Made by a program: the position numbers and the translations under genes
The notes under the pieces: model-generated
Told to the model about the DNA's origin: nothing
Database searches by the model: none
The model's input: the letters and a program-made list of their open reading frames with translations, nothing else
NCBI GenBank assembly: GCA_002897715.1
Contig: BDUA01000048.1
Coordinates: forward strand, 1 to 44,289
Length of the DNA: 44,289 nt
Direction of reading: 5' to 3'
DNA from: a bacterium BMS3Abin01
GTDB lineage: Bacteria; Actinomycetota; Thermoleophilia; BMS3ABIN01
In this document: positions 1 through 44,289 of the stretch, piece after piece
Numbering within the stretch: the stretch's first letter is position 1
Layout: each line of letters begins with the position of its first letter

Positions 1-2
1 CT

Positions 3-389
3 ACGGGTATGCCCGAGATGTTCTATCTCACGGCCGCGCTGGCATCGGACCGGGAGTTGAATGAAACGGTGGCGCTCATCACCGATGGCCGGTTCTCCGG
101 AGCCACCCGCGGTCCTTGCGTGGGGCATGTCTGCCCCGAGGCGGCGGCTGGTGGCCCCATAGCTGCTCTCAGGGACGGTGACCTTATCGAGGTGGATCTG
201 GAAAAGGGCTCCATCGGACTGGTGGGCAGCGGCGGGGAACGGTTCTCGCCCCGGGAGGCCGGAGAGGTTTTACGCCGGCGCCAGGAGCAAATGGAACCCT
301 GGCAGGCCCCGGCGAGAAGCGGCCTGCTGGGGCTCTATACGCGGACAGCCGGTGATGCATCGGACGGCGCCCGGATGACCGCCAGGTAA
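3..389 (+). CDS. ilvD: Dihydroxy-acid dehydratase, C-terminal fragment
   Basis: The gene runs in from the left edge; about 128 C-terminal codons are present, ending at TAA 387-389. IlvD dehydrates 2,3-dihydroxy-acids to 2-keto acids in valine, leucine and isoleucine synthesis and carries an Fe-S cluster. The fragment shows the family's C-terminal signature: an [12 protein letters not shown] motif, whose serine belongs to the catalytic region, followed by [14 protein letters not shown] and a [11 protein letters not shown] strand. The last 40 residues are poorly conserved, as usual. It points right, towards the convergent apgM-like gene. Its product feeds the leu operon at 9.4 kb, although the two are separated here by about 9 kb. 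Confidence 0.93.
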
Positions 390-570
390 CAAGGCCTGCG
401 GTCTGCGTCGAAGCGGGGCGATACAGGATCATCCCCGCCGGGGATAAAAAAAAAGGAAAATCCGGATATTAATAGAAACTTGACCTGCACCATTCATTAA
501 CTCACAGCTGCGGCACGCGGACGGGATGATTCCTGTCCGGCAGGGCGGCGCCGCAGAAGTGGGGAGGCAG

Positions 571-604
571 GGCGGGGACTTAACGTAGGGCTTAAGTCCC
601 CGCC
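571..604. terminator. Perfect 13-bp inverted repeat between convergent ilvD and apgM-like genes
   Basis: GGCGGGGACTTAA (571-583) and its exact complement (592-604) flank an 8-nt loop. It lies 11 bases beyond the apgM-like stop and 180 bases beyond the ilvD stop. The position between converging genes suggests a bidirectional transcription stop. Neither strand has a real U-tract after the stem, so it is not a textbook intrinsic terminator. The rest of 390-615 holds nothing I recognise. Confidence 0.5.
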
Positions 605-615
605 GCTATTCTCCC

Positions 616-1830
616 TTAAGAAGATACGGTTTCCGCTGTCCCGCTGCCTTCGCTCAATAACTTGTCCATCAGCTTCCAGCCATCAACCCGGCCAACGGTG
701 CCCCGGGCGGCGTCCTGTTCGTTGAAGTCCCCGCCGCCTTCACCCTTCCTTTCCGAGTCATACAGCAGGAAGGGAACGGGCTCGTCAGTATGGGTCTTGA
801 TGTCCAGGGGGGTCGCATGGTCGGGCAACACCAGCAGGCGGAAGGGGCCGGTGTGCTCCAGGCCCGCCAGCAACGGCGCCAGAAGCTCGGAATCGATCCG
901 TTCGATGGCCTCCACCTTGGCGTCACTGTCACCCATATGTGATGCTTCGTCAGGTGCTTCAACATGGATATAGACAAAGTCTTTTTTCTTTAAAGACGCC
1001 AGACCGCTGGCGGCTTTGGCAGCATAATCAGTGTCGAGAAAGCCGGTCGCCCCGGGGACTTCGATGACTTCGAGGCCGGCATAGATGCCTAACCCCTTTA
1101 CCAGATCCACCGCGGAGATAACCGAGCCGCTGATACCGTATCGCTCACCAATGGTGGGAATATTCGGGGCGGTACCCTGTCCCCACAGCCAGATCATGTT
1201 GGCGGGCGCTTTTCCCTCCCGCCGCCGCTGTATGTTTACCGGGTGGTCAGGCAATATCCTGGCCGAGACATCCATCAGTCCCCGCAGCCATGCCGAACCG
1301 CTGCCGGTGGGAAGATGGCCTTCAATGGGCTTGCCGGTAATATCGTGCGGCGGCGTGCACCGTGCCTCAAGACCCTGACCGCCCGTGACCATGATATGGC
1401 GGTAGCTGAGACCGGCATGAAACGCAGCCCCACCGCCGCCGAGGTTGTTCTGGAGAAAATCGATCAGTTCGCCGGCTTCGGTGTCACTTATATGACCTGC
1501 GGAAAAGTCGCGCATCAGACCCTGTTCAACCCACACCAGGTTACACCTGAACGCCACATCTTTCCTGTTCAGTTGGATACCCATGCTGGCGGCCTCCAGG
1601 GGAGCGCGGCCCGTATAGTAATCATGGGGATCGTAGCCCATAACACAGAGGTTGGCGACGTCACTGCCCGGGGGGAAGCCTTCCGGCACCGTGCGGGCCA
1701 GGCCCAGCTCTCCCGCGTCCGCCAGAGCGTCGAGGTTGGGTATGGCCGCCGCCTGCAGCGGTGTCCTGCCGTCCAGCTCCGGGCGTGGATGGTCGGCGGC
1801 GCCGTCGGGAATGAGAACTATATATTTCAT
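616..1830 (-). CDS. ApgM-family phosphoglycerate mutase-like protein, candidate homoserine kinase
   Basis: A 404-residue alkaline-phosphatase-superfamily protein of the archaeal-type, cofactor-independent phosphoglycerate mutase (ApgM) family. The N-terminal VLIPDGAAD metal motif, the PPGSDVANL nucleophile region (Ser56), and the C-terminal LPDHATPLDIKTHT metal ligands are all present, so it should be active. ApgM interconverts 2- and 3-phosphoglycerate. A subgroup of the family has been annotated as proposed homoserine kinase because it sits with hom and thrC, which is the case here: hom, thrC and this gene are packed with 1-7 nt gaps and no thrB is visible. I used ATG 1830 rather than the adjacent upstream TTG 1833. 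The threonine-pathway role is inferred from context; a glycolytic role stays possible. Confidence 0.88.
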   Translation of the reverse strand: MKYIVLIPDGAADHPRPELDGRTPLQAAAIPNLDALADAGELGLARTVPEGFPPGSDVANLCVMGYDPHDYYTGRAPLEAASMGIQLNRKDVAFRCNLVWVEQGLMRDFSAGHISDTEAGELIDFLQNNLGGGGAAFHAGLSYRHIMVTGGQGLEARCTPPHDITGKPIEGHLPTGSGSAWLRGLMDVSARILPDHPVNIQRRREGKAPANMIWLWGQGTAPNIPTIGERYGISGSVISAVDLVKGLGIYAGLEVIEVPGATGFLDTDYAAKAASGLASLKKKDFVYIHVEAPDEASHMGDSDAKVEAIERIDSELLAPLLAGLEHTGPFRLLVLPDHATPLDIKTHTDEPVPFLLYDSERKGEGGGDFNEQDAARGTVGRVDGWKLMDKLLSEGSGTAETVSS

Positions 1831-1837
1831 CAAGGGC

Positions 1838-2890
1838 TTAGAGGTTGAGGATCTTTACGACCTGCTCGAAGTCGGCTGCCACGCGGGTCACGTCAGGGCC
1901 GGTGTTTATCGCCGTATCCGGGTCCTTAAGCCCGTGTCCGGTAAGGATGCAGACCACGGTCGACCCTCCGGGGATAGCCCCCTCGTCGGTTTTCTTTATC
2001 AGGCCGGCGACGCTTGCCGCTGAAGCCGGCTCGCAGAAAGTACCCTCGGCGGCAGCTACCAGGTGGTAGGCGTCGATAATCTCTTCATCACTGACGGCAT
2101 CGATGAAACCGTTGGAAGCGTCCGCCGCTTCCAGGGCCTGGTCTCCGCGCGCGGGGTTGCCTATCCTGATGGCGGTGGCGATGGTCTCCGGTGATTCGAC
2201 CGGGTGGCCCAGCACCAGGGGCGCCGCGCCTGTAGCCTGGAAGCCGATCATCCGGGGCAGGCTGTCGCTCAGGCCGGCCTCGCGGTACTCTTTGAAGCCC
2301 TGCCAGTAAGCGGTGATATTGCCGGCGTTGCCCACCGGTATCGACAGGAAATCCGGGGCATCACCCAGGGCGTCGACGATCTCAAAAGCCCCGGTCTTCT
2401 GACCCTCGATGCGATAAGGGTTGATGGAGTTGACCAGCTGGACCGGGTAGTTGTCGACGATTTCCCTGACTATATCGAGAGCCTGGTCGAAATTGCCTTC
2501 AATAGCGGTAACCCGCGCTCCGTGGGTGAGCGCCTGGGCCAGTTTGCCCGCGGCGATCTTGCCCTCGGGGATGATGACGATGCAACGTATACCGGCGCGT
2601 CCCGCGTAGGCGGCGGCGGCGGCGGAGGTATTGCCGGTGGAGGCGCAGATGACGGCGGCGGTACCCTCCTCCATGCCCTTGGATACGGCCATGGTCATGC
2701 CCCGGTCCTTAAAGCTGCCCGTGGGGTTCAGGCCTTCGAGCTTGAGGAAGACGCGCAACCCCAGGCTCTCGCTGAGCCGGGGGGCCGGCAGCAACGGTGT
2801 ATTCCCTTCATAGAGGGAGATGACCGGAGTCTTTTCCGAGACAGGCAGGAAGCGCCGGTATCTCTCGATCAGGGGGATATTCCTGCTCAT
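1838..2890 (-). CDS. thrC: Threonine synthase
   Basis: PLP fold-type II enzyme of about 350 residues that converts O-phosphohomoserine to threonine and phosphate. Near the N-terminus is [11 protein letters not shown], followed by the PLP-lysine motif [11 protein letters not shown] (Lys61 from this start). The [18 protein letters not shown] phosphate loop and [18 protein letters not shown] follow. The short length and the absence of an N-terminal extension fit the compact class found in many bacteria and archaea. ATG 2890 lies one base after the hom stop (TGATATG), typical of translational coupling. A GTG at 2908 overlapping hom is the alternative. It is followed 7 nt later by the apgM-like gene. 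Confidence 0.95.
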
Positions 2891-2891
2891 A

Positions 2892-4190
2892 TCACTGCTC
2901 ACCGTCACCCTCGACCCTGATCGGCCTGGGCTCGGATTTGATATCGGGGAGTGTGGCCAGCTTCTTCAGCGCCGCCATAAAACTCTTTTCCGCGACGGGA
3001 TGGAATACCATCACCAGTTCGGCGTGGGCGCCCCTGCCCTTCTGGATAACGCTTTGGATACCAACCTGGTGATCACCGAAGACGCTGGCGATACTGGCCA
3101 GCACCCCCGGTACGTCCTCGACCTCCAGCCTCAGGTAAAAGGTGGAGATCACGTCCTCTCCGGCGAAGAATCCCAGCTCTTTGTATGCCACGGGATATTC
3201 CAGGAAGCCCGGCGTCCGCCTGGAGACAATAGAGACGACATCGCTCACCACCGCCGAAGCGGTCTCCATGCCGCCGGCGCCGGGACCCGAGAGCATGATC
3301 TCGTCGATGGCGTCGCCTTCGAGAAAGACCGCGTTGTAGGCGCCGCTCACGGCCGCCAGCGGATGCTCCCGGCTCAGCAGCGCCGGATAGACTCTGACAT
3401 TCACCTTGTCCCGGTACAGCTTGGCTACCCCCAGCAGTTTGAGCGTCAGGCCCAGTTCGCGGGCGTATTCGATATCCAGCGGGTTGATGTCTTCGATACC
3501 GGCACAATCCACGTCGTCGAGCTTGACCGTAGAGTGAAAGGCGATGGAAGCCAGGATGGCCATCTTGGCGGCGGCGTCCAGACCGCTGACGTCCTCGGTG
3601 GGGTCCGCCTCGGCATAGCCCAGTTGCTGTGCCCGCGCCAGCGCGTCCTCATATCCGGCGCCGGTCTTGCTCATCTCCGAGAGGATGAAGTTGGTGGTGC
3701 CGTTGACGATGCCGTAAATACTGGTGAGGTTAGCGGCAACCATCGATTCCCTCAGAACCCGGATGACCGGTATGGCGCCGGCCACACTGGCCTCGAACTT
3801 GATCTGGGTTTTCTTCTCCTGGGACAGTTTGAACAGGTAGAAACCCTGCTGGGAGATGAGCTGCTTGTTGGCCGTCACCACCGCCTTGCCTTTCTCGAGG
3901 GCCTCGGTGATGTAGTCGAAGGCGGGCTCGGTGCCACCGATAAGCTCGACGATGATGGTGATGTCCTGATCATCGATGATATCGGCGAAGTCGGTGGTGA
4001 ACATGTCCGGCGGCGCGCCGGAGCGCGGCGCGTCCGATTCACGCACCAGAATCTTCTTGATGCTGATCGTGGCATCGGATGCCTTGGCTATCTCTCCCGA
4101 TTGTTCTTCCAGCAGCCGGTACACATTGGAGCCGACCGTGCCGTACCCCAGCAGACCTATGTGGATGCTTTGTGTGCGGGATGCTTCCAT
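2892..4190 (-). CDS. hom: Homoserine dehydrogenase with C-terminal ACT domain
   Basis: 432 residues. It reduces aspartate 4-semialdehyde to homoserine with NAD(P)H, the branch point to threonine and methionine. The N-terminal Rossmann motif [11 protein letters not shown] (about 12-22), the catalytic-domain motifs [10 protein letters not shown] and [19 protein letters not shown], and an ACT domain at about 350-425 ([22 protein letters not shown]) are all visible. The ACT domain implies allosteric feedback, typically by threonine. A GAGGAGA Shine-Dalgarno precedes ATG 4190. It is the first gene of the hom-thrC-apgM-like unit, 115 nt after the nlpC-like stop. That gap carries a terminator-like hairpin, so hom probably has its own promoter. 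Confidence 0.97.
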
Positions 4191-4259
4191 CTTCTCCTCA
4201 TACAGGTAGAGATTCGATCGATTACGTCGACGCCAAATGTTATCAGGAGTGGTGGAGAG

Positions 4260-4297
4260 AAAAAAGCAGCAGCCCGCCGGTTGGTGGTGGCCGGCGG
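4260..4297 (-). terminator. Terminator-like hairpin after the NlpC/P60 gene
   Basis: On the minus strand CCGCCGG (4297-4291), a 10-nt loop and CCGGCGG (4280-4274) form a 7-bp GC stem. Six T residues (complement of 4265-4260) follow 8 nt later. It starts 9 nt past the nlpC-like stop. The gap between stem and T-run is longer than usual, so it may be a weak or attenuating stop before hom. Confidence 0.42.
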
Positions 4298-4305
4298 CGG
4301 ATCAC

Positions 4306-5412
4306 CTAGATACGGCAGGCGCCGCTGTAGCCGCCTACAGCTCCGACGCTGGTAATGGAGACTACCGCGCCTTCGTAAGGGGCATGGATCATGCTGCCGC
4401 CGCCGATATAGATACCCACGTGGCTTATAGGACTGCCGAAGAAGACGAGGTCGCCGGGAGCCAGCTGGTTGTAGCTGACAGGGATCCCCGAGTACCGCTG
4501 GGCCGCTGCCGAGTGCGGCAGGTAGACACCCATCTGGGCGTAGACGTACATGGTAAGGCCTGAGCAATCAAAGCCCGACGGGGATGCCCCACCCCAAACA
4601 TAAGGGGTGCCCAGGTATTGCATGGCGATGGATACGGCACCGCCGCTGCCGGGCGGGGGTGGTGGCTCATATGGCGGGTTCGGCTCCCAACCGGGTGAAC
4701 CGGTTTGTTCCGGTGACGGGGAGGCCTCCGGGGAGCTGGCGGGCGCCACGGCGGCCACCTGTTGCTGCGCCTGTGCCTGCTGCTGGGCGAGCATGCCGGC
4801 GATCTCGCTATCGACACCGTTCAGGACTTCCTGGCGTGCCGCCAGCCGGGACTCGATCTCAGCCTTTTCTTTTTCCAGGGTACCGACCAGCTCCTCCTGT
4901 TTCTTGCGGCTCTGTTCCAGCTCCGTCCGGGTATCCTCCACCTCCGTCTTGTAGCGAAGTACCTCTGCCACATCCGCCTTGTCCTGGCTGCCGATGCGAC
5001 CCAGCATATCGAAACGTGACATGAATTCGTTGAAGTCGGAGGTATTGACGATGACATCGACAAAGGCGACGCTGCCTGCACGGTAGATCTTTTCCATGCG
5101 GGTATTGAGCCGGTCCTGGGCCGCGGCCAGGTTGGCTGAAGCCTCCGCCAGTGCTTTCTCACTATCCGCCAGCCGCTGGTTGGTCAGCTCCAGCTCCACG
5201 CCCGCCTGGTTGTAACGCTCGACCGCCTGCTCCGCGGCCAGGTTGATAGCGTCGATCTCCGCCTGTATCTGATCCGCTTGTGCCTGGCTGGACGCCAGGT
5301 TGGACTGAGCCTGGGCCGAGGCAAGGAAGGTCGATAGTATACAGACAGAGAGGAACCCTACCCCGATAAACCCGATAAGTAAACGCGTAATCAGCAGCCT
5401 GGGTATATACAT
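4306..5412 (-). CDS. Secreted NlpC/P60 peptidoglycan endopeptidase with coiled-coil N-terminus
   Basis: 368 residues. A hydrophobic signal peptide spans about residues 5-33 (cleavage likely after ASA). A long Ala/Gln/Glu-rich coiled coil runs from 37 to about 220, a Ser/Pro/Gly linker from 221 to 258, and a C-terminal NlpC/P60 domain from about 260 to 368. The cysteine-peptidase residues are present: Cys283 in FDCSGL, His331 in SHVGIYIG and His343 in MIHAPYEG. The layout matches RipA/CwlO-type hydrolases that cut stem peptides during wall growth or daughter-cell separation. The coiled coil normally provides autoinhibition or docking to an FtsEX-type activator; no ftsEX is in view. It diverges from the c-di-GMP gene at 5606. 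Confidence 0.92.
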   Translation of the reverse strand: MYIPRLLITRLLIGFIGVGFLSVCILSTFLASAQAQSNLASSQAQADQIQAEIDAINLAAEQAVERYNQAGVELELTNQRLADSEKALAEASANLAAAQDRLNTRMEKIYRAGSVAFVDVIVNTSDFNEFMSRFDMLGRIGSQDKADVAEVLRYKTEVEDTRTELEQSRKKQEELVGTLEKEKAEIESRLAARQEVLNGVDSEIAGMLAQQQAQAQQQVAAVAPASSPEASPSPEQTGSPGWEPNPPYEPPPPPGSGGAVSIAMQYLGTPYVWGGASPSGFDCSGLTMYVYAQMGVYLPHSAAAQRYSGIPVSYNQLAPGDLVFFGSPISHVGIYIGGGSMIHAPYEGAVVSITSVGAVGGYSGACRI

Positions 5413-5545
5413 GGTTGTTTCTTCACAAAACCGGCAGGCGATACGGCGCTGCCGTCGATTTATTTGTTCACAGATCTAGTTATTATTCGCTGGTTGGTGG
5501 CTTTACCCTTTAGGGGCGGGCAAGGGGTTCATGCTTCCGGAAAGC

Positions 5546-5572
5546 TAAAGTTTAGCCACCTGGCGCCGATGC
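5546..5572 (+). promoter_or_regulatory. Sigma-28 (FliA/SigD/WhiG) type promoter
   Basis: TAAAGTTT (5546-5553), an 11-nt spacer and GCCGATGC (5565-5572) match the FliA consensus TAAAGTTT-N11-GCCGATAA at 14 of 16 positions with exact spacing. The predicted start near 5579 leaves a short leader before the strong GGGGAGGAGG ribosome site and ATG 5606. The -35 lies in a small palindrome (GCTAAAGTTTAGC, 5544-5556). GGTGGCT 5496-5502 is complementary to AGCCACC 5554-5560. It points at the GGDEF/HD-GYP tandem. Confidence 0.82.
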
Positions 5573-5605
5573 CAGCTGCAGAGTCGGAAAAACGGGGAGG
5601 AGGCA

Positions 5606-7372
5606 ATGGCTAACCCTCAACAACGCTCCTGGTTTTCCAGGGCTTTGTATTATGGCATTATCGGGGCCTTCGGCGGCCTGGCGTATGCACTTTTGGCATT
5701 CGTGATAGATAGCAATACGCGCTACGAGTTTGCCGGGATACATCTGTTTATCGCTCCGCTTATCGCCGGCGCTTTCGCGTTTGTTCTCGGTCGTGAAGAA
5801 GACTGCATCCGCGGGCAGGCCCTCCAGCTGGAGGAGGCCAGAAACAGATTCACATCACTGGCCCATGCGGCCATCGCCGACGACGACTGGGAAGTCAACC
5901 TCCATGATATCGGTGCTCCTACCTGCTGGAAGGTCAAGGGATGCCATGCCACCGATTGCCCCGTCCACGGCAAGCACCATGTGCGGTGCTGGCTGATTGC
6001 CGGGACCTTGTGTGACGGTGAAGTTCAGGAGCGCTTCGCCCGGAAGCTCAACGACTGTGTCCACTGTGATGTTTACCGGGAGACCATCGGTTCCGACCCC
6101 ATGAACCAGATCGGGGAGACCTTCAACAACCTTATCTGGGCATTGAGCGAGAAAGAGGAGATGCTCGTCCAGGCCCACAGGGAACTGGAGACGAAATACC
6201 ATGAGTTGGAGGAACAGCAGAAGGAGACTCGCCGGGCAGCGGAAACCGATGCGCTCACCGGACTTGGCAACTATGAACACTTCCGTCGTTACCTGAAGAA
6301 GTTCGCTGTCAGGTCCCGGCGCTACGGCACACCGCTTTCCTTGCTGCTGATCGACCTGGAACACTTTAAAACCATCAATAACGAGTACGGGTTCCAGAAA
6401 GGTGACCTGGTGCTCCAGGCGGTAGGTGCCCTGTTGAAGGCTGAGATCGGTGCCGGGGACTACACCGCCCGTTACGGTGGCGAGGAGTTCGTCATCCTCC
6501 TGCACGGGCTGGAAGGTGAAGCGGCGCTGGAGTTCGCGGAGAATCTCCTGGAGAAGTTCAAGCGCGTCGCCGAGGATGCGGATTTGTCCAGGGAATACCT
6601 GGTGGTTAATATCGGTGTGGCCGATATCCCTGATTGTGCCGCTGATGCGGGCAGTTTGCTGACGGCAGCCGACACGGCGCTGCTGTTTGCCAGGAGGAAG
6701 AAGGACAGCAGCGTAGCCTATTTCCGTGACCTCTCCGAAATGGAACTGGAGAAGGGAGACCTGGACCGGCTGGGCAGCAGACTTGACGGTGCCGGCCTGG
6801 AGACCCTGAGCGCGCTGGCGGAGGCTGTCAATGCCAGTGACCAGTACCAGGGTGAGGATTCGGAAGACCTGTCTTCGCTGGCTGTAACCCTGGCCCATGA
6901 CCTGGGCATGAACAGGGAACAGGCCCGGGCGCTATCGCTCGCCACCAAGCTGCATGATATCGGCAAGATCGGAGTACCGGGGTCGGTGCTGAGAAAAACG
7001 GGAAAACTTTCTGATGATGAACTGTCCATGGTGCAGCGGCATCCGGAGATCGGGCAACGCATCCTGGAAGAGGCCGAGCAGATCAAGGACCTGATCTCCG
7101 CCATCCTTTACCACCATGAGCGATGGGACGGCATGGGCTATCCGGAGAGGCTCCGGGGAGAACAGATACCCCTCATGGCCAGAATCGTAGGCATTTTTGA
7201 TGCATACAGGGCCATGCGTTGTGATCGCCCTTATCGCCGGGCGTTGGTACGGAAGCAGGCGGCCGCCGAGCTACGCAAAGGCGCCGGCACCCAGTTCGAC
7301 CCGGACCTGGTGGAGAGATTCCTCGACCTGGTGGAGAACGACAGCTGTGAACTGGAAAGGAAAGCCGGCTAA
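5606..7372 (+). CDS. Membrane GGDEF + HD-GYP c-di-GMP protein with Cys-rich CW domain (copy 1)
   Basis: 588 residues. Two N-terminal hydrophobic segments (about 14-35 and 45-62) are followed by a cysteine-rich module at 107-154 (Cys107, 113, 118, 128, 136, 151, 154) resembling the two-CW domain. A coiled linker comes next, then GGDEF at about 212-370 and HD-GYP at about 395-575. The diguanylate cyclase loop is YGGEEF (291-295), but the inhibitory-site Arg is lost (GAGD, 282-285) and the usual DxD of the metal site reads D250-L-E252. HD-GYP keeps HDIGKIG (His450-Asp451) and HHERWDGMGYP (503-513), while the early conserved His of the YTxxHS motif is Asp417. Both synthesis and hydrolysis of c-di-GMP are possible. 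The cysteines suggest a metal or redox input. It is transcribed from the sigma-28 promoter. Confidence 0.93.
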   Translation: MANPQQRSWFSRALYYGIIGAFGGLAYALLAFVIDSNTRYEFAGIHLFIAPLIAGAFAFVLGREEDCIRGQALQLEEARNRFTSLAHAAIADDDWEVNLHDIGAPTCWKVKGCHATDCPVHGKHHVRCWLIAGTLCDGEVQERFARKLNDCVHCDVYRETIGSDPMNQIGETFNNLIWALSEKEEMLVQAHRELETKYHELEEQQKETRRAAETDALTGLGNYEHFRRYLKKFAVRSRRYGTPLSLLLIDLEHFKTINNEYGFQKGDLVLQAVGALLKAEIGAGDYTARYGGEEFVILLHGLEGEAALEFAENLLEKFKRVAEDADLSREYLVVNIGVADIPDCAADAGSLLTAADTALLFARRKKDSSVAYFRDLSEMELEKGDLDRLGSRLDGAGLETLSALAEAVNASDQYQGEDSEDLSSLAVTLAHDLGMNREQARALSLATKLHDIGKIGVPGSVLRKTGKLSDDELSMVQRHPEIGQRILEEAEQIKDLISAILYHHERWDGMGYPERLRGEQIPLMARIVGIFDAYRAMRCDRPYRRALVRKQAAAELRKGAGTQFDPDLVERFLDLVENDSCELERKAG

Positions 7373-7407
7373 AGACCGTAACGGGCAGGCATGGAAAAGA
7401 GGCGGAA

Positions 7408-9207
7408 ATGATTACACAGTATATGTCCAGATACATGAATAACATGCGCCGCATCTTCCTGGTTATGATCTCCTTCGGGTTGACCATGGGCCTGGTGTTT
7501 CCCGTCATCGTCGATCCCTTTGTCACCTGGAATCCCGGCATGAAGGTTTTCTTCAGAATCGCCTGCCTGGGAGCGGGTTTCGCCGTTGGCGCCTTCTGTT
7601 ATTACCTGGTCAAGGTGACGCTGTTTCATAGCAACATGCTGCTGGAAAAGCGCAAGAGCGAACTGGAGAGAGCCAAGGACAGGTTCGGCGCCCTGGCCAG
7701 CGCGGCGATCGCCGACCGCGACTGGGACGTCAGCTTCCATGATGCTCATATTCCCACCTGCTGGCAGGTCAAGGATTGCGACAAGGAGGATTGTCCCTGT
7801 CACGGCAAGGAGAGTATGCGCTGTTGGCTGGTTACCGGCACTTATTGCGGCGGCGAGATTCAGGGCCGTTTCGCCCAGAAGGTCGACAGATGTTCCCAAT
7901 GTGAAGTCTACCAGCAGGCGGTGAAATGCGATCCTATCAACGAGATCGGCGAGAATTTCAATAGCCTCATGTGGGTTGTCAGGGAACGTGAGAACGAACT
8001 TTCCGAGGCCAGGGCTATCCTGCAGGAGCAATATACGGAGCTGGAGGGGCTGCACAAGATCGCCAAGGAGGCGGCGGTAACCGACATGCTCACGGGCTTG
8101 AAGAACCATGGCCACTTCCAGGGACGCCTGGAGGAGGAGGTTGAAAGGGCTGAGCGGTACAGCAGACCCCTGGCGCTGGTGATGATAGACCTGGACTTCT
8201 TCAAGTCCATCAATGACAAATTCGGTCACCAGAAGGGTGACGCCGTGCTGGCGGGCCTGGGCGGCTTTCTCAGGCGGGAACTGCGTACAGTGGATTATGC
8301 CGCCCGTTACGGTGGCGAGGAGTTCGTTATCATCATGCCTGAGACCGATGGACCCGGGGCCCGGCGGGTTGCCGAGAGGCTCAGGGAGAATATCAAGTGT
8401 ATCGGCGATGAAGCGGGGCTTTCACAGGCCTATGTAGCAGCCAGTTTCGGTGTAGCCGATTTCCCGGCCTGTGCCGCCGATGCCAGCAGCCTTATCGCCG
8501 CCGCCGATTCGGCTCTGCTGTTCTCCAAGAGCAAGGGACGTAACCGTGTTTCCTATTTCCGTGATCTTTCCGAGACCGAGCTTAAGGAAGGCGATATCGA
8601 AAGCCTGAACAGCAGGCTGGAACACGCCAGCCTCAAGACCATCTGCTCGCTGGCCGAGGCGGTGGACGTTCGCGATCAGTACAACGGTGACGATTCCCGG
8701 GACCTGGCGCGGGTGGCAGCCGCCATGGCTGAACGCCTGGAAATGGGTGAACGGCAGGCGGACGCGCTGGCTCTGGCGACGGTGTTGCACGATATCGGCA
8801 AGATCGGCGTCCCCGACGCCATTCTTAACAAGCGTGACAAGCTCAACTCCGAAGAGATAGACATGATCCGGCAGCACCCGGAGATAGGGCGGCGTATCAT
8901 GCAGGAGGCCGAGCAGATCCAGGACCTGGTGGCGGCCATCCTCTATCACCACGAGCGCTGGGACGGCCAGGGCTATCCGGAGCAGCTCAAAGGTGAGAAG
9001 ATCCCCCTGATGGCGAGGATAGTCGGTATCTTTGACGCCTATCGGGCCATGAGTTCCAACCGGCCCTACCGGAAAGCGATGGACAACGCGCAGATCGTCG
9101 ACGAACTGCGCCGGGGCGCCGGCACCCAGTTCGATCCGGTTCTGGTGGAACTGTTTATCGACATTATCCAGGAAGACGAGCGGAAACAGCTGTCGCAGAC
9201 CGGCTAG
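7408..9207 (+). CDS. Membrane GGDEF + HD-GYP c-di-GMP protein with Cys-rich CW domain (copy 2)
   Basis: 599 residues, a clear tandem paralogue of the preceding gene 35 nt upstream, with the same order: two membrane segments (about 14-36 and 47-72), CW-type domain (Cys118, 124, 129, 131, 139, 147, 162, 165), coiled coil, GGDEF, HD-GYP. This copy keeps a complete cyclase: D261-L-D263, YGGEEF (GGEEF 302-306), and an intact inhibitory RxxD site (RTVD, 293-296) exactly five residues before GGEEF. HD-GYP has HDIGKIG (461-467) and HHERWDGQGYP (514-524), again with Asp (DDS, 428-430) where the early conserved His is expected. It is presumably cotranscribed with copy 1. Copy 2 looks feedback-inhibitable, copy 1 not. 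Confidence 0.93.
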   Translation: MITQYMSRYMNNMRRIFLVMISFGLTMGLVFPVIVDPFVTWNPGMKVFFRIACLGAGFAVGAFCYYLVKVTLFHSNMLLEKRKSELERAKDRFGALASAAIADRDWDVSFHDAHIPTCWQVKDCDKEDCPCHGKESMRCWLVTGTYCGGEIQGRFAQKVDRCSQCEVYQQAVKCDPINEIGENFNSLMWVVRERENELSEARAILQEQYTELEGLHKIAKEAAVTDMLTGLKNHGHFQGRLEEEVERAERYSRPLALVMIDLDFFKSINDKFGHQKGDAVLAGLGGFLRRELRTVDYAARYGGEEFVIIMPETDGPGARRVAERLRENIKCIGDEAGLSQAYVAASFGVADFPACAADASSLIAAADSALLFSKSKGRNRVSYFRDLSETELKEGDIESLNSRLEHASLKTICSLAEAVDVRDQYNGDDSRDLARVAAAMAERLEMGERQADALALATVLHDIGKIGVPDAILNKRDKLNSEEIDMIRQHPEIGRRIMQEAEQIQDLVAAILYHHERWDGQGYPEQLKGEKIPLMARIVGIFDAYRAMSSNRPYRKAMDNAQIVDELRRGAGTQFDPVLVELFIDIIQEDERKQLSQTG

Positions 9208-9232
9208 GAGGTTGCGATCAGGTCTGCCTTAG

Positions 9233-9261
9233 TTGAAATCCCGCCGTTTGTTCAATATGAT
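9233..9261 (+). promoter_or_regulatory. Sigma-70-type promoter of the leu operon
   Basis: TTGAAA (9233-9238), a 17-nt spacer and TATGAT (9256-9261) each match the vegetative consensus at 5 of 6 positions. Transcription should begin near 9268, only 2-3 nt before the leader-peptide ATG at 9271 and about 197 nt before leuA. Confidence 0.72.
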
Positions 9262-9270
9262 ATTTAACTA

Positions 9271-9399
9271 ATGGCAACAGGTTCCACATATTCCAGCGTG
9301 GTATCCGTTCCCCCCCGTCCCGCGGGAGGGCCTAACCTGTGTGCCGCGGATTCCCTCTTTGCTCAGCTTCTCCTCCCCCTTTCGGGGGATATTGCCTAA
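9271..9399 (+). CDS. Leucine-rich leader peptide upstream of leuA (putative attenuator)
   Basis: A 42-codon frame from ATG 9271 to TAA 9397-9399, too short for most gene finders. Six codons are leucine, four of them packed near the end (CTT CTC CTC CCC CTT, residues 33-37: Leu-Leu-Leu-Pro-Leu), with one further Leu (CTC) at 29 and one (CTG) at 23. The predicted transcription start is only 2-3 nt before the ATG and there is no Shine-Dalgarno, so it would be translated as a leaderless message, common in actinobacteria. The stop is followed at once by alternative hairpins. Leader peptides rich in Leu codons ahead of leuA are established attenuation devices. The assignment here rests on sequence alone. 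Confidence 0.66.
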   Translation: MATGSTYSSVVSVPPRPAGGPNLCAADSLFAQLLLPLSGDIA

Positions 9400-9434
9400 C
9401 TGTTTGCCCGTGCGGCAAACTCGTCAGTTCTTTT
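9374..9434 (+). promoter_or_regulatory. Alternative hairpins and terminator-like element of the leu leader
   Basis: Hairpin A (TCCCCC 9374-9379 with GGGGGA 9384-9389, loop TTTC) overlaps the clustered Leu codons. Hairpin B (GTTTGCC 9402-9408 with GGCAAAC 9414-9420, loop CGTGC) can be extended by AACTG 9398-9402 with CAGTT 9425-9429, leading straight into TTCTTTT (9428-9434), as an intrinsic terminator would. A second TTGCC (9392-9396) can compete for GGCAA (9414-9418), giving mutually exclusive folds. The exact switching logic is not clear from sequence: a ribosome at the leader stop would cover part of hairpin B. Confidence 0.5.
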
Positions 9435-9464
9435 AGCGCAAATCTTGGTTTTATGGGAGAAGTA

Positions 9465-10985
9465 ATGACTTCTGAACGCATAAACATATTCGATACCACC
9501 TTGAGGGATGGTGAACAGTCCCCGGGCATCAACCTCAACCCTTTCGAGAAAGTGGAGATCGGGGAGCAACTGGCGCGGCTGGGCGTAGACGTCATCGAGG
9601 CGGGGTTTCCGGTATCGTCACCGGGGGACTTCGAGGGAGTGGAGAAGATCGCCCGCGAGGTTCACGGAGTGACCGTGTGCGGCCTGGCGCGTGCCATCGA
9701 ACAGGATATCCGCATCGCCTGGGACGCTGTCCGGGAAGCGGAGCATCCACGCATCCATACCTTCATATCCACCAGCGATGTGCATCTGGAGCACCAGCTG
9801 CGCAAGACGCGCGACCAGGTGCTGGAGACGGCGGGAAGGATGGTGGCCCTGGCCGTGAGTCTCTGTGACGATGTCGAGTTCTCGGCCATGGACGCCACTC
9901 GCAGTGACCCGGATTTCCTGGCGGCGGTGCTGTCGGCGGCCATAGCCGAAGGGGCTACCACCATCAACATACCCGATACTGTGGGCTATGCCATGCCGGC
10001 GGAGTTCGGCACTTTCATCCGCGGGCAGTTCGAGAAAACGCCGGCGCTGAAGGATGTAACCGTCAGCGTGCACTGCCACAACGACCTGGGGCTGGCAGTG
10101 GCCAATTCGCTGGCGGCGATCGAGGCCGGCGCCACCCAGGTGGAATGCGCCATCAACGGTCTGGGCGAGCGGGCAGGCAACGCCTCGCTGGAGGAGATCG
10201 TGATGATACTGGAAACGCGGCGCGGCGACCTGGGCAAGACCACCGCCATCAAGACCACGGAGATCGACCGTACCAGCAGGCTGGTGAGCCAGTTGACCGG
10301 CTATGATGTCCAGCCCAACAAGGCCATCGTGGGCAAGAACGCCTTTGCCCATGAATCGGGCATCCATCAGGATGGTGTGCTCAAGGAACGCACCACCTAT
10401 GAGATAATGAACGCCACAAGCATAGGCCGCAGTCAGAGCGATATAGTGCTGGGCAAGCATTCCGGCCGGCACGCCCTCAAGGCGGCCATGGAGGAGCTGG
10501 GAATCAGCCTGGACGAGGAAGAACTCAACCAGGCTTTCGCCAACTTCAAGAAGGTGGCTGACAAGAAGAAGCAGATTACAGCAATCGACCTGGAGCACCT
10601 GGTGGGAGAGGAGCTGAGAGAGCAGTCCGATATCTACGAGCTCAGGTCCTACGAGGTTATGTCCAGTTCGGAGTTTATCCCCACCTGTCAGGTGATCATC
10701 GACAAGGAAGGCCGGGAATTGCCGGGCAAGAGCTTCTCCGGCGGCTCCATGGAGTCCATATTCATGGCCATCGACGATGCCGTGGGCACGCAGGGCAAAC
10801 TGAAGGACTACCAGGCGCGCGCCGTGACCGGCGGCAAAGACGCCCTCGGTGAGGTGCGGGTGGTAGTGGAGGTAATGGGCGAGGACTATGCCGGTACGGC
10901 GCTGTCCATCGACGTGGTGGAGGCCAGCGCCAAGGCGTACGTGCGTGCCATCAACAATGCCTACCGGGCAGGGGCGGTGAAATAG
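9465..10985 (+). CDS. leuA: 2-isopropylmalate synthase
   Basis: 506 residues from ATG 9465, chosen because GGGAGA (9455-9460) sits at Shine-Dalgarno distance and the protein then starts MTSERINIFDTTLRDGEQSPG, as in the family. LeuA condenses acetyl-CoA with 2-ketoisovalerate, the first committed step to leucine. Visible are the DTTLRDGEQSPG metal motif, VHCHNDLGLAVANSLAA, NGLGERAGNASLEE, HESGIHQDG, and a C-terminal regulatory LeuA dimerisation domain (from about residue 390) that normally mediates leucine feedback. The frame stays open upstream into the leader hairpins, but that extension is unlike a protein. leuC begins immediately after the TAG, with no gap. Confidence 0.96.
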   Translation: MTSERINIFDTTLRDGEQSPGINLNPFEKVEIGEQLARLGVDVIEAGFPVSSPGDFEGVEKIAREVHGVTVCGLARAIEQDIRIAWDAVREAEHPRIHTFISTSDVHLEHQLRKTRDQVLETAGRMVALAVSLCDDVEFSAMDATRSDPDFLAAVLSAAIAEGATTINIPDTVGYAMPAEFGTFIRGQFEKTPALKDVTVSVHCHNDLGLAVANSLAAIEAGATQVECAINGLGERAGNASLEEIVMILETRRGDLGKTTAIKTTEIDRTSRLVSQLTGYDVQPNKAIVGKNAFAHESGIHQDGVLKERTTYEIMNATSIGRSQSDIVLGKHSGRHALKAAMEELGISLDEEELNQAFANFKKVADKKKQITAIDLEHLVGEELREQSDIYELRSYEVMSSSEFIPTCQVIIDKEGRELPGKSFSGGSMESIFMAIDDAVGTQGKLKDYQARAVTGGKDALGEVRVVVEVMGEDYAGTALSIDVVEASAKAYVRAINNAYRAGAVK

Positions 10986-12257
10986 ATGGCGGAAGCGATG
11001 ACCATAACTGAAAAGATACTGGCGCGGGCCTGCGGGCGCGAGGACGTGAGCGCCGGTGAGTTCGTGAATGCCGGGATCGACCTGGCCCTGGCCAACGATA
11101 TCACGGCGCCGCTGGCGATAAAGGAATTCGAGTCGGCCGGGATAGATAAGGTATGGGACCCGGAGCGTATCGCCCTGGTCTGCGACCATTTCGTCCCTAA
11201 CAAGGATATAAAATCCGCCGAGCAGGCCAAACAGGTGAGGGAGTTCGCCCGCCGGCAGGGCATCGGCCGTTTCTACGACGTGGGGCGCATGGGTATCGAG
11301 CATGTCATCCTGCCGGAGATGGGGCTGGTGGGGCCGGGTGACGTGGTTGTCGGCGCCGACTCCCACACCTGCACCTACGGCGCCCTGGGGGCTTTTGCCA
11401 CCGGCGTCGGCAGCACCGACCTGGCGGCCGGCATGGCCACCGGCGAGGTATGGCTGAGGGTGCCCGAGACCATAAGGTTCAACTATCATAACGTCACTGG
11501 CCGGTACGTGACCGGCAAGGACCTGATTCTGGCTACTATCGGCCGCGTCGGCGTCGACGGCGCCTTATACCAGGCAATGGAGTTCGCCGGTGAGGCGGTA
11601 GCCGCCATGCCCATGTCGGGACGTTTCACTATGTGCAACATGGCCATCGAGGCCGGTGGCAAGAACGGCATCATCGAGCCGGACGAGGTCACCATGGAGT
11701 ACTGCCGTGGCAGGATGCGGCGCGAGCCGCTGCTGTTCTCCAGTGACAACGAGGCGGTTTACGCGCGGGTGGTGGATGTGGACGCTGCGATGGTCAGGCC
11801 CCAGGTGGCCAAGCCGCATCTGCCCGCCAACGCGGTGGACGCGGTGGATCTGAGCGACGTAAGCATCGATCAGGTGGTCATCGGCTCCTGCACCAACGGC
11901 AGGATAGATGACCTGCGTATGGCAGCGGAGGTGTTGAAGGGCCACAAAGTGGCGGAAGGTATAAGGACCATCATCATCCCCGGCAGCCAGAGCGTTTACC
12001 TTCAGGCGGTGAAGGAAGGCCTGGTGGACATCTTCATCGAGGCGGAAGCTGCGGTGAGTACTCCCACCTGCGGTCCCTGTCTGGGCGGCCATATGGGCGT
12101 CCTGGCAGCGGGGGAGCGTTGCCTGGCCACCACCAACCGCAATTTTGTCGGGCGCATGGGGCATCCGGAGAGCGAGGTCTACCTGGCGGGTCCCTATGTG
12201 GCGGCGGCGACCGCGGTGACGGGGCACGTCGCCGTACCCCAGGAGGTGCTGGGATAA
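10986..12257 (+). CDS. leuC: 3-isopropylmalate dehydratase large subunit
   Basis: 423 residues, the shorter archaeal/anaerobe-type LeuC (aconitase superfamily). With LeuD it isomerises 2- to 3-isopropylmalate, and it can act on citramalate-derived acids for isoleucine. [4Fe-4S] ligands are Cys302 (GSCTNG), Cys362 and Cys365 (PTCGPCLGG). GADSHTCTYGALGAFATGVGSTD, typical of the family, lies at about 120-145. The ATG follows the leuA TAG directly, and its own TAA shares one base with the leuD ATG, so translation is tightly coupled along leuA-leuC-leuD. Confidence 0.96.
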   Translation: MAEAMTITEKILARACGREDVSAGEFVNAGIDLALANDITAPLAIKEFESAGIDKVWDPERIALVCDHFVPNKDIKSAEQAKQVREFARRQGIGRFYDVGRMGIEHVILPEMGLVGPGDVVVGADSHTCTYGALGAFATGVGSTDLAAGMATGEVWLRVPETIRFNYHNVTGRYVTGKDLILATIGRVGVDGALYQAMEFAGEAVAAMPMSGRFTMCNMAIEAGGKNGIIEPDEVTMEYCRGRMRREPLLFSSDNEAVYARVVDVDAAMVRPQVAKPHLPANAVDAVDLSDVSIDQVVIGSCTNGRIDDLRMAAEVLKGHKVAEGIRTIIIPGSQSVYLQAVKEGLVDIFIEAEAAVSTPTCGPCLGGHMGVLAAGERCLATTNRNFVGRMGHPESEVYLAGPYVAAATAVTGHVAVPQEVLG

Positions 12258-12751
12258 TGATATTCGAGGGCAAGGCACACAAATACGGGCGTGACGTGGA
12301 TACGGACGTGATCATCCCCGCGCGCTGTCTGGTCACTACCGACCCGGATGAGCTGGCCAGTCACTGCATGGAGGATATGGATGATGAGTTCATCCGGCGT
12401 GTCAAGCAAGGCGACATTATCGTCGCCGGGGAGAACTTCGGCTGCGGTTCGTCGCGGGAGCAGGCGCCGTTGGCCATCAAGGCTACGGGCATCGCCTGCG
12501 TGGTGGCGTCGTCGTTCGCGCGGATCTTCTACCGCAATGCCATCAACATCGGCCTGCCTATACTGGTTTGCGCCGGCGTGGCCGCCGAGGCCGGGACCGG
12601 GGACAGTATCAGGGTGGACCTGGACCGGGGCGAGGTCACCAACCTCACCCGCGACAAGGTCTACCAGGCGGACCCTTTCCCCGGGTTCATGCAGGAGATC
12701 GTAACCGCGGGTGGCCTGATGAGTCACGTGAAGAGAAAGCTGGGACAATAG
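12257..12751 (+). CDS. leuD: 3-isopropylmalate dehydratase small subunit
   Basis: 164 residues, the swivelling domain of the isomerase. It contains [17 protein letters not shown], the [14 protein letters not shown] substrate-binding loop, and [18 protein letters not shown]. Its length matches the short LeuD that partners the short LeuC. ATG 12257 overlaps the leuC stop by one base and is served by AGGAGG at 12241-12246 inside the end of leuC. The frame extends upstream within leuC, but that part does not look like LeuD. Confidence 0.96.
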
Positions 12752-12762
12752 ATGGAGGATAC

Positions 12763-13821
12763 ATGCACAATATAGCTGTAATGCCTGGAGACGGTACCGG
12801 CCCCGAGGTTGTACGCGAAGGGCTCAAGGTTCTGGCGGCGGCGGCGGCGGTCTTCGGCTTCCAGTACCAGATCACGGAATATGACTTCGGCGGCGAGCGT
12901 TACCTGAAGACCGGTGAGACCCTTCCCGATGCCGCCATAGAGGAGCTCAGGGGCCACGACGCCATATTCCTGGGAGCTATCGGCCATCCCGATGTCAAAC
13001 CGGGCATCCTGGAGCGAGGCATCCTGCTCAAGGCCAGGTTCGCCCTGGACCAGTACATCAACCTCAGGCCGGTAAAACTGTACCCTGGAGTGAAAACCCC
13101 GGTGAAGGACAAGGGTCCGGAGGATATTGATTTTGTCGTGGTACGGGAGAACACCGAGGGACTGTACGTGGGGGCCGGGGGGTTCCTCAAGCAGGGGACC
13201 GCCGATGAAGTCGCCATCCAGGAAAGTATCAATACCCGCAAGGGCGCGGAGCGCTGCATACGCTATGCCTTCGATTATTGCCGCCGGCGCGACAAGGAAA
13301 AGAACCTGACCCTGTGCGGCAAGACCAATGTGCTCAACTTCGCCCACGATCTGTGGCAGAGGGCTTTCGATGAAGTAGCCGCCGGGTACGATGACATCGA
13401 GACCGGTTACGCTCACGTTGACGCCATCTGTATGTGGTTCATCAAGAATCCGGAGTGGTTCGACGTAATCGTCACCGATAACATGTTCGGCGATATCATC
13501 ACCGACCTGGGGGCGATGATACAGGGGGGTATGGGTATCGCCGCCGGCGGCAACATCAACCCGGAAGGGGTGTCCATGTTCGAGCCCATCGGTGGCTCGG
13601 CGCCCAAGTACACCGGGCAGAACGTGATAAACCCGCTGGCCGCCATCGCCGCGGTGCAGATGATGCTGGAGACCCTGGGCGAGGGTGAAGCCGCCGCCGC
13701 TGTCGATACCGCCATCGCCTACGCCACCTCGGAGAAGCTGGAGAGCATGGCCGTGGGCAAGACCGGATACTCCACCAGCGAGATCGGCGACCTGGTGGCG
13801 GACAGGGTCAGGAGCGAATAG
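12763..13821 (+). CDS. leuB: 3-isopropylmalate dehydrogenase
   Basis: 352 residues from ATG 12763, with GGAGGA at 12754-12759. It oxidatively decarboxylates 3-isopropylmalate with NAD+, and probably 3-methylmalate, since cimA is in the same operon. Motifs: MPGDGTGPEVV nucleotide entry, ARFALDQYINLRPVKLYPG (substrate helix), VVRENTEGLYVG, DNMFGDIITDLGAMIQGGMG (metal Asp residues) and EPIGGSAPKYTG. The substrate helix is not the textbook LLxLRxxLDLxANLRP, fitting the divergent LeuB common in actinobacteria and some anaerobes; tartrate/isocitrate-type relatives share the fold. Operon context makes the LeuB role firm. Confidence 0.94.
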   Translation: MHNIAVMPGDGTGPEVVREGLKVLAAAAAVFGFQYQITEYDFGGERYLKTGETLPDAAIEELRGHDAIFLGAIGHPDVKPGILERGILLKARFALDQYINLRPVKLYPGVKTPVKDKGPEDIDFVVVRENTEGLYVGAGGFLKQGTADEVAIQESINTRKGAERCIRYAFDYCRRRDKEKNLTLCGKTNVLNFAHDLWQRAFDEVAAGYDDIETGYAHVDAICMWFIKNPEWFDVIVTDNMFGDIITDLGAMIQGGMGIAAGGNINPEGVSMFEPIGGSAPKYTGQNVINPLAAIAAVQMMLETLGEGEAAAAVDTAIAYATSEKLESMAVGKTGYSTSEIGDLVADRVRSE

Positions 13822-13872
13822 GATAACAGGAGCGAAAAAGGGCGTAAGCCGGAAGCGTCTGAAAGGAACATG

Positions 13873-14787
13873 ATGGCGATACCTGAGGTCTCAAAGATTT
13901 GGATGAACGGGGAACTGGTGGACTGGCAGGATGCCCAGATCCACGTGCTGACCCATGCGCTGCATTATGGTACCGGGGTGTTCGAGGGCATCCGTGCTTA
14001 TGACACCAGCAAGGGTACCCATGTATTCCGGCTGAAGGACCACATGCGGCGGCTGCACAGGTCGGGCAGACTTTATTTCATGGATATCCCCTACAGTGTC
14101 GACCAGCTGGTCGACGCCACCAAAGAGGTGATCAGGGCCAACGGGCTGGAAAGCTGCTACATTCGCCCCATAGCCTTCCGCGGCTACGGCGAGATGGGCC
14201 TGTACCCGCTGGAGGCGCCTATCGATGTCGTCATCGCCGTCTGGCCCTGGGGGACCTATCTGGGTGACGAGGGCATCAAGCGCGGCATCCGGGCCAAGAT
14301 ATCTTCGTTCCAGCGCATCGGCCCCAACATGCTGCCGCTGGCCGGCAAGGCTACCGGCCAGTACATCAACTCGGTGCTGGCCAAGGTGGAGGCGGTCAAG
14401 GGCGGCTATGAGGAGGCGCTGCTGCTGGATCATAACGGCAAGCTGTCAGAGGGGACCGGCGAGAACCTGTTCGTCGTCAACAAGGGTACCGTGTATACGC
14501 CGCCGCTGGCCTGCGACGTACTGGAGGGCCTGACGCGGGACAGTATCACCGCCATCTGCAGGGATGAGGGCATCCCGGTGGAGGAGAAGATAATGGTCCG
14601 TTCCGAACTGTACAACGCCGACGAGGTATTCCTGACCGGCACCGCCGCCGAGGTGGTTCCCGTGCGCGAGGTGGACGACCGCCCGCTGGGAGAGCCGGGA
14701 CCCATAACCAGGAAGGTGCAGGAGATCTTCTACAGCATCATCAAGGCGGAGAACGATAAATATTCCCATTACCTGGATTGGGTCTAG
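13873..14787 (+). CDS. ilvE: Branched-chain amino acid aminotransferase
   Basis: About 304 residues, fold-type IV PLP enzyme that aminates the keto acids of leucine, isoleucine and valine using glutamate. The N-terminus IWMNGELVDWQDAQIHVLTHALHYG, the PLP lysine in AGKATGQYINS (Lys159), the glutamate in KLSEGTGENLFVV and GTAAEVVPV are all typical. Two adjacent ATGs are possible; AGGA at 13864-13867 favours 13873 over 13870. It lies 51 nt after leuB and 13 nt before cimA. With it the operon carries every step from 2-ketoisovalerate to leucine. Confidence 0.95.
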   Translation: MAIPEVSKIWMNGELVDWQDAQIHVLTHALHYGTGVFEGIRAYDTSKGTHVFRLKDHMRRLHRSGRLYFMDIPYSVDQLVDATKEVIRANGLESCYIRPIAFRGYGEMGLYPLEAPIDVVIAVWPWGTYLGDEGIKRGIRAKISSFQRIGPNMLPLAGKATGQYINSVLAKVEAVKGGYEEALLLDHNGKLSEGTGENLFVVNKGTVYTPPLACDVLEGLTRDSITAICRDEGIPVEEKIMVRSELYNADEVFLTGTAAEVVPVREVDDRPLGEPGPITRKVQEIFYSIIKAENDKYSHYLDWV

Positions 14788-14800
14788 CCCGGAGCTTCCC

Positions 14801-16387
14801 GTGAGTAAACGCATAGAGATCTATGACACCACCCTGCGCGACGGTATGCAGCGTGAAGGCATCAGCATCTCCGTAGATGAGAAGGTGAAGATAGCCCTGC
14901 GGCTGGACCGGCTGGGTCTGCACTATATCGAGGGCGGGTTCCCCGGGTCCAACCCCAAGGATATCGAGTTCTACCGGCAGATGGGGGGGCGCCGGCTGAG
15001 GACAGCCAAGCTGGCCGCCTTCGGCGCTACCCACAAGCGGGGGACCAGGCCCCACCACGATCCGCTGCTCAAGGCACTGGCGCGGGTGGATGCGCCGGTG
15101 GCTACCATCGTCGGCAAGGGCTGGAAGCTGCATATCCGCAAGGTGCTGAGGGTAGGCCTGGAGGAGAACCTGGCGATGATCGCCGACACCATCCGCTTCC
15201 TGGTGCGCCGGGACAAACAGGTATTCTTCGACGCCGAGCACTTTTTCGATGGTTACCGGGACGACCCCGAATACTCGTTGAGTACCCTGAAGGCGGCGGC
15301 GGAAGCCGGCGCCGCCAGGTTGATACTGTGTGACACCAACGGCGCCACCCTGCCGGACGAGGCCGTCCGCATAATCCGCGATGTGCGCTCCCGGATCGAT
15401 GCGCCGCTGGGCATACATGCCCATAACGACTCGGACTGCGCTGTCGCCATATCGCTGATGGCGGTGGAGGCGGGAGCGATACAGGTACAGGGGACGATGA
15501 ACGGTTACGGTGAACGCTGCGGCAACGCCAACCTGGCGTCCATCATCCCCGCGCTGAAGCTGAAGATGGGGTACAAAATAATTAGCGACCGGCGACTGGA
15601 ACAGCTGACGGAGACATCCCGTTACGTAGCCGAGATAGCCAATGTCAGCCCCGAGCCCCACCAGCCCTACGTGGGCGAGAACGCTTTTGCCCACAAGGGC
15701 GGCATGCACGTGAGCGCCGCGCTCAAGGACGCGCGCACCTTCGAACATATCGATCCGGCGCTGGTAGGTAACCAGCAGCGCATACTGGTGAGCGAGCTGG
15801 CTGGAAGGGCTACCCTTCTAGAGAAGGCGTCGGAGATGGGCCTGGATCTGACCGGCGACAGCAAGGTGATCGGCCGGCTGCTCAAGCGCCTCAAGGAACG
15901 GGAACACGCCGGGTACCATTACGAGGCGGCCGATGCCTCGCTGGAGCTGCTCATACGCCGTGAGCTCGGGTTACATAAGCCGGTGATACGGCTGGACAAT
16001 TTCCGGGTCATCGTCCAGAAGCGCAAGAGCGCCGTCATCAGCGAAGCCAAGATAGTGCTCCAGGGCGACGGTAGCGGCGATCTGCCCATCGAGTTCGCCG
16101 AGGGCAACGGACCGGTGAACGCCCTGGATATCGCCCTGAGGAAGCTGCTGCTTTCCAGCTTCCCCAAGTCGGCCGGCAGGCTGTCGCAGATACGTCTGGT
16201 CAACTACAAGGTGCGCATACTTGATGAACATAAAGGGACGGGCGCCGTCACCCGCGTGCTGCTGGACTCCAGCGACGGCACCGACTCCTGGGGGACCGTG
16301 GGCGTCTCGGAGAACATCATCGAGGCCAGCTGGGAAGCCCTGGTGGACAGCATCGAATACGGCCTGATCAAGCGGCGCCGCGGTTAG
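14801..16387 (+). CDS. cimA: (R)-citramalate synthase
   Basis: 528 residues from GTG 14801, with GGAG at 14791-14794. It condenses acetyl-CoA with pyruvate to citramalate, opening a threonine-independent route to 2-ketobutyrate and isoleucine; LeuC, LeuD and LeuB do the following steps. The HMGL-like domain has IYDTTLRDGMQREGISIS, GGFPGSNPKD, HAHNDSDCAVA and NGYGERCGNANL, with NAFAHKGGMHVSA in the linker. A LeuA-type allosteric domain fills the last ~130 residues. The KDIEFY motif after GFPGSNP and the overall length follow the CimA/LeuA-like subgroup rather than LeuA proper. The next gene starts 3 nt after its stop. Confidence 0.93.
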   Translation: MSKRIEIYDTTLRDGMQREGISISVDEKVKIALRLDRLGLHYIEGGFPGSNPKDIEFYRQMGGRRLRTAKLAAFGATHKRGTRPHHDPLLKALARVDAPVATIVGKGWKLHIRKVLRVGLEENLAMIADTIRFLVRRDKQVFFDAEHFFDGYRDDPEYSLSTLKAAAEAGAARLILCDTNGATLPDEAVRIIRDVRSRIDAPLGIHAHNDSDCAVAISLMAVEAGAIQVQGTMNGYGERCGNANLASIIPALKLKMGYKIISDRRLEQLTETSRYVAEIANVSPEPHQPYVGENAFAHKGGMHVSAALKDARTFEHIDPALVGNQQRILVSELAGRATLLEKASEMGLDLTGDSKVIGRLLKRLKEREHAGYHYEAADASLELLIRRELGLHKPVIRLDNFRVIVQKRKSAVISEAKIVLQGDGSGDLPIEFAEGNGPVNALDIALRKLLLSSFPKSAGRLSQIRLVNYKVRILDEHKGTGAVTRVLLDSSDGTDSWGTVGVSENIIEASWEALVDSIEYGLIKRRRG

Positions 16388-16390
16388 GGC

Positions 16391-17050
16391 ATGGCAGCGA
16401 CGGGTCCAGGCGTCCCTCCCCGGGGCATCATCCGGCAGGGCACCCCCTCCAAGATAGTGGCCGTGGGCCTCAATTACCGTTCCCACGCCCGCGAACTGGG
16501 CATGGCGGTCCCCAGGGAGCCGATCCTGTTTCTCAAGCCTCCTTCCGCGGTAATCGGAAACGGTGATGCTATAGAACTGCCCGCGGGCGTTGGGCGTGTG
16601 GATTACGAGGCAGAGCTGGCGGTGGTTATCGGCAAGACCGCCCGTGGCGTAACCGTTGATGAAGCCCATGAATATATTCTCGGTTACATCTGCGCCAACG
16701 ATGTGACCGCCCGCGATCTTCAGGAGGAAGACGGCCAGTGGACCCGGGCGAAAAGCTTCGACACTTTCTGTCCGCTGGGACCGGAGCCAGAGTCGGCGGC
16801 GCCAGAGTCCGACGCGCTGGTGGAGTTGGTGCTGAACGGTGAGGTACGTCAGAGCGCGCCCGTCTCCGACATGATATTCTCACCAACGGAGCTGGTTGCT
16901 TTCATCTCTTCGGTGATGACCCTGGAACGCGGCGACGTGATCATCACCGGTACGCCGCCGGGGGTGGGGCTGCTGACCGCCGGTGACCGGGTGACTGTGC
17001 GTATCGGCGGCGTGGGCGAGTTAAGCAACTTCGTCAGTGCCGCCCACTGA
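16391..17050 (+). CDS. Fumarylacetoacetate hydrolase-family protein
   Basis: 219 residues, single-domain FAH fold. Such proteins act on acylpyruvates or oxaloacetate (acylpyruvase, oxaloacetate decarboxylase or enol-keto tautomerase activities); the substrate cannot be fixed from sequence. Seen: VGLNYRSHARELG near the N-terminus, the metal-binding glutamates in YEAELAVVIG, the aspartate in ANDVTARDLQ, KSFDTFCPLGP and GDVIITGTPPGVG at the end. It is the last gene of the leu operon, 3 nt after cimA, which suggests clean-up of a keto-acid by-product such as enol-oxaloacetate; that is inference. The 218 bases that follow hold only the dnaE promoter region. Confidence 0.9.
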   Translation: MAATGPGVPPRGIIRQGTPSKIVAVGLNYRSHARELGMAVPREPILFLKPPSAVIGNGDAIELPAGVGRVDYEAELAVVIGKTARGVTVDEAHEYILGYICANDVTARDLQEEDGQWTRAKSFDTFCPLGPEPESAAPESDALVELVLNGEVRQSAPVSDMIFSPTELVAFISSVMTLERGDVIITGTPPGVGLLTAGDRVTVRIGGVGELSNFVSAAH

Positions 17051-17210
17051 GCACCAGCGGCCGCCTTGCGGAACGCAACCGGGTCCGCCAGCGAGAACAG
17101 GAGACATCCCCTCGTCGTCGAAATTATCAGACAGCGGGTATTCTCGGGGGGTTGCCGGCTGAAGGAACACAAGCTTCCGTTGCCTGTACTGGCGACATGG
17201 GGAGAAACAG

Positions 17211-17246
17211 TTGAACCGGTTCGCCGCCAAGAGTAGAATCTTGGCG
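17211..17246 (+). promoter_or_regulatory. dnaE promoter overlapped by two palindromes
   Basis: TTGAAC (17211-17216), a 17-nt spacer and TAGAAT (17234-17239) form a good vegetative promoter, giving a start near 17246 and a 23-nt leader. A perfect 10-bp palindrome, GAACCGGTTC (17213-17222), covers the -35. A perfect 8-bp inverted repeat, CGCCAAGA 17225-17232 and TCTTGGCG 17239-17246, brackets the -10. The arrangement suggests repressor operators. It does not have the spacing of an actinobacterial LexA box. Confidence 0.6.
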
Positions 17247-17268
17247 TCGTGAGTGTGAGGGAGAACTT

Positions 17269-20200
17269 TTGAGTGATTCATCCGCCAATCCAGTTGGCGA
17301 TTCAGCGACCCCATCAGCATCTGGCTTCGTACACCTCCATGTTCACAGTGAGTATTCCATCCTTGACGGCGCCTGCAAGATAGATTCCCTGCTGGACCGG
17401 TGCCTGGAATTGGGCATGGGAGCCGTGGCCGTGACCGATCACGGCGTGCTTTCGGGCGCCATCGACCTTTACCGCGAAGCCCGCGAGCGGGACATCAAAC
17501 CCATCATCGGTCTGGAGGCCTATGTGGTCGATGATCGCCGGAACAAGGCCAAGGTCAAGGAGCGCCGCCATCACCTCACGCTGCTGGCGGCGGACAATGC
17601 CGGCTACCGCAATCTTATCCAGATCTCCTCGCGGGGCTTCCTGGAAGGTTATTACTACAAACCCCGCGTTGATATGGAGGTGCTGCGCCTCCATTCAGAG
17701 GGGATAATCGTCCTGTCCGGATGCCTTAACGGGCGGGTGGCCCATCACCTCTATAGCGACGACCGGGAAGGCGCCCTGGAGCAGGTACGCGCTCTGGAGG
17801 AGATCTTCGGAGCGGAAAACCTCTATCTGGAAATACAGTACCAGGGGCTGCCGGAACAGGACAAGGTGAACCCGCAGCTCATCGAGCTGGCGGCGGAGGT
17901 GGGCCGGCCGTTGGTGGCCACCAACGACGTCCACTATCTCCGGCACGAGGACGCCTCTTCCCATGACGCCTTGCTCTGCATCCAGACTGGCAGCACCCTG
18001 CTGGAAGAGGACCGCCTCAAGTTCCAGGGGGACGGTTTTTATCTCAAGAACGCGGAGGAGATGGCGGCGGCCTTGCCGCAGGTACCGGAAGCATTGGCGA
18101 TCACCACGGAGATTGCCGAGCGCTGCAATGTGGTTCTGGATTTCGGCCAGGTACACATCCCCAGTTTCGAGGTGCCGCCGGATGAGGAGCCGGACCAGGA
18201 CGCCTACCTGGGGAAACTCTGTGACGAGGGTCTGAAGCGGCGCTATCCCGGCGGCGAGACGCCGGAGGTCCGCGAGAGGCTGGAATACGAGTTAAGCACC
18301 ATCGCCGATATGGGTTTCGCCTCCTATTTCCTCGTGGTATGGGATTTCGTCAAGTTCGCCCGGGACAACGACATCGCTGTGGGGCCGGGGCGAGGTTCCG
18401 CCGCCGGCAGCCTGGTCTCCTATTGCCTGGGCATAACGGACGTAGATCCGCTTAAATATGACCTGCTGTTCGAGCGGTTTCTCAACCCCGGCCGCAAGAG
18501 CATGCCCGATATCGATATAGATTTCTCGCCCGAAGACCGGGAGAAGGTGCTGGCTTATGTCACGGAGAAATACGGCCGGCGCAACGTGGCCCAGATAATC
18601 ACTTTCGGCACCATGGCCGCCCGCGCCGCCACCCGGGACGCCGGCAGGGTGATGGGTGTCTCCTACGGGGTGGTGGACAAGATTGCCAAGCTCATACCCG
18701 AGGGTCCGGGGGTCAGCCTGGCCGCCAGCCTCAGGCCGGGCCAGGAGCTCAGGCAGATGTACGACAGCGACCCTCAGACCCGCGAGGTGATCGACATGGG
18801 AAGGCCGCTGGAGGGCCTCATCCGCCAGGATTCCATCCATGCCGCCGGGGTGGTCATCTCCGACAGGCCGCTTACCGAATACGTGCCGTTGCAGCAGAAA
18901 GGCGACGCCGAGGTGGTGACCCAGTTTCCCATGAACGACGTGGAGGCTCTGGGGCTGCTGAAGATGGACTTCCTGGGCCTGAGAAACCTGGATATCATCA
19001 AGAGCGCCCTGAGACTGATCCGGGAAAGCTGCGGCATCGAGATAGAGCTGTCGGAGATCCCGCTGGACGACGCCAGGACCTACGAGATGATGCGCAAGGG
19101 ACAGAGCGACGGCGTCTTCCAGTTCGAGAGTACCGGCATGAAGGAATCGCTACGCGAGGTCAAACCCACCTGTTTCGAGGATCTTTACGCGCTGGTGGCC
19201 CTGTACCGCCCCGGGCCCATGCAGCACATCTCCGAGTATGCCCACAACAAGCGGAATCCGGAGCAGGTAACCTACGATGACGAGCGGCTCCGGGAGATAC
19301 TGGAACCCACTTATGGCGTGGCCATCTACCAGGAGCAGCTGATGGAGATCTCCAAGAAGATAGCCGGGTTCAAGCCCGCCGAGGCTGACGACCTGCGCAA
19401 GGCCATCGGCAAGAAAAACAAGGAACTGCTGGCCAGCCTCAAGAGCAAGTTCATCCAGGGATGTCATGACAACAAGGTTTCGCCCCCGGTGGCCGATTCA
19501 CTCTGGGGCCTTATGGATGCCGCCGGAGACTATTCCTTCAACAAGTCCCACGCGGTCAGCTACGCCCTGGTGGCCTATCAGACTGCTTACCTCAAGGCCA
19601 ACTATCCGGTAGAGTACATGGCCGCCACCATCTCCAGCGTCATGTCCACCAAGGACAAGGTACCTTATTACGTGCACGCTTGCGAGGGTATGGGCATCGA
19701 GGTGTTGCCGCCGGACGTGAACGAGAGTCATAACGATTTCGCGGTGGTGGAGGAGAAGATACGCTTCGGGCTGAATGCGGTGAAGAACGTGGGTTCAGCG
19801 GTGATCGGCGCTATTATCGCATCCAGGCAACAGGCAGGGCCCTTTACCTCTATCTATGACTTCTGCCGGCGCGTGGATTCATCCCTGCTCAACCGCAAGG
19901 CCCTGGAGAGCCTGATCAAGAGCGGCGCTCTTGATTCCACCGGCGCCACCCGGAAGGGCATGCTCGCGGTCATGTCCCGGGCGCTGGCGGCCGGCATGCA
20001 GAGCCAGGAGGACAGCCGCTGCGGCCAGGCGTCCATCTTCGACCTGGCGGATGATGACTCGTCCCGTGAGGTGATCGATCCCCCGGTTACCGGGGACGAG
20101 TTCAGCTCCGAAGAGCTGTTAAAACTGGAGAAGGAAACCCTGGGACTGTTCATCTCCAGCCATCCCCTGGCGGTCCTGAACGACGACGTCATGTCCCGTC

Positions 20201-20778
20201 ACGGTTCGGTGCGTTTAAAAGAGCTGGAGCACAAGGGAGACCGCTCCATTATCAGTATCATCGGCATCATCTCCAAGGTCAAGCGCCTGACCACGAAAAA
20301 GGGCGACCCCATGGCGTTCGTCAATCTGGAGGACCTGGAGGACAATGTGGAGGTCATCGTCTTCACCGATCTTTACAGCCGCTGCCGCGAGCTGCTGGTC
20401 GATGACGCGGTCGTCAAAATCAAAGGGAAGCTGGACCGCAAGGGCAGGGACGAGATCAAGGTCATCGCTTTGGAGATAAGCCGGCTGGAGGGCGATAGCG
20501 GTGGTGGCCCGCAGGAAGAGGATACGGAAGGCAGGACCATCAACCTGGAAATAGATGTCGAGACCATCCAGCGTCAGCCGGACCTGCTGCGGCAGATGAA
20601 GGAGCTTTGCCGGGATTACCCCGGTGGCATGCCCATCTTTCTGCGCATGCTGGCCGACGGCGGCGTGCGCGTGCTCAAGTTGGGTTCAGAATTCAACGTC
20701 AAGCCGGACCGGGAGTTTCTCTCCCGCATGGAGGGGCTGCTGGACATGGGTGAGGTCATAGTCAGCACCGCCGATTAA
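17269..20778 (+). CDS. dnaE: DNA polymerase III alpha subunit (replicative)
   Basis: 1169 residues, the normal size for actinobacterial DnaE1. An N-terminal PHP domain (about 20-290) retains metal-site motifs: HLHVHSEYS with His24 and His26, VTDHG, LSGC and NDVHY. It could therefore be an active proofreading nuclease. The polymerase core holds GPGRGSAAGSLVSY, the catalytic MPDIDIDF (Asp414, Asp416, Asp418 region) and QSDGVFQFES (Asp614). Tandem helix-hairpin-helix and an OB fold (about 990-1060, IIGIISKVKRLTTKKGDPMAF) follow. The start is TTG 17269 with GAGGGAG at 17257-17263. No neighbouring imuA/imuB suggests it is the replicative enzyme rather than mutagenic DnaE2. Confidence 0.97.
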   Translation: MSDSSANPVGDSATPSASGFVHLHVHSEYSILDGACKIDSLLDRCLELGMGAVAVTDHGVLSGAIDLYREARERDIKPIIGLEAYVVDDRRNKAKVKERRHHLTLLAADNAGYRNLIQISSRGFLEGYYYKPRVDMEVLRLHSEGIIVLSGCLNGRVAHHLYSDDREGALEQVRALEEIFGAENLYLEIQYQGLPEQDKVNPQLIELAAEVGRPLVATNDVHYLRHEDASSHDALLCIQTGSTLLEEDRLKFQGDGFYLKNAEEMAAALPQVPEALAITTEIAERCNVVLDFGQVHIPSFEVPPDEEPDQDAYLGKLCDEGLKRRYPGGETPEVRERLEYELSTIADMGFASYFLVVWDFVKFARDNDIAVGPGRGSAAGSLVSYCLGITDVDPLKYDLLFERFLNPGRKSMPDIDIDFSPEDREKVLAYVTEKYGRRNVAQIITFGTMAARAATRDAGRVMGVSYGVVDKIAKLIPEGPGVSLAASLRPGQELRQMYDSDPQTREVIDMGRPLEGLIRQDSIHAAGVVISDRPLTEYVPLQQKGDAEVVTQFPMNDVEALGLLKMDFLGLRNLDIIKSALRLIRESCGIEIELSEIPLDDARTYEMMRKGQSDGVFQFESTGMKESLREVKPTCFEDLYALVALYRPGPMQHISEYAHNKRNPEQVTYDDERLREILEPTYGVAIYQEQLMEISKKIAGFKPAEADDLRKAIGKKNKELLASLKSKFIQGCHDNKVSPPVADSLWGLMDAAGDYSFNKSHAVSYALVAYQTAYLKANYPVEYMAATISSVMSTKDKVPYYVHACEGMGIEVLPPDVNESHNDFAVVEEKIRFGLNAVKNVGSAVIGAIIASRQQAGPFTSIYDFCRRVDSSLLNRKALESLIKSGALDSTGATRKGMLAVMSRALAAGMQSQEDSRCGQASIFDLADDDSSREVIDPPVTGDEFSSEELLKLEKETLGLFISSHPLAVLNDDVMSRHGSVRLKELEHKGDRSIISIIGIISKVKRLTTKKGDPMAFVNLEDLEDNVEVIVFTDLYSRCRELLVDDAVVKIKGKLDRKGRDEIKVIALEISRLEGDSGGGPQEEDTEGRTINLEIDVETIQRQPDLLRQMKELCRDYPGGMPIFLRMLADGGVRVLKLGSEFNVKPDREFLSRMEGLLDMGEVIVSTAD

Positions 20779-20800
20779 CCCCGGTACGAGTACGCGGGTC

Positions 20801-20827
20801 TTGTCTCCGGCACGCTCCTGTGATAGT
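20801..20827 (+). promoter_or_regulatory. Candidate promoter of the roadblock gene
   Basis: An extended -10, TG-T-GATAGT (20819-20827), lies 15 nt after TTGTCT (20801-20806). Spacing is short, but the extended -10 compensates. The HU gene has a similar TTGTAA-N15-GATAGT arrangement, which slightly strengthens both. Confidence 0.35.
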
Positions 20828-20869
20828 TTTCCAATCTGCGGTTACTTACGATTGTAGCGATGGAGGATC

Positions 20870-21262
20870 ATGCCTGACGCCCGTGAAGCCATACAGGAAT
20901 TACTGGAGATGTCCGCCAGCATACGTGCGGCGGTACTGGTGCGGGGCGCCGACCAGGTACTGGCCAGCACCTACGACGGAAGCGGTAAGGAGGCGGCGGT
21001 GGTACAGGGCGCCAGGGCCATCCTGGAGGAGGCCCGTGCCGCAGCCCGGGAAATGGGCCGGCCGCCGCTCAGCCAGCTGTTCATTGAGACCCGGAGCGGC
21101 TGTCTGTTCATCATCGCCGGCGAGGGTGATACCTGGCTGGCCGCTACCACCGGCACCGAGCCCACGGTGGGGCTGGTGCTCTACGACGCCAATACCGCTC
21201 TCAAGACAGCCCTTGAAGGCCAGGCGGCGGATGATGAGACGGAGGAGGAGAGCGATGGCTAA
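20870..21262 (+). CDS. Roadblock/LC7-domain protein
   Basis: 130 residues. An N-terminal helix, then a strand-rich core (IRAAVLVRGADQVLAST, LFIETRSGCLFIIAGEGDTWLAATT, TVGLVLYDANTALKTAL) typical of the roadblock/LC7 fold, ending in an acidic tail. Proteins of this fold (MglB, Streptomyces cvn-type CvnB) dimerise and regulate small Ras-like GTPases, but no GTPase gene is nearby. GGAGG precedes ATG 20870. The stop overlaps the start of the next small membrane-protein gene by 8 nt, so the two are translated together and may act as a pair. Fold assignment is by pattern and moderately sure; the specific role is unknown. Confidence 0.72.
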   Translation: MPDAREAIQELLEMSASIRAAVLVRGADQVLASTYDGSGKEAAVVQGARAILEEARAAAREMGRPPLSQLFIETRSGCLFIIAGEGDTWLAATTGTEPTVGLVLYDANTALKTALEGQAADDETEEESDG

Positions 21263-21464
21263 AGGAAGATACTTTTTTACCGGGTTGCTGCTGTCGACGG
21301 CATCGGCCCTGGGGATCACCTACCTGCTTCGTCGTATCCGCCGGCAGCAGGGAGTAGAGCTCTATTTCGATGACGGTTCGATGCTGGCCATAAACGACCA
21401 GAGCTCCGAGCTGTCGGCCAAGCTCACAGCCATGACCGAGGATCTTCTCAAGCAATCCCTGTAG
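21255..21464 (+). CDS. Small membrane protein coupled to the roadblock gene
   Basis: 69 residues. One hydrophobic segment (about residues 7-25), a basic stop-transfer stretch RRIRRQQ, then a short cytoplasmic tail (VELYFDDGSMLAIND, ending in an amphipathic helix). GGAGGAGGAG at 21241-21250 sits just before ATG 21255, inside the end of the roadblock gene, so the start is convincing. I do not recognise the family. A reasonable inference is a membrane anchor or partner for the roadblock protein. The 3' end overlaps the convergent transglutaminase gene by 17 nt. Confidence 0.65.
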   Translation: MAKGRYFFTGLLLSTASALGITYLLRRIRRQQGVELYFDDGSMLAINDQSSELSAKLTAMTEDLLKQSL

Positions 21465-23679
21465 CGGTTCCGCGGCACCTGATCCTTTCGCTTATCCTGC
21501 CGGCGAGTGACGCCGCCCCGGCTCCGTGTGTTTCCGGATCCAGCCCCCCGTAGCGGACACATTCCACCATGGAGGAAAGCCGGGAGAAGTCGTCGCTTTC
21601 CAGAAAACGGCAGACCCTGTGGGAAAAGCTCCGGAGGGTCTCGCCGGGTTGTCGCCGGAGTCCCAGTTCCTGCAGGCGGGCCGTCAGGGCCAGGTAGTCC
21701 CTCAGGACCGGCTGGCTGTAATAGCAACGGTCCATGGCCATGGCCAGCTTTCTGCGACGGCGACGGCCACGCGTCAGACGTTCCGACCCCCTGAATATTA
21801 CCAATGCCAGCAGAGCTGTTCCCAGCAGCAACGCCAGGGTGGGCATGAACGGCAGAGAGAGGGAAAAGGAGACGGCGGCGCGGATGGCGCCGACGGCGGG
21901 GGTGTCTCCCAGGAGCTGCCCCAGGTAGGAGAAGATCTTGCCCATCACCCACGGGTTCTGAGCACCGCCTGAGGGATAATCGAACCCCGGCGTTGGGTCG
22001 AAGGGGACCCAGCCGGCGGAGCCGAAGTATATCTCCACCCAGGCGTGCGCGTCGCTCTGCCGTATCTCCCACAGGGCGGTAAAGGGGTTGTATTCACCCC
22101 CGGTGTAGCCGGTGACCACCCGCGCCGGGATACCGGCGCTTCTGGCCATCACCGCCATGGTAGAGGCGAAATGTTCGCAGTAGCCCGCCTTCTGCTCAAA
22201 GAGGAAATAGGCCGTGGCATCCATGTCTTTGCTCTGCGGCGGGATGTCCAGTTTGTACGGATAGTTCTCCTTCAGGTAGTCTTCGATGGCCGCGGCCTTG
22301 TCGTAGCGGGTGTCATACGGTGCGGTGACCCGGGCGGCCAGCTCCTCGACGCGTTCCAGGCCCTGCCGATCCATGGATTCCAGCTGCGTGTACTGAGGAT
22401 CGATCTTCAGATCGCTCTCCCGGCTGAGGGGAAAACGGCGCAGGAAATCCGGGTCATACAGCGGCTGGTCGGATATGACCGAATACACTGTACCGGCGGT
22501 CAGCTGGTAGGGGCTCCGGATACTTTGGAACTGGTCGGTCTTGATGCGGTCTACGGGAAAGTAGAGCTGGATCGGCTTCCAGCTGGCGAATATCACGTTG
22601 GGCATATCCTGCTGGACATAAAAGGTCTCCACCCGGGTCCTGGTCTCCGGGGCCAGGTAGTTGGACAGGCTGAAGTTGAAGGGAGGCGGATCCGCTGTCA
22701 TCTCGTCGAACCGCTCCTCGCTGATATCCCAGCCCTTGCCGTTGTAGCGGTCGAAGACCACGCCCCGGTAGAAGTTATAGCCGGCGGACTTCACCTTGAA
22801 CACTACATCGTCGCTCAGGTATCCGCGGGAGCGCAGATCCATATACGAATTGAAACCGTGGTATGAATCGGGGTTGAAGCGGGGTTCACGGCTGAAGGGA
22901 TCACCACCGGACGGATAATAGGGATTGTTCACGTCGCCGCTGAAATCGCCCAGGAGGCGCTGCAGGTTCGAGAAGGGCAGGGTGTAGAGACGGGCCTCCA
23001 GGTTCTGGGGGATCAGGAACAGGACCGGGATCGCCAGGCATATGCCGGCCAGCCAGGTGATCGCCGCATATCTCAGTACATAACCGGCTTTCACCTGCGG
23101 GCGGCTATCAAGGCGCTGCGCCTCTTCAGAGATGTAGAAGTAGACCAGGGAGACCACGGCGGCCATGCTGAACAGGGCCAGACCCAGGAAATATTCCATG
23201 CCGGTGGAGAGAACGGCTCCGGCGGCCACCAGGGCGGCACCACTGGCCAGGGAGAACTTGAGGTCCTTGCGCGACGGCACATCGAAGGAATGCAGTACCT
23301 GCAGCCACAGGAGCATTTTGACCAGGGGCAGGCGTGTATCGTAGAGGTTGGTGGCCAGTTCGCGCAGGAAAATGATTGCCGTTACCGCTACCAGGAGTGA
23401 CAGGAACAGCTTAAGCGCCAGATTGCGTCGATGCCGCAACTTCCAGCTGGTCACGTAACCGGCAGCGGTGAGCACCGGAACCGCTAACAGGTTCAGCGGA
23501 CTGTAGTAACCCATGGCGAGGATGGTGACCTCGGCGATGATCACCGAGGCAAGGATGCCTATTCTCAGCGGCAGGCTCTCCTCGGGCTGCCGCCGCGGGT
23601 TAAGCTTCTGATAAAAATTTACAAGGGCTCCAGGCACGGTCTCAGGTCCTCGCCCGTCTCTATCGTCAGGAATCGGCAT
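21448..23679 (-). CDS. Membrane transglutaminase-like protein (TgpA family)
   Basis: Up to 743 residues. The N-terminal third has about six membrane helices (roughly 40-225, DUF3488-like), followed by an extracytoplasmic region and a transglutaminase core with the papain-like triad Cys501 (GYCEHF), His545 (DAHAWVE) and Asp561 (FDPTPGF). One further membrane helix (about 600-620) and a short cytoplasmic DUF4129-like tail complete it. Such proteins occur with MoxR and DUF58, as here, in uncharacterised envelope systems. ATG 23679 overlaps the DUF58 gene by 61 nt; GTG 23637, with an overlap of only 19 nt, is a plausible alternative start. It is last in the leftward moxR-DUF58-tgpA unit. Confidence 0.92.
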   Translation of the reverse strand: MPIPDDRDGRGPETVPGALVNFYQKLNPRRQPEESLPLRIGILASVIIAEVTILAMGYYSPLNLLAVPVLTAAGYVTSWKLRHRRNLALKLFLSLLVAVTAIIFLRELATNLYDTRLPLVKMLLWLQVLHSFDVPSRKDLKFSLASGAALVAAGAVLSTGMEYFLGLALFSMAAVVSLVYFYISEEAQRLDSRPQVKAGYVLRYAAITWLAGICLAIPVLFLIPQNLEARLYTLPFSNLQRLLGDFSGDVNNPYYPSGGDPFSREPRFNPDSYHGFNSYMDLRSRGYLSDDVVFKVKSAGYNFYRGVVFDRYNGKGWDISEERFDEMTADPPPFNFSLSNYLAPETRTRVETFYVQQDMPNVIFASWKPIQLYFPVDRIKTDQFQSIRSPYQLTAGTVYSVISDQPLYDPDFLRRFPLSRESDLKIDPQYTQLESMDRQGLERVEELAARVTAPYDTRYDKAAAIEDYLKENYPYKLDIPPQSKDMDATAYFLFEQKAGYCEHFASTMAVMARSAGIPARVVTGYTGGEYNPFTALWEIRQSDAHAWVEIYFGSAGWVPFDPTPGFDYPSGGAQNPWVMGKIFSYLGQLLGDTPAVGAIRAAVSFSLSLPFMPTLALLLGTALLALVIFRGSERLTRGRRRRRKLAMAMDRCYYSQPVLRDYLALTARLQELGLRRQPGETLRSFSHRVCRFLESDDFSRLSSMVECVRYGGLDPETHGAGAASLAGRISERIRCRGTATGIA

Positions 23680-24803
23680 CCACGGGCATGGAGGCGCTCA
23701 CCCAGGGCGGCCAGCCTGGATTCATCCATAAAACCGTTGCCGCCGCCGGCAATCCGCCGGCCGTCGACCATGATGACCAGGGAGCGGGGGTGGCGCTGGA
23801 AGAACGCGCTCCGGTGGATATGGGCATAGTCCCGGTGGCTGGCAAGCAGCAGCACCGGCATGGCATGGGACCAGGGGAGGCCGTCTTCAAGCTCCAGGGG
23901 CCGGCTCCCATCGGCCTGGATGCCGGAGAGCCAGAGCATAGCCGCTCCGGTGTCGTATCCCAGCTTCCTGCCGGCCGCGTCCGCGGGCGAATGACCCAGG
24001 CCGAACCGGTGGCCATGCTCCTCCTCGCGTTTGAGCAGCGATGTCGTGGTATTCACCAGGACCTCGAAAACTTCTTCACCCGCGTCACCTGTACCCCGAA
24101 AATTATCGACGATGAAGACCGGCGTGACCATCGTCTGGCGCGCGTATTCCACTACGGCCAGGCGGTTGCTGCGGGCCGTGGTCCGCCAATGGATCGACCG
24201 TGGGCTGTCTTCCGGGCGGTAGTCCCTCACACCCAGGTAGTCGCCGGCGGAGCACCGGCTGGGGCTGGTGCTGGAAGCGGCATGGCCCGTTTCCCGGCGA
24301 TCACCGTTCCAGTCGCCGGCGAGGCGCTGCCAGGCCGGATACACGGTCAGGGGGCTGGCGACGGCATAGCTGCGGCGTGAGCGTACCAGCCCCAGCGGCG
24401 CGCTGCTGGCCAGCAGCGCCGTGCCGCCGGGGTATACTCCCCGCTTGAGCCCGCTGAAGCGGGTCTCCAGCCGGCAGGTTTCCCTCCCCCTGACGGTGGG
24501 TACGAAGAGACGCTGTCTGCCTCCCCCCAGACTGCAGTCGAGACTGAGGAAAAAACGGGGCAAACGTGAACGGTTTCTGATAAACAGGGTTGCGTTGACA
24601 GTACCGCCGGAACCCGCCTCTCCGGGTGAGAACAGTTCCAGTTCCAGATTGCGGGTGTTGGCGCGGCTGAGGATGAGGGATGCCAGCGGAAAGGCGATCA
24701 GCAGGGCCGCCAGGAGATAGAGCCAGCCGGAGCCGATGTTCCAGGCGATGAGGTACATCACCAGGGCGCCTGTAAGCCAGAAGATCGTCTTGCGGGTAGG
24801 CAT
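23619..24803 (-). CDS. DUF58 protein (vWA-like), MoxR partner
   Basis: 394 residues. Two N-terminal membrane segments (about 7-45), a beta-rich stretch, and the DUF58 signature YLGVRDYRPEDSPRSIHWRT followed by VVEYARQ. A degenerate von Willebrand A-like domain with VFIVDN occupies the C-terminal half. DUF58 proteins are the usual partners of MoxR ATPases; the MoxR-DUF58-transglutaminase trio is widespread but its biochemical role is unsettled. It starts 18 nt after the moxR stop and overlaps the transglutaminase gene, a tight operon. Confidence 0.92.
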   Translation of the reverse strand: MPTRKTIFWLTGALVMYLIAWNIGSGWLYLLAALLIAFPLASLILSRANTRNLELELFSPGEAGSGGTVNATLFIRNRSRLPRFFLSLDCSLGGGRQRLFVPTVRGRETCRLETRFSGLKRGVYPGGTALLASSAPLGLVRSRRSYAVASPLTVYPAWQRLAGDWNGDRRETGHAASSTSPSRCSAGDYLGVRDYRPEDSPRSIHWRTTARSNRLAVVEYARQTMVTPVFIVDNFRGTGDAGEEVFEVLVNTTTSLLKREEEHGHRFGLGHSPADAAGRKLGYDTGAAMLWLSGIQADGSRPLELEDGLPWSHAMPVLLLASHRDYAHIHRSAFFQRHPRSLVIMVDGRRIAGGGNGFMDESRLAALGERLHARGCRFLTIETGEDLRPCLEPL

Positions 24804-24821
24804 GGCAACCTGTCCGGCTGC

Positions 24822-25823
24822 CTAGACCGGCACCCTGGTGGAGTCGATGATCGCCGCGATCAGTTCCGCGGCTTCACCGTTGTTCCGGGTCGAGCTTCTC
24901 CTGAGTACCAGGCGATGGGACAGCACCGGCCTGGCGGCGGCCTGTACGTCGTCGGGGGTGACAAAGGTGCGTCCGTTGACGAAAGCCAGGCTCTGACAGG
25001 TATGAACCAGCGCCACACTGGCCCGCGGTGAAGCGCCCAGGGTGATCTCGTCGCTGGAACGGGTAGCCTCGACGATATCCATGATATAGGCGAGAACGGT
25101 TTCAGACACCTTGATCTGCCGGACCGCGGTCTGCAGCTGTACGATCTGGTGGATATCGACCACCGGCTGAAGGTGCTCCAGTGGGTGAACCATCAGCTGA
25201 TCCCGTATCATCTTCTCCTCACTCAGCCTGTTCGGCAGGCCCAGGGATATGGAGATAAGGAAACGGTCGGTCTGTCCTTCGGGCAGCGGGAACGTTCCAT
25301 GCAGTTCATGGGGGTTCTGGGTGGCGATGACGAAGAACGGCGACGGCAGCTGGTGGGTGTCGTTATCGATGGTTACCTGTTGCTCCCCCATGGCCTCCAG
25401 CAGCGCCGACTGTGTCCTGGGGCTGGTGCGGTTTATCTCGTCCGCCAGCACGATATTGGCGAACAGCGGACCGGGAGACCAGTAGAATCGCTCGTTCCTG
25501 GGCGAATAGATGGAGCTGCCGGTGATATCCGACGGCAGCAGGTCGGGAGTGAACTGGATCCGGGAATAGCTGGCGTTGATGGACCTGGCGATGCATTTGG
25601 CCAGGGTGGTCTTGCCGACGCCGGGGATATCCTCCAGCAGGATGTGACCGCGGCTGATCATGGCGGCCAGCACCATCTGAATCACATCATCCTTACCGAT
25701 GATGACCCGGCTGATATTCTTCTTGAGCAGGGCAAAGGTGCCGGCGAGCTCTTCCAGCTTCCCGGAATGGCCGGCCGTGACCGGTTCGCGGGTAAGGCCG
25801 GACAGACGCCGTCTATTGTTCAT
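24822..25823 (-). CDS. MoxR-family AAA+ ATPase
   Basis: 333 residues. Walker A GVGKTT (68-73) inside LLEDIPGVGKTTLAK, Walker B VLADEINR (125-132), the sensor-1 region VIATQNPHE, and a C-terminal helical lid (SPRASVALVHTCQSLAF). It is thought to act as a chaperone-like ATPase assembling or activating vWA-containing partners such as the adjacent DUF58 protein. First gene of the leftward cluster, diverging from tldD across a 230-nt gap. Confidence 0.95.
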   Translation of the reverse strand: MNNRRRLSGLTREPVTAGHSGKLEELAGTFALLKKNISRVIIGKDDVIQMVLAAMISRGHILLEDIPGVGKTTLAKCIARSINASYSRIQFTPDLLPSDITGSSIYSPRNERFYWSPGPLFANIVLADEINRTSPRTQSALLEAMGEQQVTIDNDTHQLPSPFFVIATQNPHELHGTFPLPEGQTDRFLISISLGLPNRLSEEKMIRDQLMVHPLEHLQPVVDIHQIVQLQTAVRQIKVSETVLAYIMDIVEATRSSDEITLGASPRASVALVHTCQSLAFVNGRTFVTPDDVQAAARPVLSHRLVLRRSSTRNNGEAAELIAAIIDSTRVPV

Positions 25824-25925
25824 GATAGGTCCAGGAAGAATACTGTCATGTCACCCTTGTGGTCCGCCTCGTGGTTCGCCTTAATAAGGGCATTGTTCAG
25901 CCCGAACGCTTCTTATCCCTTATCG

Positions 25926-25956
25926 ACAGGTGACCCGCAGGCATTTAGTCGCCTGT
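25926..25956. other. Inverted repeat in the moxR-tldD intergenic region
   Basis: ACAGGTGAC (25926-25934) can pair with GTCGCCTGT (25948-25956), 9 bp with one G-T pair, around a 13-nt loop. It may be an operator serving both divergent genes or a leader structure of moxR. No known riboswitch consensus fits. Confidence 0.3.
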
Positions 25957-25991
25957 GGTTCGTGACCGCTACGTTTATCGGCACGGCCTCT

Positions 25992-26000
25992 TGGTATAAG
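25992..26000 (+). promoter_or_regulatory. Extended -10 promoter of tldD-tldE
   Basis: TG-G-TATAAG (25992-26000) is an extended -10 with 5 of 6 consensus positions; no good -35 is seen. The start would fall near 26007, leaving about 47 nt to the TTG start of tldD. Confidence 0.48.
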
Positions 26001-26053
26001 ATAAGCGGATTGACGGCTGCCGGCCGGAAGGGACCGAGCTACAGGAGGCATGC

Positions 26054-27439
26054 TTGCTGCTGGAAAAGCGAATGGTGGAGAGGGTTATAGCCCTGGCTCT
26101 GGATAAGGGTGCGGATTTCGCAGAAGTATACGCCGAACGGCGGGTGTCGACGGCTCTGAGTCTGGAGGACGGCAAGCTGGAGAAGAGCTCCAGCGGGCTG
26201 GACCTCGGTGCCTCGGTAAGGGCGATAAAGGACCGGAGCACGTCTTTTGTCTCGACGGACAGCCTGGAAGAGGAGCCTTTGCTGGAAGCCGCCCGCCTGG
26301 CGGGCGAGGGGGCCGCTGACGGCGGCGGTCGTGCTCATGCCCTGGGCGGCGGGGAAGTGATAGCCAGACATTTCATCCGGGTTCCACCGGCATCGGTGGC
26401 CGCCGCCGCCAAAGTGGAACTGCTAACTGCCGCTGACGGGGCGGCGCGCGCCGTGGGCACAGAGATAATCCAGGCAACAATCGGTTATAACGACACCTGC
26501 AGCGAGGTGATGGTAGCCAATTCCGATGGATGCTTTGTCACGGAAGAGAGGACGAGGGTGCGCCTGGTGGCCCGGGTGGTCGCTGTCCGTGAAGGGTTGA
26601 TGCAGACGGGATACGACAGCGTGGGAGCTCACAAGGGAATGGAGCTGTTCCGGGAGCAGGACCCGTCGGCGGTGGGCGAGACAGCGGCGAAGAAAGCGCT
26701 GACCATGCTGGATTCCCGGCCCGCACCCAGCGGCAAGATGGCCGTGGTCATGCATCGCGGCTTCGGCGGTGTTCTGTTTCATGAAGCGTGCGGGCATGGA
26801 CTTGAGGCGGACGCTGTGGAGAAGGGGGCCAGCGTTTTTGCGGACAAGATCGGCGAGAGGGTCGCCTCGGAGCTGGTGACGCTGGTGGATGACGGCAGTA
26901 TCGTCGGCGAGTGGGGTTCCAACGCCATCGACGACGAGGGTGTACCCACCGGACGCAATGTGCTCATCGAGGCCGGTATCCTGCGGGGGTACATGTACGA
27001 CCGTCTGCGGGCCCGCAACGCCGGGGTGGAGTCCACCGGCAACGGACGGCGCCAGTCCTTCCGGCATCCGCCCATTCCCAGAATGACCAATACCTTTATC
27101 CTCGATGGTGCAAGCAGTGTCCCGGAGGTTTTCGCATCGACGGACAGTGGTTTCTATGCCAAGACTCTCTCCGGAGGCCAGGTCGACCCGGCGACGGGGG
27201 ACTTTGTCTTCGGCGTCTCCGAGGGCTACATGATCGAGGCCGGGCGGGTCACCTATCCCCTGCGGGGGGCGACTCTCATCGGCAACGGTCCGGCCGTACT
27301 GAAGAACGTGGACATGGTGGCGGACGATTTCGAGATGAACATCGGCGTTTGCGGCAAGGATGGGCAGGGCGTGCCGGCCGGCAGCGGCCAGCCGACCCTG
27401 CGTATCCTCGACCTTACCGTCGGCGGCACGGAGGTTTGA
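26054..27439 (+). CDS. tldD: TldD-type zinc metalloprotease subunit
   Basis: 461 residues. With TldE/PmbA it forms a heterodimeric protease that degrades unfolded or modified peptides and matures some ribosomal peptides (microcin B17, in other bacteria). The HExxxH zinc motif HEACGH is at 243-248, followed by the family's ERVASELVTLVDDGS and STGNGRRQSF stretches. TTG 26054 is used, with AGGAGG at 26043-26048; the in-frame ATG 26072 is an alternative, while the ATG at 26050 is out of frame. Its partner gene starts 7 nt after the stop. No obvious precursor-peptide gene lies nearby. Confidence 0.95.
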   Translation: MLLEKRMVERVIALALDKGADFAEVYAERRVSTALSLEDGKLEKSSSGLDLGASVRAIKDRSTSFVSTDSLEEEPLLEAARLAGEGAADGGGRAHALGGGEVIARHFIRVPPASVAAAAKVELLTAADGAARAVGTEIIQATIGYNDTCSEVMVANSDGCFVTEERTRVRLVARVVAVREGLMQTGYDSVGAHKGMELFREQDPSAVGETAAKKALTMLDSRPAPSGKMAVVMHRGFGGVLFHEACGHGLEADAVEKGASVFADKIGERVASELVTLVDDGSIVGEWGSNAIDDEGVPTGRNVLIEAGILRGYMYDRLRARNAGVESTGNGRRQSFRHPPIPRMTNTFILDGASSVPEVFASTDSGFYAKTLSGGQVDPATGDFVFGVSEGYMIEAGRVTYPLRGATLIGNGPAVLKNVDMVADDFEMNIGVCGKDGQGVPAGSGQPTLRILDLTVGGTEV

Positions 27440-27446
27440 AGGCCAT

Positions 27447-28790
27447 ATGCTTGATATAGCCAACAAGGTGCTGGAGTACGCTTCAGGCCGGGAAGTGGAG
27501 CAGGCCGAGGCCTATGTGTCACGCTCCCGTTCTACCAGTATCAGGGTTTACCGGCGGGAAGTGGATGAACTGTTGAGCAACTCCGGCAGCGGCGTCGGTA
27601 TACGGGTCATTTCCGGTGGTTCGGCCGGCTATGCCTACACCTCGGACCTTTCCGACGAAGGCCTGGCCCGTGCCGCCGCCGAGGCGATAGATAACGCCGC
27701 GGTAACCGCTCCCGACGAATTCACCGGACTGCCGTCACCGGCGACGGAATTCGCCGGGCTGGATCTGTATAACGATAAGCTGCAGCAGACACCTGTAGGG
27801 GAGAAGATCGAGTTGGCGAGATCGGTGGAGGCTGCCGCCCTGGATTATGACCGGCGCGTGGCCCAGGTGGAGCAGGCGGCCTACAGCGAATCGCAGGCAG
27901 AGGTCGCCATCGCCAACACCCTGGGGTTCGCCCGCTCATACCGGGAGACCAGTTGCTACGCCTTCACCATGGCGATAGCTCTCCAGGACGGCGAAATGCA
28001 GACGGGTGTTTCCTTTACTACGGGACGGGAGCCCGGACAACTGGACGGCCGGGCTTGTGGCCGCGAGGCAGCCGCGAAGGCGGTATCGCTCCTGGGGGCC
28101 AGCCAATGTGAAAGTATGACCTGCCCTGTAGTCATGGACCCCTTTGTGACCGCCGGCTTGATCGGGGTCATCGGCTCGGCGCTGACGGGGGAATCGGTAC
28201 AGAAACAGAGGTCCCTGTTTGCCGGTCTGGAGAGCCGGCAGGTCGCCGGTACCGGTTTCTCGCTGGTTGATGACGGTATTCACCCCGAAGGCCTCGCCTC
28301 GGCACCCTTCGATGGCGAAGGCGTGCCCACTCAGCAGACGCCTCTGATAAAAAACGGTGTTTTGCAGGGTTTTCTTTATGATACCTACTCGGGACGTAAG
28401 GATGGGTGTGCTTCCACCGGCAACGGCATCCGGGGGTCCTACAGCGCCATACCCCACGTAGGGCCGAACAATCTGCGCGTCCAGGGCGGCGAGGGTTCCC
28501 GGGATGATATCATCGCTTCGGTGGAGAAGGGTTTCTTCGTCAGCGAGGTCAGCGGTATCCATTCCGGCGCCAACGCCGTATCCGGGGATTTTTCGGTGGG
28601 GGCGGCGGGGCATTTGATAGAAAGTGGAAAGTTGACAGTCCCTGTAAGGGAAGTCACGATTGCCGGTGATATACTGTCCATGTTGAAGGCGATAGAGACC
28701 GTGGGTGACGACTGCCGCTGGATTCCTTTCGGTGGCAGCATCCATGCTCCGACCGTGCTGGTGGGTAAGATGACGGTCAGCGGCAGATGA
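27447..28790 (+). CDS. pmbA: TldE/PmbA-type metalloprotease partner subunit
   Basis: 447 residues from ATG 27447; the frame is open upstream into tldD but that part is not family-like. It aligns in layout with TldD (N-terminal RVYRREVDELLSNSGSGVGIRVI, central VVMDPFVTAGLIGVIGSALTGESVQKQRS, C-terminal GIHSGANAVSGDFSVGAAG) but lacks HExxxH, as expected for the TldE subunit that completes the active chamber. Translationally close to tldD. A weak hairpin, GGAAAA 28793-28798 with TTTTCC 28805-28810, lies just after the stop and may end the transcript. Confidence 0.94.
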   Translation: MLDIANKVLEYASGREVEQAEAYVSRSRSTSIRVYRREVDELLSNSGSGVGIRVISGGSAGYAYTSDLSDEGLARAAAEAIDNAAVTAPDEFTGLPSPATEFAGLDLYNDKLQQTPVGEKIELARSVEAAALDYDRRVAQVEQAAYSESQAEVAIANTLGFARSYRETSCYAFTMAIALQDGEMQTGVSFTTGREPGQLDGRACGREAAAKAVSLLGASQCESMTCPVVMDPFVTAGLIGVIGSALTGESVQKQRSLFAGLESRQVAGTGFSLVDDGIHPEGLASAPFDGEGVPTQQTPLIKNGVLQGFLYDTYSGRKDGCASTGNGIRGSYSAIPHVGPNNLRVQGGEGSRDDIIASVEKGFFVSEVSGIHSGANAVSGDFSVGAAGHLIESGKLTVPVREVTIAGDILSMLKAIETVGDDCRWIPFGGSIHAPTVLVGKMTVSGR

Positions 28791-28812
28791 AGGGAAAATA
28801 GCTGTTTTCCGC

Positions 28813-28839
28813 TTGTAATGGGCAATATCGTCTGATAGT
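28813..28839 (+). promoter_or_regulatory. Candidate promoter of the HU gene
   Basis: TTGTAA (28813-28818) and GATAGT (28834-28839) with a 15-nt spacer; same pattern as ahead of the roadblock gene. Leader would be about 40 nt. Confidence 0.3.
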
Positions 28840-28886
28840 GTGCAACCGCCAGCTTCTGAAACCCTTAATGATCAGGAGGTATGGAA

Positions 28887-29159
28887 GTGGGAAAATCCGA
28901 GTTTATAAGTGCCGTGGCCGACAAGGCAGACCTGAACAAGACACAGGCTGCTGCAGCAGTTGACGCGTTCATCGAGACCGTTACCGAAGCGCTGCAGAGA
29001 GGTGAAGATGTACAGTTCACCGGGTTTGGCAAGTTCAGCGTTCAGCAGAGATCGGCGAGGACCGGCATCAACCCGCAGACCAAGGAAAAGATTCAGATAG
29101 CTGCCAGCACGGTGCCCAAGTTCAGCGCCGGCAGCCAGCTCAAGAAGGCCGTCAAATAG
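28887..29159 (+). CDS. HU-family DNA-binding protein
   Basis: 90 residues from GTG 28887. The ATG at 28881 lies only one base after AGGAGG (28874-28879), too close for initiation, whereas the GTG is 7 nt away and gives MGKSEFISAVADKA, the usual HU N-terminus. The protein has the helical dimerisation half, then FTGFGKFSVQQR and the beta-arm with ARTGINPQTKEKIQI, and the ending VPKFSAGSQLKKAVK. No Lys/Ala-rich C-terminal tail of the mycobacterial type is present. It is a single-gene unit ended by a strong terminator. Nucleoid architecture is the expected role. Confidence 0.97.
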   Translation: MGKSEFISAVADKADLNKTQAAAAVDAFIETVTEALQRGEDVQFTGFGKFSVQQRSARTGINPQTKEKIQIAASTVPKFSAGSQLKKAVK

Positions 29160-29187
29160 GCAGGCCGTAACCATAGCGTAATTACCG

Positions 29188-29220
29188 GGCCGCAGGCGAA
29201 AATCTGCGGCCTGTTCTTTT
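29188..29220 (+). terminator. Rho-independent terminator of the HU gene
   Basis: GGCCGCAG (29188-29195) pairs exactly with CTGCGGCC (29204-29211) around an 8-nt loop, followed by TGTTCTTTT. One of the few canonical U-tract terminators in the window, 28 nt after the stop. Confidence 0.85.
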
Positions 29221-29324
29221 CCCGGGCGGTATAACCGTACGCCGGTGCAGGATAACCGGGGATAACGGCTAAAAAGTTAGGTGTGCGGTGCTTGTTCATC
29301 GGGTCTTAATGGCCCGGGAAAGGG

Positions 29325-29330
29325 TATAAT
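29325..29330 (+). promoter_or_regulatory. Perfect -10 hexamer at the start of the DUF2752 gene
   Basis: TATAAT at 29325-29330 overlaps the putative TTG start; no -35 at the right distance. If it is a promoter, translation must start further in, at ATG 29405. If AAAGGG at 29319-29324 is the ribosome site, TTG 29330 is the start. Confidence 0.3.
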
Positions 29331-29878
29331 TGGCTTTTAACCAGGAAGCACTGGGAAAGAATCATCCTGACAGGTACGATCCTCCGCCGCCGGCGGGTCC
29401 GGCAATGTCTGTCGAACGGCCGTTCCAGCTATCCGTCAGGAAGGCGGACTGGCGGCAGCTGGCGGTGGTGGAACTGCCGCTGCTGGCACTGCTGGCCATG
29501 CTGTTTGCTGTGACCTTCCTGTTCACTCCGGGCCTGAAGATGTCTCTTCTGGGGCTGGACATCCCGAATGTCGTACTTTGCCCGGTGCTGGCGCTTACCG
29601 GGGTACCATGCCTCATGTGCGGTATCACCCGCTCGTTCCTGTCCATGGGGGGCGGGGATATCACCGGCGCTTTCGTGTTCCATCCACTGGGTCCGGTTTT
29701 CTACCTGATGCTGGCGGGGCTGTTCCTGGTAACTCTCTTTTCAATTGTGACCCGAAAGCAGTTCCGGGTCTCGTTAAGTCGCGGGCTACGGCGAAACCTG
29801 ATATGGGGCGGAACCGCGATCATCCTGGCGGCCTGGCTGGTTAAGGTGGTGATCTGGTACCAGGTAGGGCTTCTGTAG
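29330..29878 (+). CDS. DUF2752 membrane protein
   Basis: Up to 182 residues. After a polar N-terminus of about 45 residues come three or four membrane helices. The DUF2752 signature is clear: CPVLALTGVPCLMCGITRSF, with the paired cysteines and TRSF, then a GGGDITGAFVFHPLGPVF segment. The family's function is unknown; members often sit beside other small membrane proteins, as here. The start is uncertain (TTG 29330 or ATG 29405). GGAGG follows the stop and leads towards the DUF4234 gene. Confidence 0.85.
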   Translation: MAFNQEALGKNHPDRYDPPPPAGPAMSVERPFQLSVRKADWRQLAVVELPLLALLAMLFAVTFLFTPGLKMSLLGLDIPNVVLCPVLALTGVPCLMCGITRSFLSMGGGDITGAFVFHPLGPVFYLMLAGLFLVTLFSIVTRKQFRVSLSRGLRRNLIWGGTAIILAAWLVKVVIWYQVGLL

Positions 29879-29934
29879 GCGGAGGTTTCTATTAATGGGA
29901 CGAATCCTGCAAAGGCGGGGAAAGGAGGCGAATG

Positions 29935-30585
29935 ATGGACAGTATGATGGCCCTTGACGTCGATTTGCGTCAAAGGGAGGCTACGGACTGGCAGACAACG
30001 TTTATCTCGGCCTTCCTGCTTACGATTATCACCTGCGGCATCTACGGCATATATATCCTGTATAAACTGATGGATCGCCGGCTGCAGCACTTCGAGCGTC
30101 TGGTCTCGCTCCGGGAGCACCTGATAGAGGTACTCAGGGAGAAGGCGGCGGCGGCGGGCAAGACGGCTGAAGTGGAGGAGGACCTTTCGCAGCTGGAAGG
30201 GCTGCACCTGGAGGCTACCGCCCGGGACCGCGCCGGCGAGAAGTCACCGGTGCTGTGGCTGGTGCTTACCATCGTCTTCAGCCTGGTCGTTTATTATATC
30301 TATTACTTCCTCAATGATGATTTCCGGGCGCACGAGGCCAATGAACAGCAGTTCATGGCCAAGGCCAGCGATATCATGACCAAGCTGGGGATCGTCCAGC
30401 AACCCATCACCCCCAGCATGGTAGTGCCTGAGCGGACCTTCGTGAAGTACCTGCTGCTGACCATATTCACCTGTGGTATCTACGGTATCTACTGGTGGTA
30501 CACACTGATCACCGATCCGAACCTGCATTTCGATAATCATGCGACCTGGGAGACGCAGCTGTCGACGGCGCTTTCCAGCAGCTGA
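29935..30585 (+). CDS. DUF4234-like membrane protein with internal duplication
   Basis: 216 residues from ATG 29935 (AAAGGAGG at 29921-29928 favours it over ATG 29932). The DUF4234 motif occurs twice: FLLTIITCGIYGIYILYK near residue 27 and LLLTIFTCGIYGIYWWYTL near residue 175. Between them lie a charged helical region (HFERLVSLREHLIEVLREK) and another membrane segment (LWLVLTIVFSLVVYYIYYF). The duplication gives a roughly symmetric protein with both ends in the membrane. Function unknown. It lies 56 nt after the DUF2752 gene. Confidence 0.8.
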   Translation: MDSMMALDVDLRQREATDWQTTFISAFLLTIITCGIYGIYILYKLMDRRLQHFERLVSLREHLIEVLREKAAAAGKTAEVEEDLSQLEGLHLEATARDRAGEKSPVLWLVLTIVFSLVVYYIYYFLNDDFRAHEANEQQFMAKASDIMTKLGIVQQPITPSMVVPERTFVKYLLLTIFTCGIYGIYWWYTLITDPNLHFDNHATWETQLSTALSSS

Positions 30586-30621
30586 CCGAGCATGGAGCTC
30601 AAGCAATAAAGGAGGAGTGCT

Positions 30622-30905
30622 ATGGAGGGAGCAATACCTCAGCCGGAAAAAACCAGCGGCATGGCCACCGCCGCCCTGGTGCTTCCATCGTGGGCATCTT
30701 CTGTTGCGGCGTTGCTTCGGTCGTCGGCCTGATATTGGGAATCGTGGAGCTGGGCAGGATCAATCGGGGTGAATCATCGGAGAAGGGCAGGGGCTTTGCC
30801 AAGGCGGCCATCATCATCGGTGCCATAGCGGTAACTCTGGGAGTGATTGTGAACATCATCCTGGCTATTACCGGAAACTGGTCGTTCTATATAACGACAT
30901 CCTGA
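30622..30905 (+). pseudogene. DUF4190 membrane protein, frameshifted
   Basis: A good ribosome site (AAAGGAGG, 30608-30615) precedes ATG 30622, whose frame reads MEGAIPQPEKTSGMATAALV and then runs off into an unrelated stretch ending at TGA 30730. The rest of a DUF4190 protein, ASIVGIFCCGVASVVGLILG through GNWSFYITTS, continues in another frame to TGA 30903-30905. The break falls at about 30679-30683 and residues usually present after ALVLG are missing, consistent with a small deletion (7 nt would fit, between GCT repeats). It could be a true pseudogene, a sequencing error, or a GTG 30690 start without a ribosome site. The intact paralogue is at 31053. Confidence 0.72.
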
Positions 30906-30953
30906 TTCGGCCGCCGTCAGAGGCTGCCGAACAGATATGGTGATGTTTCGCCG

Positions 30954-30994
30954 AGGCACGGCGGCGGGGGGCTTTCAGCCCCGCCGCCGTGCCT
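30954..30994. terminator. Perfect 16-bp GC-rich inverted repeat
   Basis: AGGCACGGCGGCGGGG (30954-30969) is exactly complementary to 30979-30994, with a 9-nt loop. It lies between the two DUF4190 genes. There is no U-tract, as with the hairpin at 571-604, so it may be a non-canonical terminator or an mRNA-stabilising structure. Confidence 0.45.
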
Positions 30995-31052
30995 GCTGCG
31001 TCCCGCAAGCCATGTGGATGCGGGGAGGGAAGACTACGGACAGGCGGCTGAC

Positions 31053-31469
31053 ATGAACTGCACATATCACCCGGACAAGGAGGCTGCCGGCGTCTGCAGC
31101 AGCTGCGGCAGGCCCTTCTGCCGCGCCTGCATGGTCGAATCGGCCGGCAAGTCTTATTGCCGACCCTGCGCTGCCACGGCTATAGGCCAGAACCGGCAGG
31201 GTGCGAGCGACATGGCCGTGGGCGCCATCATCCTGTCGGCGGCCAGCATAGGCCTATGCGGCTTCACCGCGATTCCCGGGATGATCCTCGGTTTTATCGA
31301 GCTGGGGAGGATCAAGCGAGGCGAATCGCCGGAGGCGGGCCGGGGCATGGCCAAGGCTGCGGCCATCATCGGGGTAGTGATGACCGCTCTTATGATGCTG
31401 GCGATTCTAGCCACAGTTATCATCACCATCATAGGTATTGTTATCGCCATGCTGACCGCGGGATCATAG
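31053..31469 (+). CDS. B-box zinc finger + DUF4190 membrane protein
   Basis: 138 residues from ATG 31053 (a GTG at 31014 in frame is possible; neither has a strong ribosome site). The N-terminal 40 residues carry a B-box-like zinc finger, CTYHPDKEAAGVCSSCGRPF-CRAC with CRPC, and the rest is a two-helix DUF4190 domain. The helices flank FIELGRIKRGESPEAGRGMAKA, nearly identical in pattern to the frameshifted gene upstream. B-box plus small membrane domain is a common bacterial arrangement of unknown role. The stop is only 29 nt before rpe. Confidence 0.85.
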   Translation: MNCTYHPDKEAAGVCSSCGRPFCRACMVESAGKSYCRPCAATAIGQNRQGASDMAVGAIILSAASIGLCGFTAIPGMILGFIELGRIKRGESPEAGRGMAKAAAIIGVVMTALMMLAILATVIITIIGIVIAMLTAGS

Positions 31470-31482
31470 ATGTATGAGTTTG

Positions 31483-31491
31483 TGCTAGAAT
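31483..31491 (+). promoter_or_regulatory. Extended -10 promoter giving a probably leaderless rpe transcript
   Basis: TG-C-TAGAAT (31483-31491) ends 7 nt before GTG 31499. A transcript from it would begin at or next to the start codon, and no Shine-Dalgarno is present, both as expected for a leaderless message. Confidence 0.5.
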
Positions 31492-31498
31492 CTCCCCC

Positions 31499-32182
31499 GT
31501 GAATGACGAGCTGCTGACAAGCTACCAGTTGGCCCCATCCATACTTTCCGCTGACTTCTCCCGGCTGGGGGAACAAGTGGCGATGGTGATGGAGGCGGGC
31601 GTCCGGGTCATCCATGTGGATGTGATGGACGGGCATTTCGTTCCCAATATCACCATCGGCCCGGTGGTCGCCCGAGCCATCAGCGGACAGGTCCACCAGG
31701 CCGGCGGGGTACTGGACGTGCACCTGATGATCGAGAACCCGGAGCGTTATGTAGACGCCTTTGCCGACGCCGGCGCTGACTGGATAAATGTACACGTCGA
31801 AGCCTGTGTGCATCTGAACATGACCCTTTCCCTGATCCACGCCACCGGCTGCAAGGCCGGCGTCACTCTCAATCCGGCAACGCCTCTGGCCGCCATGCAG
31901 GAGGTCACCGGCGACATCGATTACGCCCTGATGATGACGGTGAACCCCGGCTTCAGCGGCCAGGAGTTCATCTCCTCGGTTATCCCCAAGATCGAGAGGG
32001 CGCGGCACCTGCTGCCGGATCACGTGGGTCTGCAGGTGGACGGCGGTGTGGGCGTCGATACCGTCGAGGCCGCGCTGGACACCGGCGCCAACCTGTTCGT
32101 TGCCGGCTCCGCCGTCTTCGGCGCGCCGGACCCGGCGGCCGCGGCCAAAGAGCTGATGGCGTCCATGGCGGCCCGGGCCTGA
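31499..32182 (+). CDS. rpe: Ribulose-phosphate 3-epimerase
   Basis: 227 residues from GTG 31499. TIM barrel enzyme interconverting ribulose 5-phosphate and xylulose 5-phosphate. Motifs: LAPSILSADFSRLGEQ, VDVMDGHFVPNITIG (metal Asp and His), DVHLMIENPERY, MTVNPGFSGQEFI and VDGGVGVDTVEAALDTGANLFVAGSAVF for the phosphate. Start choice rests on protein alignment and the leaderless promoter just upstream. It lies directly before the riboflavin operon, whose RibB half uses ribulose 5-phosphate. Confidence 0.96.
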   Translation: MNDELLTSYQLAPSILSADFSRLGEQVAMVMEAGVRVIHVDVMDGHFVPNITIGPVVARAISGQVHQAGGVLDVHLMIENPERYVDAFADAGADWINVHVEACVHLNMTLSLIHATGCKAGVTLNPATPLAAMQEVTGDIDYALMMTVNPGFSGQEFISSVIPKIERARHLLPDHVGLQVDGGVGVDTVEAALDTGANLFVAGSAVFGAPDPAAAAKELMASMAARA

Positions 32183-32184
32183 TA

Positions 32185-32215
32185 CCGGCTCCCGCGGCTT
32201 CACCGCGGGCTCCGG
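32185..32215 (+). terminator. Hairpin after rpe
   Basis: CCCGCGG (32191-32197) and CCGCGGG (32203-32209) form a 7-bp stem with loop CTTCA, extended by CCGG pairs (32185-32188 with 32212-32215) across a 2x2 internal loop. It starts 2 nt after the rpe stop. There is no U-tract. Confidence 0.5.
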
Positions 32216-32236
32216 CTGGCAACGACTTTCTCCTTC

Positions 32237-32245
32237 TGCTATCAT
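32237..32245 (+). promoter_or_regulatory. Extended -10 promoter of the rib operon
   Basis: TG-C-TATCAT (32237-32245) would start transcription near 32252, about 33 nt before the FMN aptamer. No clear -35. Confidence 0.42.
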
Positions 32246-32284
32246 TTTTTTGCACGAAAAAATCGAATAGCTGGTTTTCAGCGA

Positions 32285-32397
32285 TGTCTTCAGGGCGGGG
32301 TGCAATTCCCCACCGGCGGTTACAGCCCGCGACCCTCTACGGAGGCTGACCAGGTGAAATTCCCGGGCCGACAGTTAAAGTCTGGATGGGAGAAGAT
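32285..32397 (+). promoter_or_regulatory. FMN riboswitch (RFN element)
   Basis: The conserved blocks are all present in order: TCTTCAGGGCGGGGTG at the 5' side, CCCCACCGGCGGT, AGCCCGCGA, then GGTGAAATTCC, GGGCCGACAGT and GTCTGGATGGGAGAAGA closing stem P1. It binds FMN and represses riboflavin genes. Downstream, GGTCGC 32407-32412 pairs with GCGACC 32426-32431 (extendable by AGA/TCT) as a probable expression-platform hairpin. No U-tract follows, so control may be Rho-dependent or at translation of ribD. Confidence 0.96.
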
Positions 32398-32516
32398 AGA
32401 GCTAGAGGTCGCCTTGGCCACAGGTGCGACCATGCCTCTTCGTACGATTCCGCCTGTAGAATATCCTGAATTATCGGTTGAAACTGTTGCCGGTGACAGG
32501 AAACCGGTACCCATTT

Positions 32517-33641
32517 ATGGCTACAGGACTAGATATCAGCCTCATGCAGAGGGCGCTCAACCTGGCTGACAGGGCCAGGGGGATGACCAGTCCCAACCCC
32601 ACCGTCGGCGCGGTCCTCGTCAGAGGCGGCGAAGTGATCGGTGAGGGTTACCATGAGCGGGCCGGCGCCGACCACGCGGAGGTAGCCGCGTTAAAGTCGG
32701 TGGACGGTGACGCACGCGGCGCTACCGCTTACGTCACCCTGGAGCCTTGCTGCCACACGGGCCGGACCGGTCCCTGCACCGAGGCGCTTATCACCGCGGG
32801 CGTCACCAGGGTATTGGTGGCGGCTCTGGATCCTTCCGACAAGGTGGATGGCAAGGGGGTGGCGGCCCTTAAGCAGGCGGGCATCGAGGTGGAGGTGCTG
32901 GACGGCACGGTAGCCGCCAGGGCGCGCGCGCAGAACGAAGCTTTCCGCAAGTATGCGGTTACCGGCCGGCCGCTGGTGACACTCAAGAGCGCCATGAGCC
33001 TGGACGGAAAGATCGCCACCGCCAGTGGTGACTCACAATGGATATCCGGCGAAGAGAGCCGCAGGCAGGTCCATGCCCTGCGTGGCGAGGTGGACGCTAT
33101 CGCCGTTGGTTCAGGCACCGCTCACATCGATGACCCCCTGCTCACCTGCCGATTGCCGGGCGCGCGGCGGCAGCCCCTGCGAGTCGTGTTCGACTCGGAG
33201 GCAAACCTTGATAGCGACAGCCGGCTGGTGCGTACGGCCGGTGAGTTCCAGACGCTGGTTTTCGTAACCGACGCGGCCCCCGCGGACAGGGTGGAGGCCC
33301 TGCGCCGGGACGGTGTGGAGGTCGCCCGGGTGCAGGCGCTACGGGGGCGCGTGGACGTAAACGATGCCCTGGGTTTTCTCGGTTCCAGGGAGATCCCCAT
33401 ACTCAGCCTGATGCTGGAGGGTGGGCCGACCCTGGCGTCTTCATTTGTGGCCGCCGGTGCCGTCGACAAGGTGATGACCTATATCGCGCCGATGATCATC
33501 GGCGGCGAGTCGGCCAGGACCCCGGTGGCGGGGGAAGGGTTCAACATGATCAGCGAAGCCGTCGAGCTATATCGCATGACCCACACCAGGGTCGGCGACG
33601 ATGTCCTGATAACCGCCTATACGTCGAAAGATGAATGGTAA
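32517..33641 (+). CDS. ribD: Bifunctional riboflavin deaminase/reductase RibD
   Basis: 374 residues from ATG 32517. An N-terminal cytidine-deaminase-like domain with zinc motifs HAEVAAL and EPCCHTGRTGPC, then a C-terminal reductase (LKSAMSLDGKIATASGDSQWISG, GSGTAHIDDPLLTCR, MLEGGPTLASSF). It carries out the second and third steps from GTP to riboflavin. The start is uncertain: TTG 32478 is also in frame and no good ribosome site is seen; AGGA at 32498-32501 sits in the loop of a small hairpin (CCGGT/ACCGG, 32490-32507). It is the first gene after the FMN riboswitch. Confidence 0.95.
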   Translation: MATGLDISLMQRALNLADRARGMTSPNPTVGAVLVRGGEVIGEGYHERAGADHAEVAALKSVDGDARGATAYVTLEPCCHTGRTGPCTEALITAGVTRVLVAALDPSDKVDGKGVAALKQAGIEVEVLDGTVAARARAQNEAFRKYAVTGRPLVTLKSAMSLDGKIATASGDSQWISGEESRRQVHALRGEVDAIAVGSGTAHIDDPLLTCRLPGARRQPLRVVFDSEANLDSDSRLVRTAGEFQTLVFVTDAAPADRVEALRRDGVEVARVQALRGRVDVNDALGFLGSREIPILSLMLEGGPTLASSFVAAGAVDKVMTYIAPMIIGGESARTPVAGEGFNMISEAVELYRMTHTRVGDDVLITAYTSKDEW

Positions 33642-33674
33642 GGCCGTCTTTCGACCGGAAAGAGGGGGCTGAAG

Positions 33675-34328
33675 ATGTTTACCGGCATAGTTGAAGAGAT
33701 GGGAACGCTGGCAAGCCTGGAGATGAAAGCCGATAGCGGCATCATCACCATCGAGGCCGACAGGGTGCTGGAAGATGCCCAGCTGGGCGATTCCATCGCC
33801 GTCAACGGCGTATGCCTGACGGCCAGGGAGTTCGGCCGGAATTCTTTCTCAGCCGATGTGATGCCCGAGACCATCAGGAAGACCAACCTGGGGAACCTCA
33901 AACGGGGCGGCCGTGTCAACCTGGAACGGGCGCTGACACTTTCGGCGCGTCTGGGTGGCCACCTGATGCTGGGCCATGTGGATGCCACCGGCAAGGTGGT
34001 CAGGATACAGCCTGAGGGCAACGCTGTACTTTTCACCATCACGTCGCCGGAAGAGATCAGCCGTTATCTGCTGGCGCAGGGGTCGGTGGGCGTCGACGGC
34101 ATCAGCCTTACCATCGCCCGTCTGGTTGAAGGCGGATTCACCATCTCGCTCATCCCCCATACTCTGGAGGTGACCACCCTGGGGCAGAACGGTGTGGGAT
34201 ACGAGGTCAACCTGGAAGCGGACGTTATGGGTAAATACGTGGAGAAGATCGTCAGGGGAGGGTTGCCCGGGGGCCAGGGGGAGGGAGGACTCACCCTGGA
34301 GAAGCTGGCGGAGGAAGGCTTTATTTAA
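33675..34328 (+). CDS. ribE: Riboflavin synthase alpha chain
   Basis: 217 residues with the two-fold repeat of the family: the N-terminal MFTGIVEEMG, DSIAVNGVCLTA and GHLMLGHVDATG, and a second barrel with GSVGVDGISLTI and FTISLIPHTLEVTTLG. It dismutates two 6,7-dimethyl-8-ribityllumazine into riboflavin and the pyrimidinedione. Weak ribosome site (GAGGGGG) before ATG 33675. Second gene of the rib operon. Confidence 0.97.
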   Translation: MFTGIVEEMGTLASLEMKADSGIITIEADRVLEDAQLGDSIAVNGVCLTAREFGRNSFSADVMPETIRKTNLGNLKRGGRVNLERALTLSARLGGHLMLGHVDATGKVVRIQPEGNAVLFTITSPEEISRYLLAQGSVGVDGISLTIARLVEGGFTISLIPHTLEVTTLGQNGVGYEVNLEADVMGKYVEKIVRGGLPGGQGEGGLTLEKLAEEGFI

Positions 34329-34370
34329 AAGAGACAAGGAAGTATCAACACCAACAGGTAGGAAGGAAAA

Positions 34371-35654
34371 ATGTCAGAAAAGGAAATGGAAAAACAGAAA
34401 GAACAGGAAGAGAATGATTCGCCGTTCAGCACCATCGAAGAAGCCGTCGAGGATATCCGCGCGGGCAAGATGGTGATCGTATGTGACGACGAGGACCGTG
34501 AGAACGAGGGTGACCTCACCATGGCGGCTCAGTTCGCCACGCCCGAGGCCATCAACTTCATGGCGACCCACGGCCGGGGGCTGATATGCCTGGCCATGAC
34601 CCCGGAGAAGTGTGAAGAGCTGAATCTGCCCCAGATGGTGTACAAGAACGAAGCCACTTTCAGCACCGCTTTCACTGTATCCATAGAGGCCCGCCACGGC
34701 GTCACCACCGGTATCTCGGCGGCGGACCGGGCCCATACCATCCAGGTGGCCATGAACCCCGATTCAGGGCCTGAGGACCTGGTGCAGCCGGGCCATATCT
34801 TTCCTCTCAGGGCCAAATCGGGCGGCGTACTGGAGCGTACGGGACAGACCGAGGCCTCGGTGGACCTGGCGCGGCTGGCGGGGCTGGAGCCGGCCGGTGT
34901 GATCTGTGAGATCATGAACGATGACGGTACCATGGCCCGTGTACCCGACCTGACCCCCTATTGCCAGGGGCACGGACTGAAGATGATCACGGTCGCCGAT
35001 CTGATCAAATACCGGCGTAAGACGGAGAAGCTGGTGCGACGGGTGGCCGAAGCCCGCATACCTACCAAGTTCGGCGATTTCCGTGCCTTCGGCTATGAGA
35101 GTCTGCTGGACGGTGAACAGCATGTGGCCCTGGTGAAGGGTGAAGTGGATGGTGCCGAGAACGTGCTGGTGCGGGTCCATTCGGAATGCCTGACCGGAGA
35201 TGTCTTCGGCTCCATGCGCTGCGATTGTGGCGAGCAGCTATATCATGCTCTGCGCATGATAGAAGAGGAAGGGAGCGGTGTCCTGCTCTATCTGTCCCAG
35301 GAGGGACGTGGCATCGGTATCCTCAACAAGCTGCGGGCCTACGAACTACAGGAGAAGGGCCGGGATACGGTGGAGGCCAATGAGGAGCTGGGCTTCAAGG
35401 CGGACCTGCGTGAATACGGCATCGGCGCCCAGATTCTGGTGGATCTGGGTCTGACTTCCATCCGCCAGATGACCAACAACCCCAAGAAGATAAAGGGACT
35501 GGAAGGATATGGGCTGAAAATCGTTGAAAGAGTATCAATCGAGATGAAGCCGCAGGTGGAAAACATATCCTACCTGGCGGCCAAAAAGGAAAAGATGGGC
35601 CATATACTGCATCACCAGGACCTCAGGTATGAAAAAGAAAATGACTCCAAATAA
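34371..35654 (+). CDS. ribBA: Bifunctional DHBP synthase / GTP cyclohydrolase II
   Basis: 427 residues. The N-terminal RibB half has [13 protein letters not shown] and [17 protein letters not shown] and makes dihydroxybutanone phosphate from ribulose 5-phosphate. The C-terminal RibA half has the zinc site [20 protein letters not shown], the arginine-containing [17 protein letters not shown] and [14 protein letters not shown], and opens GTP. A 16-residue charged extension precedes RibB. AGGAAGGA-type ribosome site before ATG 34371. Both halves look intact, so riboflavin synthesis is complete here apart from the unlinked phosphatase step. Confidence 0.97.
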
Positions 35655-35678
35655 TAACGGGAATAGAAAGGAAAGCTG

Positions 35679-36152
35679 ATGGCAGAGCGATTCAAGAGTT
35701 ACGAGGGACTTCTCGACGCCAAGGGACTGAAGTTCGGCATCATCATCGCCCGCTTCAATGAGTTCATCTCCACCCACCTGCTGGATGGCGCCATCGATTG
35801 TCTGGTACGTCACAACGCCGGCAAGACGGCTATCGAAGTGGCCTGGGTGCCGGGCGCCTTCGAGATACCCCTGGTGGCGTCCAGGATGGCCGGGAGCGGT
35901 AAATATGACGCCATCATCTGCCTGGGAGCCATAATCCGTGGCGGCACGCCCCATTTCGATTACGTGGCCGCCGAGGCTTCCAAGGGCATCGCCAAGGTAG
36001 CCCTGGACAGCGGGGTACCGGTAGCCATGGGAGTGCTGACCACGGACAACATTGAGCAGGCGGTGGAACGGGCCGGCACCAAGGGCGGCAACAAGGGGTG
36101 GCAGGCCGCCGCCGGCGCCATTGAGATGGCGCAGCTGATGAAGAAATTCTAA
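35679..36152 (+). CDS. ribH: 6,7-dimethyl-8-ribityllumazine synthase
   Basis: 157 residues, the normal length. Motifs: [44 protein letters not shown] with the catalytic His, and [20 protein letters not shown]. Condenses dihydroxybutanone phosphate with the pyrimidinedione. Last gene of the rib operon, converging on the PAP2 gene with a 4-nt gap and no recognisable terminator between. Confidence 0.98.
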
Positions 36153-36156
36153 GCGA

Positions 36157-36747
36157 TCACGGCTTGGTAATATCTTCGTTGATCGGCTGTGCCAGCCGAA
36201 GTCTGGCGGCGAGGGCAATAACCATGAAAAGAACCGGCCTTATCCTGTGCCGCAATATCCACAGGAGCAGGCCGCAGAGCGTGCCGAGCAAGGCGCCGCC
36301 GATAACATCCAGGGGGTAGTGAGTACCGCAGTAGACCCGGGAGAATGCCAGCAATATCCCTGCAGCCAGGAGTATCCAACCCAGCCATCTGGACCTCAGC
36401 CAGACGATGCTGGTGATCGCGAAAGCGAACACCGTGTGGTCTGACGGAAAAGAGGGGTCGGGGGACCGGTTGAGGAGCAGTGTCACCAGATGGGTGCTGA
36501 AGGGGCGGGGCCGGAAGTAGATATGACCGATAAGCTGTGCTATCAGAAGACCTAACGCCGCCGCTACCACCGCCAGCAGTACTGACTGATAGTCTTCCCT
36601 TTTCGCCTTTCCGCTGCGGAACCATATAAATAGAAGGGCGGCAGGAAAGATGAAGGCCCCGTATTCAGCGAAGAAAAGAAACAGGGAATCGAGCGCTCCA
36701 TACCTGCCAGCCGCGCCGTTCACCAGCTGGAACAGTTGAAAGTCCAT
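36157..36747 (-). CDS. PAP2-family membrane phosphatase
   Basis: 196 residues, about five membrane helices. The second and third phosphatase motifs are clear: PSFPSDHTVFAFA and SRVYCGTHYPLDVIGG. The first is shortened to HIYFRPRPF, keeping RP. The pattern fits BcrC/YbjG-type undecaprenyl pyrophosphate phosphatases acting outside the membrane, though lipid phosphatases in general share it. Third gene of the leftward rpmB-DUF5684-PAP2 unit. Confidence 0.92.
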   Translation of the reverse strand: MDFQLFQLVNGAAGRYGALDSLFLFFAEYGAFIFPAALLFIWFRSGKAKREDYQSVLLAVVAAALGLLIAQLIGHIYFRPRPFSTHLVTLLLNRSPDPSFPSDHTVFAFAITSIVWLRSRWLGWILLAAGILLAFSRVYCGTHYPLDVIGGALLGTLCGLLLWILRHRIRPVLFMVIALAARLRLAQPINEDITKP

Positions 36748-36777
36748 GGTTCCCCTTTCCGGATAACCGTGACGTCG

Positions 36778-37113
36778 CTATCGCGAGAACGCCAGGTAGC
36801 CGGGGACCAGCGCGTTGAAGAAAGGCACCAGCACCAGTATTCCCCACCAGCCGGGCTTGTGACGGGCCTCGGCGATGTTCATCCAGACGATGACGGCGAT
36901 GATGATGTTAAGCAGGGGGATGAAGAACAGAATCAGCCACCAGTCGGGGCGGCCGGCCATACGTACCATGAGCAGCAGATTGAGGATCGGTACCCAGGCC
37001 ATCCAGCCGCTGGTGGTACCGGTTTTCTGGGCGATCACCATCAGGCAGACGGCGTAATAGACATAAGCCAGCGCCGCAAGCCCAACTACACCGACATAAC
37101 TTCCCGTTGACAT
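36778..37113 (-). CDS. DUF5684-like small membrane protein
   Basis: 111 residues with three hydrophobic helices. The pattern MVIAQKTGTTSGWMAWVPILNL, then PDWWLILFFIPLLNIIIAVIVWMNIAEARHKPGWWGIL and VPFFNALVPGYLAF is typical of this small family, sometimes annotated next to signal peptidase I. Function unknown. It sits 36 nt after rpmB and 30 nt before the PAP2 gene. Confidence 0.82.
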   Translation of the reverse strand: MSTGSYVGVVGLAALAYVYYAVCLMVIAQKTGTTSGWMAWVPILNLLLMVRMAGRPDWWLILFFIPLLNIIIAVIVWMNIAEARHKPGWWGILVLVPFFNALVPGYLAFSR

Positions 37114-37149
37114 CCGCCGGCTCCTTTCGCTGCCATTTATTCCGCCGGT

Positions 37150-37341
37150 TCAGATCGCCTTCTGCACCTTGCCGGCGCTTATGCACTTGGCGCAGACATA
37201 GGCGCGGGTGGGCTTGCCGCCGGTGATGATGCGGATCTTCTGCAGATTGGGATTGAACCGTCGCCGGGTGGCTCGGTTGGAATGGCTGCGGTTGTTGCCG
37301 TAGCCGGGTTTCTTGCCGCAGACTGTGCATACTTTTGACAT
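37150..37341 (-). CDS. rpmB: 50S ribosomal protein L28
   Basis: 63 residues. Starts [22 protein letters not shown] and ends with [16 protein letters not shown], so both CxxC pairs are present: the zinc-binding (C+) form. L32 downstream is also the C+ form, suggesting the cell does not rely on zinc-free versions of these two. Short leader of about 40 nt from the promoter at 37387-37415. Confidence 0.98.
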
Positions 37342-37386
37342 GTGTACCCTGTTTCCCTGTTAAACTTTACTTTTACACAAGGCGTC

Positions 37387-37415
37387 ATTATGCTATAGCC
37401 GCCCTTTAATTGCAA
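37387..37415 (-). promoter_or_regulatory. rpmB promoter
   Basis: On the minus strand TTGCAA (37415-37410), a 17-nt spacer and CATAAT (37392-37387) make a good vegetative promoter. On the plus strand TTTACA (37372-37377) and TATAGC (37394-37399, 16-nt spacer) could serve recG, so the two promoters would overlap. Confidence 0.6.
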
Positions 37416-37444
37416 GATAAGGTGGCAACAAACAGGTGGAGACG

Positions 37445-39607
37445 ATGATCAGACCCCGGTGCCCGGTTCCTTTCTGCGGGTCTGCCTCTCCCCGGAAAAA
37501 ACTGCCGCGCACTTCCAAGCAGAACTTTAACCCCAAGAGACTGGACGACCCCCTTACCGTGCTTTCCGGGGTGGGGCCGGCGACGGCCCGGGCGGCGGCC
37601 ACGCTGGGGCTGTTCACCATCCGCGACCTGCTGTTCCATTTCCCCTTCCGCCACGAGGACTATACCAGCCATCGCCGTATCGGCGAACTGAAATGGGACG
37701 AGGAGGCAACGGTCTCCTGCTGCCTGGAGAGCATCTCCCGACGTCCCACCCGCCGCCGCAACCTCAGGCTGGTGGTGGCCACGGTAGGCGACGATACCGG
37801 CTACATGGAAGCGCTCTGGTTCAACCAGGACTACCTGGCCGACCAGCTTACCGCCGGCGACAGACTTCTTCTGCGCGGCCGCTACTACGGTGGCAGCCGG
37901 ACATTCAGGGTGAAAGGCCATGAGTTACTGGGCAAGCAGGGAGCCGGTCTGCACACCACCGGCTTCGTCCCGGTATACGAGACCACGGCCAGGATATCGG
38001 TGAAGCGGCTGCGCGGCTGGCTGGGACAGTGCATCCAGCTGGCTGCCCGGATGGCGGATCCGCTACCGGCCGGCGTCAGGGATGGACTGCGCCTGCCGTG
38101 GAAGTCCGATGCGGTGATAGCCATGCATTTTCCCCGGACGCCTGCAGATTACGCGACGGCGCGGCGGCGCCTCGTCTTCGAGGAGCTGTACCTGATGCAG
38201 CTGGGTCTGCTGTCCCACCGCCAGGCGTATGAACGGGAGCGGCGGGGGGTACGGCTCAGGCCCAGCGGCGAACTTACCCGCAGGTTCATCGAAGGATTGC
38301 CCTTCCGGCTTACCAGCGACCAGCAGCAGGTCTGCCGGCAGGTGTCTGACGACATGGCGGCCGGCCGGCCCATGCAGCGTCTGCTTCAGGGCGACGTGGG
38401 CTCGGGAAAGACGGTGGTTGCCGTGTACACCCTGCTGCGCGCCGTGGAGAACGGTCGCCAGGCGGCGCTGATGGCGCCGACGGAGGTGCTGGCGGAGCAA
38501 CACTTCCTCAATATACAGCATATGCTGGCGGGGCTGGACGTCGGTGTGGCCCTGCTCTCCAGCCGGCATAAGCCGGCGGAGCGGCGGCGGTTGCTGGAGG
38601 ATATCGCCGCGGGACGGATCAGCCTGGTGGTGGGCACCCACGCCCTTATCCAGGAGGACGTCTCCTTTCCGAGGCTGGGGGTTGTGGTAGTGGACGAACA
38701 GCATCGCTTCGGCGTGGACCAGCGGGAGAAACTGGCGGAGAAAGCCACCACCGGCGGCGTGACCCCCCATGTGCTGCACATGACGGCCACCCCCATTCCC
38801 CGGACGCTGGCGCTGACCCTCTACGGCGATCTGGATGTCAGTCTCATCACCACCATGCCGCCGGGCAGGCAGGCGACGGTCACGCGGCTGGTGCCTGAGC
38901 GGAACAGGGCGCAAGCTTACAGGTTCATCCGCCAGCAGCTGGACAAGGGCAGGCAGGGTTACGTGGTCTGCCCGCTCATCGAGGAGTCGGTGGCGGTGGA
39001 CGCCAGGGCGGTGTCGGTGGAGGCGGAACGCCTGGCGCGCGGAGAATTCAAAGGCTACCGCCTGGGTATGCTGCACGGGCAGATGTCAACCGAAGACAAG
39101 CAGGAGACCATGGCTGCCTTCCAGCGCGGTGATATCCAGGTACTGGTGACGACTACGGTGATAGAGGTAGGCGTGGATGTGGCCAACGCCACCATAATGA
39201 TGGTTGAGGAAGCGGACCGTTTCGGCCTGGCACAGCTGCACCAGCTGCGCGGCCGCGTCGGCCGCGGCGGGCACAAGTCCTACTGTCTGCTGTTCGGCGA
39301 GGGCCGCAGCCAGCAGGCGCGGCGGCGGCTGGCGGCGATGGAGTCCACCAGTGACGGTTTCCGCCTGGCCGATATCGATCTGGAGATAAGAGGGGAGGGC
39401 CAGCTGTTCGGCCTGAAACAGTCGGGCCTGCCGGACCTGAAGCTGGCGCGGCTGACGCGGGACCAGGAGCTGCTGGGGCAGGCGCGGGAACTGGCCAGGG
39501 ACATGATAGAGTCTGACCCGGGGCTGGCCAGGCCGGAGCATACCCTGCTCAGGGACGAGGTGGAGAGGGTGTTCGGCGACTCGGTCAAGTGGCTGCGCCG
39601 GGTATGA
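37445..39607 (+). CDS. recG: ATP-dependent DNA helicase RecG
   Basis: About 720 residues from ATG 37445 (GTG 37436 in frame just upstream; an AGGTGG ribosome site favours the ATG). Order: N-terminal helical/HhH-like part (LTVLSGVGPATARAAATLGL), wedge OB domain (about 60-170), helicase lobes with Walker A GDVGSGKT (316-323), DEQH box VVVDEQHRFG (about 416), MTATPIPRTLALTLYGDLD, TTVIEVGVDVANA and QLRGRVGRG, and a C-terminal TRG region. It regresses stalled replication forks and processes Holliday junctions. The first ~25 residues, Pro/Arg-rich, are atypical. Followed by rsmD, 49 nt downstream. Confidence 0.97.
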   Translation: MIRPRCPVPFCGSASPRKKLPRTSKQNFNPKRLDDPLTVLSGVGPATARAAATLGLFTIRDLLFHFPFRHEDYTSHRRIGELKWDEEATVSCCLESISRRPTRRRNLRLVVATVGDDTGYMEALWFNQDYLADQLTAGDRLLLRGRYYGGSRTFRVKGHELLGKQGAGLHTTGFVPVYETTARISVKRLRGWLGQCIQLAARMADPLPAGVRDGLRLPWKSDAVIAMHFPRTPADYATARRRLVFEELYLMQLGLLSHRQAYERERRGVRLRPSGELTRRFIEGLPFRLTSDQQQVCRQVSDDMAAGRPMQRLLQGDVGSGKTVVAVYTLLRAVENGRQAALMAPTEVLAEQHFLNIQHMLAGLDVGVALLSSRHKPAERRRLLEDIAAGRISLVVGTHALIQEDVSFPRLGVVVVDEQHRFGVDQREKLAEKATTGGVTPHVLHMTATPIPRTLALTLYGDLDVSLITTMPPGRQATVTRLVPERNRAQAYRFIRQQLDKGRQGYVVCPLIEESVAVDARAVSVEAERLARGEFKGYRLGMLHGQMSTEDKQETMAAFQRGDIQVLVTTTVIEVGVDVANATIMMVEEADRFGLAQLHQLRGRVGRGGHKSYCLLFGEGRSQQARRRLAAMESTSDGFRLADIDLEIRGEGQLFGLKQSGLPDLKLARLTRDQELLGQARELARDMIESDPGLARPEHTLLRDEVERVFGDSVKWLRRV

Positions 39608-39656
39608 GGTCAGGCTCGTATACCGGTTCTGTAAACAGGCGGCCGGGAGGGCTAGT

Positions 39657-40208
39657 TTGCGTATCATCGCCGGAAGCAGGAAGGGGACTATAATCGCCGC
39701 GCCGCCGGGGCGGAACACCCGCCCGACCGCGGACCGGGTGCGCGAGGCGGTCTTCAGCATCCTGGGAGACATCACCGGCCTGACGGTGCTGGATCTGTTC
39801 GCCGGCAGCGGCGCCCTGGGGATGGAGGCCCTGAGCCGCGCCGCCGCCGGGGCGGTCCTGGTGGAAAGCAGCGCTACAGCGGTCAAGGCGATGCGCAGGA
39901 ACGTGGAGAAACTGCGTTTTGAGAACGTCGCCGTTGTCCGGCGCGACTACCTTGTTTTCCTTAAGGATGCAGCGAAAAAGCGCCAGCGCTTTGATTTGAT
40001 TTTTACCGATCCTCCCTATAGAATGCACCGCGTTATCGAGGGGGAACTGGGAAGATGGCTGCCGCGGGTTGCGGCGCCGGGAGCGAGGCTGGTGGTGGAG
40101 AGTTCCTCCCGTGAGGATATAACCCTGCCGTTCCAGCTTTCCGTAAACCGGGTTTACGGCGACACCAGGGTGAGTATATATTTCCCCGGGGCCGGACCGG
40201 AGGCCTGA
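39657..40208 (+). CDS. rsmD: 16S rRNA (guanine966-N2)-methyltransferase
   Basis: 183 residues from TTG 39657, with GGGAGGGC at 39645-39652. The start fits the family's MRIIAGSRKG. SAM-binding VLDLFAGSGALGMEALSRAA and catalytic FTDPPYRMH are present. Neighbouring recG and coaD form the standard recG-rsmD-coaD order. The next gene begins 17 nt downstream. Confidence 0.96.
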   Translation: MRIIAGSRKGTIIAAPPGRNTRPTADRVREAVFSILGDITGLTVLDLFAGSGALGMEALSRAAAGAVLVESSATAVKAMRRNVEKLRFENVAVVRRDYLVFLKDAAKKRQRFDLIFTDPPYRMHRVIEGELGRWLPRVAAPGARLVVESSSREDITLPFQLSVNRVYGDTRVSIYFPGAGPEA

Positions 40209-40225
40209 CCGACATCTCTGTCTCA

Positions 40226-40720
40226 ATGAATAACAATGACAAGATAACAGCCGTCTGCCCGGGCACTTATGACCCGGTCACCGAGGGGCACCTGGACATC
40301 ATCCGCCGGGCGGCCATTCTGTTCGACAGGGTGGTGGTGGGCGTGTTGGCAAGCTCGCCGCGCAAGGACACCCTGTTCGGCGTCGATGAGCGGGAGGCGA
40401 TGCTGGAGGCGTCCCTGCCTTCGAACACTAACATCAAGGTGGAGGTATTTGATACACTTCTGGTGGACTTCGCCCGCAAATGGGGGGCGAGCGCCCTGGT
40501 CAAGGGACTCAGGGCCATCTCGGATTTCGAGTACGAATTCCAGATGGCGCAGCTGAACAGGAAACTGGCGCCGGATCTAGAAACTATTTACTTAATGGCG
40601 TCGCCGGAATATAGTTTTCTTAGCTCCAGCGGCGTCAAGGAGATAGCCAAATACGGCGGCAACGTCGATGACCTGGTTCCCGAGGCGGTTATCAGGCGCT
40701 TTGAAGAACTTTTCCAGTAA
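40226..40720 (+). CDS. coaD: Phosphopantetheine adenylyltransferase
   Basis: 164 residues. Nucleotidyltransferase motif PGTYDPVTEGHLDIIRRA, KGLRAISDFEYEFQMAQLNR and a YSFLSSSGVKEIAKYGG end (the ISSTxVR-type loop, here with LSSSGVK). It joins ATP to 4'-phosphopantetheine to make dephospho-CoA. Followed 21 nt later by the SepIVA-like gene. Confidence 0.97.
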   Translation: MNNNDKITAVCPGTYDPVTEGHLDIIRRAAILFDRVVVGVLASSPRKDTLFGVDEREAMLEASLPSNTNIKVEVFDTLLVDFARKWGASALVKGLRAISDFEYEFQMAQLNRKLAPDLETIYLMASPEYSFLSSSGVKEIAKYGGNVDDLVPEAVIRRFEELFQ

Positions 40721-40741
40721 ACCTGGAATATTGGAGGAAAA

Positions 40742-41224
40742 GTGGACGTACTGGTTCTGATAGATAAGCTCGACGAGATAATCAACGATGCCCGTCCCAT
40801 GCCCATGACCGACAAGGTCATAATCGACCGCGAGGAGATCTATGACATCCTCGACCAGATGCGGACCACCATCCCCGAGGAGATAAAACAGGCGCGCTGG
40901 ATCGTCAAGGAGCGCCAGGAGATGCTGGCGGAGGCCAAGACGGAGAGCGACCGCATCATCAAGGAAGCCAACGACCAGGCTGAACGGCTGGTGTCCGAGC
41001 AGGAAGTAGTGAAGATGGCCGAACGCAACGCCGCCCAGATCATGGAAGACGCGCGGGCGCGCGAGCGCGAGATCAGGCTTGGCGCCGAGGATTACGCCGA
41101 CGAGGTCCTGGAGACGCTCGAGGTGAACCTGGACAAGTTCCTGGACGCCGTCAGGAGGGGCCGCAACCGGCTCCAGGGCAAGAGCGGCGACGAGGAGACG
41201 CAGACGCTGACGCCCGGGGACTGA
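40742..41224 (+). CDS. DivIVA/SepIVA-like coiled-coil protein
   Basis: 160 residues from GTG 40742 with GGAGG ahead of it. An N-terminal LIDKLDEIINDAR segment and long charged helices (EEIKQARWIVKERQEMLAEAKTESDRIIKEANDQAERLV and onwards) are often mislabelled ATP synthase subunit B-like. In mycobacteria the gene next to DUF177 is SepIVA, a DivIVA-type factor for septation and cell-wall membrane domains; position and architecture here match. Homology is suggested by synteny and coiled-coil layout rather than strong motifs. Confidence 0.75.
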   Translation: MDVLVLIDKLDEIINDARPMPMTDKVIIDREEIYDILDQMRTTIPEEIKQARWIVKERQEMLAEAKTESDRIIKEANDQAERLVSEQEVVKMAERNAAQIMEDARAREREIRLGAEDYADEVLETLEVNLDKFLDAVRRGRNRLQGKSGDEETQTLTPGD

Positions 41225-41313
41225 GCCGGCCGGCCGCTTTATACGGAACCTGCCGGCTTGTGAGGCGTTGAGCCGGTCCTTATCCGAACCAACCTTGATC
41301 GTACCCCTATCCC

Positions 41314-41856
41314 ATGTCCGAGCCAGCGACAACCTTCGATCTTTATTCCCCGGCCCTGAAGAAGGGAACTGCCCGCGTCTTCACGCTGGAGCTCTATCTG
41401 CCGCCCATAAGCCTGGCCGGCCAGGCTTACCGCTTCCAGCCGGAGAAGGTGCGGACACGCCTGTCGGTGACGCAGGTAGGCCAGGGCTATATGGTGACCA
41501 TGTCTTTCCACTGCAGCCTTTCCGGTGTCTGCTGGCGCTGCCTGGAGAAGGCCGAGCTGGAAGTGGCGGTCGAGGCTTCTGAATTCTTCCAGCCGGAGCT
41601 GCCGCCCATCGAGGCGATGGGCGAGGAGGAAGAGGGGTCGCTCTGGTATCTCGAGGACGGCATCATCAACCTGTCCGGCTGGGCCAGGGACGCGGTGGCG
41701 GAGGTGCTGCCACCCAAGATAATCTGCCGCGATGACTGCCCGGGGCTCTGCTCCCAGTGTGGGACCGACCTTAACGCTGGCGCATGCGGTTGCGAGCCGC
41801 CGACCGATTCCCGCTGGGACAAGCTCAGGGAATGGTGGCCGCCGGAGGACGGCTGA
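41314..41856 (+). CDS. DUF177 / YceD-family protein
   Basis: 180 residues. C-terminal cysteine motif CRDDCPGLCSQCGTDLNAGACGC and an earlier FHCSLSGVCWRCLEKAELEV are typical of YceD. The family lies beside rpmF in most bacteria and is linked to 23S rRNA or large-subunit maturation. It is 90 nt after the SepIVA-like gene; no strong ribosome site precedes ATG 41314. rpmF follows 101 nt downstream, with a leader hairpin between. Confidence 0.9.
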   Translation: MSEPATTFDLYSPALKKGTARVFTLELYLPPISLAGQAYRFQPEKVRTRLSVTQVGQGYMVTMSFHCSLSGVCWRCLEKAELEVAVEASEFFQPELPPIEAMGEEEEGSLWYLEDGIINLSGWARDAVAEVLPPKIICRDDCPGLCSQCGTDLNAGACGCEPPTDSRWDKLREWWPPEDG

Positions 41857-41905
41857 TTTTACTTTGCCCCCGGCTTCCGCTATCCTACTCTCTTGGAAAT
41901 CATGC

Positions 41906-41934
41906 CAGGGGGACAGATACAGTATATCCCCCTG
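41906..41934 (+). promoter_or_regulatory. Leader hairpin upstream of rpmF
   Basis: CAGGGGGA (41906-41913) pairs exactly with TCCCCCTG (41927-41934) around a 13-nt A/T-rich loop; it ends 23 nt before ATG 41958. It could be an autoregulatory site for L32, an attenuator, or a processing site. No U-tract follows. Confidence 0.4.
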
Positions 41935-41957
41935 CTAATATGAGGTAAGCGATAATC

Positions 41958-42137
41958 ATGGCTGTACCCAAGCGTAAAACTTCAAAGGCAAGGCGCGACA
42001 AGCGGCGCACCCACGACAACCTGGAGGCGCCCAGCCTGAGCCTCTGCTCCCAGTGTCACAGCCCGCGGCGTCCCCATCACGTGTGCCCGGTCTGCGGCAC
42101 CTACAAGGGACGCGAGGTCATCAAGTTCGAGGATTAA
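41958..42137 (+). CDS. rpmF: 50S ribosomal protein L32
   Basis: 59 residues, read directly: begins MAVPKRKTSKARRDKRR and carries LCSQCHSPRRPHHVCPVCGTYKG, i.e. two CxxC pairs, the zinc-binding form. GAGGT lies about 10 nt before the ATG. It ends the recG-to-rpmF rightward run and is followed by a canonical terminator. Confidence 0.98.
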   Translation: MAVPKRKTSKARRDKRRTHDNLEAPSLSLCSQCHSPRRPHHVCPVCGTYKGREVIKFED

Positions 42138-42167
42138 CCAGAGGCTGAGAGACCACGGCATGTTTGA

Positions 42168-42195
42168 GCCGCCCGGCGGGGCGGCTTTTCTGTTT
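42168..42195 (+). terminator. Rho-independent terminator after rpmF
   Basis: GCCGCCC (42168-42174), loop GGCG, GGGCGGC (42179-42185), then TTTTCTGTTT. A canonical stem and U-tract, 30 nt after the rpmF stop. Confidence 0.88.
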
Positions 42196-42568
42196 GAACA
42201 GGAAAATGTCAGGGAAATATCATACTTTTCGCATTGTCAATTCATACCAAAGTACTATAGACAGGTAAAGTCTCATCTGATAAGTTCCGGTCGCGTCCGA
42301 ACGCCTTTCAGGAGAGTCTGCTGGGCCAGCTGGGACGACTACCCAAGCCACCATCTCTCCATAGATTACCGCATGGAAAACACCGGCAGCGGCATCCCGG
42401 GTCTCTGATCTGGTCCGAGAAACCCGGACCAGATCAATCGTCTCTCCTTTGATAGTTGTTTTGTCAACGTCTATCTTGGAGAAAGATGGCCGCTGTTCCT
42501 TTCGGCGGCTGTTGGAATTTACAGAATTTTAAGGGCACAACCGAGACAGGCAGGGAAACGCGTCTTCT
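42196..42568. other. 373-base intergenic region with structured segments, no gene recognised
   Basis: Lower GC than its surroundings. TTGTCA (42234-42239) and TATAGA (42256-42261, 16-nt spacer) could be a promoter. Downstream, GGAGAG can pair with CTCTCC across about 40 nt (roughly 42310-42360), enclosing small hairpins. TGATCTGGTCCG (42406-42417) pairs perfectly with CGGACCAGATCA (42425-42436), loop AGAAACC, 12 bp. It may be a 5' leader of the zinc-ribbon gene or a small RNA. I match it to no known riboswitch or RNA family. An open frame over 42160-42408 is not convincing. Confidence 0.4.
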
Positions 42569-42592
42569 GTGCAGAATAAATACCGTGACGAT

Positions 42593-42781
42593 ATGAGTAC
42601 CACGAAGGATAAAAAAACCTCCACACAGCGTTACCCCTGCCACTGCTGCCATAAGCAGGGTGTGGTCTACTGGTCGGAGAGGCGGCAGAGTTTCATCTGC
42701 GAGAACTGCCTGAAGACCTTCAACCAGGAAATCATCGCCAAGCGCAACGGCATGGCGGTGGAGCAGCTCTCCTTCTGCTGA
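42593..42781 (+). CDS. Small zinc-ribbon protein
   Basis: 62 residues from ATG 42593 (GTG 42569 in frame would add eight). A lysine/threonine-rich N-terminus, then YPCHCCHKQGVVYW, a spacer of about 15 residues, and FICENCLKTFNQ: two CxxC knuckles about 19 residues apart as in zinc ribbons, with a final cysteine at the C-terminus. I do not recognise the family. Ribosome site is weak for either start. It stands alone between the structured intergenic region and the convergent lipoprotein. Confidence 0.6.
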   Translation: MSTTKDKKTSTQRYPCHCCHKQGVVYWSERRQSFICENCLKTFNQEIIAKRNGMAVEQLSFC

Positions 42782-42819
42782 GCCGCAGGGAAGCCCGGCA
42801 ACCCGCTTTGGTTCAAGGT

Positions 42820-42838
42820 CCGACAGGGCACCTGTTGG
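42820..42838. terminator. Hairpin between convergent small genes
   Basis: CCGACAGG (42820-42827) and CCTGTTGG (42831-42838), with one G-T pair and a GCA loop, sit between the zinc-ribbon stop and the lipoprotein stop. A U-tract is lacking; a bidirectional stop is plausible from position. Confidence 0.35.
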
Positions 42839-42841
42839 CCG

Positions 42842-43885
42842 TCAATAAGCTATGAACTGTCTGACGAAATTGTCAGTGTCCGTCAAATAGTCATATACTG
42901 CCTTGTCATTGATCTTTCCGTTGGCGATTATAAAGTTGCGGTGGTATGAGTAATTGGAATAATCACCGTCGGTATCTCCACCTCCCCACCAGAAACAGAG
43001 TTCCGGCACAACCTGCCAGCTCAAGGCGATATGCACGGTTTCAGGATTCCTGATATGCGTCGGAACGGTGTCGTCCCTGGACTTGTGAATGACGTCGCCC
43101 TTACCGTCATAGATATACAGGTCCGTGCCTGAAGCCGCGGTGTAGGAAATGACGAAACGCAGCCGTTGGCCTGTGACAAAGGGGACCTCGCCCGGATCCG
43201 TGTTCAGCCACGAGTCGCTCGCGTAATTGTTGAAGAAAAACTCGAACATGTCCTCGCTATTTTCAAAGTTCGCATATTTCAAAACAGGTCCGTTCGGTTC
43301 GTTCATTGCTGAATTGGCCTTTGGCGGTGAGATTGCGCAGGTCCAGGCGTTCATCTCGTCATAGGCGAGGATTATGTCATGCGTCGGCGCCGCCGGTGAC
43401 TCAAAGCGGGTTCCTGAATCAAATCCCATTGTCACGTCAACCGCCATCCACCAGTCATCGCTTGGAACCCAGCCCACTTCGGAGTTGATGATTTGGGCAC
43501 AGGCATAATCCTGAAAAGTAAACGGCCGGGCCATCTTCGCCCAAAAACCCTTTCCCGGCACAAACTCGCCGATGCCATGAATCTGCAACTCCTTGCCTTG
43601 CGGGATGACGGTGCCCATCCCTTTATCCATAGGCGCGACCAGGCGCTTGACCAGGTTATCGAATTCATAATCACCGGTGGGCACCGAGCCGTCCAGCATC
43701 GGCGGCCGGGAGGGATCGGAAACGGTAGGGACTGCGCGTGCCGGAGTGGTATCGGCAGCAGACTTACCGTTATCACATCCGATTAAAAAAATGACGCCGA
43801 CAGCGACTACCATGATGCCGGTAATCCAGCTCTGCAGATAAGATCTTGAAAATATTTGAATTTTCTCCCTCCAGATTTCTACCAT
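42842..43885 (-). CDS. Predicted lipoprotein of unknown function
   Basis: 347 residues. A hydrophobic segment (about 21-36) ends in the lipobox LIGC with Cys37, followed by a Ser/Ala/Thr/Pro tether and a globular domain rich in Trp, Tyr, Phe, Asp and Asn (DDWWMAVDVTMGFDSG, FFFNNYASDSWLN, DLYIYDGKGDVI, CFWWGGGDTDGDYSNYSYH). The last part may bind a ligand or calcium, but I recognise no family. Base composition is visibly more A/T-rich than its neighbours, hinting at transfer or rapid evolution. ATG 43885 has no ribosome site, whereas GGAGGGAG lies inside the frame about 20 nt further on, just ahead of an ATT codon (Ile9). Initiation there would still keep the signal peptide. Confidence 0.8.
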   Translation of the reverse strand: MVEIWREKIQIFSRSYLQSWITGIMVVAVGVIFLIGCDNGKSAADTTPARAVPTVSDPSRPPMLDGSVPTGDYEFDNLVKRLVAPMDKGMGTVIPQGKELQIHGIGEFVPGKGFWAKMARPFTFQDYACAQIINSEVGWVPSDDWWMAVDVTMGFDSGTRFESPAAPTHDIILAYDEMNAWTCAISPPKANSAMNEPNGPVLKYANFENSEDMFEFFFNNYASDSWLNTDPGEVPFVTGQRLRFVISYTAASGTDLYIYDGKGDVIHKSRDDTVPTHIRNPETVHIALSWQVVPELCFWWGGGDTDGDYSNYSYHRNFIIANGKINDKAVYDYLTDTDNFVRQFIAY

Positions 43886-44083
43886 AATATCAATATTACC
43901 CTACATAAACTGTCTGTTCAAATTGGAGATAAAGGCATTAACCGGCAGGACACGCCGAAAAAAAAGTCTATGGCCCGCGGCGGTTTTCTGTTCCATGGGT
44001 TTCATTTTTTCCTCATGAGATATATCTTCTCTAATTGCTGAGTGAGATTAATCACGGATCTTATATTAAGGGAGGTTTGAACC

Positions 44084-44289
44084 ATGGCCAGGAAAGTGGC
44101 GATGCTTACCGGGGGCGGGGACTGCCCGGGCCTCAACGCGGTCATCCGGGCGGTGACCAGGAAGCTGTCCGGTGATTACGGGATGGTCGGCGTGGAAGAG
44201 GGCTGGCGCGGGCTGATGGAAAACAACTACATGCAGCTGGATGTCAGGAGCACGGCGGATATCCTCCCCAAAGGCGGCACCATCCTCCG
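44084..44289 (+). CDS. pfkA: 6-phosphofructokinase, N-terminal fragment
   Basis: The first 68 codons before the right edge; strong AAGGGAGG ribosome site and ATG 44084. MARKVAMLTGGGDCPGLNAVIRAV is the nucleotide/phosphate-binding start of PfkA. Whether it uses ATP or pyrophosphate depends on residues beyond the window (the GGDD versus GGDG positions). The 198 bases before it hold no gene and no promoter I can place confidently. Confidence 0.95.
   Translation, partial: MARKVAMLTGGGDCPGLNAVIRAVTRKLSGDYGMVGVEEGWRGLMENNYMQLDVRSTADILPKGGTIL

Follow-up and report, generated by a model that had tools for sequence, protein, structure and literature searches.

Which sigma factor reads the promoter-like box that stands directly upstream of a tandem pair of c-di-GMP enzyme genes in the actinobacterium BMS3Abin01, and which cellular programme does this box serve? 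The box lies in a stretch of 44,289 nucleotides (contig BDUA01000048.1, positions 1 to 44,289; the whole stretch is called the window here). An earlier note on this DNA had described it as TAAAGTTT-N11-GCCGATGC upstream of the first GGDEF/HD-GYP gene, with 14 of 16 consensus positions at exact spacing, and direct reading of the sequence bears this description out (Table 1). Compared with the consensus that we used for the sigma-28/WhiG class (-35 TAAA(GTTT), -10 GCCGATAA, 11-nt spacing), the -35 element agrees in 8/8 positions and the -10 element in 6/8, the latter ending in GC instead of AA. The box ends 33 nt 5' of the ATG of gene 1, and it falls within the published definition of such promoters, which allows up to two mismatches to TAAA/GCCGATAA and a distance of up to 200 bp from the start codon (PMC8325347). 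No RNA element was found in 5300-5700. The divergent gene 5' of the operon encodes a coiled-coil, RipC-like NlpC/P60 peptidoglycan hydrolase, and the window also contains an FMN riboswitch aptamer (111 bits).

Table 1. Features of the operon and of related loci. Plain positions are those of the window; prefixed positions refer to other contigs or loci of BMS3Abin01 or of its relatives.
Feature	Position	Strand	Remarks
Divergent hydrolase gene	4306-5412	-	
-35 element of WhiG-type (sigma-28 class) promoter, TAAAGTTT	5546-5553	+	read directly; TNAAG core recurs upstream of most family orthologs
11-nt spacer	5554-5564	+	9/11 identical in same-genus genome
-10 element, GCCGATGC	5565-5572	+	read directly; core GCCGAT plus GC; CCGAT kept upstream of family orthologs
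Predicted transcription start	5579	+	roughly 7 nt downstream of the -10 element; from sigma-28 promoter geometry
Shine-Dalgarno-like GGAGGAGG	5596-5603	+	read directly
Gene 1 (588 aa)	5606-7372	+	two hydrophobic stretches, two-CW cysteine domain, GGDEF, HD-GYP
Gene 2	7408-9207	+	architecture of gene 1; motifs GGEEF and HD-GYP both intact; has an RTVD I-site
FMN riboswitch aptamer	32282-32401	+	
RsiG gene, BMS3Abin01	C17:17274-17543		
rsiG neighbourhood, relatives	L196:216-1207; L199		
SigB/F/G-like sigma gene, relatives	L140:9898-10725		and equivalents; between pilC and major pilin
SigB/F/G-like sigma gene, BMS3Abin01	L135:1-408		contig C41; truncated at contig end
PilB gene, BMS3Abin01	L135:2790-4505	-	contig C41; MshEN domain
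c-di-GMP-I-type aptamer	L137:6759-6837	-	relative
c-di-GMP-I-type aptamer	L138:12971-13068		relative
c-di-GMP-I-type aptamer	L139:13353-13432		relative
c-di-GMP-I-type aptamer	L140:10852-10937		relative
c-di-GMP-I-type aptamer	L141:12866-12943		relative
Second T-rich box	L137:14336; L138:13698; L139:14659; L141:14026		relatives; oriented coordinates

Both genes of the operon keep the GGEEF, HDIGK and HHERWDGxGYP motifs (HHERWDGMGYP in gene 1), and the Pfam domains GGDEF and HD_5 (HD-GYP) were assigned to gene 1, which is devoid of an RxxD I-site. Since gene 2 begins only 35 nt after gene 1, the two are probably carried on one transcript. The two-CW domain of both proteins is rich in cysteines, which are invariant among the orthologs of gene 1; our literature search returned no description of this domain.

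The earlier note had supposed that the lineage possesses a sigma factor of the sigma-28 family, and such a factor was indeed found. The genome of BMS3Abin01 encodes one FliA/WhiG-family sigma above the family cut-off, and it scores as a WhiG equivalog (NF004935, 355 bits, cut-off 343). WhiG is present in 19/19 genomes of the family, the match in G001 being a fragment. The closest solved structure is that of Streptomyces venezuelae WhiG in complex with RsiG (6pfj; 52% identical), and the promoter-reading regions 2.4 and 4.2 of the two proteins are very similar. A sigma-28-class promoter could also be read mainly by a different factor, for example the SigF-like protein of the type IV pilus cluster, as in five relatives a SigB/F/G-like sigma gene separates pilC from the major pilin gene, and a truncated copy is present in BMS3Abin01 itself. 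However, the usual SigB/F consensus differs from the box at 5546-5572, and we count this against such a factor. The pilus-cluster sigma is, furthermore, only 29% identical to the WhiG of BMS3Abin01 and differs strongly in region 4.2, whereas this WhiG agrees with its S. venezuelae counterpart in the promoter-reading regions and the box fits the flagellar/WhiG consensus (PMC8325347). We consider it improbable that another factor, such as the pilus-cluster sigma, is the main reader and favor recognition by WhiG.

The resemblance could also be fortuitous and the operon read from some other promoter, and counts within the single genome lend this explanation some weight. The box at 5546-5572 is the sole match with two or fewer mismatches in the 1.50-Mb genome, for which a simple base-composition model predicts 0.3-0.8 sites of 14/16 quality by chance. 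Matches with up to three mismatches numbered 7 versus 10 for the reversed-pattern control, i.e. they were not more frequent, and 0.10 such matches are expected in the window alone. The box count in this genome is not above control and was dropped as proof of a promoter. Because the number of boxes in one genome is near chance, the case for a promoter rests on position and conservation.

Nearly every ortholog of gene 1 in the family has a box 5' of its start codon. The same-genus genome has boxes that are identical in 16/16 positions, and in the other genera of the family the pattern is TNAAG-(about 15 nt)-CCGAT, located in most cases 50-75 nt, and in two genomes farther, upstream of the aligned start. 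Compared with dinucleotide shuffles, the best match reached p values of 0.001 in the own genus, 0.003-0.07 in g6, 0.011 in g7, 0.016 in g5, 0.014-0.35 in g3 and 0.80 in g2, the box being weak in g2 and in some g3 genomes. These values were computed with the textbook consensus; the weight matrix had been trained in part on the very sites described here. No clear box was seen in G004, whose best gene match is a paralog of 45% identity. Fisher's method over genus medians gave p=2e-5, or 8e-5 with G004 included, combined values that serve as guides since the relatives are not fully independent. A family-like relative outside the set, a metagenome-assembled genome named as Actinomycetes, carries TTAAGGTATTTTAACCTTTGCCGATTG upstream of its copy of the gene. 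Comparative genomics shows that a predicted WhiG-type promoter has been kept upstream of the c-di-GMP enzyme operon in several genera. With the box retained before orthologs in several genera, and with no sigma-70-like promoter found in the intergenic region (5350-5606), we regard mere chance resemblance as very unlikely.

The earlier note had proposed that a motile or developmental programme is coupled to c-di-GMP turnover. This coupling is supported overall; flagella, however, do not belong to it, and type IV pili are predicted in their place. The flagellar export gene flhA is absent from 19/19 family genomes, including the 86%-complete draft of BMS3Abin01, and this absence indicates that the programme is not flagellar. 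That the operon belongs to a flagellar and chemotaxis FliA regulon, as in E. coli, would agree with the common consensus and with the presence of a sigma-28-class factor, but is scarcely credible given that FlhA is missing in BMS3Abin01 and the 18 family relatives examined while present in 7 other relatives of the class outside the family, and that the sigma factor scores above the WhiG equivalog cut-off.

Further boxes, for which the earlier note had proposed a search, were found before other signaling genes; in relatives, the type IV pilin gene has one as well. Five TMAAG-N15-CCGAT sites are present in the genome of BMS3Abin01, four of them no more than about 100 nt 5' of signaling genes, namely the window operon and the genes for a HAMP-GAF-GAF-HD-GYP protein, a PAS-GAF histidine kinase and a hybrid kinase. 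Boxes thus precede c-di-GMP enzyme genes at two loci, the window operon and the GAF-HD-GYP gene. The chance of finding four of five sites before signaling genes is roughly 3e-5, assuming 1500 genes, and all four sites recur in the same-genus genome. The fifth site (TCAAG, contig C11) lies inside an opposite-strand frame of 414 codons and was dropped. The box is also found before the PAS-GAF kinases of three relatives (G005, G006 and G009). Sites before ribonucleotide reductase (G006/G015), inside an opposite-strand frame (G005) and elsewhere were left out of the count.

The anti-sigma factor RsiG was located first by its motif in relatives, allowing Q or H; a protein search then revealed it in the genome of BMS3Abin01. 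A motif search with a strict Q yielded nothing but XseB, a further unrelated frame and one match that lacked the arginine. The protein of BMS3Abin01 comprises about 90 amino acids with a single motif, EQELSFQRRILHGKID, and matches PF22802 with 68.7 bits; by protein search, RsiG was found in 17/19 family genomes, and the copy of one relative matches the solved RsiG chains 6pfj_T and 7lq4_D. As a single-motif RsiG is present, c-di-GMP is predicted to gate WhiG itself, so that control would also run from c-di-GMP to WhiG, a direction that the earlier note had not included. By analogy with tested proteins, c-di-GMP would arm the RsiG of this family to hold WhiG (PMC8325347). A box candidate 5' of the rsiG gene of BMS3Abin01, TGTCGTTT..GCCGATAA, scored poorly and was dropped. 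In relatives, the neighbors of rsiG include genes for Roadblock/LC7, small-GTPase (Arf/Ras-like) and FHA-domain proteins. MglA/MglB-like proteins control pilus polarity in other systems.

A sigma-28 box precedes the major type IV pilin gene in all five relatives whose pilus cluster could be read (p 0.003-0.024 each). It is located about 255-290 nt 5' of this gene, directly after the SigF-like sigma gene. The pilin gene of BMS3Abin01 and its promoter were not found when contig ends were searched, as the assembly breaks before the pilin gene, and the features of the leader therefore rest on the relatives. In 5/5 of these, the stretch between box and pilin contains a c-di-GMP-I riboswitch aptamer that exceeds the Rfam gathering score. 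A terminator-like hairpin followed by a T-run closes the leader, and the 5' arm of this hairpin, GTGGTTTGCC, shows complementarity to a segment of the aptamer, GGCAAACCAC. The consensus fold of the leader comprises aptamer and terminator, and one single-sequence fold pairs GTGGTTTGCC with GGCAAACCAC. From this complementarity and the alternative folds we infer that the pilin-leader riboswitch would act as a c-di-GMP OFF switch. GEMM-I aptamers, however, can also sense cGAMP (compare PMC8835794). In the literature we found no pilin gene described as having both a WhiG promoter and a riboswitch. In the pilus clusters of four relatives, genes for minor pilin-like proteins are preceded by a second, T-rich box, T(A/C)AnTTTT..TCCGATA(A/G). 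The PilB protein of BMS3Abin01 carries an MshEN domain, a relative of which, in Vibrio cholerae MshE, is a c-di-GMP effector (PMC8325347). It is conceivable, if tentative, that in this family c-di-GMP controls type IV pili in three ways, at initiation through RsiG-WhiG, at termination through the riboswitch and at assembly through MshEN-PilB, with the same sigma factor driving c-di-GMP enzymes; high c-di-GMP would then switch off the pilin gene in the first two of these ways.

Taken together, we hold it to be highly probable that 5546-5572 is a promoter which is read by WhiG and drives a membrane-bound GGDEF/HD-GYP operon in a flagellum-less actinobacterium, with gating by RsiG and c-di-GMP. 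The box, its conservation, WhiG, RsiG, the intact catalytic motifs and the absence of FlhA are read from the sequences themselves, and it is from these that we infer that WhiG recognizes the box, that RsiG and c-di-GMP gate WhiG in this organism, and which sign the loop has. High c-di-GMP would arm the single-motif RsiG and WhiG would be held, and low c-di-GMP would release it. Free WhiG would then transcribe the type IV pilin gene, as suggested by the boxes in relatives, together with the genes for the GAF-HD-GYP protein and the histidine kinases and the window operon. As the window operon would be among its targets, the c-di-GMP-sensing switch would also set the expression of enzymes that make and destroy c-di-GMP, and a feedback loop would be closed around type IV pili via these enzymes. 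With respect to its sign, we lean slightly towards positive feedback with net phosphodiesterase activity, since HD-GYP occurs without GGDEF in one of the co-regulated targets.

Coupling of a sigma factor to c-di-GMP is not new. In Rubrobacter, WhiG-type promoters with mapped start sites precede pil genes and genes for diguanylate cyclases and phosphodiesterases, and feedback loops have already been proposed for this genus (PMC8325347). The BMS3Abin01 family resembles Rubrobacter in its WhiG, its single-motif RsiG and the WhiG-type promoters before type IV pilus and c-di-GMP enzyme genes. It differs in being uncultured, in the two-CW GGDEF/HD-GYP operon promoter present in most members, in the histidine-kinase targets and in the c-di-GMP-I-type riboswitch within the pilin leader of relatives. 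Family-wide conservation, kinase targets and a riboswitch-carrying pilin leader are what goes beyond the Rubrobacter arrangement. The sigma and anti-sigma families are the same as in the RsiG-WhiG system of Streptomyces (PDB 6pfj, 6pfv). The Streptomyces RsiG, however, has two c-di-GMP motifs and the regulon concerns sporulation, whereas the BMS3Abin01 family has one motif and a predicted regulon of pili and c-di-GMP enzymes. WhiG and c-di-GMP enzymes are connected in yet another way in Streptomyces, where the phosphodiesterase RmdB directly antagonizes RsiG (PMC13232838). Flagellar promoters of the FliA/SigD type share the consensus TAAAGTTT-N11-GCCGATAA, but the family studied here is without the flagellar export gene and its sigma factor is WhiG.

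These findings extend the c-di-GMP-armed sigma/anti-sigma switch, found in the literature for Streptomyces and Rubrobacter, to an uncultured actinobacterial family, and conservation across genera strengthens the feedback loop proposed for Rubrobacter. In the pilin leader of the relatives, WhiG promoter and riboswitch are arranged in series, which provides a defined piece of DNA for testing two layers of c-di-GMP control separately.
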